From IMG/VR virus record IMGVR_UViG_3300034061_001194, positions 1 through 47,997 of that record: 47,997 nt of DNA; one strand, written 5' to 3'. This stretch comes from a virus. The stretch's first letter is position 1. The number at the start of each line of letters is the position of its first letter. Positions 1-47,997 of the stretch are shown here, piece by piece. Made by a program: the position numbers and the translations under genes. Under the pieces are notes generated by a model. It was not told the origin of the DNA. It was given only the letters and a program-made list of their open reading frames with translations, and did not search any database.

Positions 1-1082
1 CGGGTGCGGTTACGCCTTTAAGCGGTTTGATAGCGGACCCTGCTGTAAACACCACCGATCAGATTGTCGTCTCAGGAAAGCGCCCCGGCGAGGTTACCGA
101 CAGCTCCGAGCAAATCGTCGTAACGGGTAATAAGATTGAGCGGCCCGTTACCGGCGGCCTCACCTTGTCGCCAGATTTGCTTACCGATGTTAATCAGCAG
201 TCTGAAGCGGAAAGAAAAGCTAAAGAAGAAGAAGCTAAGAAGAAGCTCGGTGTCGAAGATTATCTGGGCATCGCGGGTAAGGCTGTGGGCCTACTCGGCA
301 ACCTCACCGGCGGCGGTAAGGGTGGCAGCGGCGGATCGGGCACGTACATCCCCGGCGGCGCTGGCAGCGGACGCTTGAACCCAATCTTCTCAGCCAAACT
401 GCCCGCAGCGGGCGGCCTCGGCAATATCGGCGCGACCCGCACGGCGAGCGCATTGGGTGATGTAGACTGGCTGACTTACGGCACGCGGCCTGAGCTTAAA
501 TTCTTCGACTACGCGACGCCGCCAACCAACCCTGCGCCTGTCACAACACCCGTGCCCGGCAACCCCGCTGGCCCAATCATGACAACGCCAGCCGCCGGTA
601 TGATACCTGCACCTGACCAAAAACTGACACCTGCGCAACTGGCAGATTTGGAGAGACAGAGCCTTGCGCAAACTGCGTATCTAAGCCAGTTCTCCGGACC
701 CACGGCAGAAGAACTGGCGCGGAATACTGCACTTTATAGCACCACCGGTGAGCCGATTATGGAAGAACCTACCCGCATGATGGCAAAGGGTGGCGCATTC
801 GCCGCAAAGCGCGGTGGCCGGTCGCAACGCACTGAATTTGCGGTCAACGGCCCCGGCACTGGCCGCAGCGACGAGATCCCTGCGGTGCTGTCCGACGGTG
901 AATATGTGATCGACGCCGAGACTGTCGCCCTACTCGGCGACGGATCGAGCAAGGCTGGCGCAAAGAAGCTGGACGACCTGCGGGTCAAAGTTCGCAAACA
1001 CAAGGGCAAGAAGTTGGCAAAGGGCCGTTTTAGTGCTAATGCCAAGAAGCCCGAAGCATATCTGTCTGGAGGACGTATTTAA
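1..1082 (+). CDS. virion-associated protein with C-terminal DGEYVI motif (5'-partial)
   Basis: The frame is open to the first base (GAVTPLSGL precedes the first possible start, a TTG at 27), so the gene very probably begins outside the window. The N-terminus carries two imperfect repeats (QIVVSGKRP and QIVVTGNKI), then a Lys/Glu-rich helix, a Gly/Ser-rich linker and a Pro-rich region. The C-terminus has the motif SDEIPAVLSDGEYVIDAETV followed by LLGDGSSKAGAKKLDDL and a Lys-rich tail. From memory, this motif recurs in virion-module proteins of many T7-like and environmental podophages; its function is not known. It also carries a KGG-type motif (MMAKGGAFAAKRGG). It is first in an operon and its stop overlaps the next start (TAATG). 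A structural or internal virion role is inferred from context. Confidence 0.6.
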   Translation, partial: GAVTPLSGLIADPAVNTTDQIVVSGKRPGEVTDSSEQIVVTGNKIERPVTGGLTLSPDLLTDVNQQSEAERKAKEEEAKKKLGVEDYLGIAGKAVGLLGNLTGGGKGGSGGSGTYIPGGAGSGRLNPIFSAKLPAAGGLGNIGATRTASALGDVDWLTYGTRPELKFFDYATPPTNPAPVTTPVPGNPAGPIMTTPAAGMIPAPDQKLTPAQLADLERQSLAQTAYLSQFSGPTAEELARNTALYSTTGEPIMEEPTRMMAKGGAFAAKRGGRSQRTEFAVNGPGTGRSDEIPAVLSDGEYVIDAETVALLGDGSSKAGAKKLDDLRVKVRKHKGKKLAKGRFSANAKKPEAYLSGGRI

Positions 1083-2140
1083 TGGCTGTCAGTTCATTTC
1101 TAGCCGAAGGGGCCGCGATCCCGCAAGGCTCGGCCCTCACGGACGTAACCAAACAGACGGTGATGCCTGAGTGGTACACCAACTATGCGATGGATATGCT
1201 TTCGGGGCAGAAGGCTCTAGCCAGTCGTCCATATCAGACCGCGCCCATGCCGCGCATCGCGGGCTTCACGCCGACGCAAGAGAAGTCCTTCGGCATGACC
1301 GAGACTGCGGCCGGTGCGTACCAGCCGATGCTCGATCAAGCCACGCAGGCCGCGCAGGCAGCCGCAAACGCGCCGGGCGCGCTCAACGTAGCGCAGCCGT
1401 ACTTGACGCAGGCGGGCCAGACCTCTGTGTCGAACATTGGCTCGTACATGAACCCGTACAACGAGGCCGTCACCAATCGCATCGCCGAGTTGGGCACACG
1501 CAACCTCACCGAAAACATTATGCCTCAGATCGAGGGACGCTACATCCAAGCCGGTCAGCTCGGCTTCGGCGGACGCGGTGGCATGGGCACGCCGTCGGGT
1601 ATGATGACCGACACCTCACGCGCCATTCGCGACACCAGCGCCGACATCCTCGGCAAGCAGACCGAGGCACTTCAGTCCGGCTACGCGCAGGCCGCTGGGC
1701 TTGCGGGAACCGACTTGGCGCGCTTTGGCACTCTTGCGGGCACGGCTGGCAATCTGGCGCAGACACAGCAGCAACAGCAGCTCGCCGCCTCCGGCGCTCT
1801 GTCCTCACTCGGCGAGCAGGCGCAGACACTCGGCCTCACCGGCGCGGGCGCACTGGGCAACGTCGGCGCGCTGCAACAGCAACAGGGTCAGAAGAACCTC
1901 GACGTGGCCTACGGCGACTTCCTGCGTCAGCAGGGTTACGAGCAGGAGCAGATCGACAACATGATGAAGACGTTCCAAGGCGTCGCCTCCGGCATCCCGA
2001 CTGCGACACAAGAGTACGGTATCTCGCCGTCCGGCGTCAAACAGGAATACCCAGCCAGCACGGCGTCGCAAATTGCCTCTGGCCTGTCTGGCGGGGCGGC
2101 TCTTATAAAAGAATTGAAGGACGCGGGCGTTTTCAAATGA
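1082..2140 (+). CDS. virion-module protein, Ala/Gln-rich helical
   Basis: This is a 352-residue protein with a GGAGG site a few bases before the ATG. It is largely helical and rich in Ala, Gln and Gly. Notable parts are an N-terminal region with PEWYTNYAMDML, a central Gly-rich segment (GQLGFGGRGGMGTPSG) and a poly-Gln stretch (QTQQQQQ). A C-terminal YGDFLRQQGYEQEQID region follows. No catalytic motif was recognised. Its place between two other virion-type genes, and its general likeness to proteins I recall from podophage DNA-ejection regions, suggest an internal or tail-associated structural role. Its stop overlaps the next start (ATGA). Confidence 0.55.
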   Translation: MAVSSFLAEGAAIPQGSALTDVTKQTVMPEWYTNYAMDMLSGQKALASRPYQTAPMPRIAGFTPTQEKSFGMTETAAGAYQPMLDQATQAAQAAANAPGALNVAQPYLTQAGQTSVSNIGSYMNPYNEAVTNRIAELGTRNLTENIMPQIEGRYIQAGQLGFGGRGGMGTPSGMMTDTSRAIRDTSADILGKQTEALQSGYAQAAGLAGTDLARFGTLAGTAGNLAQTQQQQQLAASGALSSLGEQAQTLGLTGAGALGNVGALQQQQGQKNLDVAYGDFLRQQGYEQEQIDNMMKTFQGVASGIPTATQEYGISPSGVKQEYPASTASQIASGLSGGAALIKELKDAGVFK

Positions 2141-3477
2141 CTGTGACAAATCCGCCCCTCGCGCCGTGGCAGATAGAACACATTCGTAAGATGCAAGAAG
2201 AATTGGGTTTGCCGCAATCGGCACCTGACACAGAGGAAGTTACGATGGACGAACAAATCGAACCGGGCCTCGCCGCTGGTAGTGCAGCCGCTGAAGAGGA
2301 AGATACTGGCGCGCTGCCGTACGCTGCCGTCCGTAAGGCCATGACTGCACGCGAGAAAGCCGCAAAAGAGCGGCAGGCCTATTACGACGATCTGACCGCA
2401 AAACTCGCGGCTAGGAAGGCTGGCCCCTCGTTCAGCGAGCGCATGTTCCAACTGTCGGCGGCGTTTGCCGCACCAACAAGCACGCGCGGCTTCGGCGGTG
2501 TCATGGCCAACGTCATGCCCGTCTTGCAGGCGCAGGCGCAGGCCAAGCGTGAGGGTGAAATCAAGCGGCAGGACGCGCTCAGTGCGTTGGCCGCTGCGCA
2601 ACTCGCGCAGCGTGAGGGTCTGGCCGAACAAGCCGTGGACACTGAAATTGAGCTTGCCAAACTTACAACGCCAAAACCCGCGAGGATGGTGGGAACTCAG
2701 ATTGTTGACGGGGTGCCTGTCGCAATTATGCAAGACGCATCCGGCACAATTACCACCAAACCGCTTGGGACCGCAGGCGCTACGGGCTCGCCAACTAACA
2801 TAGGTGAAGTGTCGGAACGTGGGGGCGTGAAGGGTTTTATAAACGAGCGCGGCGCTTGGACGCCGTTGCCCCAGCGCGCAGAGAAGGAAACATTCCGCCC
2901 CGCTACGCCAGAAGAGGCCGCGATGTACGGCGCGACAACGGGTCAGATCTCAAACCTAACAGGCAAGTTCATTCCCGGCGCTGCACCGAAGACGCCTACC
3001 TTATCGGGGTCTGAGCAGAAAATACTGATACAGTCCGAGGACGTCCTTAACAGCGCCGAAGACACGCTCGGTAAACTTCGCCGCGTCATGGAACTCAACC
3101 CGAAGGCGCTCGAAGGCAGCCTGACAGGCTTCCGTAAACAGGTAGGCTCGCTATTCTCCAGCGACGATCCTACGTACGTCGCAACGGAAGAGCTAGACAA
3201 TACGTTAAGTTCTATGGCTCTCAGCATGTTGAAGAGCACGTTCCCCGGATCGGTCACCGAGGGCGAGCGTAAAGCCTTGATGGCTTTGCAGGGAAGTTCC
3301 AGCTTGCCACGCGCCGCACGCGACCGCATCTACCGTAACGCCTTTGAAGCGGCGCAGACGGTTGCGGCTAGGGCGAGAGATCGCATCCAGAAAACGCAAA
3401 CAGGCTACTACAGCAAACGGACGTCACCAACCACGCCAGCGGCAGGTAAACCACGCGTCATTAATTGGAACAAATAA
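2137..3477 (+). CDS. virion-module helical protein
   Basis: This is a 446-residue protein. The frame is open far upstream, but the ATG at 2137 overlaps the previous stop as ATGA and gives a sensible acidic N-terminus (MTVTNPPLAPWQIEHIRK). The first ~180 residues are charged and coiled-coil-like (AKERQAYYDDLTAKLAARK, then an Ala/Gln-rich stretch). A short beta-type region follows (RMVGTQIVDGVPVAIMQDA). A conserved-looking C-terminal segment (FPGSVTEGERKALMALQGS) resembles a motif I recall from podophage internal proteins. No enzyme motif was seen. The role is inferred from the operon context only. Confidence 0.55.
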   Translation: MTVTNPPLAPWQIEHIRKMQEELGLPQSAPDTEEVTMDEQIEPGLAAGSAAAEEEDTGALPYAAVRKAMTAREKAAKERQAYYDDLTAKLAARKAGPSFSERMFQLSAAFAAPTSTRGFGGVMANVMPVLQAQAQAKREGEIKRQDALSALAAAQLAQREGLAEQAVDTEIELAKLTTPKPARMVGTQIVDGVPVAIMQDASGTITTKPLGTAGATGSPTNIGEVSERGGVKGFINERGAWTPLPQRAEKETFRPATPEEAAMYGATTGQISNLTGKFIPGAAPKTPTLSGSEQKILIQSEDVLNSAEDTLGKLRRVMELNPKALEGSLTGFRKQVGSLFSSDDPTYVATEELDNTLSSMALSMLKSTFPGSVTEGERKALMALQGSSSLPRAARDRIYRNAFEAAQTVAARARDRIQKTQTGYYSKRTSPTTPAAGKPRVINWNK

Positions 3478-3478
3478 C

Positions 3479-6400
3479 ATGCCAAGAAATGTAACCGTTA
3501 CCCTCAGCAGTGGCGAGACGCTCCAGTTTGCCAACGTGCCTGATGACGTCACACCAGATCAGATACAGGCGCGTGCTGAGAGCGAAAGCGGTGGCGCTTC
3601 AGTTGTGTCTATCGACGGTGGTCGAGGTACAACCCCGCCTGCCGGTGCCGCGCCTACCGACGGTGCGCCCACAACTGCCGACGCCGTGCCGATGGACGGC
3701 GTTGCTCCGGCAGAGCCGCAAGAGGACATTGCAGGTTACGAGGCTGGTCTGCGCGATCTATACCAACAGTACAGCGAGAAGAAGCGGCCCTTTGCTGGAG
3801 CTGATATTGAAGAGCTGGCGCGCAGATACAATTTGCGGGGACGCATATCCAACATACCCCAAATCCAAGAGTTTTTTGAGAAGTATGGCACGCTGAACCC
3901 GTCGCTGGTTTCCGTCGCGCCAGACGCTCCACTGCCTGAAGCGGTAAAGCAAGACGAAATCGTCGGCACCGTTCCGCAAGGTGGTGAGAACACGCAACGC
4001 GCCCGCGCCTTCGGTAAGGGTCTGCTGTTCGATTTCGCTGACGAGCTTGAGGCTGGCGCGCGTATGGTTGCGTCGGGACAAATGTCCACCGACGAGTACT
4101 ACCGCCTCAAAGAGCAGATCAACAATGACTACAACGCGTGGGCTAAGGCTAACCCCGGCGAGGCTTTAGGCTTGGAAGTGGCTGGTGGCGTTACTGGATC
4201 GTTCATCCCCGGCATTGGCGTTGTGGGTAAGGGCTACCAAGCCGCGACGGGCATCGGCAAGTTGGCCGGTGTCGGCACGCGCGCCGCGCTTGTCGGTGCC
4301 AGCACTGGTGCGTTGTCCGGCGTCGGACAGGCGAAGACGCTTGGCGACATACCTCAGTCCGTCCTTGAGAACGCGGCGTTAGGCGCAGCGTTTAGCGCCC
4401 CCGTTGCTAAGGTTGTGGAATATGGTGGCCGTGGCATTAACACCGCCGCGCAGCGCCTGAGCGAGAAGTACGGACCGGGCCTTGAAGTTTGGGACGAAGT
4501 GTCTAACCAATTTGTCCGCGTGCCCGAAGTCCCGCTGACAGCCGCAGATCGCAAGGCGGCGGAGCTGTTGACTGACGCGGCTGGTGATACCAACATACAG
4601 CGCTCGATTGGTCTGACCGCACTGGCGAACCGGCAGGGTGTCCCGATGCAATTAGGTACGTCCACCCCGCGCATGACTGCGCTTACCGAAAAGGTGGCAG
4701 GAAAGCCGAGTTCAGGCCAAGAAGATTTAATATCGAATTTGGTAGAGACCCGCATCGCGACGCCTGAACGCGTTAGCGAAAAGGTCGAAAGCGCATTGCC
4801 CGGAGCGAAGAAAGACTACTTCGGTGAGGAGGAGGCGATCTCAAAGCGTCTCCGCTCCATCGGCGACAACGAGTATCAACGTGCCTTTGCTGTAGGCGAA
4901 GTCAACGACCCCGAAATCATGAGTATTATCAATAACCCGTCGCCTATTATCCGCAGCATATGGCAGTCTGTGCAGAACACCGCGCAGATAGCGAACAAAG
5001 AGCTGCGTATGGCTATGGAGCCTGTGCTTGACGCGGGCGGAAACCTCGTAGGGCTGGCACCAACGAAGAACGCCGTCCCCGACGTTGAGACGCTTGATTT
5101 GTTTAAGCGCGCCCTCGACGACCGCATCCAAAAAGGTTTCAGGGGCACCGGCTCCGAGGGCAAGTTTGAGGCGGATGCGCTTAAAGAACTTCGCAACAAT
5201 ATGGTAAAGCGTCTGGACTTCCTCGTCCCTGAATATGGCGCGGCGCGTAAAAAATACGCAGGCGACCTCGAAGTTCGCGATGCGATGCGTTACGGTCTGG
5301 ACATATTCTCGCGTAAGATACGCCCAGCGGAACTTCGGATGAAACTCAAAGACATGTCCGAAGCCGAGAAGGAAGCCGTCAAGACCGGCGCGTTGGAGGC
5401 TGCGTTCCGTAACCTCGAAGGTGCTAGTGGCGGCGACCTAGCCAAGAAACTGGCAGGCACACCTGAAAAACTGCAAAAGTTGAAAAGCATCATGGGTCCG
5501 CAAGAGGCTAAGTTCTTCGAGCGCGTGATGCAGAAGGAAAGCCAACTGTACCAACGTACCGGCAAGGTTACCGGCGGATCGCGGACCGCTGTCCTCTCCG
5601 AAGGTATGGATGCCCTCGATAAGCTGATCCAAGGCGGAAACATGGACGAGGCGGTAAACTTCTTGGTGGCAGGCCCGCAGGGTAGGCTCGCCGCCCTCGG
5701 CCGCTTTATCGCAAACATCAACCCCCGCAAGGAGTTCGGCGATCAAGTCTACACGAAACTGAGCCGCGCCCTCTCGGCGCAGAAGCCGGAAGAGCTGCGC
5801 GACGTTCTTGATATGCTGCGCCGCTCCAAGAGCTACACCGACTATATGACCTCGGTCAAGAATGTCGCATCCGGTAGGGCTGCCGCAGTCACTGGCGCTA
5901 CGGCCCCTTCCATGTTTGAAGATCGCAGCTTTGCGCCACCACCACCGACTGAAGTAGAGCCAGATCCAGAGGCGTTGCTTATGGACGCGCTATCTTCAGG
6001 TGGCCTCGGTACGGCCATAAGTGATGGGGCTGCTGCGGATGCGGCGGCGATGCAAGAAGGTCTGGCCGCCGAAGAGGAAGTGCCAGAGATGGGCGCTATC
6101 ATGATGAATGGTCGCGAGGTGCAAGAGGGCGCTGACGGCCGCATGTACTACGTGGACGACAACACACCCGCTGACGGCATCTCTCTCGGCATGTACCGTG
6201 GCGGCACCGTGCAGGCGTTCAACAAGGGCGGCAACAAGGGCAAGGCGGTGCCAGTCAGTTACGCGGGAAACGTCGGACGGTCTATCCTTGAGGGGCTGAC
6301 GTTCAACAACGCGGGCGAGCTTGAGGCAGCGGCTAGGGCATACCTCCTCCGCCAAGGCGATTACCGCGACCTGAAAGCGGACGTCGAGCGTGACTATTCC

Positions 6401-6829
6401 CGCTTTAAGTCTAGGAACCCCGGCGCGGCATTGGCCGGTGAGCTGGGTGGGGCCATCGTTCCGGGTGTTGTGGGCGCGTTTGTGCCGGGCGGCCAAGGGG
6501 CGACCCTGTCCACTTTGGGTCGCGTAGGACGCGCGATGGCGGAGCCGGTAACTGTGGTGACACGCAGGCTTATGCCCAGCGCGGGTGTACGCCTGCAACG
6601 TGCGCTGCCGTATATGGACGAGGGTCTGACCGGTATCATACAGTCAATCGGGTCTGCCGATACAATGGCCGACGCTCCCCGCCGGATTGTGGAAGACGCC
6701 CCGTATAACATAGCTGGCAGCCTCGGCGTTCGTGGGATCAATGTCGGCATCAAGAAAGGCGCAAGCAAGATCCGCGCGAAGAAGAAAGCAACCGGCGGTC
6801 TCGCCGTTAAGAAAAGCGCTCGTAAATGA
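3479..6829 (+). CDS. large internal virion protein with duplicated Gly-rich membrane-active domain
   Basis: This is a 1116-residue protein. ATG 3479 lies just after the preceding stop. Residues 1-35 form a small beta domain (VTVTLSSGETLQFANVPDDV) that I recall at the start of many podophage virion proteins. A module at about residues 174-250 (FADELEAGARM, then a charged helix, then GGVTGSFIPGIGVVGKG) recurs at about 930-1004 (NAGELEAAARA, then GGAIVPGVVGAFVPGG). This is an internal duplication in which a Gly-rich hydrophobic segment follows an amphipathic helix. The middle is a long charged helical region. Motifs MYRGGTVQAFNKGG and a C-terminal KKATGGLAVKK match GG-V motifs elsewhere in the phage. 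Length and composition fit a DNA-ejection or internal-core protein that may act on the host envelope (inference). Its stop overlaps the next start (ATGA). Confidence 0.6.
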   Translation: MPRNVTVTLSSGETLQFANVPDDVTPDQIQARAESESGGASVVSIDGGRGTTPPAGAAPTDGAPTTADAVPMDGVAPAEPQEDIAGYEAGLRDLYQQYSEKKRPFAGADIEELARRYNLRGRISNIPQIQEFFEKYGTLNPSLVSVAPDAPLPEAVKQDEIVGTVPQGGENTQRARAFGKGLLFDFADELEAGARMVASGQMSTDEYYRLKEQINNDYNAWAKANPGEALGLEVAGGVTGSFIPGIGVVGKGYQAATGIGKLAGVGTRAALVGASTGALSGVGQAKTLGDIPQSVLENAALGAAFSAPVAKVVEYGGRGINTAAQRLSEKYGPGLEVWDEVSNQFVRVPEVPLTAADRKAAELLTDAAGDTNIQRSIGLTALANRQGVPMQLGTSTPRMTALTEKVAGKPSSGQEDLISNLVETRIATPERVSEKVESALPGAKKDYFGEEEAISKRLRSIGDNEYQRAFAVGEVNDPEIMSIINNPSPIIRSIWQSVQNTAQIANKELRMAMEPVLDAGGNLVGLAPTKNAVPDVETLDLFKRALDDRIQKGFRGTGSEGKFEADALKELRNNMVKRLDFLVPEYGAARKKYAGDLEVRDAMRYGLDIFSRKIRPAELRMKLKDMSEAEKEAVKTGALEAAFRNLEGASGGDLAKKLAGTPEKLQKLKSIMGPQEAKFFERVMQKESQLYQRTGKVTGGSRTAVLSEGMDALDKLIQGGNMDEAVNFLVAGPQGRLAALGRFIANINPRKEFGDQVYTKLSRALSAQKPEELRDVLDMLRRSKSYTDYMTSVKNVASGRAAAVTGATAPSMFEDRSFAPPPPTEVEPDPEALLMDALSSGGLGTAISDGAAADAAAMQEGLAAEEEVPEMGAIMMNGREVQEGADGRMYYVDDNTPADGISLGMYRGGTVQAFNKGGNKGKAVPVSYAGNVGRSILEGLTFNNAGELEAAARAYLLRQGDYRDLKADVERDYSRFKSRNPGAALAGELGGAIVPGVVGAFVPGGQGATLSTLGRVGRAMAEPVTVVTRRLMPSAGVRLQRALPYMDEGLTGIIQSIGSADTMADAPRRIVEDAPYNIAGSLGVRGINVGIKKGASKIRAKKKATGGLAVKKSARK

Positions 6830-7938
6830 GCTGGCAGAAAGACGCGGCTAAACTCATCGGCGAGTTCGGCAAAGATGCCGTTAACCGTCTTAGCGGTATT
6901 TTGCCCAGTGAAAGCTCGCTGAAACAGGCGCGCACCGCCTTGGCCAATCTGGTGGGCGAAGAGGCCCCTAAGCCCACCAAATCGAAGGCAGCCACGACAA
7001 CAAAGCCCGAACCCCAATCTCGCCCCGCACAGCCGAAACCCCCGCGCAAGAAAGTCGTGGCCTACCACGCCACGCCGCACCGTTTCGAGCCAGAGGTTAA
7101 GGTCCGCAATGTTGACGACGGCTTCGAGTTTTACCGACCAAGGCCTGCGGACATGCGCGTTTCTCCGGGTCTGGAAGTTGTTGCTGATTACCCTCTCGGT
7201 CGCTTCCGTATGGATAAGATGGGTACCGGGGCCGGGGCGCAAATGTACGGCGCTGGGATATACACCGCCGAAGCGCCAGACGTAGCTCGCGCTTACCGCC
7301 AAAAATATATGGAGGCCAATGAGGCCAACCCGACCATTGGCGGCGTTGACGCGAACCTTGTGTACTCCGGCCTGTTGGAAAAAGCTGACCGACTTCCCAT
7401 CTCAGCAGGGCGACCACTGTACGACCAAGCCGCGTTGCTTGAAGACATCATCAACACCGGCGATTTGCTGGATGTTGAAAAAGCCATGGCGGCGGGTGAA
7501 TACGCGCCAGACACGGCTGATTGGTTCAACCGCGAGATCGCGGGCAAGTGGGACGCCCCCGGCGCGCTCTATCAAGTCGGGCTGGATGTTGATCCCGCCA
7601 AGATGCTGTCGTGGGATACGCCTGTGATTGCACAGCCTGAAGTCATGCAGTCGGTGCTGCCTTTGCTTCAAAAGTATCAGATCGAAGGTCTCGACGACGG
7701 AAAGTACCCAACGCTCGGCGGCGACTTGTACCACCAACTGCGCCTGCGCTCTGACGTGCGCGACAGTGCAATGACAGATTTGCTGACTGGCGCGGGCATC
7801 CCCGGCATCCGCTATTTGGACCCCAACGTACGTAGCGCTGGCGGTGGCCCTGAAAACTATGTTATAATGAACCCGGATCTAATCGAAATTGCGAAACGCT
7901 ATAATATGGGCGGCGCTGTGCAAGGAGTTAAGTACTGA
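6826..7938 (+). CDS. putative virion-delivered ADP-ribosyltransferase (ART-PolyVal-like)
   Basis: This is a 370-residue protein. Residues 1-44 are a module shared with the next gene (MSWQKD...LVG, 30 of 44 identical). A Lys/Pro-rich linker runs to about residue 75. The C-terminal domain has hallmarks of the ADP-ribosyltransferase domain of polyvalent proteins: VAYHATPHRF (H81), then MDKMGTGAGAQMYGAGIYTA (129-148, with Y146) and a final part with GIPGIRYLD and NYVIMNP. ARTs of this type use NAD+ to modify proteins or nucleic acids. An extra ~40 residues separate the His strand from the GTGxGAQ block. The extreme C-terminus is YNMGGAVQGVKY. Placement after the internal virion protein suggests packaging and injection into the host (inference). 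The start overlaps the previous stop (ATGA). Confidence 0.75.
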   Translation: MSWQKDAAKLIGEFGKDAVNRLSGILPSESSLKQARTALANLVGEEAPKPTKSKAATTTKPEPQSRPAQPKPPRKKVVAYHATPHRFEPEVKVRNVDDGFEFYRPRPADMRVSPGLEVVADYPLGRFRMDKMGTGAGAQMYGAGIYTAEAPDVARAYRQKYMEANEANPTIGGVDANLVYSGLLEKADRLPISAGRPLYDQAALLEDIINTGDLLDVEKAMAAGEYAPDTADWFNREIAGKWDAPGALYQVGLDVDPAKMLSWDTPVIAQPEVMQSVLPLLQKYQIEGLDDGKYPTLGGDLYHQLRLRSDVRDSAMTDLLTGAGIPGIRYLDPNVRSAGGGPENYVIMNPDLIEIAKRYNMGGAVQGVKY

Positions 7939-9410
7939 TGAGCTGGCAGAAAGACTTGGCAAAGCTGGCTGGGGAGTACGGCAAAGAAGTTGTAGACCGA
8001 CTGGTTGGTATCCTTCCCGACGACAGCACCGTAGCGCAAGCGCGGAAGGCGCTCAACAACCTTGTGGGTAGCGACAAACCCAACGCCCCCAAAGCGAAGC
8101 CTACTCAGACGGCAAAACCAAAAGCAAAAAAGCCTCTGGCCGCGAAAACAGAGAAGCCTGCTGCGCCTGCCATTATCCGCAACCGTTCCGGCACGTCTGG
8201 CGCAGTCGCACAAGATGTCCTGAGCGAAGCAAAAAGCCCAAGCAAGGGCGCGCCATCGTACGCTGATTGGCGTGTTAAAAACCCCGGCTACGGTGAACTT
8301 TTTGACGTCAGCAGACTTGCAGACGTTCCAGATGTCCCACAGTTCCAAATTCCGCGCACGGTTCCGTCTCGTGGCCCGACAGCGCGTATTGTTGAGGCCC
8401 TCGCCAACCCTGAAGTTGAGCGCGGCATCAACGAAACGGTCGAACGTGGCATAGCGGGCGGCGGTAAAGAGTGGTACAACACTGATCCTATTTTGCGGAG
8501 GTTGGAGGGCCTTTTGCCGAGTGGCGACGCCTCTGGATCGTACGCACGCCTGATGGACTTGATGGCGGCGACCAGCCCCCGTGCGCGTGTCCCTGACAAC
8601 GTGCGCACCGGCTCGTACTACAATTACCTCCAGTCGCAAGGATTGCCTATCCCAGACCGGCCCGCAGAGGGCTACGGTTCGATTGCGCAAAAACTCCACC
8701 GCGACAACGTGTTGGGCCTACAGGAGCGGGGCGGTTTTGATATTTACAAAAACCCAAAGCCTGCGAGTTTCTCAAGCAATCTGCAAGGCAACCAACAGGT
8801 CGCGACGATTGACACGCACAATTTCCGGCTGCCCGGCATTCTTTCGGGCGACCCGCGTTTCTTGGAGACGTCAATCGCAGAACTAGCGAAAACACCTGAA
8901 AGCGCAATGGAGACCCTGCGTCGCCAGTACCCCGGCCTCCCAGAAGATGTCATTCAGTCTTCGGTTAAAATTAAACCCGGCAAGATCAACAAGAAGGGCG
9001 AGGTAGGCGAGGACGAAGTGTCTATGACGTACCGCCCGCAAAGCTGGGTAGCCGAGGGCTACATACCTATGGAAGACGCCCTGCAAGACCCGGCGCTCTG
9101 GGCTGCAAAGCCGCGTGACAATGAGTACGGCTACTACGAAAACTGGCAGCAAGATCAAGCCAAGCGGATGGGCATATCTCCCGCGCAGTATCAGGCATCT
9201 ATGTGGCTTGGGGGCGGGGATACTACCGGCCTTGGTTCGGCAGCCGAGCCTTTCCTTGGCACCTTTGAGGCCCGCGCTCGCTATACGGCAGACCGCCTCG
9301 GCATGGACCCCGACGAAGTCTTGAACATGATGCTCAAGGGCGAGATACCGTTCTTGGCGCAGGGCGGTTCGATTGACGCGCAGAAGCTGGCTGAGAAGTA
9401 CGACGTGTAA
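7938..9410 (+). CDS. putative virion-delivered effector sharing the MSWQKD module; DNA-glycosylase-like motif
   Basis: This is a 490-residue protein. Residues 1-44 match the N-terminus of the preceding ART protein, followed by a Lys/Pro/Ala linker to about 78. The C-terminal domain is unrelated to the ART. It contains WYNTDPILRRLEGLLP (179-194), LMAATSPRARVPDNVRTG (208-225), and FSSNLQGNQQVATIDTHNFR (278-297). The last segment resembles DUF7178-like phage proteins as I remember them, and VxxDTHxxR recalls the catalytic-Asp motif of endonuclease III-type HhH-GPD glycosylases. A DNA-acting role is only a hypothesis. A GG motif (FLAQGGSIDAQ) is at the C-terminus. The start overlaps the previous stop (TGATG). 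This is the last gene of the plus-strand operon, facing convergent minus-strand genes. Confidence 0.65.
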   Translation: MSWQKDLAKLAGEYGKEVVDRLVGILPDDSTVAQARKALNNLVGSDKPNAPKAKPTQTAKPKAKKPLAAKTEKPAAPAIIRNRSGTSGAVAQDVLSEAKSPSKGAPSYADWRVKNPGYGELFDVSRLADVPDVPQFQIPRTVPSRGPTARIVEALANPEVERGINETVERGIAGGGKEWYNTDPILRRLEGLLPSGDASGSYARLMDLMAATSPRARVPDNVRTGSYYNYLQSQGLPIPDRPAEGYGSIAQKLHRDNVLGLQERGGFDIYKNPKPASFSSNLQGNQQVATIDTHNFRLPGILSGDPRFLETSIAELAKTPESAMETLRRQYPGLPEDVIQSSVKIKPGKINKKGEVGEDEVSMTYRPQSWVAEGYIPMEDALQDPALWAAKPRDNEYGYYENWQQDQAKRMGISPAQYQASMWLGGGDTTGLGSAAEPFLGTFEARARYTADRLGMDPDEVLNMMLKGEIPFLAQGGSIDAQKLAEKYDV

Positions 9411-9467
9411 CCATTTCGGGGATGGGCATCTGATGCGCGTCCTCGAACCGTCCAGTGTTAATCTTCT

Positions 9468-9800
9468 TCAACGTCCGTCTCCTTTGGCTTCGGCCAGCAA
9501 CGCGGCATAGGCTATGTTGTCCTCGGCGCTGTCGGCGTGGTACTCGCTGCGCGTGAACAGGCGCACCAGCTTGACCTGCTGCATGAACATCCAGCCCTCG
9601 CTCTCGGTCAGGTCGCGGCCGGTGATGGCGTTGAAGGCCGTCACGATCTTGCCCATCGACCGCTCGCCCTCTGGCTCGTCATAGGTCGCGGATCGGTCGT
9701 GCATGTGCGCCGCAGCGCGGCCCAACAACTCGGCGGCCTTTGGCTCTGGCACCTTAGCCATTTCGTTAAGTTCTTCGTTTATCTCTTTGATGATTTTCAT
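9468..9800 (-). CDS. DUF6378-family phage protein
   Basis: This is a 110-residue protein. After a short N-terminal helix it has the pattern RSATYDEPEGERSMGKIVTA, then an ITGRDLTESEG helix, VKLVRLF and DSAEDNIAYAALL. I recognise this as the DUF6378 family found in phage replication regions, whose function is unknown. The ATG overlaps the helicase stop (ATGA), so it is translationally coupled as the last gene of the leftward early transcript. It faces the convergent end of the plus-strand virion operon 57 bases away. Confidence 0.8.
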   Translation of the reverse strand: MKIIKEINEELNEMAKVPEPKAAELLGRAAAHMHDRSATYDEPEGERSMGKIVTAFNAITGRDLTESEGWMFMQQVKLVRLFTRSEYHADSAEDNIAYAALLAEAKGDGR

Positions 9801-11164
9801 TTCTTTTTCCTTCGTTTCATGGCTTCTAACAGCACCTCTTGAATGCTGCGCTTGCTTGACAGGCGCTCCATGACGATCTCGTCCACGGTGTCGCGCGCCA
9901 GTATCGGGTATATAAGCACGGGGCGGTCGTGCCCCGCCTGCTTCTGCCGCATGGGGCCAATGCGCTCGATGATCTGCATGTGCTCTTCTAAGTTCCAGTT
10001 GACCCCGAAGAAGGCGAGGATGTTACCCCCGTCCGCGAGGTTCAGCCCGTGTCCCGCCGACGCAGGGTGAGCGAATAGTATCGGCACCCGCCCGGCGTTC
10101 CAGTCCCTGATCGTATCAGGGTTAGCGTCCAGCACCCGACCCTGACGGAAACGCATCTGTAGGCGCTGAAGGTCGTGCTTGAAGTTATAGGCCACCAGCA
10201 CGGGCGCGCCATTAGCCTCCTCGATAATGCTTTCCAGCGCGTCCAGCTTGGCATTATGGATGTCCTCCCACTTCCCTTCCTCGCCTACGTACATCGCGCC
10301 GTTGGCGATCTGCAACAGCTTCTGCGTCCGCACGGCGGCGTTGGCCGCCTCGACCTCGTTCTCCGCGAGCTGCGCGAACATCTCCGTCTCCATCGACACG
10401 TACAGCTTGCGCACCGACGGGATGAAGTCGCAGTAGACCGGCACCACGTTCGGCTCCTCGACAGACAGCGCACGGACAGTCAGGCAGACGTCGCGCAGCT
10501 TCTCCTCGACCTCACGCTGCGTGTGCTCGTAAGGCACGAGGCTGTAGCCGTCGTAGCCCTTGCGGAACCACCGCTGCTCGAAGGCGCTGAACGTGCGGCC
10601 CAGACGCTCGCCCTTGTCCAGAAACCATATCTGCCCCCACAGGTCTTTGACCCCGTTGGGCGCTGGCGTCCCTGTGAGGCCGATAAAGCGCGTCCCCTCT
10701 CCGTGGACCACCTGACCCAACATACGCGCCCTAGAGCCTCCCTGACGCAGCCTGAAGGACTTCAGGCGGGTGAACTCGTCCGCGACCACCGTCTTGAACG
10801 GCCACGCGTCGCCCAGCTCCCTGCGGAGCCACCCGATGTTGTCGTAATTCATGCAGTAGATGTCGGCGTCCTTGGCCACCGCACGCTCGCGCTGCTTCTG
10901 CGTGCCGGTGATGACGCTGACGCGCAGGTGCGACAGGTGATCCCACTTCTGAACCTCTTCCGGCCACGTTGACTTCGCGACGCGCAGCGGTGCCAGCACG
11001 AGCACGGGATAGATGTCGTCCACGACGGACATGTTGTCCAGCGCGGTGAGCGTGGTGACGGTCTTGCCGCCACCCATCGGCATCCACAGCGCACAGCGCG
11101 GCACGTCGTACAGGAAGCGCATGGCGTCCTGCTGATAGTCGTGTGGATTAAACGTCCGTGTCAC
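9797..11164 (-). CDS. SNF2/DEAD-like superfamily 2 DNA helicase
   Basis: This is a 455-residue protein. Visible SF2 motifs are: Q-like start (FNPHDYQQDAM), Walker A PMGGGKT (29-35), motif Ia LAPLRVAKSTW, motif II VVADEFTRLK (D129, E130; DEFT instead of DEAH/DEAD), motif III LTGTPAPNG (about 159-167), motif V GHGLNLADGG and motif VI ERIGPMRQKQ. The C-terminus AxDTVDEIVMERLSSK is typical of phage SNF2-type helicases. It likely unwinds or remodels DNA during phage replication or recombination. It lies in the usual cassette with DNA polymerase A, VRR-NUC, DUF2815 and DUF2800. A UUCG hairpin precedes its start. Confidence 0.9.
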   Translation of the reverse strand: MTRTFNPHDYQQDAMRFLYDVPRCALWMPMGGGKTVTTLTALDNMSVVDDIYPVLVLAPLRVAKSTWPEEVQKWDHLSHLRVSVITGTQKQRERAVAKDADIYCMNYDNIGWLRRELGDAWPFKTVVADEFTRLKSFRLRQGGSRARMLGQVVHGEGTRFIGLTGTPAPNGVKDLWGQIWFLDKGERLGRTFSAFEQRWFRKGYDGYSLVPYEHTQREVEEKLRDVCLTVRALSVEEPNVVPVYCDFIPSVRKLYVSMETEMFAQLAENEVEAANAAVRTQKLLQIANGAMYVGEEGKWEDIHNAKLDALESIIEEANGAPVLVAYNFKHDLQRLQMRFRQGRVLDANPDTIRDWNAGRVPILFAHPASAGHGLNLADGGNILAFFGVNWNLEEHMQIIERIGPMRQKQAGHDRPVLIYPILARDTVDEIVMERLSSKRSIQEVLLEAMKRRKKK

Positions 11165-11185
11165 TCTGCTGCTTTCTAAAAGTGT

Positions 11186-11201
11186 GGGGGCCGAAGCCCC
11201 C
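11186..11201 (-). terminator. UUCG-capped hairpin before the helicase gene
   Basis: On the minus strand GGGGGC-TTCG-GCCCCC forms a perfect 6-bp stem with a stable UUCG tetraloop, followed a few bases on by CACTTTTAG. It lies between the 88-residue gene and the helicase start. It could be an intrinsic terminator or attenuator, or an mRNA-stabilising structure. Confidence 0.65.
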
Positions 11202-11208
11202 GTGTTGA

Positions 11209-11475
11209 TTATGCTGCGGCAAGCGCTTCAAGACGAGCGACGCGAGTAGCGCGACCTTCCGCTGGTGAACGGCGGGCAACTACGCAACCACCTTGACGTG
11301 CTGCGCGACGCTCGGCTTCTTCTTCCGTCGCGCAAGCAGCTTCTGAACTATAAGAAGGTACCCAACCTGAAGTAGGCGCGGCGGCAAACTCGCCGTCGAT
11401 GGCGACAAAATAATCAGGCGCGACTGCCACTGCGGCGAGGCGGGCGATTTCGGCTTTGGCTTCAATGTTTGTCAT
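11209..11475 (-). CDS. hypothetical protein, Ala-rich
   Basis: This is an 88-residue protein that I do not recognise. It begins MTNIEAKAEIARLAA and has a central segment with VAIDGEFAAAP and a C-terminal Ala/Arg/Glu-rich helix (EEEAERRAARQGG). There is a good AAGGGA site 8 bases before the ATG. It is preceded by one of the repeated promoter/leader units and followed by a UUCG hairpin, so it may be transcribed alone. Confidence 0.6.
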   Translation of the reverse strand: MTNIEAKAEIARLAAVAVAPDYFVAIDGEFAAAPTSGWVPSYSSEAACATEEEAERRAARQGGCVVARRSPAEGRATRVARLEALAAA

Positions 11476-11493
11476 TTCGTAATCCCTTATTCT

Positions 11494-11547
11494 GTGTTGG
11501 TAAGCCTTATTGGCACATCAACTAACTGGTTGCAACCCCCTTTCGCA
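11494..11547 (-). promoter_or_regulatory. early promoter/leader unit f
   Basis: Minus strand: an A-tract and GGGGG are followed by TTGCAA (11530-11535), then a 16-17 bp spacer and CCAATA/CAATAA (about 11508), then a leader containing TTACCAACAC and AAGGGATTACG before the ATG at 11475. The -35 lies within a perfect palindrome GGTTGCAACC. It resembles the other units (17415, 20431, 21180, 22847, 24246), but its -10 is weak. Confidence 0.4.
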
Positions 11548-11818
11548 CTTTTTCCACAATTTCGTCGATTTCTTCGTTTGTCCGCGCAATGTACACCGGC
11601 ACGCCGTGCGCCCGCATGCGTAATATCTCTTGCTGCTGCACTTTGCTGACGCGGTCGTTGTCGGCCTTGATCTCGATGAAGGCGACGTGCGGCCACTGCC
11701 ACCACACAAAGCAGTCTGGGCATCCGTTACGGCCCTCCCAGCGCACCTTGCGGTACTGACCCCCACTCTTCTGCACTAACTGCTTCAGGCGGTCCTGTAG
11801 CTTGCCTGCGGGCGTCAT
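11522..11818 (-). CDS. VRR-NUC domain nuclease
   Basis: This is a 98-residue protein. The frame extends upstream, but ATG 11818 overlaps the previous stop (ATGA) and gives the typical family N-terminus. The PD-(D/E)XK-type VRR-NUC signature is complete: NGCPDCFVWW (D35), VAFIEIKADND (E49, K51) and a following Gln-rich helix (KVQQQEILRMRAHG), then VPVYIARTNEEI. Phage VRR-NUC proteins are thought to be structure-specific or recombination nucleases. It belongs to the replication/recombination cassette. Confidence 0.88.
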   Translation of the reverse strand: MTPAGKLQDRLKQLVQKSGGQYRKVRWEGRNGCPDCFVWWQWPHVAFIEIKADNDRVSKVQQQEILRMRAHGVPVYIARTNEEIDEIVEKVRKGVATS

Positions 11819-12012
11819 TCGACTAACCGCCCCGCCGACCAGTTCTTCTGCATGCGGACGTCTGCGTTCGGCACGCACCAGATTTCGCCGCTGTCGTCCA
11901 GCGCGACGACCCAAAGCAGGCTGTGCTCCAGCCCATAGTCGATGACGGCCAGCGCAAGGCCAGAGCCTTTGGGCGTGTCCATCGGGATCGGTGGGTTTAA
12001 TTGCGTGAGCAT
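11815..12012 (-). CDS. small conserved phage protein
   Basis: This is a 65-residue protein: MLTQLNPPIPMDTPKGSGLA, then VIDYGLEHSLLWVVALDDSG, then EIWCVPNADVRMQKNWSAGR. I recall similar small proteins beside phage DNA polymerase and VRR-NUC genes, without a known function. It starts 3 bases after the polymerase stop, and its own stop overlaps the nuclease start. Confidence 0.75.
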   Translation of the reverse strand: MLTQLNPPIPMDTPKGSGLALAVIDYGLEHSLLWVVALDDSGEIWCVPNADVRMQKNWSAGRLVE

Positions 12013-12015
12013 GCC

Positions 12016-13977
12016 TCAGTCCTTCTTATATCGGTAAGTCTCGAACCCAGCCGCAGCCAGTGGCAGGCCGACGGCCCACGACGGGTTGGTGGCCATGGCC
12101 CACGCCAGTTGTTCTACCGAATAGTCGTCCGTGTCCGGCACCTCGGTGATCAGCTCGTCATGCACGCGGATGCAGACTTCGTAGCCTAGCTTCTCTGCGC
12201 CGACCATGCCGGTCATGAAGACGTCGCGTGCGACGGCCTGAACGATGTTCTCCACCAGCTTGCCACCATAGGTCTCGATCCGCTCCCACTTCTTGGAGAA
12301 CTGGTTCACACCCTCGAACGTGATCCGCCCATCCTCGATCTTGGCGTTGCGGTAGGACAGGTAGCGCCCGCTGGGCAGCTTGATGCGCAGCCAGTCGTCC
12401 TTCATGTCGAACTGGAGCCTGTCGTAGTGGGACAGGTCGTCCGGCTTCCGGATGGCCTGCTTGGCCGCAGCCTCGACGCCGTACCAGAGCTTAACCACAT
12501 TGGGGTGCGACTTGCGCCACGCGCTTACCAGTGGCTGGATTTCCTCGTCCGTCATGGCCGCGACCGCAGGGCCGCCCATCGTGCGGAAGGCACCGACGCC
12601 GCCCTGATAGCCGCACGCCAGCTCCATCGTCTTGCCGTACTGGCGCATGGACCCGTCGCCGTTCTTCTTGTTATCGACGACCACCTCGGGATCGACGTTG
12701 AAGCCCTTGGCGTAGGCGACCACGTACAGGTCGTGCCCGATGCCTCGGTCGAAGTCGTAGAAGGCCTTGACCTTCCAGTCCTCACCGGCCAGCCACGCAA
12801 GCACGCGGCCCTCGATGTTGGACAAGTCGGCGATGACCAGCTTGCGGCCCGCAGGGGCCACCAGACAGCCGCGCACGGCGGAGGAGCACAGGTCGGTCAC
12901 GTTGTCGAACAGCAGGTCTTCGCAGTCCAGCTTCATCGCCGCGATGCCGCCCTCGATCACGTCGGCGTCCATCGTCGGACGCGGCAGGTTCTGCGGCTGG
13001 AATATCCGCCCCGCGTCACGGCCTGTGCGCGATGCGCCGCAGAACTGTAGCGTGCCGCGCAGACGGCCGTCGCTCGACGTTGCGTCGAGCAGCACCTTGT
13101 ACTTAGCCGGTGAGGTGGCCGCCGCCTGCTGCCGTATCTCCAGCAACTCGCGCACGAAGGGCGTAAGCCCATCGCTGCGGAGCAGTTCGGCGACCGTGCC
13201 CTTGGTCAGGTTGTTTGGGGTAAAATTGTGGTAGTCCCGCAGATACTGTAGGAAGCGCGCGCCCTGCGTCAGCTTCGTTACGTGGCCGCCTGTCAGATCG
13301 GCTGCACGAGCGGCCAGAGTTCCTGAAGTTCTTCGAAAAGCTCGAAGGGCTGCGTGGGCGAGTTCAAGGTCGATGGCGATGCCACGGTCATTAACTCTTT
13401 GGTCAATCCGCCAAAGGTTCCGCTCACCCCGACTATTGTTCCAATTCGGCAGGCGTCCATATACGTCTCGCATCGCGTCCACATCGAGGCGGGCGTATTC
13501 GATGAACTCGTTCCATTCGGTGGGGTGACTGACATGATCGGCTCTCCTCAGCTTCATGTTTTTTGGGCGTGGCTTCGTGAACAAGTGTATCAGCTTCTTG
13601 CCCGCCTTGTCTTTAGCTTTATCAGTCGGCACGCCGAGGACGTCGCAGAGTGTGCCCAGCGAACCGGGGAGGCTGTGGGCCAGCGCCTGCACCATCGTGT
13701 CGCGTATCTTCTCGACGGGCACGTTCACGCCGCAGTGGCGCAGCACGGTGCGGTCGAAGTGGCTGTTGTGGATGACAACGGTATCGGCCTTGTCGATAGC
13801 CGCTTGCAGGCTGGGGGCGAACTCAGGCCACACGCCCGTGCAATCAACCACCTGTACAGGCTTATCGTCCCACGCCCACGCGGCCAGCAGCACCTCCGCC
13901 TCTTCGGCGTAGCGGTGCGTGCCGTGCGTGATTGGCACGGGGCTGTAGGTCTCAAGGTCTAGGTAAAGTGTTGTCAT
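12016..13977 (-). CDS. family A DNA polymerase with 3'-5' exonuclease domain
   Basis: This is a 653-residue protein. The frame is open upstream, but ATG 13977 has a GAGGGA site and gives the usual start TTLYLDLETYS. Exonuclease motifs are DLE (D7, E9), HNSHFD (N71, D75) and YARLDVD (Y161, D165). Polymerase motifs are A, ADLSNIEGR (D384); B, RQYGKTMELACGYQGG (R445, K449, Y457); and C, RVHDEL (H606, D607, E608). All catalytic residues are present, so it should be an active replicative polymerase with proofreading. It is the core of the replication cassette and is preceded by a 152-base leader containing two large hairpins. Confidence 0.95.
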   Translation of the reverse strand: MTTLYLDLETYSPVPITHGTHRYAEEAEVLLAAWAWDDKPVQVVDCTGVWPEFAPSLQAAIDKADTVVIHNSHFDRTVLRHCGVNVPVEKIRDTMVQALAHSLPGSLGTLCDVLGVPTDKAKDKAGKKLIHLFTKPRPKNMKLRRADHVSHPTEWNEFIEYARLDVDAMRDVYGRLPNWNNSRGERNLWRIDQRVNDRGIAIDLELAHAALRAFRRTSGTLAARAADLTGGHVTKLTQGARFLQYLRDYHNFTPNNLTKGTVAELLRSDGLTPFVRELLEIRQQAAATSPAKYKVLLDATSSDGRLRGTLQFCGASRTGRDAGRIFQPQNLPRPTMDADVIEGGIAAMKLDCEDLLFDNVTDLCSSAVRGCLVAPAGRKLVIADLSNIEGRVLAWLAGEDWKVKAFYDFDRGIGHDLYVVAYAKGFNVDPEVVVDNKKNGDGSMRQYGKTMELACGYQGGVGAFRTMGGPAVAAMTDEEIQPLVSAWRKSHPNVVKLWYGVEAAAKQAIRKPDDLSHYDRLQFDMKDDWLRIKLPSGRYLSYRNAKIEDGRITFEGVNQFSKKWERIETYGGKLVENIVQAVARDVFMTGMVGAEKLGYEVCIRVHDELITEVPDTDDYSVEQLAWAMATNPSWAVGLPLAAAGFETYRYKKD

Positions 13978-13990
13978 GTGTCCCTCAATT

Positions 13991-14061
13991 CTGGTGGACC
14001 GCGCCGCGCTAGTTACCAACAACGGGAGAGGGATCACCCGGTGCGTGGCGCGGTCCGCCAG
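13991..14061 (-). promoter_or_regulatory. long hairpin in the polymerase 5' leader (15-bp inverted repeat)
   Basis: The arms CTGGTGGACCGCGCC (13991-14005) and GGCGCGGTCCGCCAG (14047-14061) pair over 15 bp with one wobble. The 41-base loop holds ACCAACAACGGGAGAGGGAT on the plus strand. That is the shared early leader sequence, but in reverse orientation. The base of the hairpin is just upstream of the polymerase ribosome site. It could be a riboregulator or an invertible segment; the function is unknown. Confidence 0.6.
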
Positions 14062-14068
14062 AAAAGAG

Positions 14069-14117
14069 GGCGCGGCGGTTGCTTCCAACTAATGCCGAAG
14101 CATCCAACCGCCGCGCC
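14069..14117 (-). terminator. strong 13-bp hairpin with inner UUCG tetraloop, followed by T-rich run
   Basis: The arms GGCGCGGCGGTTG and CAACCGCCGCGCC are perfectly complementary. Inside, the minus strand reads ATGC-TTCG-GCAT. The minus-strand continuation is CCTCTTTTCT. It sits between the GapR gene and the polymerase gene and looks like an intrinsic terminator or attenuator. Confidence 0.6.
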
Positions 14118-14129
14118 GTCCCTATAGCG

Positions 14130-14387
14130 TTAAATCAGGTCGAGGCCAATAGCCGACGCATATGCGTCGACAAGGTAGCGTTCTTCCTGCCGCTTGTCGG
14201 GGTCTAACGCCCGCAGGCGAAGGACTTGCCGCATGATCTTGACGTCATAGCCGCGAGACTTGCCCTCGGCGAAAACGTCCTTGATGTCCTCGGCGATTTC
14301 CTTCTTCTGCTCTTCCATCTTTTCGATGCGTTCGAAGAGCAGGTTCAGTTCGTCACCGGCGACGAGGTTGTGCCCCACGTCCGACAT
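14130..14387 (-). CDS. gapR: GapR-family DNA-binding protein (DUF2312)
   Basis: This is an 85-residue protein that matches the GapR/DUF2312 family along its whole length: FERIEKMEEQKKEIAEDIKD, then VFAEGKSRGYDVKIMRQVLR and LRALDPDKRQEERYLVDAY. Bacterial GapR is an alphaproteobacterial nucleoid-associated protein that clamps overtwisted DNA and stimulates type II topoisomerases ahead of forks. A phage copy beside the polymerase could relieve torsion during phage replication or compete with host GapR (inference). The ATG overlaps the DUF2815 stop (TAATG), so the two are co-translated. It supports an alphaproteobacterial host. Confidence 0.88.
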   Translation of the reverse strand: MSDVGHNLVAGDELNLLFERIEKMEEQKKEIAEDIKDVFAEGKSRGYDVKIMRQVLRLRALDPDKRQEERYLVDAYASAIGLDLI

Positions 14388-14953
14388 TAGAGCAGGTCTT
14401 CCGCGTCAACCGCAAAGTCAGCGAACTCGCTGGCTGAGGCTGGTGCGCTGCCGCCAAAGTTCTCGCCGTCATTGGCGAACATGACACCGCGCAGGGTGCA
14501 GTTAATGCGCTGACCCCACTTGTTGTCCTGTGGCCAGATGTCGACCGACGCGTGGACGTAGCAGCCCGAATAGATCAGACGCTCAATCTCTGCGGTGCTT
14601 TTGACTTCGTTGCCGAGGCGGTCAATGACCGTAGGCTGCGTGCCAGCGTTGCGCGCGGACAGGTAGAACTTGTTCTCGAAGCCCGCATATGGCTGGCGTG
14701 TCTTCTTGTTGCGGTACTCGGCCTCAACAAAGCAGACCTTCCGGTCGTCGGTCAGGGCGTCGATTACCTCCTGCGCCTCGTCCTTCCACTTGTCCTTGGC
14801 TGCCTCCAAGACGGCGTCCTTGATCTGCTTCACGTGTTCGCTTTTGGGGTCGACGATTAGTTTGGCTCCGTATGCTGGATCGCCCTCGCCGAAGGATTGC
14901 GGCGTGCCCAGAGCTGGGAAGGCGATACGGATATTTTTAAGCATTACTTGCAT
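14387..14953 (-). CDS. DUF2815 single-stranded DNA-binding protein
   Basis: This is a 188-residue protein: LKNIRIAFPALGTPQSFGEG, then YGAKLIVDP, AEYRNKKTRQPYAGFENKFY, then LSARNAGTQPTVIDRLGN and YSGCYVHASVDIWPQDNKWG. The C-terminus is acidic (EFADFAVDAEDLL). This is the DUF2815 family, predicted to be a T7 gp2.5-like OB-fold ssDNA-binding protein; the acidic tail fits a partner-binding tip. ATG 14953 has GAGGAA seven bases upstream. It lies between DUF2800 and GapR in the conserved replication cassette. Confidence 0.9.
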   Translation of the reverse strand: MQVMLKNIRIAFPALGTPQSFGEGDPAYGAKLIVDPKSEHVKQIKDAVLEAAKDKWKDEAQEVIDALTDDRKVCFVEAEYRNKKTRQPYAGFENKFYLSARNAGTQPTVIDRLGNEVKSTAEIERLIYSGCYVHASVDIWPQDNKWGQRINCTLRGVMFANDGENFGGSAPASASEFADFAVDAEDLL

Positions 14954-14964
14954 TTTTCATTTCC

Positions 14965-16152
14965 TCAGTTTGCAGTTAAGTCACGGAAATCATCCATGAC
15001 GGGTTTTACGACCATCTCTGGCCGCTTATCGGTGGCGGGTGCCACTGATGGCTTGCCCTCGCTCCGAACGATCTGCTCTTGCAGGTTCGCCCAGCGCTTG
15101 GGGTTTTCTTTGAACACCTTCTCGGCCTTTGTGGGACTGATCAGCTTAAAGTCATAGACCTGATCGTCACGCATGCGGAAGGTTTTCTTCATCATGTCCT
15201 CGACGGCCTTTGCGTCCCTCCAGTCGCGATTGCCAGCACGCCCTTCGACCAGCTTGTATCCGGTGACAGGCTGACCCGCAAGCAGGCGACGTTCGGTTTC
15301 CGCACGCACAGCCTTACACCACTGCTCGACCATTTCAATCTTCGACATGGCCACGGGCAGGTAGTTGTCGCTGGTCTCGGACGTGATTTCCTGCGGGATC
15401 AGATCGGCAAAGTCGCTGATGTCCGCCGAGCCGCCGACCACCTCGGACACCTCGGCGCGCAGGGCTGGGCATGTCGCCTTGGCCTTGCAGAACTTGCACT
15501 GCTTCTCGCCGGGCGCGAGGGGCGCGTCAGATGACCGCACCGTGTCCGCTGCGCCGCGTACCTTATCGGCAAACTTCAGCAGCTCCGCGACGGGTATGCT
15601 GTGCTCGCTGACGTGGTTCAGGCGCGGCTGGTGGATGACCATCGTGACCGTGTCGAAGTCGGCGACAAGGTCGTACTCGTTCAGCGCGCCGAGGGCGTAG
15701 ATCATGAGCTGCGGATTGTCGCCCGCGTCAACGCGCACGCCCATGCCGTACTTCAGGTCAACGATGATGATCTCGTCGCCCTTGATGATGATGGCGTCGG
15801 ACGTGCCGCCTGCGCCTTCCTCACCGGTCAGGTGGCCGATGCCGACGCGCTTCTCAACCAGAAGCTCACCGCCTTCGGCGTACTCACGGACCAGCTTCAT
15901 GTAGTCCTTGACGTGGTCGACCATAGTCTGGTCGATGGTGAAGTCGAAGCCGTCAACGCTGGCTGGCTTGCCAATCATCAGCGCGGGGTCTGCGCCGCTG
16001 ATAAGGCACTCTGACGCGAGTTCGTGCGCCAGTGTCCCTTCGGCAGCAAATTCACTGCTGCTGTCGGGGAACGGTGCCTCAAGCGCGACGCTGCCGGGGC
16101 AGGCCATCCAGCGGTGTGCGCCGGACGGGCTTAGTTTGGCGTGGACGCTCAC
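14965..16152 (-). CDS. DUF2800 Cas4-like PD-(D/E)XK nuclease
   Basis: This is a 395-residue protein. The N-terminus LSPSGAHRWMACPGSVAL is characteristic. The nuclease core GGTSDAIIIKGDEIIIVDLK contains the catalytic Asp and the D-x-K pair, followed by QLMIYALGAL. A C-terminal cysteine cluster (KQCKFCKAKATC) would complete an iron-sulphur site as in Cas4/AddB nucleases. DUF2800 proteins typically accompany DUF2815, polymerase A and SNF2 helicase in phages and likely process DNA ends in recombination. The stop lies 12 bases before the DUF2815 start. Confidence 0.9.
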   Translation of the reverse strand: MSVHAKLSPSGAHRWMACPGSVALEAPFPDSSSEFAAEGTLAHELASECLISGADPALMIGKPASVDGFDFTIDQTMVDHVKDYMKLVREYAEGGELLVEKRVGIGHLTGEEGAGGTSDAIIIKGDEIIIVDLKYGMGVRVDAGDNPQLMIYALGALNEYDLVADFDTVTMVIHQPRLNHVSEHSIPVAELLKFADKVRGAADTVRSSDAPLAPGEKQCKFCKAKATCPALRAEVSEVVGGSADISDFADLIPQEITSETSDNYLPVAMSKIEMVEQWCKAVRAETERRLLAGQPVTGYKLVEGRAGNRDWRDAKAVEDMMKKTFRMRDDQVYDFKLISPTKAEKVFKENPKRWANLQEQIVRSEGKPSVAPATDKRPEMVVKPVMDDFRDLTAN

Positions 16153-16628
16153 TTGCCCAACGCCTCTTGCATGAGGGCGACCAGTTCGGGGAGCAGGGCT
16201 GCCTCGATCTGGGATGCCTTGGTCACGCCGAAGCGGGACAGTAGCTCTTCCATGACTGGCTTGCCGCGCGCCGTAACGACCTTGAGGATCAGCGGCCGCA
16301 CGTCGGCTTCGATGTCGAGCGTGGCGATTGGCAGGTCAACAACCTCCAGCTCTTCGTCTTCAGAGACCGATGCCGCAGGGGCAGCGGTATGTGTGTCCGC
16401 AGCGGCGGAAGAAGCCGATGCCCCCGCAGATGTCGCATCGAGGGGGGCCGGAGTAGGGTCCACGGGTGCGGCTTCGGCTACCCCCATAACTTCTTCCAGT
16501 GTCTGGGCACCGGTGCCGCCGTTGGCGATGGGCAGAACGGCCGTGCTGGCCCGCAGGCTGGCACCGATGGCCAGCAGCTTGTCGGCCACTTCGGGGATGC
16601 TGTTGCCTGTTACTTCGATCTTTATCAT
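16149..16628 (-). CDS. phage protein with Ala/Pro linker and conserved C-terminal helical domain
   Basis: This is a 159-residue protein. The N-terminal ~40 residues (MIKIEVTGNSIPEVADKLLA) are an alpha/beta segment. A low-complexity Ala/Pro/Ser/Thr linker spans about 45-90. The C-terminus (TLDIEADVRPLILKVVTARG, then MEELLSRFGVTKASQIEAAL) resembles a domain I recall in phage recombination regions. No function can be assigned. It is coupled to DUF2800 by an ATGA overlap. Confidence 0.65.
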   Translation of the reverse strand: MIKIEVTGNSIPEVADKLLAIGASLRASTAVLPIANGGTGAQTLEEVMGVAEAAPVDPTPAPLDATSAGASASSAAADTHTAAPAASVSEDEELEVVDLPIATLDIEADVRPLILKVVTARGKPVMEELLSRFGVTKASQIEAALLPELVALMQEALGK

Positions 16629-16631
16629 CTA

Positions 16632-16925
16632 TCAGTTTCCTTTTCTCAGTTCTTCAATAGTTTCGTCGCGCGTACTGAGCATCAGCTCAAGCACGTCGAT
16701 TTTATGTTGCAACTCGCAAAGCTCGTCGTCGAGCCGGTTGGCGTCGCGTTCAAAGTCAGCGGCACGTTCCCGCAGCGCTTCAATCTCTTTGTCGTTTTCG
16801 AACTGCACTTCTTCCAGACGCTCGCCCAGCACGATGGCCAGCTCTGCGGTGGGATTGTACTTTGCCTCTTCAAGGAGTTTGCTGTCCTCGCACAGGCGAT
16901 AGCGGCTGCGGTCTAAAAGTTCCAT
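16632..16925 (-). CDS. coiled-coil phage protein
   Basis: This is a 97-residue protein. The start MELLDRSRYRLCEDSKLLEE and the phrase KYNPTAELAIVLGERLEE look like a small conserved phage family. The remaining two thirds is a heptad-rich coiled coil (RERAADFERDANRLDDELCE). Its first 13 bases overlap the end of the 56-residue gene upstream. The function is unknown. Confidence 0.65.
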   Translation of the reverse strand: MELLDRSRYRLCEDSKLLEEAKYNPTAELAIVLGERLEEVQFENDKEIEALRERAADFERDANRLDDELCELQHKIDVLELMLSTRDETIEELRKGN

Positions 16926-17083
16926 GGTTCTGCTCCCTGTTGCTTTGCCAGCTTGCGCGCCTCGCGCTTGCCTGACACGGTAAAGGCGGCCACGTTCGAA
17001 CGGCGTCCGTCCGCGATCCGGTTGATGTAGAGGGTTGGCGGGTACCGATTGGTACCCGACGTGTATTCTGCGGCTAAGATCAT
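16913..17083 (-). CDS. small basic phage protein (56 aa)
   Basis: This 56-codon gene is easily missed. It reads MILAAEYTSGTNRYPPTLYI, then NRIADGRRSNVAAFTVSGKR, then EARKLAKQQGAEPWNF. The AFxVSGKREARKLAKxxGAxPWNF ending is one I recall from small proteins of many phages. The start overlaps the preceding stop (ATGA), and the stop lies inside the next gene. The function is unknown. Confidence 0.7.
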   Translation of the reverse strand: MILAAEYTSGTNRYPPTLYINRIADGRRSNVAAFTVSGKREARKLAKQQGAEPWNF

Positions 17084-17394
17084 GCCTTCCTCGCTACGAC
17101 CTTGACGGTCGTGTAACCCTTGGTGACCTTCTGGTTCTTGCTGAACCAGCGTCCGTCAACGCCCAGCTCGCGGAGCTTGGCTTCGGCTGCCTTGGCGTCG
17201 AGCGACGAACGCTCGGCGACGGTGGAGACGGTGGCACGGAATGTGTTGCCGTCCACTGCGGCCTCGCCGCCATTGACGAGGATGCCGATGAGGTTGGCCT
17301 CGATTGCCTTCAGTTCGGCGATCTGGGCCTTGATGTCGCCCAGACGGTCAACGACCGAACCGGCGAGGTCGATAGTATTAAATTGAGTAGCCAT
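17080..17394 (-). CDS. phage protein of the replication block, 104 aa
   Basis: The frame extends upstream, but ATG 17394 has AGGGA at a proper distance and gives MATQFNTIDLAGSVVDRLGD. A helical first half (KAQIAELKAIEANLIGIL) precedes a possible DNA- or protein-binding half (FRATVSTVAERSSLDAKAAE, then ELGVDGRWFSKNQKV). Similar small proteins occur beside phage primase/helicase genes; I assign no function. It follows promoter unit a and heads a transcript. Confidence 0.65.
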   Translation of the reverse strand: MATQFNTIDLAGSVVDRLGDIKAQIAELKAIEANLIGILVNGGEAAVDGNTFRATVSTVAERSSLDAKAAEAKLRELGVDGRWFSKNQKVTKGYTTVKVVARKA

Positions 17395-17414
17395 TTGTAT
17401 TTTCCCTTTCGTGT

Positions 17415-17478
17415 TGTTGGTGACACGGTCTCTAAACTGCTTGGTTGCAGGGGTCAACCCCCTAAATGCAAAAAATTA
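17415..17478 (-). promoter_or_regulatory. early promoter/leader unit a
   Basis: Minus strand: TAATTTTTTGC tract (17468-17478), GGGGG, -35 TTGACC (17452-17457), 16-bp spacer, -10-like TTAGAG (17430-17435), then a leader CACCAACAACAC and AAGGGA before ATG 17394. The upstream tract lies inside the last codons of the primase-helicase gene. The spacing from tract to -35 equals that of units b and e. Confidence 0.6.
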
Positions 17479-19522
17479 CATGCCCGTTCTTTATTTCGAT
17501 CAGCGGGTCTTTGCGCTTGGCCAGCGACTGGATTGCACGCTCCAGATCGCGGCGGCGCAGGTCGCGCTTCGGTGCCTCTGGCTTGGTCATGGCGGCGAGG
17601 CACTTGTCGAACAGCTCGGCCATAGGTGCGCGCTCGACGCCCTCGTACTCGCTCTCAATGATCTCAAGCACGTGACGCTCCTTCGGACCAAAGCGCTGGG
17701 CCTTGGGGCCGATCTCCTGAACCACCGGCACAGGCACGTCGGCCTCAACGGCAACGCAGCTCGTGATCGCGTCGCCATCGGCGTCAATGCCGACAACAAC
17801 GGTCTCCAGACGGAAGCCCCACTTCAAACCGTCGTCGCCGTCCTTCATCTTGGTGACGCGTATTTCGCGCGTGCCGTTCTCGTACTTCAAGACCTCATGC
17901 TCGGCGTCAGCCGCCGCACGCTTGCCTGACCAGCCACGCACGCCCTTCGACGCGTCCTTACCGCTGTGGTCGACCATCATAATCAGAGCCTCTGTCGCAA
18001 TCTCCAGTGCGCGTGCGTTGCCCAGCGCCAGACCGACGTCCTCGGAGCTGTTCTCGTTCGCGCCCGGCGTGACCTGCGCCATCGTGTCAACGATGATGAC
18101 GTCCGCGCCGCCGGATGCGGAAATGGCCCCAGCCAGATCGGTCACGTCCTCGGACAGCAGGAAGTTCGGCGGCACAGTCAGCAGGCCAATGTCAACCTCG
18201 TTGGGGTCGATGTCGTAATAGTCTGCATACGCCTTGAGACGCTTGCTCATGCCCTTGCCACCCTCGGCGGCCACGATAAGGACGCGGCCCCTCTGGGTGC
18301 GGTTGCCGCGCCACGCAACGCCGCGCGCAATGGCGTAGGCCATGTCTATGGCCACGAACGTCTTGCCTGAGCCTGACGCACCGAACAGCACGACGAGGCC
18401 CCTGTCGGGCAGCACGTTCTTAATCCGCCAGCCCCCCGGCTGTAGCACAACGCTGGCTGCCAGCGACGTGATAGGGAAGCGGCCGGTGTAATCTTCGGGC
18501 GTGAACATGCCCAACGTAGGCGTGGCGGCAACCGTGCTCATTGCTGCGCGCAAGTCGTCAACAGTTGCCGCCAAGGTGGGGCGCGGGGTGGGTGCGCCTG
18601 CCTCCTTTGCCATCTTCAATACGGACGCCATGGTCACCTGACGGTGGCCTGAACCCTTGCGGCGTTCGAAGCTGTCCCACTGTGTCCGTAAACCTTCTTC
18701 ACTCGGATACTTCGACCCGTCCGAGGACCAGTCGTTCCAGATCTCAAAGCCTGTGTCGTCGCCGTCGCACTCGTGGTGCAGGGCCATGCCGACCCTGATC
18801 CAGTCCTCGCGTGACATGTCCGCGTCGAGCACGGACAGCAGCTCTTCCATCTGGGCGATGCTCAAGCCGATCTTCGGCTCGCGTCCGGCCATGAAGTCGT
18901 CGGGGTCAGCTTCGCGCTGCTGCGTCGCGGCAAAGCGCGCCGCGCAGAGCGGTGCGACCAGCGCGTCCAGATCGGCCACGGTGTCCTCAAGACCGAGCAA
19001 GTCGGTGTAGGGCATGGCGTTGCCGGTGAAGGTCACGAAGCCGTTGCTGGTGAATACTTCAAAGCCGTAGGGTTTGCCCTTGCTCTCTGACTTACGGTTG
19101 CCGTAGGAGCCGCGCACGAAGGCACGGATGCCCTTACCGCTGGGTGAGTACTCGGCGTAAGTCTGGCTGGCAATCTGCTCGATCTCTGGCGGCAGCTTAC
19201 CCTGCGCATCGACGCAGTTGTCGAAGTCGAGGGCCGTGATGCCGAACTCGGGCATGAGCGCCAGACCGACGCCAGTGAAGCCACGGCGCGCTGCCGCGTC
19301 ACGTGCGGCGGCGAAGGTGGTCATGCGGCCACGGTCGTCTAGGCCGCCCTGCTTGCCGTGGCGCTTGCCGCCGTCGGCGTAGTAGGGCACCTTCAGCGGC
19401 TTGCCGTTGGGGTTGTCGGGATCTTGCTCGAACCGCCAGATAAGCCAGCCCTGTAACTCCCGCAGTTCGGCGGGTGCCTGCACGGACGTGTTGTGCGGTG
19501 TGATTGGCTGTACGTTGCCCAT
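17462..19522 (-). CDS. PrimPol/PriCT primase fused to RecA-like hexameric helicase
   Basis: This is a 686-residue protein. ATG 19522 has a GGAGGG site at good spacing; an upstream ATG at 19543 (seven residues longer) has none. The N-terminal primase-polymerase-like region has ALDFDNCVD (98-106) and YSPSGKGIRAFVRG (125-138). A PriCT-2-like region covers about 218-305 (LSVLDADMSREDWIRVGMAL, then WNDWSSDGSKY). The RepA/AAA_25 ATPase has Walker A GASGSGKT (381-388), VLIVAAEGG, Walker B VIIVDTMAQVTPG, and VDHSGKD with GWSGKRAAADA. A winged-helix-like C-terminal tail follows. It should prime and unwind DNA for the phage polymerase. Confidence 0.88.
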   Translation of the reverse strand: MGNVQPITPHNTSVQAPAELRELQGWLIWRFEQDPDNPNGKPLKVPYYADGGKRHGKQGGLDDRGRMTTFAAARDAAARRGFTGVGLALMPEFGITALDFDNCVDAQGKLPPEIEQIASQTYAEYSPSGKGIRAFVRGSYGNRKSESKGKPYGFEVFTSNGFVTFTGNAMPYTDLLGLEDTVADLDALVAPLCAARFAATQQREADPDDFMAGREPKIGLSIAQMEELLSVLDADMSREDWIRVGMALHHECDGDDTGFEIWNDWSSDGSKYPSEEGLRTQWDSFERRKGSGHRQVTMASVLKMAKEAGAPTPRPTLAATVDDLRAAMSTVAATPTLGMFTPEDYTGRFPITSLAASVVLQPGGWRIKNVLPDRGLVVLFGASGSGKTFVAIDMAYAIARGVAWRGNRTQRGRVLIVAAEGGKGMSKRLKAYADYYDIDPNEVDIGLLTVPPNFLLSEDVTDLAGAISASGGADVIIVDTMAQVTPGANENSSEDVGLALGNARALEIATEALIMMVDHSGKDASKGVRGWSGKRAAADAEHEVLKYENGTREIRVTKMKDGDDGLKWGFRLETVVVGIDADGDAITSCVAVEADVPVPVVQEIGPKAQRFGPKERHVLEIIESEYEGVERAPMAELFDKCLAAMTKPEAPKRDLRRRDLERAIQSLAKRKDPLIEIKNGHVIFCI

Positions 19523-19546
19523 GGGCGGTCCCTCCTCGCTCATGGT

Positions 19547-19753
19547 TTAGTTGGATGCAAAGAGAGCGGCAAGCTGTGGCTTAAACAGCTCCGCACGCGG
19601 GATGTCAAACAGCTTCTCGATCTCTAAGGCGCGTTGGGCTGGCACCCAGCCCTTGCGCAGCCAGACGTACACCGCCTGATGCGATACGCCGAGCTTTGCG
19701 GCGAGCGGATTTGCGCCGCCCGCGATGTCTATGGCTTTCTGGATGCCTGTCAT
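19547..19753 (-). CDS. YdaS/Cro-like helix-turn-helix regulator
   Basis: This is a 68-residue protein. ATG 19753 has GGAG six bases upstream; a start at 19765 (MEIEMTG...) would overlap the previous stop as TAATG. The sequence IQKAIDIAGGANPLAAKLGV followed by SHQAVYVWLRKGWVPAQRAL is a classic Cro/YdaS HTH, and EIEKLFDIPRAELFKP follows. Such proteins bind operators. Here it could control the repeated early promoters or the primase gene it precedes (inference). Confidence 0.85.
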   Translation of the reverse strand: MTGIQKAIDIAGGANPLAAKLGVSHQAVYVWLRKGWVPAQRALEIEKLFDIPRAELFKPQLAALFASN

Positions 19754-19764
19754 TTCAATCTCCA

Positions 19765-19971
19765 TTATGCGGCCAGCTTCTTGCCGATGCGCGCCTCAAC
19801 GGCGTGCCGCAGCATAAGCGGCGACGTGATCCAAATCTTGGACACAGTGCGGTAGCGCTGCGTGAGCTGGCTCAGTTCCAGATCGGCCTGCCGCAGTTGT
19901 TCGGCCAGACGGTCGCGCTTGACCAGTGCCTTGCGGGCTTCGGATAGGACGCTGTCAACGGTGTCGGTCAT
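19765..19971 (-). CDS. hypothetical helical protein, 68 aa
   Basis: This is a 68-residue, strongly helical, charged protein: MTDTVDSVLSEARKALVKRD, then RLAEQLRQADLELSQLTQRY, then a basic C-terminus. It is likely a coiled coil. No family was recognised. The ATG overlaps the preceding stop (ATGA), and its own stop overlaps a possible start of the HTH gene. Confidence 0.6.
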   Translation of the reverse strand: MTDTVDSVLSEARKALVKRDRLAEQLRQADLELSQLTQRYRTVSKIWITSPLMLRHAVEARIGKKLAA

Positions 19972-20150
19972 TTGAATGTCTTTCCCTTTGGGCCGATGCA
20001 GCCGGTCTTCGGGTTGCGGAAGTGGCCTTGCGCAATCTGCTTCTTGTAGGCGTCGATTTCTTCATAAAGGTCACCAATACGTATCGCTTGGCGCTCCATT
20101 ATGATCTTTGCGTCGCGCAGTGCGCCCCACGGATTGATAATGTCCATCAT
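19968..20150 (-). CDS. small phage protein, 60 aa
   Basis: This is a 60-residue protein: MMDIINPWGALRDAKIIMER, then QAIRIGDLYEEIDAYKKQIA, then QGHFRNPKTGCIGPKGKTFK. An AAGGGG site precedes the first ATG. The helix then Gly/Lys-rich tail pattern (RNPKTGxIGPKGKxF) looks like a small phage family. The function is unknown. It is within a run of overlapping small genes. Confidence 0.62.
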   Translation of the reverse strand: MMDIINPWGALRDAKIIMERQAIRIGDLYEEIDAYKKQIAQGHFRNPKTGCIGPKGKTFK

Positions 20151-20151
20151 G

Positions 20152-20238
20152 TCAGTTCCCCTTCAGTGTGTAGTAAATGGTCCAAATGGTGAATGCGAAT
20201 GCCGCGATAAGCGCGATGATTATAAGTGCGTGTAGCAT
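20152..20238 (-). CDS. 28-residue single-pass membrane microprotein
   Basis: This very short gene reads MLHALIIIALIAAFAFTIWT, then IYYTLKGN. It has an excellent GGAGGG site seven bases upstream of the ATG and lies exactly between two genes (the stop is one base from the next start). Almost the whole chain is one hydrophobic helix, so it should insert into the inner membrane. The role is unknown; early phage membrane microproteins often modulate host proteins. Confidence 0.6.
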   Translation of the reverse strand: MLHALIIIALIAAFAFTIWTIYYTLKGN

Positions 20239-20251
20239 TGTCTGTCCCTCC

Positions 20252-20416
20252 TCAGTGTAACGTACCGTCTGGGTCGTTGGCGATGTTATACACCGCCTGC
20301 TGTAAGGCCTCGTTCATGGTCATGATGTCTTCGCTCTCGGAAACGATGTATGACGCCTCCGCGAGGATGTCGGCCAGTACGGCGTTAACCTTCTCGGCGA
20401 GTTCTTTTTCGTCCAT
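20252..20416 (-). CDS. small acidic phage protein, 54 aa
   Basis: ATG 20416 has an AAGGGAT site and follows promoter unit b; the longer frame upstream is the leader itself. The protein reads MDEKELAEKVNAVLADILAE, then ASYIVSESEDIMTMNEALQQ, and ends NIANDPDGTLH. It is acidic and helical, with no recognised family. Confidence 0.6.
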   Translation of the reverse strand: MDEKELAEKVNAVLADILAEASYIVSESEDIMTMNEALQQAVYNIANDPDGTLH

Positions 20417-20430
20417 GTGTGTATCCCTTC

Positions 20431-20494
20431 GTTGTTGGTCCGCCTGCAATACACAAGTTGATTGCAGATGCAATACCCCTACGGCAAAATAATT
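20431..20494 (-). promoter_or_regulatory. early promoter/leader unit b
   Basis: Minus strand: AATTATTTTGC tract (20484-20494), GGGG, -35 TTGCAT (20468-20473), 16-bp spacer, -10-like TATTGC (20446-20451), then the leader GGACCAACAACGAAGGGAT. TCTGCAAT and ATTGCAGG form an inverted repeat across the spacer, a possible operator. Confidence 0.6.
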
Positions 20495-20712
20495 GATGAC
20501 TTCGGCTGCGGGGCCTCTCCCCGGTGCAGATTGTCTTCGAGGCTCTCGATGATGCCGGACACAAAGCCGCTGGCGAAGCGCAGGGTGCCGATGTCCGCAG
20601 GCGCTGCGGTGCGTGCGGCGACGTCTATGCCGTTCTGCATCGTTGTCAGCATCTCAATGACGGCGGCCTTCTCGGCCTCGACTGCGGCGGTTATCTTCTT
20701 GCTCATGTTCAT
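20479..20712 (-). CDS. hypothetical helical protein, 77 aa
   Basis: This is a 77-residue protein: MNMSKKITAAVEAEKAAVIE, then MLTTMQNGIDVAARTAAPAD, then FASGFVSGIIESLEDNLHRG. It is predicted helical. The ATG at 20712 overlaps the preceding stop (ATGA); a second ATG lies two codons in. The upstream tract of promoter unit b lies in its 3' end. No family was recognised. Confidence 0.6.
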   Translation of the reverse strand: MNMSKKITAAVEAEKAAVIEMLTTMQNGIDVAARTAAPADIGTLRFASGFVSGIIESLEDNLHRGEAPQPKSSIILP

Positions 20713-20921
20713 TTATCCCGTTTACGTTTAACCATGGTGCCGCTGATGTACTCAATGTCGTGCGCGTACTCGATGGCGGCGATCTGCTGGGCCTCTGTCA
20801 TGGGGCCGTGCGTCTTGCCTGCCGCCAAGATGGCGGCGCACAAGTCCTTAGAGCCAAGGGTGGCCGCCAGCCTGAAGTCGGTGTCGCCCTTGACCGACAC
20901 GTATAGCTCCCGCTGCGTCAC
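20709..20921 (-). CDS. hypothetical protein, 70 aa
   Basis: This is a 70-residue protein: MTQRELYVSVKGDTDFRLAA, then TLGSKDLCAAILAAGKTHGP, then a helix (TEAQQIAAIEYAHDIEYI) and a basic tail (VKRKRDK). The ATG overlaps the end of the dnaA-like frame (ATGA). No family was recognised. Confidence 0.6.
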   Translation of the reverse strand: MTQRELYVSVKGDTDFRLAATLGSKDLCAAILAAGKTHGPMTEAQQIAAIEYAHDIEYISGTMVKRKRDK

Positions 20922-21163
20922 GCTGTAGGCTCCGCGTCGAGCAGCGCCTCAACGAACTCCTCGACTGTCGGCTGGCCGTGCCACTCTTCGAAGTCGTCGG
21001 CGCACTCGCCGCGATAGTCGTTGGAGCGCTCCCACATATACTCTTCGCGGATCAGCTCCAGCTTGGCCTCGTGCTCAAGCGAGAACTCGTCGTCCGTGCG
21101 GTAGTGCGCAATGATCTGCGGAAGCAGTGTCGCAACGCGTTCGTCTTTGGTCCAGTTGATCAT
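20918..21163 (-). CDS. probable separate 81-residue gene nested in frame at the 3' end of the dnaA-like ORF
   Basis: ATG 21163 is preceded by GAGGACGACAAA and by the conserved leader CGGACCAACAAC, exactly as at other early gene starts. The product starts MINWTKDERVATLLPQIIAH, continues with an acidic helix (LEHEAKLELIREEYMWER) and ends FVEALLDAEPTA. I do not recognise it. It shares the frame and stop of the dnaA-like ORF. Confidence 0.55.
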   Translation of the reverse strand: MINWTKDERVATLLPQIIAHYRTDDEFSLEHEAKLELIREEYMWERSNDYRGECADDFEEWHGQPTVEEFVEALLDAEPTA

Positions 21164-21442
21164 TTTGTCGTCCTCTTGTTGTTGGTCCGACTTCCCTACA
21201 ACCAGTTCGTTGCAGGTGTCAACATGTTTATTTAACGCATGCACGATGGTACTATGATCGCGGCCCATCACCCGGCCGATCTCGGTCGTTGAGTAGTTTT
21301 TCTCCCGCAGCATCAGGATGCACAGGCGGCGCACAGCCACCAGATGCTTCGTCCGCGACTTGCCGAGGATGTCCTCGACCGTGTAGCCGTGCTCCTGCGC
21401 GATGACGTCTATGGCGGCGAGGTTCTTCTCTCTGGGTGTCAT
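20918..21442 (-). CDS. DnaA domain IV-like protein, apparently fused to a downstream gene
   Basis: This is a 174-residue frame. ATG 21442 overlaps the upstream stop (ATGA). Residues 1-73 form DnaA domain IV: ailing helices with IAQEHGYTVEDILGKSRTKH, ARRLC-like VRRLCILMLREKNYSTTEIG, and the DnaA signature GRDHSTIVHALNK. It would recognise DnaA boxes but lacks the AAA+ domain, so it may act as a competitor or as a phage origin binder. After residue 73 the frame runs through promoter/leader unit c, with a second good ATG and ribosome site at 21163, into an unrelated acidic domain. So either this is a fusion protein, or the DnaA part has lost its own stop and the second part is also made separately. 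Confidence 0.75.
   Translation of the reverse strand: MTPREKNLAAIDVIAQEHGYTVEDILGKSRTKHLVAVRRLCILMLREKNYSTTEIGRVMGRDHSTIVHALNKHVDTCNELVVGKSDQQQEDDKMINWTKDERVATLLPQIIAHYRTDDEFSLEHEAKLELIREEYMWERSNDYRGECADDFEEWHGQPTVEEFVEALLDAEPTA
21180..21222 (-). promoter_or_regulatory. early promoter/leader unit c, inside the dnaA-like frame
   Basis: Minus strand: -35 TTGACA (21217-21222), 16-bp spacer, -10-like TGTAGG (21195-21200), leader CGGACCAACAACAAGAGGA. CCTGCAAC and GTTGTAGG form an inverted repeat over the spacer. The G-run seen in units a, b and e is missing, and the -10 is weak. Confidence 0.5.
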
Positions 21443-21567
21443 CCCCACCAATCCTCTTCCATCTCTTCGCGCTCTTGCGCTGTTATCGGGGGCTTTGTCG
21501 CGATCAGGTAGGCGGTGAGCGCAGCCAGCCCGATGATTATAGCGAATAGCGGTGTGTTGTCGGTCAT
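21439..21567 (-). CDS. 42-residue membrane microprotein
   Basis: This short gene reads MTDNTPLFAIIIGLAALTAY, then LIATKPPITAQEREEMEEDW, then WG. It has one N-terminal transmembrane helix and an acidic tail ending in WW. GAGGT lies upstream of the ATG, and ATGA overlaps occur at both ends, which makes it a convincing gene. The role is unknown; the acidic tail is probably cytoplasmic or periplasmic bait for a partner. Confidence 0.65.
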   Translation of the reverse strand: MTDNTPLFAIIIGLAALTAYLIATKPPITAQEREEMEEDWWG

Positions 21568-21749
21568 GTTAACCTCGTGATAAACGTGACGCCGTTGATC
21601 GTGCGGCACTTGAATGTCTTCCCGTTGCGTATGCCGTACTGGCTGGCGTTGCGGGTGGTGCGTTTAGCCAAGCCGGGCTTGTCGGCTGGCATGGTGGCCA
21701 CCTCGCCGACCTCCAGCGTGCCCATCGGATAAATCATCGGGCGCGCCAT
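21564..21749 (-). CDS. small phage protein, 61 aa
   Basis: The frame is open far upstream, but ATG 21749 overlaps the previous stop (TAATG). The product reads MARPMIYPMGTLEVGEVATM, then PADKPGLAKRTTRNASQYGI, then RNGKTFKCRTINGVTFITRL. A beta-strand/helix pattern with basic residues and RNASQYGIRNGKTFKCR suggests a small nucleic-acid-binding phage family. The function is not known. Confidence 0.65.
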   Translation of the reverse strand: MARPMIYPMGTLEVGEVATMPADKPGLAKRTTRNASQYGIRNGKTFKCRTINGVTFITRLT

Positions 21750-22282
21750 TATTCGCAGTTCCAGACTTGTGTTGAGGTCATGATGTCGCTCGGCCAGCCG
21801 GTGTCCTCGGTGAAGCTGCGCTCCTCGAACAGCAGCATGTTGGTGGGCCTGATCAGCAGGCGGTCGCCCTCGGTTCTCATAAACATAAATTCCTTTGATT
21901 GTTCTGGCGCTGCGCTGAACCCGTCGCCGTGCGGGCAGGCGGTGAACAGGCAGGTCGCCCGGTTGTCGGTGCCGTCGTACCGCGCCTCGAGATCCGCCAG
22001 ATAGTCGTAGCGGATGACATCGAACTCGGTGCCGTAGCAGTCCCAGACCTGTGCATCTTGCAGTGACCACAAAAGCTCTGGCCACGCGTTGAAGGCTATC
22101 GCATGCGGTGGCACGTTGCGGTAGACCGCACCGCACTCGAGCATGACGTGACAACCCCAAGCGCGGTTCGGCATCGAGCGTATGGCGAACCAGACGGCAG
22201 GCTCGAAGCCCTCGCCGTCCTTGCGTATGAACGCGCTGTCGACGTGGACGTAGAGGTGGTGCGGTAGGTTGCGGCTGGCCAT
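21749..22282 (-). CDS. hypothetical protein, 177 aa
   Basis: This is a 177-residue protein starting MASRNLPHHLYVHVDSAFIR. It is preceded by GAGGGA and overlaps a tiny upstream ORF as TAATG. It contains many aromatic and Cys/His residues (WGCHVMLECGAVYRNVPPHA; ATCLFTACPHGDG; VWDCYGTEFDVIRYDYL). It may be a folded, possibly metal-binding domain. I do not recognise a family. It is coupled to the downstream 61-residue gene. Confidence 0.6.
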   Translation of the reverse strand: MASRNLPHHLYVHVDSAFIRKDGEGFEPAVWFAIRSMPNRAWGCHVMLECGAVYRNVPPHAIAFNAWPELLWSLQDAQVWDCYGTEFDVIRYDYLADLEARYDGTDNRATCLFTACPHGDGFSAAPEQSKEFMFMRTEGDRLLIRPTNMLLFEERSFTEDTGWPSDIMTSTQVWNCE

Positions 22283-22326
22283 TACGCGTCCCTCACTTCG
22301 ATCATGGCGTCGGCGGTTACGGTCAT
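22282..22326 (-). CDS. possible 14-residue coupling ORF
   Basis: MTVTADAMIEVRDA begins with ATGA at the stop of the 80-residue gene and ends with TAATG at the start of the 177-residue gene. It bridges the two genes precisely. It may serve translational coupling rather than encode a functional peptide. Confidence 0.3.
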   Translation of the reverse strand: MTVTADAMIEVRDA

Positions 22327-22565
22327 GCTGGTTCTCCGTGATGTTTGCCGTCCTCGATGGCATTGGAAAAGAGGATAACCAACGCCTGCGCTTCGGGCAT
22401 GTGCGGGTTAAGTTTGGCGTTCTTGCGCAGCCACGCCACGGTCGCGGCGCGCTCTTGTTCTGCGCCGTCGCGCATCAGCGCGTCGGCAGCCTCCCAAGAC
22501 CGTTCGTACCCCTTGATAAGATCGGCGCAGGCGTGCATCCACTCCTGTCGGCTTAGTGCGGTCAT
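22323..22565 (-). CDS. hypothetical protein, 80 aa
   Basis: This is an 80-residue helical protein: MTALSRQEWMHACADLIKGY, then ERSWEAADALMRDGAEQERA, then ATVAWLRKNAKLNPHMPEAQ. The start overlaps the previous stop (ATGA). No family was recognised. It is within the operon driven by promoter unit d. Confidence 0.6.
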   Translation of the reverse strand: MTALSRQEWMHACADLIKGYERSWEAADALMRDGAEQERAATVAWLRKNAKLNPHMPEAQALVILFSNAIEDGKHHGEPA

Positions 22566-22825
22566 GCTCCCACCCTTTCCTGATTGCCGATGTGCAGTGC
22601 CTCTTCGAGCAGCTCCTCGCGCAGCGTGTGCAGGGCGTTCAACCGGTCGAAGTGGGTGGTGCGGTCGTCGATGAACCGGTCACGCTCGCAGATGTAGTCG
22701 CGGCCGTTCGGCGTGACCTGCTTGAGCGCCTCAATGGCGTCCAGCAGTGCGTCCATCGCGTCGCGGCGGGGCTGGATGAGGTCGGCTGCGCTGCTGCCGC
22801 TGATGCTGAGTGTTGGTCGTATCAT
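22562..22825 (-). CDS. hypothetical protein, 87 aa
   Basis: This is an 87-residue protein, first gene after promoter unit d, with AAGGGAT before the ATG. It reads MIRPTLSISGSSAADLIQPR, then a helix (RDAMDALLDAIEALKQVTPN) and DYICERDRFIDDRTTHFDRL with a helical end. The function is unknown. Confidence 0.6.
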   Translation of the reverse strand: MIRPTLSISGSSAADLIQPRRDAMDALLDAIEALKQVTPNGRDYICERDRFIDDRTTHFDRLNALHTLREELLEEALHIGNQERVGA

Positions 22826-22846
22826 GTTGGTAATCCCTTAGTTCGT

Positions 22847-22888
22847 TGTTGGTCTGATCGTCTGTAAACAGTTTGAGGGCTTGGTCAA
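22847..22888 (-). promoter_or_regulatory. early promoter/leader unit d
   Basis: Minus strand: -35 TTGACC (22883-22888), 16-bp spacer containing GCCCTCAAAC, -10-like TACAGA (22861-22866), leader GACCAACAACGAACTAAGGGAT. CTGT-TT-ACAG at the -10 is a small inverted repeat. The GCCCTCAAAC in the spacer is shared with unit e. Confidence 0.55.
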
Positions 22889-22897
22889 GCGCCTATT

Positions 22898-23371
22898 TCA
22901 GTCCTCCTTAAAATCCGCGTACTTCATGATTTCTTTGCGGACGCGCTCGATTGAGGCCTTGCGCTTGGCGATTGAAGCGCCGAGGTCGATGTCGCGGAAC
23001 CTTTCATTGTCCACATCGGCTCTCTGGTATGTGTACAGGGCGAGGACGTGCGTCTCGTAGGCCAGCAGCAGGCTGTTCAGCTCAACGCGGCGCGTGTGCC
23101 TCGTTACCTCTGGCGGTGGCGGAAACTTTGATTTCGCGCACCAGATGGCCTCCTTGATTTCACTGAGTGTCTTGCGGCCTATGCCGTGCTGCTTGTGGAG
23201 CTGCTTGTCGATCAGCGTCTTCAGGGCGTCGTATAGGGTGCGCACGCCGCCCTTCTTGAGTGCGTTGAGCGTTCGCACGCTCAGATTGACGTCGTCGATG
23301 CTGATGTGTTTCAACCGCTCGTCGAGTTCGGTGTTCATCGCCTTCATTCTGGCTTGGACATCTAAGGTCAT
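22898..23371 (-). CDS. RNA polymerase alpha-CTD-like protein
   Basis: This is a 157-residue protein. Residues 22-79 align with the C-terminal domain of bacterial RpoA: IDDVNLSVRTLNALKKGGVR, then TLYDALKTLID, then GIGRKTLSEIKEAI. Residues matching E. coli alpha R265 (here R33), N268 (N36), G296 (G65) and K298 (K67), which contact UP-element DNA, are kept; S299 is Thr. A second, charged helical domain follows (about 85-157), with no alpha N-terminal assembly domain. Such a protein could bind UP-like DNA and replace or block host alpha-CTD (inference). An AGGAGA site lies before the ATG. Confidence 0.8.
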   Translation of the reverse strand: MTLDVQARMKAMNTELDERLKHISIDDVNLSVRTLNALKKGGVRTLYDALKTLIDKQLHKQHGIGRKTLSEIKEAIWCAKSKFPPPPEVTRHTRRVELNSLLLAYETHVLALYTYQRADVDNERFRDIDLGASIAKRKASIERVRKEIMKYADFKED

Positions 23372-23386
23372 GTGTCTTGTCTCCTG

Positions 23387-23581
23387 TTAAACTTGTGCGC
23401 CGTTGACGAACGTCTCGACGAGAGGCTCCTCAGTCCAGCGGCGGTCGATGGTGCGGTAGGCGCAGCTCTCGTGCTCGCTCAGGGCGATGGCGGCACCTGC
23501 GGCCATCGTGGCGTAAGCGAAGCGGGCGACTAGCTCCCACTTGTGGGTGGCGGTGCATTTGCATTCTAGGTCGATAAGCAT
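23387..23581 (-). CDS. hypothetical protein, 64 aa
   Basis: This is a 64-residue protein: MLIDLECKCTATHKWELVAR, then FAYATMAAGAAIALSEHESC, then AYRTIDRRWTEEPLVETFVN. The first half could be a small beta domain with two nearby cysteines. A GAGGGA site and a UUCG hairpin lie upstream. No family was recognised. Confidence 0.6.
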   Translation of the reverse strand: MLIDLECKCTATHKWELVARFAYATMAAGAAIALSEHESCAYRTIDRRWTEEPLVETFVNGAQV

Positions 23582-23603
23582 GTTGGTGTTCCCTCTGGTT
23601 GGT

Positions 23604-23621
23604 GGGGGACCGAAGTCCCCC
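23604..23621 (-). terminator. UUCG-capped hairpin before the 64-residue gene
   Basis: On the minus strand GGGGGAC-TTCG-GTCCCCC makes a perfect 7-bp stem with a UUCG loop. It lies between two genes without a T-run directly after it, so it may be an attenuator or mRNA-stabilising structure rather than a full terminator. Confidence 0.6.
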
Positions 23622-23627
23622 GGTTGG

Positions 23628-23837
23628 TTAGATGTTCTGGGCGGCGACGATCTCGACGTAGGCGTCGATGCGGTCGCCCATGCGCTGCGCCTCGTTCTCG
23701 GCGGCCCAGCGCCGTTCGAACAGCGAGCCTTCGAAGCTGTACAGCTCGCCGCCGTGGCGGAACTCGATCAGCGCCTGATAGCCCTTCTTGCCCTTGTGGC
23801 AGGGCACGGTGCGGATGCGTGTGGTGTGGGCGGTCAT
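23628..23837 (-). CDS. hypothetical protein, 69 aa
   Basis: This is a 69-residue protein: MTAHTTRIRTVPCHKGKKGY, then QALIEFRHGGELYSFEGSLF, then ERRWAAENEAQRMGDRIDAY. The beta-rich N-terminus followed by a helix is like a small dsRBD/integrase-arm-type fold, but this is only an impression. The ATG overlaps the preceding gene's stop (ATGA). Confidence 0.6.
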   Translation of the reverse strand: MTAHTTRIRTVPCHKGKKGYQALIEFRHGGELYSFEGSLFERRWAAENEAQRMGDRIDAYVEIVAAQNI

Positions 23838-24007
23838 GCCTCGAGCCTCCAGCCGTAGGACTTGATCGGGCCAGACACGCCATAGCGCCTGTCGCGGACC
23901 TGACGGGTGAACTGGCTGTAGCGGGCGATGGCGCGAGCGCGGCTCAGACCCTCGTGGACTTCTCGGTCGCCGTTCTCGAAGACAGCGTATGCGGTGTACT
24001 TGCTCAT
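23834..24007 (-). CDS. hypothetical basic protein, 57 aa
   Basis: This short gene reads MSKYTAYAVFENGDREVHEG, then LSRARAIARYSQFTRQVRDR, then RYGVSGPIKSYGWRLEA. It has a strong AAGGGAT site, and its end overlaps the next start (ATGA). It is a small basic alpha/beta protein; the family is not known. Confidence 0.65.
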   Translation of the reverse strand: MSKYTAYAVFENGDREVHEGLSRARAIARYSQFTRQVRDRRYGVSGPIKSYGWRLEA

Positions 24008-24038
24008 GGTATTATCCCTTCTTTGTTGTTGTTGGTGG

Positions 24039-24227
24039 TTAGGCGAAGCGCTCGGCCATCACGTCGACGAAGTCCCAGTAGCGGTTGTCGAAGATGACGG
24101 TGGTGGGGTGGCCGATGCCGTACTTGTCAGATACGACGCGTGCGGTGTGGCGCAGATCGCGAGCGATTGCTTTGGCCTCTGCGAGGGTGGCGACTTCGGC
24201 GAGAACGGTGTCGGCGGTGATGGTCAT
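24039..24227 (-). CDS. first gene of the leftward early block, 62 aa
   Basis: This is a 62-residue protein: MTITADTVLAEVATLAEAKA, then IARDLRHTARVVSDKYGIGH, then PTTVIFDNRYWDFVDVMAER. It follows the strongest promoter unit (e) and an AAGGG site, so it is probably among the first proteins made after infection. The function is unknown. Confidence 0.65.
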   Translation of the reverse strand: MTITADTVLAEVATLAEAKAIARDLRHTARVVSDKYGIGHPTTVIFDNRYWDFVDVMAERFA

Positions 24228-24653
24228 TTTGTGTACCCTTTCTTGTGTTGGTCCGATTATCTATACACGGGTTTGAGGGCATGTAAAGCCCTCATACGTA
24301 AAAAATTACATGTGTTACATTTGTTTGCAATTAGGTGGTTTACACCGTCTGGAATGCACCATGCAACCAAAGCGTTTACACCGTGACCTATGACGCACCA
24401 TGGTGCATGACAGTGCACGGTGCAATACTGCACCATCACGACCAACCCACGGGGTATAGGTAGAACCTACCCGGGGGGTGGTGTGGGTGGTGCACCCAAA
24501 ATTTCGTGGTGTAGTGCAGATCGAAATGGGTCAGTAAAAAAGTCGAACCTCGAACTGTACCACCGTCTGTCCCACCACCTGATGGCGTGGTGCACGTAAC
24601 ATATTGCGTCCAACCTCGGATGATGATATTCCTAAAGCACTAGGGGAATAGAA
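24228..24653. other. divergent control region with GGTGCA/TGCACC array
   Basis: This 426-base gap separates the leftward early block from the rightward late block and holds no convincing gene. Besides promoter unit e, it has a direct repeat GTTTACACCGT (24338-24348, 24374-24384) and the palindrome GCACCATGGTGC (24395-24406). It also has GGTGCA-ATAC-TGCACC (24419-24434), GGTAG-AAC-CTACC (24459-24471), GGTGCACC (24489-24496) and further TGCACC/GGTGCA at 24355 and 24589. This is the usual position for operators and possibly a replication origin. I saw no perfect DnaA box. Confidence 0.6.
24246..24308 (-). promoter_or_regulatory. early promoter/leader unit e (best match)
   Basis: Minus strand: TAATTTTTTAC tract (24298-24308), GGG, -35 TTTACA (24282-24287), 16-bp spacer, -10 TATAGA (24260-24265), leader CGGACCAACAC and AAGGG. 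GAGGGC-TTTACAT-GCCCTC is an inverted repeat around the -35, a possible operator. It drives the whole leftward early block. Confidence 0.65.
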
Positions 24654-24944
24654 ATGGCTGACAAAATGTACAGGGGCAAGCCCCCTCGGACTGAGGGCTG
24701 GGAGCAGATCGCTCAGATAGAGGATGACGTGCGCTGGTTTGTGTTCGTGAAAGATAGTCCCGACAGCGAGTGGATGACGGTGAAGCTCGTGGCTGACGGT
24801 CGTGTCCCTTGCAAGGCGAACTATTGGCTCGGCTGGAACGGCAAGCGTTTCTCTCAGCAGCAGGATACCTTCGCGATCATGCAGCGCCGACCTGAGCTGC
24901 TTAAGGTTGTTCAGCGGTTGGTCGAAGGGTATGAATTGCTGTAG
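24654..24944 (+). CDS. hypothetical protein at the start of the rightward block, 96 aa
   Basis: This is a 96-residue protein with an AGGGGA site before the ATG. It reads MADKMYRGKPPRTEGWEQIA, then QIEDDVRWFVFVKDSPDSEW, then MTVKLVADGRVPCKANYWLG, then a helical end (RRPELLKVVQRLVEGYELL). I recall nothing similar with a known role. It is the first gene after the divergent region. Confidence 0.65.
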   Translation: MADKMYRGKPPRTEGWEQIAQIEDDVRWFVFVKDSPDSEWMTVKLVADGRVPCKANYWLGWNGKRFSQQQDTFAIMQRRPELLKVVQRLVEGYELL

Positions 24945-25024
24945 CCCCTTGCGCTGCGTGTCGGCTGGTGTTATTTGGGCGTCGTGACTGGTAGCACTGT
25001 GTAAACGAACGGAGCATGCAGACG

Positions 25025-25477
25025 ATGCCGTACCCGGCGAAGAAGAACGATAAGTTGGTGGCGGAGGTGCTTGAGCGCCTGTCGCTCGGCGAGACGTTGA
25101 CGTCGATCAGCCGCGACTTGAAATTCAGTACAGTCGCTTGGCAGCAGTGGGTCCGTGAAGACGAAGCTTTGTCGCACGCACACGCGGAGGCCAGAGCCGT
25201 TGGCGGTGACGCCGTGGCCGACCACGTGCTCGAGATCGTCGACACGCCGCCAGAGCGGCACGACGGCAAGATCGACAACGGGTCGATAAGCTGGGCGCGC
25301 AACCGCGCAGAGTATCGCCTGAAGCTGCTCGGCTTCTGGCGTCCAGACAAGTACGGCACGAAGACCACCACCGAGATCACCGGCAAGGACGGCAAAGAGA
25401 TCAACATCATCGACGCACAGGAACTGGCGCTGCGCCTCGGCGAACGCCTTCGCTCATCGAAGCGTGACGCCGAATGA
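25025..25477 (+). CDS. terminase small subunit
   Basis: This is a 150-residue protein. ATG 25025 has GGAG ten bases upstream; ATG 25016 is also possible, but the site is then too close. An HTH-like N-terminus (LVAEVLERLSLGETLTSISR, then DLKFSTVAWQQWVREDEAL) resembles small-terminase DNA-binding domains. A helical oligomerisation region (ARNRAEYRLKLLGFWRPDKY) follows. It would recognise phage DNA for packaging together with the large subunit two genes on. Confidence 0.8.
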   Translation: MPYPAKKNDKLVAEVLERLSLGETLTSISRDLKFSTVAWQQWVREDEALSHAHAEARAVGGDAVADHVLEIVDTPPERHDGKIDNGSISWARNRAEYRLKLLGFWRPDKYGTKTTTEITGKDGKEINIIDAQELALRLGERLRSSKRDAE

Positions 25478-25659
25478 AACTTGCCTTGATTGTCAACCCG
25501 TGGCGTCGCATCCGCGAACTTGAGACCGCAGCCAAGCACCACGAGACCGAGAAGTACGCGCTCAACCACGCGCTGCATCTGGCCAACGAGCGTTACGACA
25601 AAATCCGCGCAGCCAACGCCGAGCTGCGCGAAACCCTGACGCTCTACCGCAATGCTTGA
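25474..25659 (+). CDS. small helical protein between terminase genes, 61 aa
   Basis: This is a 61-residue coiled-coil-like protein: MKLALIVNPWRRIRELETAA, then KHHETEKYALNHALHLANER, then a further charged helix. It overlaps both neighbours (ATGA at the start, 8 bases at the end). Conserved small helical proteins occur here in related phages. The role is unknown. Confidence 0.65.
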   Translation: MKLALIVNPWRRIRELETAAKHHETEKYALNHALHLANERYDKIRAANAELRETLTLYRNA

Positions 25660-27097
25660 CGCCCCCGACCCTGCGGTCGTCACGACACTGCCGCCCGAGC
25701 TGCGGGTCTATGTCGACTGGCAGGAGCGCTGGTCACGCACGGCGCGGCCGAACCAGATCCCGCAGGAAGACTTCAGCGAGTACGGCTTCATGGCCGGGCG
25801 CGGCTTCGGCAAGACACGCATCGGTGCCGAGTGGCTCGGCGCAAGGGCGGCCGAGGTGCCGAACACATATTGCGCCGTGATCGCGCCGACCTACGCCGAC
25901 GTCAAGCACACGTGCTTCGAAGGCGAGAGTGGCCTGCTCAACGTCATACCCGAAGCACTCATCAAGCGATACAACAGCTCCGACCTCGTGCTCGAAATGA
26001 AGAGCGGCACGATGCTGCGCGGCTTCACGTCCGAGAAGCCAGCGCGTCTGCGCGGCCCGCAGCACGAGTTCATCTGGTGCGACGAGCTTGCCGCGTGGCA
26101 GAACGCCGAAGAGACATGGGACATGGCCATGATGGGCCTGCGTCTAGGCAAGGCACCGCAGGTGGTCTGGACGACGACGCCGCGCCCAGTCGAGCTGGTG
26201 CGCAAGCTGATCGTGCCGAAGGCTGGCCGCGTCATCATCTCCGGCGCGACGTTCGACAACAAGGATAACCTGCCCGACCGGTTCTTCGAGCAGCTCGAGC
26301 AGTACGAGGGCACGACCATCGGCCGACAGGAACTGTACGGCGAGCTGATCGACCCGAGCGAGAACGGCGTCATCAAGAAGAGCTGGATGAAGCTGTGGCC
26401 CGCGAAGAAGCCGCTGCCCGCCTTCGACTGGATCATCATGTCACTCGACACCGCGTACACCGAGGCGACCCGCGACCGGAAGAGCGGCGACGCCGACTAC
26501 ACGGCGTGCAGCGTCTGGGGTGTGTTCCAACACGACAGCAAGGGCTACGCCCTGCTGCTCGACTGCTGGCAAGAGCAGCTCGGCATGCCCGACCTGATCA
26601 AGCGCGTGAAGAAGGAAATGAACACGGCGTACGGCGACGACCAAGACGTCGCGTTGATCAAGCCCATGTTCGGCAGCACGAAGCCGCTGACATCTGGGCG
26701 CAAGCCAGACATCCTACTGATCGAGGACAAGGGGAGCGGCATCAGCTTGAGACAGATGCTCGAACGCGAGGGGATACTGGCGCACGCCTACAACCCCGGT
26801 CGAGCAGACAAGCTGGCGCGCCTGCACGTGGTCAGTCCCGTGTTCGCACGGCGCAGGGTGTTCCTGCCGGAGAGCGACAAGTTCCCCGGCAAGCCGCGCG
26901 TCTGGGCCGACCCGCTGGTGGCGCAGCTTTGCAGCTTCACCGGCAAGGGCAGCATCAAGCACGACGACTTCGTGGACAGCACGACGCAGGCCATGCGCCT
27001 GATGATGGACAAGGGGCTGCTCGGCTCGTTGGTCGACAAGCGGCAAGAGATGGACAAACCACCGCCGAAGGTGATACAGAACCCGTACGGGCAATAA
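25652..27097 (+). CDS. terL: terminase large subunit
   Basis: This is a 481-residue protein. ATPase: Walker A GRGFGKT (49-55), VIAPTYADVKHTCFEG, Walker B EFIWCDELAAW, coupling motif VWTTTPRP. The RNase H-like nuclease has LDTAYTEA with GDADYTACSVWG, ILLIEDKGSG, and HDDFVDSTTQAM, which supply the metal-binding Asp residues. It is a complete packaging motor and endonuclease. The start overlaps the preceding gene by 8 bases. Confidence 0.95.
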   Translation: MLDAPDPAVVTTLPPELRVYVDWQERWSRTARPNQIPQEDFSEYGFMAGRGFGKTRIGAEWLGARAAEVPNTYCAVIAPTYADVKHTCFEGESGLLNVIPEALIKRYNSSDLVLEMKSGTMLRGFTSEKPARLRGPQHEFIWCDELAAWQNAEETWDMAMMGLRLGKAPQVVWTTTPRPVELVRKLIVPKAGRVIISGATFDNKDNLPDRFFEQLEQYEGTTIGRQELYGELIDPSENGVIKKSWMKLWPAKKPLPAFDWIIMSLDTAYTEATRDRKSGDADYTACSVWGVFQHDSKGYALLLDCWQEQLGMPDLIKRVKKEMNTAYGDDQDVALIKPMFGSTKPLTSGRKPDILLIEDKGSGISLRQMLEREGILAHAYNPGRADKLARLHVVSPVFARRRVFLPESDKFPGKPRVWADPLVAQLCSFTGKGSIKHDDFVDSTTQAMRLMMDKGLLGSLVDKRQEMDKPPPKVIQNPYGQ

Positions 27098-27107
27098 GGA
27101 TTAGGCA

Positions 27108-29669
27108 ATGATCGAAGACGAAGAAACTCTCGAAGGCGAGATGGTTGAGTTCGATGGCGAGGAAGTCAGCGACGTCGAGGACACCGAGGACGGCGGCGCT
27201 ATCGTCACGCTCGAAGAGCTTGGACCGGCCGCAGGCGACAGCGAGTTCTACGACAACCTCGCAGAAACTATGCCCGAACCGGAACTAAAGTCACTGGCGT
27301 CGAAGTTCCTCGAACTGATCAGCAAGGACAAAGAGGCGCGCAAGAAGCGCGACGAGCAGTACGAGGAGGGCATCCGCCGCACCGGTCTGGGCGACGACGC
27401 CCCCGGCGGCGCGCAGTTCAACGGCGCATCGAAGGTCGTCCACCCGATGATGACCGAGGCGTGCATCGACTTCGCGGCACGCGCCGTCAAAGAGCTTCTC
27501 CCACCGCAGGGTCCGGCAAAGGATCTGATCGAGGGCGAAGTCACGATGGAGAAAATCCAGAAGGCGAAGCGCAAGACCTCGCTCATGAACTGGCAGCTCA
27601 CCGTCCAGAGCCAAGAGTTCCGCTCCGAGCTTGAGCAGCTACTGACGCAGGTGCCGCTCGGCGGCGCGCAGTACCTCAAAATGTCATGGGACGACGCACG
27701 CAACCGCCCCGGCTTCCTTGCCGTCATGATCGACGACATGTACCTGCCCTTCGCGGCGACCAACTTCTACACCGCGCAGCGCAAGACGCACGTGCAGTAC
27801 CTGACGCAGCTCGACTATGAGATGCGCGTCGAGAGCGGCATGTATCGCGACGTCGACCTGTCGCCGGTGGGCCTTGAGCCTGACCGCTCGGCGGCCGACA
27901 TCGCCAACGACAAGATCGAGGGCCGCACCGACACCAGCTACAACGAGGACGGTCTGCGCACCGTGTTCGAGTGCCACGTCATCGCCGACGTCGAGGGCAA
28001 CGGCAACGCGCCGTACATCATCACCATCGACAAGCCCTCGAGCAAGGTGCTTGCGATCTACCGCAACTGGGACGAAGAGGACGAGAGCCGCGAGCCGCTA
28101 GACTGGTTCGTCGAGTTCCCGTTCATCCCGTGGCGCGGCGCTTACCCAATCGGCCTGCCGCACATGATCGGCGGCCTCTCCGCCGCCGCGACCGGTGCGC
28201 TGCGTGCACTGATGGACAGCGCGCACATCCAGAACATCCCGACGATGCTCAAGCTGAAGGGCGGCACACGCGGCGGCCAGTCGCTGAACATCCAGCCGAC
28301 GCAGGTCGAAGAGATCGAGGGCGGCCTCAACGTGGACGACGTCCGCAAGCTGGCCATGCCGATCCCGTTCAACCCACCGTCGCCGACCCTGTTCCAACTG
28401 CTCGGCTTTGTGGTCGACGCCGGCAAGGGCGTGGTCCGCACGTCGATGGACAACCTCGCCGACCAGAACCCGAACGCGCCAGTCGGCACGACGCTCGCCC
28501 TGATCCAAGAGGGCATGACCGTGTTCTCCTCGATCCACGCGCGTCTGCACAGCGCAATGGCACGCACGCTGCGCATCCTGCACCGCCTGAACGCGATGTA
28601 TCTGGACGACGCGGACGTGAAGCACGAGGTCGGCGAAGTGCTGGCCTCACGCGCAGACTTCGAAGGCCCGATGGACGTCGTGCCTGTGTCCGACCCGTCG
28701 ATCTTCAGCGAGGCGCAACGCTTTGCGCAGGTGCAGGCCGTGTCGCAGCGCGCCGCCGCGCTGCCGCAACTGTACAACCAGCGCAAGGTCGAGGAGCGTC
28801 TGCTTGAGACGCTGCGCATCCCGAACCCAGACGACCTGTTGGTCGCACCGATGGAGCCGACGGCGCAGAACGCGGTGAACGAGAACGTCGCGGCCACGAT
28901 GGGCCGACCGATTGTCGCCTTCCCCGAGCAGGACCACATCGCCCACCTCAAGACGCACCTTGCGTACATGACGAACCCCGCGCTCGGCGGCAGCCAGCTC
29001 ATCGCGCCGACGTACCTGCCGGTGGTGCTGGAGCACATCAAGGAGCACCTTGCGCTGTGGTACGCGGCGACCGTGCTCGATCTGGCCGAGGAGACGTCCG
29101 GCATCGACATCAGCGAGGACATGAAGAACCTCAAGAACGACGAAGACAAGCGTGCGTTCGACCGCATGCTGGCCGAGGCATCGCAGACTGTGGTCACCGA
29201 CGCGACCGAAGTGTTCGCGGCGCTGCCGCCTGTCATCGCGCAGGCCATGACGATGATGGAGCAGCTCGCACCGAAGCCGCCGCAAGATCCGCGCACCGCG
29301 CTCGAGGGTCAGAAGATGCAGGCGCAGGCACAGCGCGATCAGGCGCAGATGCAGATGGACGCGCAGAAGATGCAAATGCAGATGCAGAAGGACCAGACTG
29401 CCATGCAGATCGAGGGCCAGAAGATGCAGGCCGAGGCGATGCAGAGCCAAGCCGAGATGCAGCTTCAGGCGCAGAAGCTACAGATCGAGCAGCAGCTTGA
29501 GCAGATGAAGCAGGACCGCGAGGACGCCCGCAAGTCGGCCGAACTCAACGCCCGCATGACCATGAACCAGCAAGACAACCAGACGGCCATGCAAATCGCG
29601 CAGGCCGAGATCATGTCTGGCGAAAGCATCGCGGTGTCCACGGGCACTGGGATAAACCCGAACCCATAA
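27108..29669 (+). CDS. portal protein with Gln/Met-rich coiled-coil tail
   Basis: This is an 853-residue protein with AAGGA before the ATG. An acidic N-terminus (about 1-45) precedes the portal core: GGAQFNGASKVVHPMMTEAC, then LLPPQG, YLKMSWDDARNRPGFLAVMI, FPFIPWRGAYPIGLPHMIGG and ALMDSAHIQNIPTMLKLKGG. The size and segments are typical of large podovirus-type portals. The C-terminus (about 735-840) is a long Met/Gln repeat (KMQAQAQRDQAQMQMDAQKM), likely a coiled coil such as the portal barrel. It forms the dodecameric DNA gate, follows terL, and precedes the head genes. Confidence 0.9.
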   Translation: MIEDEETLEGEMVEFDGEEVSDVEDTEDGGAIVTLEELGPAAGDSEFYDNLAETMPEPELKSLASKFLELISKDKEARKKRDEQYEEGIRRTGLGDDAPGGAQFNGASKVVHPMMTEACIDFAARAVKELLPPQGPAKDLIEGEVTMEKIQKAKRKTSLMNWQLTVQSQEFRSELEQLLTQVPLGGAQYLKMSWDDARNRPGFLAVMIDDMYLPFAATNFYTAQRKTHVQYLTQLDYEMRVESGMYRDVDLSPVGLEPDRSAADIANDKIEGRTDTSYNEDGLRTVFECHVIADVEGNGNAPYIITIDKPSSKVLAIYRNWDEEDESREPLDWFVEFPFIPWRGAYPIGLPHMIGGLSAAATGALRALMDSAHIQNIPTMLKLKGGTRGGQSLNIQPTQVEEIEGGLNVDDVRKLAMPIPFNPPSPTLFQLLGFVVDAGKGVVRTSMDNLADQNPNAPVGTTLALIQEGMTVFSSIHARLHSAMARTLRILHRLNAMYLDDADVKHEVGEVLASRADFEGPMDVVPVSDPSIFSEAQRFAQVQAVSQRAAALPQLYNQRKVEERLLETLRIPNPDDLLVAPMEPTAQNAVNENVAATMGRPIVAFPEQDHIAHLKTHLAYMTNPALGGSQLIAPTYLPVVLEHIKEHLALWYAATVLDLAEETSGIDISEDMKNLKNDEDKRAFDRMLAEASQTVVTDATEVFAALPPVIAQAMTMMEQLAPKPPQDPRTALEGQKMQAQAQRDQAQMQMDAQKMQMQMQKDQTAMQIEGQKMQAEAMQSQAEMQLQAQKLQIEQQLEQMKQDREDARKSAELNARMTMNQQDNQTAMQIAQAEIMSGESIAVSTGTGINPNP

Positions 29670-29679
29670 GGAACTTATT

Positions 29680-29814
29680 ATGGCAAACAATGCAACAACC
29701 GCGACACCGAAGGGCACAACCCCGAAGGCGAGCGACAAGTCCATATCCCAGCACAAGAAGATGGCTATGGGCATCATGCCTCATCCGGTTAAGTCACCCA
29801 AGACACCCGCATGA
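29680..29814 (+). CDS. small basic protein, 44 aa
   Basis: This short gene has AAGGAA before its ATG. It reads MANNATTATPKGTTPKASDK, then SISQHKKMAMGIMPHPVKSP, then KTPA. It is basic, rich in Thr/Lys/Pro, and probably unstructured. Its stop overlaps the next start (ATGA). The function is unknown. Confidence 0.6.
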   Translation: MANNATTATPKGTTPKASDKSISQHKKMAMGIMPHPVKSPKTPA

Positions 29815-29999
29815 GAATAGAGACCCTCCTCCAACGTCTCGAGACAGAACAGGCAGCGATGGCTGTTGAGACGCTGGAGAGGCCCTCCGGCAAGACCGAG
29901 TTCGATTATGGACGCGCCGTTGGCCTGTACGCTGGATTGCAGCGGGCCAAGGAAATCCTAATCGACATGGTCGCGGAGGACAACAAACGTGAATTTTAG
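29811..29999 (+). CDS. small helical protein, 62 aa
   Basis: This is a 62-residue protein: MRIETLLQRLETEQAAMAVE, then TLERPSGKTEFDYGRAVGLY, then AGLQRAKEILIDMVAEDNKR. The FDYGRxxGxYxGLxxAkEiL pattern recalls small phage proteins beside portals. The function is unknown. Confidence 0.65.
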   Translation: MRIETLLQRLETEQAAMAVETLERPSGKTEFDYGRAVGLYAGLQRAKEILIDMVAEDNKREF

Positions 30000-30007
30000 G
30001 AGCACAC

Positions 30008-30433
30008 ATGCAGATAAATGGAAACAGCGTCGAGTTTAGTTACGACGGCCTCGACGAGGCATTCCCACCCTGTGACGCAGGCGTGAAGCCATTCGGCTCG
30101 CGCGTCCTGTGCCAGATCCGTACGCCAAAGACGAAGACGAAGGGTGGCATCATCCTGACGGGCGACGTCCGCGAGACGGAGCACTACAACACGCAGGTCG
30201 CCAAGGTCATCGACGTCGGCAGCCTCGCGTTCAAGAACCGCAACACAATGGAACAGTGGCCCGAAGGGTCGTGGTGCGAAGTCGGTGACTTCGTCCGCGT
30301 GCCCCGTTACGGCGGCGACCGTTGGACGGTAAAGACCGACGATGGAGAAGAGGCCGTCGTCGTAATCTTCAACGATCTTGATTTGGTGGGTAAGGTCACT
30401 GGTGACCCGCTTGCCGTCAAGGCATTCCTCTAG
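30008..30433 (+). CDS. GroES-like co-chaperonin
   Basis: This is a 141-residue protein with AGGAG before the ATG. It shows the GroES fold pattern: PFGSRVLCQIRTPK, mobile loop TKTKGGIILTGDV (GGIIL matches the GroEL-binding hydrophobic triplet region), TQVAKVIDVGSLAF, WCEVGDFVRVPRYGGDRWTV and VVVIFNDLDLVGKV. No GroEL is seen in the window, so it would recruit host GroEL, in the manner of phage gp31-type cochaperonins. It lies between the portal and scaffold genes, fitting a capsid-folding role. Confidence 0.85.
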   Translation: MQINGNSVEFSYDGLDEAFPPCDAGVKPFGSRVLCQIRTPKTKTKGGIILTGDVRETEHYNTQVAKVIDVGSLAFKNRNTMEQWPEGSWCEVGDFVRVPRYGGDRWTVKTDDGEEAVVVIFNDLDLVGKVTGDPLAVKAFL

Positions 30434-30443
30434 GAGCATGAAT

Positions 30444-31391
30444 ATGGCTGACAACCAACTGACAGAAAATGACGGTGAAGACGAGTTTGAAATCATCGAA
30501 GGCGAGGAACCCGTAGAGGAGGCCGCGACCGAAGAGGCTGACGACAGCGAGTATGAAGACGATGCTGACGAAGGCGACGAGCGGCTTGGCGATAGCGAAG
30601 ACGACAGCGACGAGGAAATCACAAGCCGCAGTCGTAGCAACGTCAAGCGCCAAAAGCAGCGCGAGCGGCAGAAGCGCGCCAAGGAGCACGCAGATCGCGA
30701 GCTTGCCTTGCTGCGTGAACAGAACGATGCGCTACTGCGCCGCGTCTCTGTCATCGAGGGCAACACGCTTGCAAGCAACGTAAACGCCATCGACCAACGC
30801 ATCGCGCAGGCTCAGGCCGACGTGAAGCAGGCCGAGGCGATCATCGCACGCGCAGTCGAGGCCGGTAACGGCGACGACGTGGCAACGGCGATGCGTCTGC
30901 GCGACGAGGCGCAGTACGAGGCGCAGCAACTGTGGCAGCAGAAGCAGCACGTGGAGCAAGTCCGCCAGCAGCACGCCAACCCCGGCCCTGACCCACGCGT
31001 AGTAAACTACGCCAAGGAATGGATGGACGCGAACCCATGGTACGACCCCAGCGGCCGTGACGAGGACAGCGCCATCACGAAGGTCATCGACAACCAGCTC
31101 GCATCCGAAGGGTACAACCCCAAGGACGCCGACTACTGGCACGAACTGACCCGCCGCGTGGCCGCGCGCATTGGCGACGACGAGGTGGAAACCCGCCAAA
31201 GTCCTAGCAAACGCAGGGCACCCCCGACCGGAACGACGCGTGAGCACGCGCCCGTTTCGACTAAGAAAGAAATATACGTGACACCTGAACGGAAGCAGGC
31301 TATGATAGACGCAGGTATTTGGGATGACGTTCCACGTCGTAACCAGATGCTCAAGGCTTATCAGGCTTACGACAAAAGTTCGGCTCGCTGA
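30444..31391 (+). CDS. head scaffolding protein
   Basis: This is a 315-residue protein; ATG 30444 has AGGAG eight bases upstream. The N-terminal ~65 residues are extremely acidic (EDEFEIIEGEEPVEEAATEE), followed by a basic segment (SRSRSNVKRQKQRERQKRAK). A long coiled coil follows and then a C-terminal half with WMDANPWYDPSGRDEDSAIT and a basic, Pro-containing tail. Composition and position just upstream of the capsid genes fit a scaffold. The final residues would contact the capsid. Confidence 0.8.
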   Translation: MADNQLTENDGEDEFEIIEGEEPVEEAATEEADDSEYEDDADEGDERLGDSEDDSDEEITSRSRSNVKRQKQRERQKRAKEHADRELALLREQNDALLRRVSVIEGNTLASNVNAIDQRIAQAQADVKQAEAIIARAVEAGNGDDVATAMRLRDEAQYEAQQLWQQKQHVEQVRQQHANPGPDPRVVNYAKEWMDANPWYDPSGRDEDSAITKVIDNQLASEGYNPKDADYWHELTRRVAARIGDDEVETRQSPSKRRAPPTGTTREHAPVSTKKEIYVTPERKQAMIDAGIWDDVPRRNQMLKAYQAYDKSSAR

Positions 31392-31410
31392 AACAACGGA
31401 GTGAGACAAC

Positions 31411-31950
31411 ATGACAAATAGTACTGATGAGCGTTTGAAGAAGGAACTCGGTGTAGGACGGCAGTCACGCGAGATGGAGGACCGACAGGTCACCGAAAAT
31501 CGCGAAGTGACTGATGACGACCGGCTCGAGATGTTCCGGGCGCAGTTATTTAATGACGCACTACCTGATCTACCGAATATACCGGGATATCACATGTGCT
31601 GGCTCACGACGACGAACCCTCGTGACCCTATCCACCGTCGCATTCAGCTCGGTTACGAGCCGATAAAAGCGGCGGAGGTGCCGGGCATGGAGTTCGCCTC
31701 AATCAAAACCGGCGAATGGGCCGGGATGATTGGTGTCAACGAGATGATCGCGTTTAAGCTGCCCGAAACCTTGTATCAAAGGTTTATGCAGGAAGCTCAC
31801 CACGATGCTCCGTTACGTGAGGAGAACAAGCTGGCCGAGACCGCAGAGATCATGCGGCAACAGGCAGAAGGTTCAGGCAGCACGTTGTTCGAGGGTGACG
31901 GTTTGATGGAGATGCGTGAGCATAACCCGCGCATTGGTCTTTTCGACTGA
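31411..31950 (+). CDS. conserved head-region protein, 179 aa
   Basis: This is a 179-residue protein. A basic/acidic helical N-terminus precedes LPDLPNIPGYHMCWLTTTNP, then RDPIHRRIQLGYEPIKAAEV and GVNEMIAFKLPETLYQRFM. The PxxPGxHxCWLxTTN...RxxLGYEPV pattern is one I recall between scaffold and capsid genes in podophages; its function is not known. The C-terminus is acidic with MREHNPRIGLFD. Confidence 0.7.
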   Translation: MTNSTDERLKKELGVGRQSREMEDRQVTENREVTDDDRLEMFRAQLFNDALPDLPNIPGYHMCWLTTTNPRDPIHRRIQLGYEPIKAAEVPGMEFASIKTGEWAGMIGVNEMIAFKLPETLYQRFMQEAHHDAPLREENKLAETAEIMRQQAEGSGSTLFEGDGLMEMREHNPRIGLFD

Positions 31951-31986
31951 TGACGGTTTCATCCATTTAACAAGAGGTTTAAGGCT

Positions 31987-32562
31987 ATGTCTTCGGTATC
32001 ACAACCGTTCGGCCTACGTCCTGTCTACTCGCCAAGCGGCACGGTTCGTCCTACCGCCTTCTCGATCCAGACAGGCTACGCCGTTAATATTTTGCAGAAC
32101 CAACCCGTCCGCATCGCGCCAGCAACATCTGGTGGCGAAACGGAAGGCACAATCGTGGCTGCCGCTGTCGGTGCCGCTTTCATCGGCACCTTCCAAGGTG
32201 TTGAGTTCACGGACAGTGACGGTCGCCGTCGCGTGTCCAACAAGTGGACTGCATCGCTTGCAGCGACTGACATCGTTGCGTACGTTACGCTCGACCCAAC
32301 CATTGTCTACGAAGTCCAGAGCAACGCTGCCCTGAACGTAGCCGACATTGGTAAGCAGTATGACTTCACCACCATCGGTACTGGTTCGACTGTTGTCGGC
32401 ATCAGCCAGATGATGCTTGATGTTTCGTCTGCTGCTGCAAACGCTCAAGTCCGCCTCATCGGGATCACTCCCGGTCCCGACAACAACTGGGGTGACACGT
32501 ATGTCATCGCTCAGGTCCAAATCAGCGAGCATCAGAACGTCGCTGATAAGGCCGCGTACTAA
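31987..32562 (+). CDS. capsid-associated structural protein
   Basis: This is a 191-residue, beta-rich protein: SQPFGLRPVYSPSGTVRPTA, then GYAVNILQNQPVRIA, FIGTFQGVEFTDSDGRRRVS, and GITPGPDNNWGDTYVIAQV. I recall this layout from structural proteins encoded directly before the major capsid protein in environmental phages; a decoration or minor capsid role is likely. The gene lies 14 bases before the capsid gene. Confidence 0.75.
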   Translation: MSSVSQPFGLRPVYSPSGTVRPTAFSIQTGYAVNILQNQPVRIAPATSGGETEGTIVAAAVGAAFIGTFQGVEFTDSDGRRRVSNKWTASLAATDIVAYVTLDPTIVYEVQSNAALNVADIGKQYDFTTIGTGSTVVGISQMMLDVSSAAANAQVRLIGITPGPDNNWGDTYVIAQVQISEHQNVADKAAY

Positions 32563-32576
32563 GGAGGGCTTGAACA

Positions 32577-33491
32577 ATGGCTACCCCAATGAGAAGTACA
32601 GACTTCCGTTCAATCGTTGAACCAATTCTTAACGAAGAGTTCAACGGCATCTACGATCAACGCGCTGACGAGTGGGCGCAGGTCTTCAAAGAGTTCAAGG
32701 GTATTCCCCGCAACTACCACGAAGAGCCTGTCCTGTTCGGCTTTGGTGCCGCACCAGAATTGCCAGACGGCATGCCTGTCACGTATCAATCCGGCGGCGT
32801 GCTGTTCATCCAGCGCTACGTGTACCGCGTCTACGGCCTTGCCTTTGCACTGACAAAGGTTCTGGTGGAAGATGGCGATCACATCCGTATCGGTCAGACC
32901 TATGCTCGTCACCTTGCACAGTCGCTGATCGAAACCAAGGAAACCCTTGGTGCCAACATCCTGAACCGTGCCTTCAACAGCGCGTATGCAGGCGGCGACG
33001 GCGTATCGTTGGTCAACACGGCTCACCCAATCGCAACTGGTACGTTCTCGAACCAGCTTACGACGGCAGCTAACTTGTCGCAGACGTCACTCGAGCAGAT
33101 CCTCATCCAGATCCGCAACGCAGTAGACAACAACGGCAAGCGCATCCGCTTGACACCTAAGAAGATCGTTTCCGGTCCTTCGAACGTGTTCCAAGCTGAA
33201 GTGTTGCTGAAGTCCGCACTGCGTGCAGGCACCGCGAACAACGACGTGAACCCTGTCAATTCGATGGGACTTTTGAGCGAAGGCCAAGCCAACCTTTCGC
33301 GTATCACCTCGACCACTGCATGGTGGGTACAGACTGATGCGCCAGAAGGCTTGAAGCTCGCTATGCGTCGTGGTCTTGAGAAGAGCATGGAAGGTGACTT
33401 CGAAACCGACAGCATGCGCTACAAGGCCACCGAGCGTTATGCGTTCGGTTGGACCGATCCACGTGGCGTATACGGTACGGCTGGCATCTAA
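32577..33491 (+). CDS. major capsid protein
   Basis: This is a 304-residue protein with a very strong AAGGAGG site. It has an HK97-like pattern: LNEEFNGIYDQRADEWAQVF, then RVYGLAFALTKVLVEDGDHI, ETLGANILNRAFNSAYAGGD, LVNTAHPIATGTFSN and LTPKKIVSGPSNVFQAEVLL, ending RYAFGWTDPRGVYG. Position after the scaffold, size and the strong ribosome site fit the most abundant virion protein. There is no prohead protease in view and no extra N-terminal delta domain. Confidence 0.88.
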   Translation: MATPMRSTDFRSIVEPILNEEFNGIYDQRADEWAQVFKEFKGIPRNYHEEPVLFGFGAAPELPDGMPVTYQSGGVLFIQRYVYRVYGLAFALTKVLVEDGDHIRIGQTYARHLAQSLIETKETLGANILNRAFNSAYAGGDGVSLVNTAHPIATGTFSNQLTTAANLSQTSLEQILIQIRNAVDNNGKRIRLTPKKIVSGPSNVFQAEVLLKSALRAGTANNDVNPVNSMGLLSEGQANLSRITSTTAWWVQTDAPEGLKLAMRRGLEKSMEGDFETDSMRYKATERYAFGWTDPRGVYGTAGI

Positions 33492-33498
33492 TTGGGTT

Positions 33499-33516
33499 GG
33501 GGGGCTTCGGCTCCCC
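33499..33516 (+). terminator. UUCG hairpin after the capsid gene
   Basis: GGGGGGC-TTCG-GCTCCCC forms a 7-bp stem (one G-U) with a UUCG loop, followed by a TCCCTTCTCT pyrimidine run. It lies between the capsid gene and the next gene and could lower downstream expression or stabilise the capsid mRNA. Confidence 0.65.
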
Positions 33517-33540
33517 TCCCTTCTCTAAAGGAGAAACTAA

Positions 33541-33984
33541 ATGTCACAGACTACTTGGAGCGGACCTCTCGCCTCTGGCGACCGCAACGCAGGCGAAAGC
33601 GGCGGACCGAACATCGGCCTCGCCTATCTCAGCCAAACCGCGCTGATCGACTTCGACGCCACACTGGTGCAAAACGCGACGTTCAACATCCCTGCGTCTT
33701 CGCAGATTGTTGACTTCTACGTTGACGTGCTGACGGCTTACGACAGCGCAACGTCCGCGACGCTTTCGGCTGGTACCGCTTCCGGCGGCACCCAGTACCT
33801 GAGCGGCGTGAGCGTCAAGACAGCGGCTCGCCGCTCGAATGGCTTCACCGCTGCGCAGCTTGCTGCGATGGACGACGTTGGCACGAACCGCACGGTTGTC
33901 GCAACTGTAACCTCAGTCGGTCAGCCGACTACGGGTCAAGTTCGCGTCACCATGTTGTACGTGCAAACAACGGCTGATGACTAA
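33541..33984 (+). CDS. structural protein, 147 aa
   Basis: This is a 147-residue protein with AAAGGAG before the ATG. The N-terminus (MSQTTWSGPLASGDRNAGES) leads to a beta-sandwich-like sequence rich in Thr/Ser/Ala/Val (FNIPASSQIVDFYVDVLTAY, TVVATVTSVGQPTTGQVRV). It is probably a head decoration or neck protein (inference from composition and from lying between UUCG hairpins after the capsid gene). Confidence 0.65.
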   Translation: MSQTTWSGPLASGDRNAGESGGPNIGLAYLSQTALIDFDATLVQNATFNIPASSQIVDFYVDVLTAYDSATSATLSAGTASGGTQYLSGVSVKTAARRSNGFTAAQLAAMDDVGTNRTVVATVTSVGQPTTGQVRVTMLYVQTTADD

Positions 33985-34007
33985 GCGTTAGTCTTATGCT
34001 ATAAGAG

Positions 34008-34029
34008 GGGGTCGCCTTCGGGTGGCCCC
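34008..34029 (+). terminator. UUCG hairpin before the 111-residue structural gene
   Basis: GGGGTCGCC-TTCG-GGTGGCCCC forms a 9-bp stem (two G-U) with a UUCG loop, 20 bases before the ATG at 34050. It has no clear T-run; attenuator or mRNA-stabilising role. Confidence 0.6.
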
Positions 34030-34049
34030 TGATTATCAAGGAACAGAAT

Positions 34050-34385
34050 ATGCGCCAGATTGTTGTAACATTGAGCGACGCCAGCGGTGGCGCTAAGAAC
34101 TCCGACCCCATTCCACTCGACATCCACGGGCGTCCCGACGTCTCGCTTCAGGTAGCCGTAACCGGCACCGTGAACTGGACGTTGCAGCAGACACTCGACA
34201 ATCCATTCGATACGGCCGCAGGCTCCATCGTCTGGGTGAACCATCCCGACGCAAACATGGTCGCGCAGACCGTCACCCGTCAGGGCAACTACGCCTACAT
34301 CCCAGCGGCTGTGCGCTTGCAGCTCACCAGCGGCAGCGGATCGGCCAAACTGACGATTGTTCAGTCCGGCGACAACAGGGCCTAA
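34050..34385 (+). CDS. beta-rich structural protein, 111 aa
   Basis: This is a 111-residue protein: MRQIVVTLSDASGGAKNSDP, then IPLDIHGRPDVSLQVAVTGT, VNWTLQQTLDNPFDTAAGSI, and a C-terminus with PAAVRLQLTSGSGSAKLTIV. It is an all-beta domain, similar to small decoration or fibre-attachment proteins in many phages. The function is inferred from context. Confidence 0.65.
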   Translation: MRQIVVTLSDASGGAKNSDPIPLDIHGRPDVSLQVAVTGTVNWTLQQTLDNPFDTAAGSIVWVNHPDANMVAQTVTRQGNYAYIPAAVRLQLTSGSGSAKLTIVQSGDNRA

Positions 34386-34388
34386 TCG

Positions 34389-36224
34389 GTGTCCGTAGGG
34401 CTGTACAGCGGCGTATCTGGGCTGGCGCTTGGCACCGGCCTGTACAAGGACGTCTCAGGCCTATGGGGCGGTGCCAGTGGCCTTATCAACGGCTTTGGCG
34501 GAAGCAATCCGTTTAGTGGCGCGTCACTGTACCTGAACTTCTTAGCCGGTGCGCCGCTCGACAGCCGCGTCACGTTCACACGCGGCAGCAATGCCACGCT
34601 GGTGGATAGCACGGGCAAGATCACTTACGCTCCGGCGAATTTGGTGTTGACCTCAACTTTTGCAACGCTTGCTGGCTCTGCGGGTTCGCAATACCCGTCT
34701 GGCACTGGGTGGTCTAACTTTTTTAACACTGGCGGAACAAGGACATACGTAGCTTCTTCAGCGTTTGAAGGCAGTCAGGCAATGGACATTGCTGGCGTGT
34801 CCGCAGCGCGTAACCTTATTGGGTTTAGCTTCGCCGCTGCGTCCAATACAACTTATGTCGTTTCTTTCTTTATTGAAAGTGTGAGTGGCGTAACTGGCAT
34901 AGTCGCGTATGCAACCGGCACTTTGGGTACCGGCGGAACCACTAATAGTATTACAGCGCCTACAACGACTGGGCGCTACTCATATACGTTCACAACCGGA
35001 GCAGGAGCGGGAACTGTCTCTTTGCGTTTTGGAATTGGCTGCGCCACTAATGAAAGCGGCAGTATTCGAATTAGCAATACACAACTCGAACCAGTAACCT
35101 ACCAGACAACGGCTGGCCCATACGTCGCCACAACCACAGCGGCATATTACGCCCCGCGCTTTGATTACGACCCTGTAACGCTTGCGGCAAAGGGCTTGCT
35201 GATCGAAGAGCAGCGGACGAATTTGCTGACGTACAGTGAGCAGTTTGATAACGCGGCTTGGTCTAAATCCGGCTCTACAATATCGGCTAACGCAACGACT
35301 GCACCAGATGGCACGTTGACGGCGGATAAGCTACAAGTTGCAAACACGACAAACGCCCAGAAAAACGTCGGTCAGACTGTCGGCGCTATATCTACGACTT
35401 ACGCCGATACGGTTTATGCGAAGGCGTCTGAACTTAGCTGGCTAGTCATAAACCAGTATGATGGTTCTGACCGGCGGACATGGTTCAACCTTTCCAACGG
35501 CACTGTTGGCACGACTGCCGCTGGCACTACTGCCACGATTGAAGCCTTGCCAAATGGCTGGTATCGCTGCCGTGCCGTCAGGCTTATGGGGACTGGCTCA
35601 ATACAGTTTATTCTTAACGCAGCCGATGCTGACAACAGCGCAGTTTTCGTCGGCACTGTCGGCCAAGGTATTTTTATCTGGGGAGCGCAGCGCGAAGCCG
35701 GTGCATTCGCCACCAGCTACATCCCCACAGTTGCCAGCCAAGTAACGCGCAGCGCAGACGTTGCGACCATGACAGGCACGAACTTCTCAAGCTGGTATAA
35801 CCAGAACGAGGGGACGTTTGTTGTTAGCTATGATGTTGGTAGCACCACCGCTACACTCCCAAAAACAACGGCAGTGGTGCATGACGGCACGAGTAGTAAC
35901 CGCATTTGGGGATACATAGGCAATACTGGCACACCGATAGTTTTGATGACTAATGGGGGAGCTACGCAAGCAACCCTAATTGCAACAAGCGTTTCTGCTA
36001 ATGCTGTTAATCAGATGGCCTTTGCGTACCGCGACAACGATGTAGCCTTGTCCTCGAACGGTGGAGCGGCGCTAACAGACACCTTGGCGACAGTGCCTAC
36101 CGTCAATCAGTTAGGGGTTGGCGGGTTCACTCCCACGGCGGCCTACCTCAACGGCCACATCCGCCAAATTGCGTACTACAACACGCGGCTTACAAACGCC
36201 ACGTTGCAGGCACTCACAGCATGA
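34389..36224 (+). CDS. head-fibre/spike or receptor-binding protein with lectin-like domain
   Basis: This is a 611-residue protein with a GTG start after an AGGG site. A short Gly-rich N-terminus with repeats (LYSGVSGLALGTGLYKDVSG) probably anchors it. A first carbohydrate-binding-like beta domain covers about 95-230. Next comes the phrase PRFDYDPVTLAAKGLLIEEQ followed by RTNLL, a hallmark I recall from phage head-spike and fibre proteins, then a second beta domain. The last ~150 residues form a concanavalin/laminin-G-like domain (FVVSYDVGSTTATLPKTTAV; HIRQIAYYNTRLTNATLQAL). It likely binds host or environmental glycans. The stop overlaps the next start (ATGA). Confidence 0.75.
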   Translation: MSVGLYSGVSGLALGTGLYKDVSGLWGGASGLINGFGGSNPFSGASLYLNFLAGAPLDSRVTFTRGSNATLVDSTGKITYAPANLVLTSTFATLAGSAGSQYPSGTGWSNFFNTGGTRTYVASSAFEGSQAMDIAGVSAARNLIGFSFAAASNTTYVVSFFIESVSGVTGIVAYATGTLGTGGTTNSITAPTTTGRYSYTFTTGAGAGTVSLRFGIGCATNESGSIRISNTQLEPVTYQTTAGPYVATTTAAYYAPRFDYDPVTLAAKGLLIEEQRTNLLTYSEQFDNAAWSKSGSTISANATTAPDGTLTADKLQVANTTNAQKNVGQTVGAISTTYADTVYAKASELSWLVINQYDGSDRRTWFNLSNGTVGTTAAGTTATIEALPNGWYRCRAVRLMGTGSIQFILNAADADNSAVFVGTVGQGIFIWGAQREAGAFATSYIPTVASQVTRSADVATMTGTNFSSWYNQNEGTFVVSYDVGSTTATLPKTTAVVHDGTSSNRIWGYIGNTGTPIVLMTNGGATQATLIATSVSANAVNQMAFAYRDNDVALSSNGGAALTDTLATVPTVNQLGVGGFTPTAAYLNGHIRQIAYYNTRLTNATLQALTA

Positions 36225-36502
36225 CCGACTTATATCTTAAAACGCTGACCGAAGGAGACATGGACGCCGCTCTCATTGAGGCTGGCGTCATTGACGACGA
36301 GGGCAATCCAGTAAACGATTTCTTGGTTGACCAGATCGGCCCATTCACGAAAATCATTGGCTATGACGCAGAGGGCGGGCCTATTGAGGAATACTATCCC
36401 GATTGGCACACCAACCTTCGTGGCAGCTTCGACGAAGAGCAGTTGGCTTTGTTGACGCCATTGACCGTTGAACCAACAATACCGTATAGAGTATGGGCAT
36501 GA
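36221..36502 (+). CDS. small acidic protein downstream of the fibre, 93 aa
   Basis: This is a 93-residue acidic protein: MTDLYLKTLTEGDMDAALIE, then AGVIDDEGNPVNDFLVDQIG, and EEYYPDWHTNLRGSFDEEQL. It is translationally coupled to the fibre gene. Proteins with this pattern follow fibre genes in several phages and may assist fibre folding or cap it (inference). Confidence 0.65.
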   Translation: MTDLYLKTLTEGDMDAALIEAGVIDDEGNPVNDFLVDQIGPFTKIIGYDAEGGPIEEYYPDWHTNLRGSFDEEQLALLTPLTVEPTIPYRVWA

Positions 36503-37065
36503 TGAACAACGCGTTTGATCTCCGGCAGTTTAAGGCCAAGAACCACATCGACGACGCGTTGGGCGTGAACAAGCGCGGGCCACAGCCCATGCAGCCTTTA
36601 CGGCCTATGCCGCAGATGCAGCAGCCAATGCCACAGATGCAGCAGGGCCAGATGCCAGCGCCCACGATGCAGCAGCCCATGCAGCAGCCCATGCAGCAAC
36701 AGCCTATGCCACAAGATCCTGCGCAGCAGAGCCAGTTCAGCGTCACACCACAGACCCAACCACAGGCCGAGCCACAACAGTTCCGCAGGGGCGGCCTCGC
36801 CATGGCCGAGGGCGGCGGCGCGTGGACCCGCAAGGAAGGCAAGAACCCAGAGGGCGGTCTCAACGCCAAGGGCCGCGCATCGCTGCGCGCTCAGGGCAAG
36901 GACATCAAGCCACCCGTCAGCGCCAAGCAGGCGAAGAAATCACCCAAAGCCGCAGCACGTCGCAAGAGCTTTTGCGCTCGTATGAGCGGCATGCCGGGGC
37001 CGATGAAGGACGACAAGGGTCGCCCGACACGCAAGGCACTTTCACTACGCAAATGGGACTGCTGA
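36499..37065 (+). CDS. DUF6321-type protein with Gln/Pro/Met-rich repeats
   Basis: This is a 188-residue protein; ATG 36499 overlaps the previous stop (ATGA), and alternatives at 36493 and 36502 are in frame. A low-complexity PMQQ/PQMQQ region spans about 30-90, then a GG motif (FRRGGLAMAEGGG). The C-terminal ~80 residues are the basic domain WTRKEGKNPEGGLNAKGRAS, ending with SFCARMSGMPGPMKDDKGRP, then TRKALSLRKWDC. I recognise this domain as DUF6321, common in phage structural regions; its function is unknown. Confidence 0.75.
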   Translation: MMNNAFDLRQFKAKNHIDDALGVNKRGPQPMQPLRPMPQMQQPMPQMQQGQMPAPTMQQPMQQPMQQQPMPQDPAQQSQFSVTPQTQPQAEPQQFRRGGLAMAEGGGAWTRKEGKNPEGGLNAKGRASLRAQGKDIKPPVSAKQAKKSPKAAARRKSFCARMSGMPGPMKDDKGRPTRKALSLRKWDC

Positions 37066-37066
37066 T

Positions 37067-37243
37067 ATGAGCGACTTTGCGGTAAAACCTGTCTGGGACA
37101 AGAAACGTCCGAAAGACCTCGGCAAGCCAAAAGACTTGTCGGCTAAGAAGAAGAAATCTGCTAAGGCGCGTGCCAAGGCAGCAGGACGGCCCTATCCAAA
37201 TTTAATTGATAACATGGCTGCGGCCCGTAAGAAAGGTAAGTGA
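37067..37243 (+). CDS. small Lys-rich phage protein, 58 aa
   Basis: This short gene reads MSDFAVKPVWDKKRPKDLGK, then PKDLSAKKKKSAKARAKAAG, then RPYPNLIDNMAAARKKGK. It is very basic. The ending AGRPYPNLxDNMAAARK recurs in small phage proteins next to DUF6321 genes as I remember. The function is unknown; nucleic-acid binding is plausible. It is tightly packed with its neighbours. Confidence 0.7.
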   Translation: MSDFAVKPVWDKKRPKDLGKPKDLSAKKKKSAKARAKAAGRPYPNLIDNMAAARKKGK

Positions 37244-37244
37244 C

Positions 37245-38141
37245 ATGGACGGTTTTAAGAACACTACGAAAATGAAATACATGAGTGGCGGCCCTGTGCG
37301 GATGGCTATGGGCGGCGTGGCTAAGTCTGTAGCACCAAAGAGTATGGCTAAGTCTGCGGCATCCGCTAAACAGCTACCTACACCAGAAATCGCGTCGAAA
37401 CGTCAAGTACAGCCTTTGCCACCAAAGGACGCTAAGACCATGGGCGGTGCTCTAAGGGACGCTAAGACCATGGGCGGTGCTCTAAGGGACGCTAAGACCA
37501 TGGGTTCTGTAGGCCTCGCTGCTAAAACTATGGGCGGTGCTCCGAGGGACGCTAAGACCATGGGCGGCGCGCCAAAGAGCGCTAAGACTATGGGCGGCGA
37601 GCCAAGGCGCTCTGATGAGGGCATTTCGGCTAAACGACGGTTAGCTGGTACGGCTGGTGATTATGCAGCGCCTCCAGAGGACGTTAGGACCATTGGCGGC
37701 GCACCAAAGAACGCTAAGACTATGGGCGGCGCGCCAAAGACCCCCAAGGCTCCAGAATATATGGATCGCTACGCAAAGACCATTGGCCGCGCACCAGAGG
37801 ATGTTAGGACGATTGGCGGAGCGCCAAAACTCGCTAAGACCATGGGCGGCGAGCCAAAGGCACCAAAGGGCGGTATGACTATGGGTTCTGTAAGCCCCGG
37901 CGCTAAGACCATTGGTGGCGCGCCAAAGGGCGCTAAGACCATGGGTTCTGTAAGCCCCGGCGCTAAGACCATGGGCAACGCGCCAAAGGCCGCTAAGACC
38001 ATGGGTTCTGTAAGCCCCGGCGCTAAGACCATAAGCTCGGCAGTCAAGGCCATGAAGGGCGTACCAGTCGCCAGCAAAAAGCCGATGATCGGACAGTTCA
38101 AAACTGGCGGCTACGTCTCGAAGTCCACGTTTAAGTGGTAA
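37245..38141 (+). CDS. KTMGGAP decapeptide-repeat basic protein
   Basis: This is a 298-residue protein; ATG 37245 is one base after the previous stop. The N-terminus has MKYMSGGPVRMAMGGVAKS. Residues about 60-270 are some 17 copies of a ten-residue unit, [AV][KR]T[MI]GG[AE]P[KR]x, with interspersed GSVSPG variants and two short interruptions. The C-terminus is GGYVSKSTFKW, shared with the next gene. There are no acidic clusters; the protein is strongly basic. I know no family with this repeat. It lies in the virion region, so it may be a packaged DNA-binding or filamentous protein (inference). Confidence 0.6.
   Translation: MDGFKNTTKMKYMSGGPVRMAMGGVAKSVAPKSMAKSAASAKQLPTPEIASKRQVQPLPPKDAKTMGGALRDAKTMGGALRDAKTMGSVGLAAKTMGGAPRDAKTMGGAPKSAKTMGGEPRRSDEGISAKRRLAGTAGDYAAPPEDVRTIGGAPKNAKTMGGAPKTPKAPEYMDRYAKTIGRAPEDVRTIGGAPKLAKTMGGEPKAPKGGMTMGSVSPGAKTIGGAPKGAKTMGSVSPGAKTMGNAPKAAKTMGSVSPGAKTISSAVKAMKGVPVASKKPMIGQFKTGGYVSKSTFKW
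37431..37490 (+). repeat. exact 30-bp tandem duplication within the decapeptide-repeat gene
   Basis: The 30-base unit at 37431-37460 is repeated without change at 37461-37490 and encodes two identical ten-residue units (AKTMGGALRD). Further near-identical blocks (GGTTCTGTAAGCCCCGGCGC) recur at about 37883, 37945 and 38005. The stretch is prone to slippage or unequal recombination. Confidence 0.85.
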
Positions 38142-38155
38142 CATAATGCGAGGGC

Positions 38156-38221
38156 GTGGTGGCGTCTGAAGGCGTCATCACGCACGCCGTGAACAAAGTT
38201 CGCGGCAAGCAAGAAAGGTAA
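38156..38221 (+). CDS. possible 21-residue ORF or gene remnant
   Basis: GTG after GAGG; it reads VVASEGVITHAVNKVRGKQE, then R. It is the only coding-like content in the 85-base gap between the two repeat-rich genes. It looks like either a tiny gene or the remnant of a longer one. Confidence 0.25.
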   Translation: MVASEGVITHAVNKVRGKQER

Positions 38222-38226
38222 ATATT

Positions 38227-38934
38227 ATGAGCACACCAGCACCAAGAAGTGCCTTTAAGACAGACGCGGAATATAACGCGGCTATGGCTAAGTTAGGTGA
38301 ATTTAACGCGCGAAATTATGGCAAAAATAAGCAAGTGCCAACCTCAACTCCAACAACAGCAAAGCCAGCGTCGGGATCAAATTTGAGCGTCGCCAAACGC
38401 GCAGAGCTATCCGCTGCCTATAAAAAGAATTATGCGGCGGCTACGGCTAAGAAGCCCGCGACTACGGCAGCTCCAAAGCCGGTTACGCCATGGTCCGCCG
38501 ACGACTTCGGGCGGGCGACAACTCGGACCCCTACGCCGACGACAGCCAAGCCAGCGTCGAAATCAAATTTGAGCGAAGCCAAGCGCGCAGAGCTGTCCGC
38601 TAACTATAAGAAGAATTATGCGGCGGCAACTGCCAAGAAGCCAGCGGCATCACTAGCGGCAGCGGTAAAAGCCAAGCCAGTGTCTGCGGCAATGACGAAG
38701 ACAGCGACTTCAGCAACGGCCAAGCCAGCGACTTCAGCAACGGCCACGCTAGCGTCGAAATCAAGGTTGAGTGACGCCAAACGCGCAGAGCTGTCCGCTA
38801 CCTATAAGAAGAATTATGCGGCGGCTATGGCCCCGTTTAAGGATCGTATAGCGACCAAGAATGCAGCGAAAGCGGCGGCGACTGTCAAGAAAGCAACCGG
38901 CGGCTACGTCACGAAGCCAACATTCAAGTGGTAA
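38227..38934 (+). CDS. Ala/Lys/Pro-rich histone H1-like repeat protein
   Basis: This is a 235-residue protein. Three copies of a ~20-residue helix unit (AKRAELSAxYKKNYAAA) at about residues 57, 118 and 181 are separated by Ala/Thr/Lys/Pro linkers (ATAKKPATTAAPKPV). This resembles H1-like DNA-condensing proteins in composition. The end ATGGYVTKPTFKW nearly equals that of the preceding gene. No family was recognised. It may be a DNA-condensing or capsid-internal protein (inference). Confidence 0.6.
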   Translation: MSTPAPRSAFKTDAEYNAAMAKLGEFNARNYGKNKQVPTSTPTTAKPASGSNLSVAKRAELSAAYKKNYAAATAKKPATTAAPKPVTPWSADDFGRATTRTPTPTTAKPASKSNLSEAKRAELSANYKKNYAAATAKKPAASLAAAVKAKPVSAAMTKTATSATAKPATSATATLASKSRLSDAKRAELSATYKKNYAAAMAPFKDRIATKNAAKAAATVKKATGGYVTKPTFKW

Positions 38935-38948
38935 TATAACGCACACGA

Positions 38949-38977
38949 ACTGGCCGCCTTGCTGGTGGGCAGTTTTT
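38949..38977 (+). terminator. intrinsic terminator after the repeat-protein genes
   Basis: ACTGGCCGCC-TTGCT-GGTGGGCAGT forms a ten-position stem (one mismatch, one G-U) followed by TTTTT. It ends the transcript of the two repeat-rich genes before the adaptor gene. Confidence 0.75.
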
Positions 38978-39051
38978 GCGCTATACCACCAACGCTAGAG
39001 GTGCTTGCTGACATCGGCTTGCTGCTGCGATAACAATGCGAGCACATCCTT

Positions 39052-40038
39052 ATGGCGTTTTCTAACACAGTTTCACAGACGAATTTCAACACGCGGCGCG
39101 TTATCGACAACGCGATCCGCCGCTGTAAGCTGACGGCACAACAGATCACCGCCGAATACATCGACATAGCCAACGACCAGCTATATCTGTTCCTCTCCGA
39201 CTTGGCCAACCAAGGCGCGCCGCTCTGGTGCATCGAGAAGCAGATTTACCCGCTGTACGACGGCGTGGGCGACATCACGATGACCGACGGCACCGTTGAC
39301 ATCCTGAACAGCAACTTCCGTTGGCTGCAACAGGTGACCGGCACTAACGTCGACACGTCAACGACGCGCACAGTTACCTTCACCACAGACATTTTCGTGG
39401 CCAACGTCGGCATCTACTGGACCGCCGCCGCTGTGCCCATCGCCCTTGAGCGCTCAGACGACGGCGCGATCTGGACCACAATCCAAACCGAGACGCCAAC
39501 GGCCACCGCAGGGCAGTGGACGTGGTTCGATCTGGACAGCAGCGTGGCTGCGCGGTATTTCCGCGTCCGCGCAACGTCAGGAACGCTCAGTTTCAGCCAA
39601 ATTTATCTGGCGAACACGCCGACCGAGATCCCGTTGGCGCGAATGAACCGCGACGACTACACGAATTTGCCAAATAAGGCGTTCCAGTCGGACCGCCCGC
39701 TGCAATACTGGTTCGACCGTCAGGTCAACAACCCAATTATGCACATGTGGCCGGTGCCAAACGAGGCCGCCACCGTCTGCCAGATCGTTGTGTGGCGTCA
39801 GCGCTACATTATGGACGTCGGCACGATGACGCAGGATATTGAAGTGCCTCAGCGTTGGCTTGAGGCCATCGTTTCGGGTCTGGCGGCCAAAATGGCGCTT
39901 GAATTGGTCGAGGTTGACGTCAATTTAATCCCGATTTTGGACCAAAAAGCCGCAATCGCGCTAAATATCGCGCAAATGGAAGAGCGCGACAACAGCCCGA
40001 TGATGATCGCGCCCAACATCTCGCCGTACACGAGGTAG
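39052..40038 (+). CDS. adaptor/tail-tubular-like protein with inserted discoidin-like domain
   Basis: This is a 328-residue protein. The N-terminus (NTRRVIDNAIRRCKLTAQQI, then YIDIANDQLYLFLSDLANQG) and the C-terminus (VPQRWLEAIVSGLAAKMALE) form a helical adaptor-like frame. A beta domain at about 100-200 is like an F5/8 type C fold (ALERSDDGAIWTTIQTE, then YFRVRATSGTLSFSQIYLAN). It likely sits between portal and tail. The start codon follows the intrinsic terminator and a short gap without a recognised promoter. Confidence 0.65.
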   Translation: MAFSNTVSQTNFNTRRVIDNAIRRCKLTAQQITAEYIDIANDQLYLFLSDLANQGAPLWCIEKQIYPLYDGVGDITMTDGTVDILNSNFRWLQQVTGTNVDTSTTRTVTFTTDIFVANVGIYWTAAAVPIALERSDDGAIWTTIQTETPTATAGQWTWFDLDSSVAARYFRVRATSGTLSFSQIYLANTPTEIPLARMNRDDYTNLPNKAFQSDRPLQYWFDRQVNNPIMHMWPVPNEAATVCQIVVWRQRYIMDVGTMTQDIEVPQRWLEAIVSGLAAKMALELVEVDVNLIPILDQKAAIALNIAQMEERDNSPMMIAPNISPYTR

Positions 40039-40042
40039 GACC

Positions 40043-40276
40043 ATGCCTGTCGAGGGTTACATCAACACTATCGGCCGAAATCACCTCGGCATCGGCATCT
40101 GTGACCGCTGCAAGCGTAAGTTTCCGATTGATGACCTGTACAGCGACCACAACATACCGGGCCTGAAGGTGTGCATAGACGACGTGGACGAGTACGACCC
40201 GTGGCGCGAGCCTGCACGGCAGCCCGAGGACATCACACTGCGCTTTCCGCGCCCAGACGTGGCACTGGACGGCTGA
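40043..40276 (+). CDS. zinc-ribbon-like phage protein (copy 1)
   Basis: This is a 77-residue protein: GIGICDRCKRKFPIDDLYSD, then HNIPGLKVCIDDVDEYDPWR, then a tail EPARQPEDITLRFPRPD. CxxC and a third Cys suggest a zinc site. The sequence GLxVCxxDxDxxxP is one I recall next to adaptor/tail genes in phages. It is followed at once by a paralogue (TGATG overlap). Confidence 0.7.
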   Translation: MPVEGYINTIGRNHLGIGICDRCKRKFPIDDLYSDHNIPGLKVCIDDVDEYDPWREPARQPEDITLRFPRPDVALDG

Positions 40277-40578
40277 TGCCCCGCTATCTCAACACACGCG
40301 GCAATACGACGCTGGCCATCGGCATATGTGGGCGTTGCTCCATCAAGATGCCGCTCGGCGACTTGCTGCCCGACCCGAACTATCCGGGCCTGTTGGTCTG
40401 CGAGAAGGATCGCGACCAGTACGACCCGTATCGCCTTCCCGCTCGCCAGCCGGACAACATTCTGCTACCATTCACGCGGCCAGATGCGCCTATCGGGACC
40501 GACCCCGTTGGTGTCATAACGCAAGACGACAACTACTTCCTCATCACCGAGGACGGAGAGGATTACCTTGAACCATGA
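40276..40578 (+). CDS. zinc-ribbon-like phage protein (copy 2)
   Basis: This is a 100-residue paralogue of the preceding gene: AIGICGRCSIKMPLGDLLPD, then PNYPGLLVCEKDRDQYDPYR, and PARQPDNILLPFTRPD. An additional C-terminal tail (VGVITQDDNYFLITEDGEDY) is absent from copy 1. Start 40276 overlaps the previous stop (TGATG); the stop overlaps the fibre start (ATGA). Confidence 0.7.
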   Translation: MPRYLNTRGNTTLAIGICGRCSIKMPLGDLLPDPNYPGLLVCEKDRDQYDPYRLPARQPDNILLPFTRPDAPIGTDPVGVITQDDNYFLITEDGEDYLEP

Positions 40579-43500
40579 GTGATGTACCTAGCAACCTCAT
40601 CCCGATCCGCATCACGGGCCTGCCGGAGTATCTGGGCACGAGCACACTCGGCTACGTGCCGTATGTGCTCGAGGGCAACACGTACAAGGTTCAGTTCGCG
40701 AACATCGCCGCCGTCGGCGCGGTGCCGTCGACGCGTCAAATCAACACAGGCAGCGGTCTGGGCGGCGGCGGAGACCTGTCTGCCAACCGCACGCTCTTCA
40801 TCTTGCCAGCGGGCGTCGAAGACAGCATGCTGACCACCACAGGCGTTACGGCGGGCACCTACGGCTCTGCCGAAAACGTCCCTGTCTTCACTGTCAACGC
40901 GCAGGGCCGCATCACGGGCGTCACAGAGACGCCCATCGTTCTTTCGAATTACGTCCCCACCAGCCGCACAATCACGGCTGGCGACGGACTAACGGGCGGC
41001 GGAAACCTCTCCGCCAACCGCTCCTTTGCAGTAAACTTTTCATCTACAACGCCTGAGCCTCTCGGTCCCGGATCACCCGGTGTCTCGACTGTTGCCGCGC
41101 GTGAAGATCACGTCCACCCTGCGGTGGACTTGAGCGACACCACGGAAACTCAAGGCGTGCTCCCCTTGTCCCGTGGCGGCACCGGCAACAGCCTGTCTCC
41201 TGTTGTCGGTGCCATCGCATACTCCAGCAATGACAAGCTGTATCTGACGCCCACGTCCGGCGACGCGGGGCAGGTGCTGGTCTCGGCTGGTGGACTGGGT
41301 CCGCCAGAGTGGCAGACGATCTCAGGCGCGGGCACCGTGACCAGCGTCAACGCAAGCGGCGGTACGACAGGCCTTTCGTTCACCGGCGGCCCAATCACCA
41401 CATCCGGCACACTCACACTCGGCGGCACTCTTGCCGTGGCCAATGGCGGCACTGGCGCGACAGACGCAGCCACCGCCCTGACGAACTTAGGCGCGTATCC
41501 CGCGAGCAACCCCGCTGGATACACGTCAAACGTAGGTACGGTGACGTCAGTCTCAGGCACCGGCACAGTCAGCGGCCTGAGCCTGAGCGGCACAGTGACG
41601 TCAACAGGTTCGCTGACACTCGGTGGGACGCTTGTCGTCACTGCCTCCAACTTCGCGTCACAGACGGCCAACACGGTCCTCGCGGCACCGAACGGATCGG
41701 CGGGCACCCCGACGTTCCGCGCCATCGTTGCGGCGGACATCCCGACGCTCAACCAGAATACGACCGGCACGGCCGGAAACGTCTCTGGCGTCGTCGCTGT
41801 AGCCAACGGCGGCACAGGCGCGAGTGTGGCGGGCACGGCGCGTACAAACCTCAGCGCGGCGGCCTCTGGTGCCAACACCGACATCACGTCGATTGCGCTC
41901 ACGACAGGTACGATAAGCACATCGCCAGTTAGCGGTACCGACATCGTCAACAAGCTCTACGCCGACAGCATCGCGTCAGGCATTAACTTCCACCAGTCCG
42001 TGCGCTTGGCGACGGCTGCGGCTCTGCCCGCCAACACGTACAACAACGGCACCAGCGGCGTCGGCGCGACGCTTACGGCCAACGCCAACGGCGCACTGAG
42101 CGTTGACGGCGTGGCGGTGGCAGTGGGCAACCGCATCTTGGTCAAGAACGAGGCGGCGGGTGCCAACAACGGCGTCTACGTTGTTACGGATACTGGCAGC
42201 AGCGGCGGTCCCGGCCCCGGTCCGGGCGGCAGCAACCCCTACATCCTCACCCGCGCAACCGACTTCGACAGCGCAGGCACTGGCGTTGACCAGATCGACG
42301 CGGGCGACTTCTTCCTCGTTACGGCGGGATCGACACAGTCCAACACGTCGTGGGTGCAGCAGACGCCACTGCCGATTACTGTCGGCACGACGGCGATTGT
42401 CTTCTCGCAGTTCGCCGCGCCGGTCCTGTACTCGGCAGGCACCGGCCTGACGCTTACCGGCACGGTCTTCAGCATCACGAACACAGGCGTAAGTGCCTCA
42501 ACCTACGGCAGCGCGTCGTCCGTACCTGTCATCGCGTTCAACGCGCAGGGGCAGGCCACAAGCGTCACTAGCACATCTATCGCCATTGCAGGCTCCCAGA
42601 TCACGTCTGGCAGCGTTGCGGTGGCCAACGGCGGTACAGGTGCCACGGACGCAGCAACCGCGCTGACGAACCTCGGAGCGTACCCTGCGAGCAACCCTAG
42701 TGGTTATCTCTCGACTGTTAGCCTTACAACGAATGTGACCGGCACACTGCCTGTCGCCAACGGCGGTACAGGCGCGACTACGCTCACGGCCAACAACGTC
42801 CTGTTAGGTAACGGCACCAGCGCGGTTCAGGTTGTTGCTCCGGGCACTAACGGTAATGTACTGACCAGCAACGGCACGACGTGGGTATCTTCCGCTGCGG
42901 CTGGCGGCAGTGTTTCCTACCCGCAGAATATCCAGAGCGGCAACTACACGTTGGTGTTGGGTGACGCTGGGAAGCACATCTACTCTGCCAACACTGGCGC
43001 GCAGACGATTACAATCCCGACAAACGCGTCGGTTGCGTTTCCGCTTGGGACGTTAATCACGGTTGTGAATTTTGGAACGACCACTATTCTTCTAGGTGTG
43101 TCCGGTGTTTCTATATATCCAAACGGCAGCAAAAGCGCGAGTGCCGCACCAAAGATAAGCCCCGGAACATCCTTGCAGTTGCTAAAAACTGACACAGATG
43201 CGTGGAATATACTTCTGGGCGCGTTGTCAACGTCAACCACTGCTTCTTATCTGATTGTTGCTGGCGGCGCATCTGGCGGCTCAAACGACACTAACATGGG
43301 GACCGGTGGCGGTGGCGCTGGCGGATTGCTGACTGGCACTTCGACTTTGGTGTTTGGGACCACTTACACAATTACTGTCGGCGCAGGCGGCACTGTGCAG
43401 TCTGGCAACGGTAACGGTGTTAACGGAAACAACTCTTCGGCATTAAGTGTAACGGCAACCGGCGGCGGCGCGGGCAGCGGCGTGGGCAGCGGCAACGGTG

Positions 43501-44054
43501 TTGCTGGCGGTTCAGGCGGCGGCGGCTCAGGTACATTTACCGTTGGAACTACATCTGGTGGTGCGGGAACTAGCGGACAAGGTAATAACGGCGGCGGCGG
43601 CCAAAATAGCAGCGTAGACGCTGAGGCCCAAGTCGGTGGCGGTGGGGGCGGCGCTTCTGCTGTTGGTGTGTCACCTACGGGTACTTCCGGCGGCAATGGC
43701 GGCGCGGGTACTGCAAGCTCGATTACTGGCTCCTCGGTAACTTACGCTGGCGGTGGCGGCGGCGGTAAACGTACTTCTGGCACTGCAGGAACGGGCGGCG
43801 CTGGCGGCGGTGGTAACGGCGGCGCAGCGGGTAACGGCAGCGCAGGAACCGCAAACACCGGCGGTGGCGGCGGTGGCGCTGGTACTGGAGGCGGCGGCAC
43901 AGTCCGCACAGGCGGCGCTGGCGGTTCGGGTGTTGTTATCCTTTCGATCCCAACAGCAGACTATAGCGGCACGACCACAGGCTCGCCAACGGTTACAACC
44001 AGCGGCTCTAACACCATTCTCACGTTCAACTCATCTGGGAGCTACACAGCATGA
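40575..44054 (+). CDS. tail fibre with repeats and Gly-rich C-terminal domain
   Basis: This is an 1159-residue protein. The N-terminus (MSDVPSNLIPIRITGLPEYL) is the likely attachment part. Repeats of the type INTGSGLGGGGDLSANRTL and VANGGTGATDAATALTNLGA are typical of phage fibres; the latter occurs twice in near-identical form (about residues 287 and 682). A central module covers about 455-610. The last ~270 residues form a Gly-rich 'glycine-rich domain' (YLIVAGGASGGSNDTNMGTG; many GGGG loops) ending in beta strands (GSGVVILSIPTADYSG). It is the probable main receptor-binding fibre. Confidence 0.85.
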   Translation: MSDVPSNLIPIRITGLPEYLGTSTLGYVPYVLEGNTYKVQFANIAAVGAVPSTRQINTGSGLGGGGDLSANRTLFILPAGVEDSMLTTTGVTAGTYGSAENVPVFTVNAQGRITGVTETPIVLSNYVPTSRTITAGDGLTGGGNLSANRSFAVNFSSTTPEPLGPGSPGVSTVAAREDHVHPAVDLSDTTETQGVLPLSRGGTGNSLSPVVGAIAYSSNDKLYLTPTSGDAGQVLVSAGGLGPPEWQTISGAGTVTSVNASGGTTGLSFTGGPITTSGTLTLGGTLAVANGGTGATDAATALTNLGAYPASNPAGYTSNVGTVTSVSGTGTVSGLSLSGTVTSTGSLTLGGTLVVTASNFASQTANTVLAAPNGSAGTPTFRAIVAADIPTLNQNTTGTAGNVSGVVAVANGGTGASVAGTARTNLSAAASGANTDITSIALTTGTISTSPVSGTDIVNKLYADSIASGINFHQSVRLATAAALPANTYNNGTSGVGATLTANANGALSVDGVAVAVGNRILVKNEAAGANNGVYVVTDTGSSGGPGPGPGGSNPYILTRATDFDSAGTGVDQIDAGDFFLVTAGSTQSNTSWVQQTPLPITVGTTAIVFSQFAAPVLYSAGTGLTLTGTVFSITNTGVSASTYGSASSVPVIAFNAQGQATSVTSTSIAIAGSQITSGSVAVANGGTGATDAATALTNLGAYPASNPSGYLSTVSLTTNVTGTLPVANGGTGATTLTANNVLLGNGTSAVQVVAPGTNGNVLTSNGTTWVSSAAAGGSVSYPQNIQSGNYTLVLGDAGKHIYSANTGAQTITIPTNASVAFPLGTLITVVNFGTTTILLGVSGVSIYPNGSKSASAAPKISPGTSLQLLKTDTDAWNILLGALSTSTTASYLIVAGGASGGSNDTNMGTGGGGAGGLLTGTSTLVFGTTYTITVGAGGTVQSGNGNGVNGNNSSALSVTATGGGAGSGVGSGNGVAGGSGGGGSGTFTVGTTSGGAGTSGQGNNGGGGQNSSVDAEAQVGGGGGGASAVGVSPTGTSGGNGGAGTASSITGSSVTYAGGGGGGKRTSGTAGTGGAGGGGNGGAAGNGSAGTANTGGGGGGAGTGGGGTVRTGGAGGSGVVILSIPTADYSGTTTGSPTVTTSGSNTILTFNSSGSYTA

Positions 44055-44410
44055 GCCACTTTTCAAAAGTAGAAGACGGCATCGTCACAGAGGTTCTGGT
44101 CATCGAACAGGACGTTATCGACACAGGATTGTTCGGTGATCCTGCGCTTTGGGTGCAGACATCGTACAACACGCATGGCGGACAGCACCCCGACGGCAAG
44201 CCTCTGCGTAAGAACTATGCTGGCATCGGCTTCACCTACGACGCAGAGCGCGATGCGTTTTATGCGCCACAACCGTTTGCCTCGTGGACATTAAACGAAG
44301 ATACCTGCCTGTGGAACGCGCCTACGCCTTACCCGGATGATGGCAAGCCGTACGCTTGGGACGAAGCTACGTTGGCTTGGGTGGAAATGACAGAAGGAAC
44401 CGAAGCATGA
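44051..44410 (+). CDS. conserved fibre-associated phage protein, 119 aa
   Basis: This is a 119-residue protein: MSHFSKVEDGIVTEVLVIEQ, then TSYNTHGGQHPDGKPLRKNY, AGIGFTYDAERDAFYAPQPF and ASWTLNEDTCLWNAPTPYPD. I recall this pattern from many environmental phages next to fibres. The role is not known; a capping or assembly function is possible. It is coupled at both ends by ATGA overlaps. Confidence 0.75.
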   Translation: MSHFSKVEDGIVTEVLVIEQDVIDTGLFGDPALWVQTSYNTHGGQHPDGKPLRKNYAGIGFTYDAERDAFYAPQPFASWTLNEDTCLWNAPTPYPDDGKPYAWDEATLAWVEMTEGTEA

Positions 44411-44769
44411 TTGAGCAACTAATCTCACGCGTGTTCTACGCCCGCAACGTCGCGCACTTCGAGCACTGGCGCGCCAAGGGCGACGGCAGCTACGCCAAGC
44501 ACAAGGCGCTGGGCCACTTCTACGACGACGTGATCGACGCGATTGACGCCCTCGTGGAGGCCTATCAGGGCGCGTTCGAGCTGATCGGCAACATCCCCGC
44601 CCCGAAGGTGTCTGAGCGTGACGTGCTGAAGCTGTTGGAGGCCGACGCCGACTGGATCGAAGAGCACCACGAGGATATATGCAAGGGCAACCGCGCCGTT
44701 GCCAATTTGATTGACGGCGTCACGGGCGTGTACCTATCCACCATCTACAAGCTGCGGAACCTGAAATAA
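44407..44769 (+). CDS. helical ferritin-like phage protein (DUF5856-like)
   Basis: This is a 120-residue all-helical protein: LISRVFYARNVAHFEHWRAK, then GDGSYAKHKALGHFYDDVID, AIDALVEAYQG, and a C-terminal half with HEDICKGNRAVANLIDGVTG. The pattern HxxHW...SYAxHxALxxFYDDxxDxxDxLxExYQG resembles the DUF5856 family, which looks Dps/ferritin-like. I cannot confirm metal binding. ATG 44407 overlaps the previous stop. Confidence 0.7.
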   Translation: MIEQLISRVFYARNVAHFEHWRAKGDGSYAKHKALGHFYDDVIDAIDALVEAYQGAFELIGNIPAPKVSERDVLKLLEADADWIEEHHEDICKGNRAVANLIDGVTGVYLSTIYKLRNLK

Positions 44770-44981
44770 TGGACATCGACATCAACACCATAATCACCGT
44801 CATCGGCTTCATAGGCGGTTTGATCACAGTGTGGGTGAACCTCAACAGCCGACTGACGCTGCTTGAGGCGCGTCTCGGCTTTGGTGACGAGAAGTTCAAC
44901 GCCATCGACAAGAAGTTCGACGAGGTGATGATGCACCTCCGCCGGATCGAGGACAAGCTGGATAACAAGGCGGATCGGTGA
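44769..44981 (+). CDS. membrane protein with coiled coil (holin-associated type), 70 aa
   Basis: This is a 70-residue protein: one transmembrane helix (TIITVIGFIGGLITVWVNLN) and a coiled coil (LEARLGFGDEKFNAIDKKFD, then HLRRIEDKLDNKADR). The topology is like XhlA/hemolysin-type or small holin partners. It begins the lysis cassette. Its TGA overlaps the lipoprotein start (TGATG). Confidence 0.7.
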   Translation: MDIDINTIITVIGFIGGLITVWVNLNSRLTLLEARLGFGDEKFNAIDKKFDEVMMHLRRIEDKLDNKADR

Positions 44982-45172
44982 TGAAGTGGTTTCTGTTACC
45001 CCTCGCGGCTTTGGCCCTCATGGGCTGCGAAGACCGCTATCGGTACGACTGCCAAGACCCTGAGAATTGGCAGGAGGAGATTTGCAAGAAGCCTAAGTGC
45101 ATTGCTATGGGCTACTGCACCGAGTGGTTAATTGATACGGGTGAAGAGAAAGAGCATGAAGCCGAGAAGTGA
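44981..45172 (+). CDS. small phage lipoprotein
   Basis: This is a 63-residue protein with a signal peptide and lipobox (LLPLAALALMGC). The mature part is Cys-rich: EDRYRYDCQDPENWQEEICK, then KPKCIAMGYCTEWLIDTGE. I recall this CEDRYRYxCQDPENW pattern from environmental phage lysis regions. It would be anchored to a membrane on the periplasmic side. The role is unknown; superinfection exclusion or lysis control are options. Confidence 0.75.
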   Translation: MKWFLLPLAALALMGCEDRYRYDCQDPENWQEEICKKPKCIAMGYCTEWLIDTGEEKEHEAEK

Positions 45173-45458
45173 ATGGTCGCCAGAGGAAATGCTGCGGTTC
45201 ATCGTCGGCATAGTTTTATCGCTGACGCTGACGTTTATCGTTGCAACCGTGCTGTACTCGCTGGTGTTTGTATCGCAGCCGATGGAGGGGCAGTCCCCGA
45301 ATGACGCTGAGTTTTTTAAGCTGATTAACCCGATAGCGACGTTCATTGTCGGGGCATTGGCGGGACTTATGGCGGGGCAGGGCAACGGCTCAATGTCGCC
45401 GAAGCCTCCGGAGCCTCCGGAGAAGATTGAAGGAGAAGAAGATGAGCTTCCTAAATAG
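45156..45458 (+). CDS. holin-like two-TM protein, 100 aa
   Basis: This is a 100-residue protein with two hydrophobic segments (FIVGIVLSLTLTFIVATVLY; INPIATFIVGALAGLMAGQG) and a charged Pro/Glu C-terminus (PPEKIEGEEDELPK). ATG 45156 is inside the lipoprotein gene. It is positioned upstream of the endolysin, as a holin would be. Confidence 0.7.
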   Translation: MKPRSEWSPEEMLRFIVGIVLSLTLTFIVATVLYSLVFVSQPMEGQSPNDAEFFKLINPIATFIVGALAGLMAGQGNGSMSPKPPEPPEKIEGEEDELPK

Positions 45459-45978
45459 TTTTGAAAGCAAGCATGACGGCGTCAACGACACCGTTGAGTT
45501 TGTCATCCGCGTGGCTATCGTCACGCTGTCGGCAGTTATCCTTGTCGTTGTGCTGGCGCTTGCCGTTGGCCTGTTTGTGTCAAACGATGTCGTGGACAGC
45601 GCGGCTATACTTGAGACGGTAAACCCAGCCTTCCAGACAATCATCGGCGCGTTCGTCGGCCTACTTGGTGGATTGAGCTTAAATGCCAATGCGCGTGACA
45701 AGGGCGCTGAACCGGAGCCAGAAGCGCCGCTTGAACTTACCCCAGAAATGGAAGTAGCCGAACATAAGTCCGTGCCGTTTGCCCGAACTGTTGAGCCTGA
45801 AGCGCCAAAAACATACAACGATCCGCAGGGCACGGTCTTTATCGACGAGCCGGAAGACGACGATGACGACGACATGGAGCCTTGGGAAAAGTATCGCAAC
45901 GACCTACGCTACGACGTCACCGGCGACGGTGTGGTCGACGAAAACGACTTCCCTGCTTGGCGGAGTGCTGGACAATGA
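45442..45978 (+). CDS. membrane protein with C-terminal EF-hand/dockerin-like loop
   Basis: This is a 178-residue protein with AGGAG before ATG 45442. There are two hydrophobic helices (VAIVTLSAVILVVVLALAVG; NPAFQTIIGAFVGLLGGLSL), a Pro/Glu linker, an acidic run (EPEDDDDDDMEPWEKYRN) and DVTGDGVVDENDF. The last motif matches an EF-hand/dockerin calcium loop (Asp at 1, 5, 9, 12-type spacing). It is the second holin-like protein before the endolysin and overlaps its start (ATGA). The meaning of the calcium-like loop is unknown. Confidence 0.65.
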   Translation: MSFLNSFESKHDGVNDTVEFVIRVAIVTLSAVILVVVLALAVGLFVSNDVVDSAAILETVNPAFQTIIGAFVGLLGGLSLNANARDKGAEPEPEAPLELTPEMEVAEHKSVPFARTVEPEAPKTYNDPQGTVFIDEPEDDDDDDMEPWEKYRNDLRYDVTGDGVVDENDFPAWRSAGQ

Positions 45979-46589
45979 GCCTTATAAATCTTCAAGGTAA
46001 ATGTGGCTGTCACGCAGATGGTGCGTTTGGTCCGGGGACGTTGAAGGCCGCATGCGCGCACTTCAAGCTGAACAAGAACCGCGCCGCGCACTTCTTCGCC
46101 CAGACGGCGCATGAGAGCGGCAATTTCAAGGCGTTCAGCGAGAACCTAAACTACGGCGCGAAGGGTCTGCGCGGCATCTTCGGGAAGTACTTCCCGACCG
46201 ACGCGTTGGCTCGTGCCTACGAGCGCCAGCCGCAGAAGATTGCCAACCGCGTCTATGCCAACCGCATGGGCAACGGTGACGAAGCGTCTGGCGACGGTTG
46301 GAAGTATAGGGGACGTGGTCCGCTCCAGCTCACTGGCAAGAACAACTACCGCGCATTCGGCCGGTACATCGGGCGCGAACAAGAGGTGTTGGACAACCCA
46401 GACCTTGTCGCTACCGAACTCGGCTTTGAAAGCGCCCTGTGGTTCTTCGACGCAAACAAGCTGTGGAGCATCTGTGACCAAGGCATCAACGACGCCGCGA
46501 TCCTCGCACTGACGAAGCGGATCAACGGGGGCACACACGGCCTCGACGACCGCAAGGCAAAGACGAAGAAGTACGCAACATGGCTTTAA
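45975..46589 (+). CDS. GH19 chitinase-type endolysin
   Basis: This is a 204-residue protein. The catalytic pair of Glu residues appears in AQTAHESGNFKAFSENLNYG. The substrate loop follows (YRGRGPLQLTGKNNYRAFGR), then NPDLVATELGFESALWFF and a conserved TKRINGG. There is no signal peptide, so it relies on a holin for release. It should cleave peptidoglycan as a glycosidase of family GH19. It sits after the holin-like genes and before the spanins. Confidence 0.9.
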   Translation: MSLINLQGKCGCHADGAFGPGTLKAACAHFKLNKNRAAHFFAQTAHESGNFKAFSENLNYGAKGLRGIFGKYFPTDALARAYERQPQKIANRVYANRMGNGDEASGDGWKYRGRGPLQLTGKNNYRAFGRYIGREQEVLDNPDLVATELGFESALWFFDANKLWSICDQGINDAAILALTKRINGGTHGLDDRKAKTKKYATWL

Positions 46590-46978
46590 TCAACCCTGTG
46601 ATGCTTTACGCATTGGGCGGCGCGCTTATTATTGGCGCGGCATCCGGCTACAAGGTCCGTGACTGGCAGTGCGATGCCGCCTTCGCAAAGGCGCTGGAGA
46701 AGGCTGAGAAGCTACGTGTCAAAAAACAAGAGGTAGTAGACAATGTTTCGCAAACCTACGAAGTTGAACGAGATCAAGCCAATGTGGTGGCGACAGAACG
46801 AACAAACACCATTCGTGAGATATACAAAACGGCTCCTGCCGTTCCTGTTGATTGCGCTGGTTCTGATGCTCTGCGCAGGGTGCTCGAAGGCGGTGTCCGT
46901 GACGCCAATGCCGCTACCACCGGCAAACCTAGCGGCGAAGTGCCCGACGCTTCAGGACCCGCCAGCCGTACTGATTGA
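46580..46978 (+). CDS. i-spanin (Rz-like)
   Basis: This is a 132-residue protein. An N-terminal membrane anchor (LINPVMLYALGGALIIGAAS) is followed by a periplasmic coiled coil (KALEKAEKLRVKKQEVVDNV, then YEVERDQANVVATERTNTIR). The start overlaps the endolysin end by 10 bases. It is the inner-membrane spanin subunit that, with the o-spanin, fuses inner and outer membrane at lysis. Confidence 0.82.
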   Translation: MALINPVMLYALGGALIIGAASGYKVRDWQCDAAFAKALEKAEKLRVKKQEVVDNVSQTYEVERDQANVVATERTNTIREIYKTAPAVPVDCAGSDALRRVLEGGVRDANAATTGKPSGEVPDASGPASRTD

Positions 46979-47087
46979 CCCTGAGCGCGCGCTTTGGGAA
47001 GCTGACATCATTGCAAAGTATACGGACTGTAGTGTAAAGCACCGCTTGACGGTTAAAGCATGGGCAGACGCAGTAGCTGTAAAGTGA
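46743..47087 (+). CDS. o-spanin (Rz1-like) nested in another frame
   Basis: This is a 114-residue protein that starts inside the i-spanin gene in the +1 frame and extends 109 bases past it. A hydrophobic signal and lipobox (LPFLLIALVLMLCAGC) are followed by a Pro-containing mature part (TPMPLPPANLAAKCPTLQDP). It is the outer-membrane lipoprotein partner. ATG 46743 has GAGG; ATG 46782 is a possible alternative. Confidence 0.8.
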   Translation: MFRKPTKLNEIKPMWWRQNEQTPFVRYTKRLLPFLLIALVLMLCAGCSKAVSVTPMPLPPANLAAKCPTLQDPPAVLIDPERALWEADIIAKYTDCSVKHRLTVKAWADAVAVK

Positions 47088-47141
47088 TGGCTACGGGTTT
47101 TCTAGTGCGCAAAACGTAAAAAACTGATATAGGGGCGCGTT

Positions 47142-47795
47142 ATGGCCACTACGATGACATTCACGACGTTGAAACAAGATGTGCAGCGCTATCTTGAGCG
47201 CGGCAACACGCTTGCGTCCGACCCCATTGTCTTTGAGCAAATCCCTCGCCTAATCAACCTCGCGGAGCGTCGCATCGCCCGCGAGCTTAAGATCGAGGGC
47301 TTCATCAACGTGGTGACCGGCACGCTCTCCAGCGGCCAGTCTGTATACCCCAAGCCCGACCGCTGGCGCGACACGGTGTCGATGAGCATCGGCACTGGTA
47401 CAGGGAACAACACCCGTAAAGTCCTGTTCTCCCGCGTGTACGAATATCTGCGGTCCTACTGGCCGAACGCCTTAGAGACGGACGTGCCCCTCTTTTACAG
47501 CGACTATGACTACAGCCACTGGTTGCTGGCCCCGACACCAAACGCCGACTACCCGTTCGAGATCTTGTACTACGAGCTGCCCCCATTGCTCGACGAGAGC
47601 GTGCAGACGAACTGGATTACCGAATACGCCCCGCAGCTCCTGCTTTACGGCACGCTGGTTGAGGCGACGCCGTTCCTCAAGAACGACGAACGCATCCCAG
47701 TTTGGCAGAGTATGTACGACCGCGCGGCGGCAATGTTGAACGGCGAAGACCTCGCCAAAATTCTAGACCGATCCGCCGTGCGCAAGGAGGCGTAA
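47142..47795 (+). CDS. head-tail adaptor (SU10-like)
   Basis: This is a 217-residue protein with AGGGG before the ATG. It has an N-terminal helix bundle (TFTTLKQDVQRYLERGNTLA, then QIPRLINLAERRIARELKIE) and a beta part (GQSVYPKPDRWRDTVSMSIG). YPFEILYYELPPLLDESVQT and a C-terminal helix bundle complete it. The layout resembles podophage adaptor/tail-tubular proteins (SU10 adaptor-type). It joins portal to tail. Its stop is two bases before the next start. Confidence 0.75.
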   Translation: MATTMTFTTLKQDVQRYLERGNTLASDPIVFEQIPRLINLAERRIARELKIEGFINVVTGTLSSGQSVYPKPDRWRDTVSMSIGTGTGNNTRKVLFSRVYEYLRSYWPNALETDVPLFYSDYDYSHWLLAPTPNADYPFEILYYELPPLLDESVQTNWITEYAPQLLLYGTLVEATPFLKNDERIPVWQSMYDRAAAMLNGEDLAKILDRSAVRKEA

Positions 47796-47797
47796 CA

Positions 47798-47997
47798 ATG
47801 TCCACGTCATTCACTCAAGTCTTCGGCGGTACGACGATATACCCCTCAGACGTATCCTACCTCGCGCTCGCGTTAACTGGAAACATCTCACTTCAGTGGC
47901 CGCTTGAGGCCACCACAGGCAACAACATCGTCGCGCGCATCATCGACGTCACACCGACGGGCGCGTTCACCATAACAATGCCGGACGCGACCGAAGT
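47798..47997 (+). CDS. virion protein, 3'-partial
   Basis: The gene begins with a strong AAGGAGG and runs off the window end. The first ~66 residues (MSTSFTQVFGGTTIYPSDVS, then YLALALTGNISLQWPLEATT, then an all-beta part IDVTPTGAFTITMPD) look like a structural or baseplate-hub-type phage protein. It cannot be named. Confidence 0.65.
   Translation, partial: MSTSFTQVFGGTTIYPSDVSYLALALTGNISLQWPLEATTGNNIVARIIDVTPTGAFTITMPDATE

Follow-up and report, generated by a model that had tools for sequence, protein, structure and literature searches.

A phage-encoded RNA polymerase alpha-CTD without an alpha-NTD as a possible competitor at UP-type promoter tracts

Phages that modify, remove or bind the C-terminal domain of the host RNA polymerase alpha subunit (alpha-CTD) have been described. 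The stretch of viral DNA analysed here (hereafter the window; 47,997 nucleotides, IMG/VR record IMGVR_UViG_3300034061_001194) raises a different question, namely what a phage would do with an alpha-CTD of its own. The window belongs to a tailed phage, related most closely among isolates to the Caulobacter phages RW, KcrB, RLK and GB2A (terminase 60% identical), and it is organized in two divergent blocks: every predicted gene between 9468 and 24227, except one weak 36-residue call, is read leftward and the block comprises replication and small early-type genes, while the rightward block, from 24654, encodes terminase, portal and structural proteins. The alpha-CTD gene lies within the leftward early-type block and is read from promoter P1 (see below), with a Shine-Dalgarno-like AGGAG preceding its ATG. 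Comparison with two relatives yields dN of about 0.02 against dS of 0.11-0.12, indicative of purifying selection, and we therefore consider the gene both real and constrained. The gene, its two modules and a recurrent neighbour are as follows.

22898..23371, minus strand: open reading frame for a 157-residue phage protein with an alpha-CTD (PF03118) and a C-terminal helical hairpin; dN/dS about 0.17
23144..23323, minus strand: alpha-CTD domain, residues 17-76, in which R33, N36, G65, K67 and E71 correspond to E. coli R265, N268, G296, K298 and E302
22916..23113, minus strand: C-terminal helical hairpin, residues 87-152, with a conserved LELNSLLLAYETHVLALYTYQ-type segment and no structural match
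22562..22825, minus strand: 87-residue neighbour without a Pfam match, close to the alpha-CTD gene in the majority of relatives as well

Two further elements of the locus deserve mention in their own right. The divergent blocks are separated by a 427-bp gap (24228-24653) rich in TGCACC/GGTGCA palindromes, a candidate replication origin or regulatory hub, and relatives carry other repeat units at the same gap (TGTTGCA in L011, GCAGCATGCTGC in L015). The product of the gene at 20918-21442 resembles DnaA domain IV in its helix-turn-helix (Bac_DnaA_C, E 2e-15) but has no DnaA ATPase domain.

The assignment of the alpha-CTD fold, put forward in the preliminary description together with a proposed structural overlay, is borne out by both homology and modelling. 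Residues 17-75 score 44.4 bits against PF03118 (E 1.4e-11; curated cut-off 23.8), and among proteins of solved structure bacterial alpha-CTDs come closest in sequence (phmmer, 3.4e-6). An AlphaFold2 model of the 157-residue protein, built from an alignment of 33 phage sequences (mean pLDDT 80.9, pTM 0.44), features helices arranged as in alpha-CTD and superposes onto the Mycobacterium tuberculosis domain (8hih_G) at 1.4 Å over 54 aligned columns, with a TM-score of 0.82 by target length. The Foldseek E-values for the same model are weak (0.38 for 8hih_G, 0.16 at best), as may be expected for a small domain loosely joined to another. A match to PHROG 1660, 'PmgS-like head morphogenesis' (E 3.4e-5), covers only the helix-hairpin-helix part and is uninformative as to function, since a bacterial alpha-CTD matches the same family. 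In the Pfam scan of the protein, HHH_5 remained below its cut-off (17.7 bits), no enzyme domain was detected, and Sigma70_r4 gave no match at E≤10.

What the protein shares with the bacterial domain is thus the fold, a helix-hairpin-helix with its G(K/R)K motif and equivalents of R265, N268, G296, K298 and E302. Unlike bacterial alpha, it lacks the alpha-NTD, the linker and any RNA polymerase assembly domain: the NCBIfam rpoA model reaches 39.9 bits, below its cut-off of 227.8, and aligns through its C-terminal part only, in agreement with the earlier claim that the alpha-NTD is missing, and the protein would therefore be unable to enter RNA polymerase as an alpha subunit. It further differs from the bacterial alpha-CTD by a one-residue insertion after helix 2, the absence of the GLxLGM tail, a basic net charge, its phage origin and the added helical hairpin. 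The latter corresponds to the extra C-terminal helical domain proposed earlier, which we can now delimit as a predicted hairpin of residues 87-152 (block pLDDT 78-96 at residues 91-150). Its LELNSLLLAYETHVLALYTYQ-type segment is strikingly conserved in the family, and neither the PDB nor the viral library yielded a convincing match to the hairpin.

The protein is not an isolated case. About 16 related phage contigs encode it, three of them with near-identical proteins; profile searches assign L011-L018 to the family at 45-63% identity over the domain, and a hairpin search adds L059, L060, L062, L063 and L064, all with the alpha-CTD plus hairpin architecture, while the tails of L016-L018 differ from the hairpin. 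The profile search also recovered about 33 more distant alpha-CTD-bearing phage proteins. Eleven of the 27 distant proteins scanned carry Sigma70_r4 and make up another and larger group of such phage proteins (L021, L022, L025 and others among L024, L030, L033, L035, L037, L039, L041, L042 and L051). These resemble the window protein in being phage-encoded alpha-CTDs outside RpoA, but in L022 and L025, for example, Sigma70 region 4 lies upstream of the CTD, whereas the window protein has no Sigma70_r4 and carries its own C-terminal hairpin. Five longer proteins (L019, L020, L026, L038 and L047; about 440-720 residues) have an internal alpha-CTD with G296 replaced by S and S299 by C, substitutions with which UP-type DNA binding has possibly been lost.

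Several apparent relatives were set aside. Seven tblastn matches among INPHARED 'phage' records (OR846589, OR847224, OR848276, PQ520304, MT837710, MT839982 and MT839537) are likely bacterial rpoA contamination, the four that we opened (OR846589, MT837710, MT839982 and MT839537) containing alpha-NTD sequence or a bacterial-type CTD. Among plasmids, alpha-CTD-type annotation was found only as rpoA itself, and genome contigs returned one distant match, in Clostridia (L052). ORF40 of an Erythrobacter phage (OL955261, 41542-42063), annotated as an RNA polymerase alpha CTD protein, has no PF03118 match at E≤1 and relatives that are annotated otherwise; its name appears wrong and is all that it has in common with the window protein.

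Does the domain retain the means to bind DNA? The preliminary description had paired R33, N36, G65 and K67 with E. coli R265, N268, G296 and K298 and had concluded that the UP-element-binding residues are kept. Alignment to E. coli and Caulobacter-type alpha references, themselves checked against PDB chains 1lb2 and 7ye1, agrees with the pairing and adds E71 at E302, but the conclusion holds only in part: N294 is replaced by G, C269 by A and S299 by T in the window protein, and half of the family members compared have K or R at position 268. As N294 participates in DNA contact in E. coli (PMC5511352), the contact set of the window protein is, as aligned, incomplete. Across ten family sequences the equivalents of L262, V264, R265, K271, G296 and E302 are invariant, position 298 is always K or R, and position 268 is always N, K or R (K in L011, L012, L015 and L016; R in L018). 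Because the N268A/W/D/T substitutions in E. coli alpha harm function and damage UP-element activation (PMC11434276), relatives with K or R at this position may read DNA differently, and a basic side chain could still meet the backbone. The net charge of the domain ranges from +1 to +6 in the family, compared with -1 in E. coli and -2 in Bacillus subtilis, and would therefore suit DNA binding without a polymerase tether. Given the retained R265-type surface and this basic charge, autonomous binding to the A/T-rich minor groove is the simplest reading of the domain.

Candidate targets are found in the phage genome itself. Comparison of leader regions identified P1 (24287), P3 (22888), P4 (20473) and P2 (17457), four promoters that all point leftward, have related cores and share the leader CCAACA. 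Three of these carry an A/T tract upstream of the -35 element, a feature of the phage promoters that had been noted before.

24260..24287, minus strand: P1 core, TTTACA-16-TATAGA, which starts the leftward block with the alpha-CTD gene
24300..24312, minus strand: P1 A/T tract CATGTAATTTTTT, with TGTAATTTTTT at -58 to -48; non-coding
22861..22888, minus strand: P3 core, TTGACC-16-TACAGA, immediately following the alpha-CTD gene; T tract absent in the 12-nt register
20446..20473, minus strand: P4 core, TTGCAT-16-TATTGC
20486..20494, minus strand: P4 A/T tract, the variant AATTATTTT, at the same 12-nt spacing as in P1 and P2; overlaps a 3' coding end
17429..17457, minus strand: P2 core, TTGACC-17-TAGAGA, upstream of the SSB, DUF2800, DNA polymerase and SNF2 block
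17470..17482, minus strand: P2 A/T tract CATGTAATTTTTT; overlaps the 3' end of the primase gene

The 13-mer CATGTAATTTTTT occurs exactly twice in the window (simulated expectation 0.0), each copy 12 nt upstream of a -35-like hexamer, and with the hexamer counted as -35 to -30, TGTAATTTTTT falls inside the distal UP subsite, defined as -58 to -45 (PMC2613000). The spacing recurs beyond the window: in 18 records, T6 stands most often 12 nt ahead of a TTG-type hexamer (9 cases, versus 0-5 at other spacings), and T6-N12-TT[GT][AC][AC] matches 10 times in seven larger related genomes versus 0-1 times in each of 20 simulations, although a few of the matches look like chance by context. The P2 tract is kept in G003, G008, G011 and G016, while those of G005 and G006 are A/T-rich and depart from the T6-12 rule, the G006 tract being interrupted. 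Coding overlap can explain part of the conservation at P2 and P4; in G011, nevertheless, a second, non-coding T6 follows the primase stop at the right spacing in addition to the coding T6 at the primase tail, which argues for selection on the promoter. As a generic sigma70 scan returned fewer promoter-like sites than shuffled sequences, P1-P4 rest on the locus-to-locus comparison.

We also considered whether the tracts occur where the gene does. In RLK, the gene and a T6 at the syntenic P2 are both missing, yet T6 tracts are present in another intergenic region, and since the contrast comes from a single lineage (RLK and its close sisters) and the P2 tracts are partly coding, we give it no weight. 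The tracts are a plausible target for the phage protein and should be equally usable by the host alpha-CTD; because host RNA polymerase would use the same tracts, they are not specific evidence for the phage protein as their binder. The -35 of P1 lies within an inverted repeat, GAGGGC-TTTACAT-GCCCTC (24275-24293), and P2 features AGGGGGTTGACCCCT at 17449-17463. Relatives likewise have a TAGGGG-like block immediately preceding the -35, which may be an operator for another regulator.

We tentatively propose that the protein is a DNA-binding alpha-CTD mimic that would displace the host domain from UP-type tracts. Three other readings share most of the remaining probability. The best placed, if improbable, is that the alpha-CTD copy acts as a decoy at the protein level, titrating host activators or sigma region 4, with DNA binding secondary. 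The alpha-CTD is indeed a hub for activators (PMC11434276), the K271 and D259 equivalents are invariant, and N268 is more variable than the fold; however, conservation at the 287- and 273-type positions does not follow that of bacterial alpha, whereas R265, G296, E302 and a basic residue at 298 are conserved.

Marginally harder to sustain, and less likely than competition, is direct activation, whereby the protein would bind the P2 and P4 tracts and recruit host RNA polymerase, through either a 261-type surface contacting sigma region 4 or the hairpin, thus switching on the replication genes. In E. coli, D259 and E261 contact sigma70 R603 (PMC5511352), and in the phage family the D259 equivalent is invariant and E261 is kept in most members; in addition, P2 lies upstream of replication genes and its tract is kept in four relatives. 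The window protein itself, however, has N at E261, and the same tract is present at P1, which must fire before any of the protein exists. Moreover, the distal subsite, where the tracts are found, is one turn farther from sigma than the proximal site, a position that would leave a free alpha-CTD far from sigma and makes competition easier to picture than activation. Least likely of the three is a role in replication or DNA architecture instead of transcription, with the protein as a helix-hairpin-helix binder of the origin-like repeats at 24228-24653: the P1 tract adjoins the palindrome region, which holds other repeat units in L011 and L015, and the DnaA domain IV-like protein is encoded nearby, but the domain is specifically alpha-CTD-like (44 bits for PF03118 versus a sub-threshold HHH_5) and the tracts stand in a fixed register with -35 hexamers.

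In the competition model that we tentatively favour, the protein would be made early, as its place in the leftward block suggests, and act as an autonomous mimic of the polymerase alpha-CTD. Its R265-type surface would bind A/T-rich minor-groove sites of the UP-element type and displace the host alpha-CTD at the phage early promoters P1, P2 and P4, and probably also at host UP elements, while the C-terminal hairpin could serve in dimerization or in contacting RNA polymerase. UP-dependent transcription would then be lowered after early expression, much as T4 ModA is thought to achieve chemically: ModA modifies Arg265 and abolishes UP interaction, and damping of host and early phage promoters has been proposed as the consequence (PMC2988021). 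Rac, in turn, causes the host alpha-CTD to be lost late in infection (PMC7552054). T4 Alt/ModA and the phiKMV-type Rac resemble the present case in the proposed interference with alpha-CTD/UP-element contacts; nevertheless, the former are ADP-ribosyltransferases and the latter is acetyltransferase-like, both acting on host alpha, and they share no domain with the window protein. ModA and Rac are thus precedents for the outcome, by analogy and not as evidence of kinship.

The alpha-CTD itself is already known, while a separate phage protein combining it with an added hairpin appears undescribed; in the open-access literature searched we found no work on the function of a phage alpha-CTD standing alone, which is weak evidence as subscription papers fall mostly outside that search. 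What may be at hand, though we hold it as no firmer than a working model, is a phage family that has captured an NTD-less alpha-CTD and reads UP elements with it in dominant-negative (or replacement) fashion, with T-tract promoters to match in its own genome. A phage equipped with its own alpha-CTD copy would differ in strategy from those that modify, remove or bind the host domain: if the model is true, transcription of both host and phage would be switched through a copy of the DNA-gripping polymerase domain and not through its modification. With a family of such proteins and tract-bearing promoters in hand, the idea is directly testable, and the protein could provide a natural dominant-negative reagent for UP-element-dependent promoters, including those of the alphaproteobacteria, home of the Caulobacter phage relatives.
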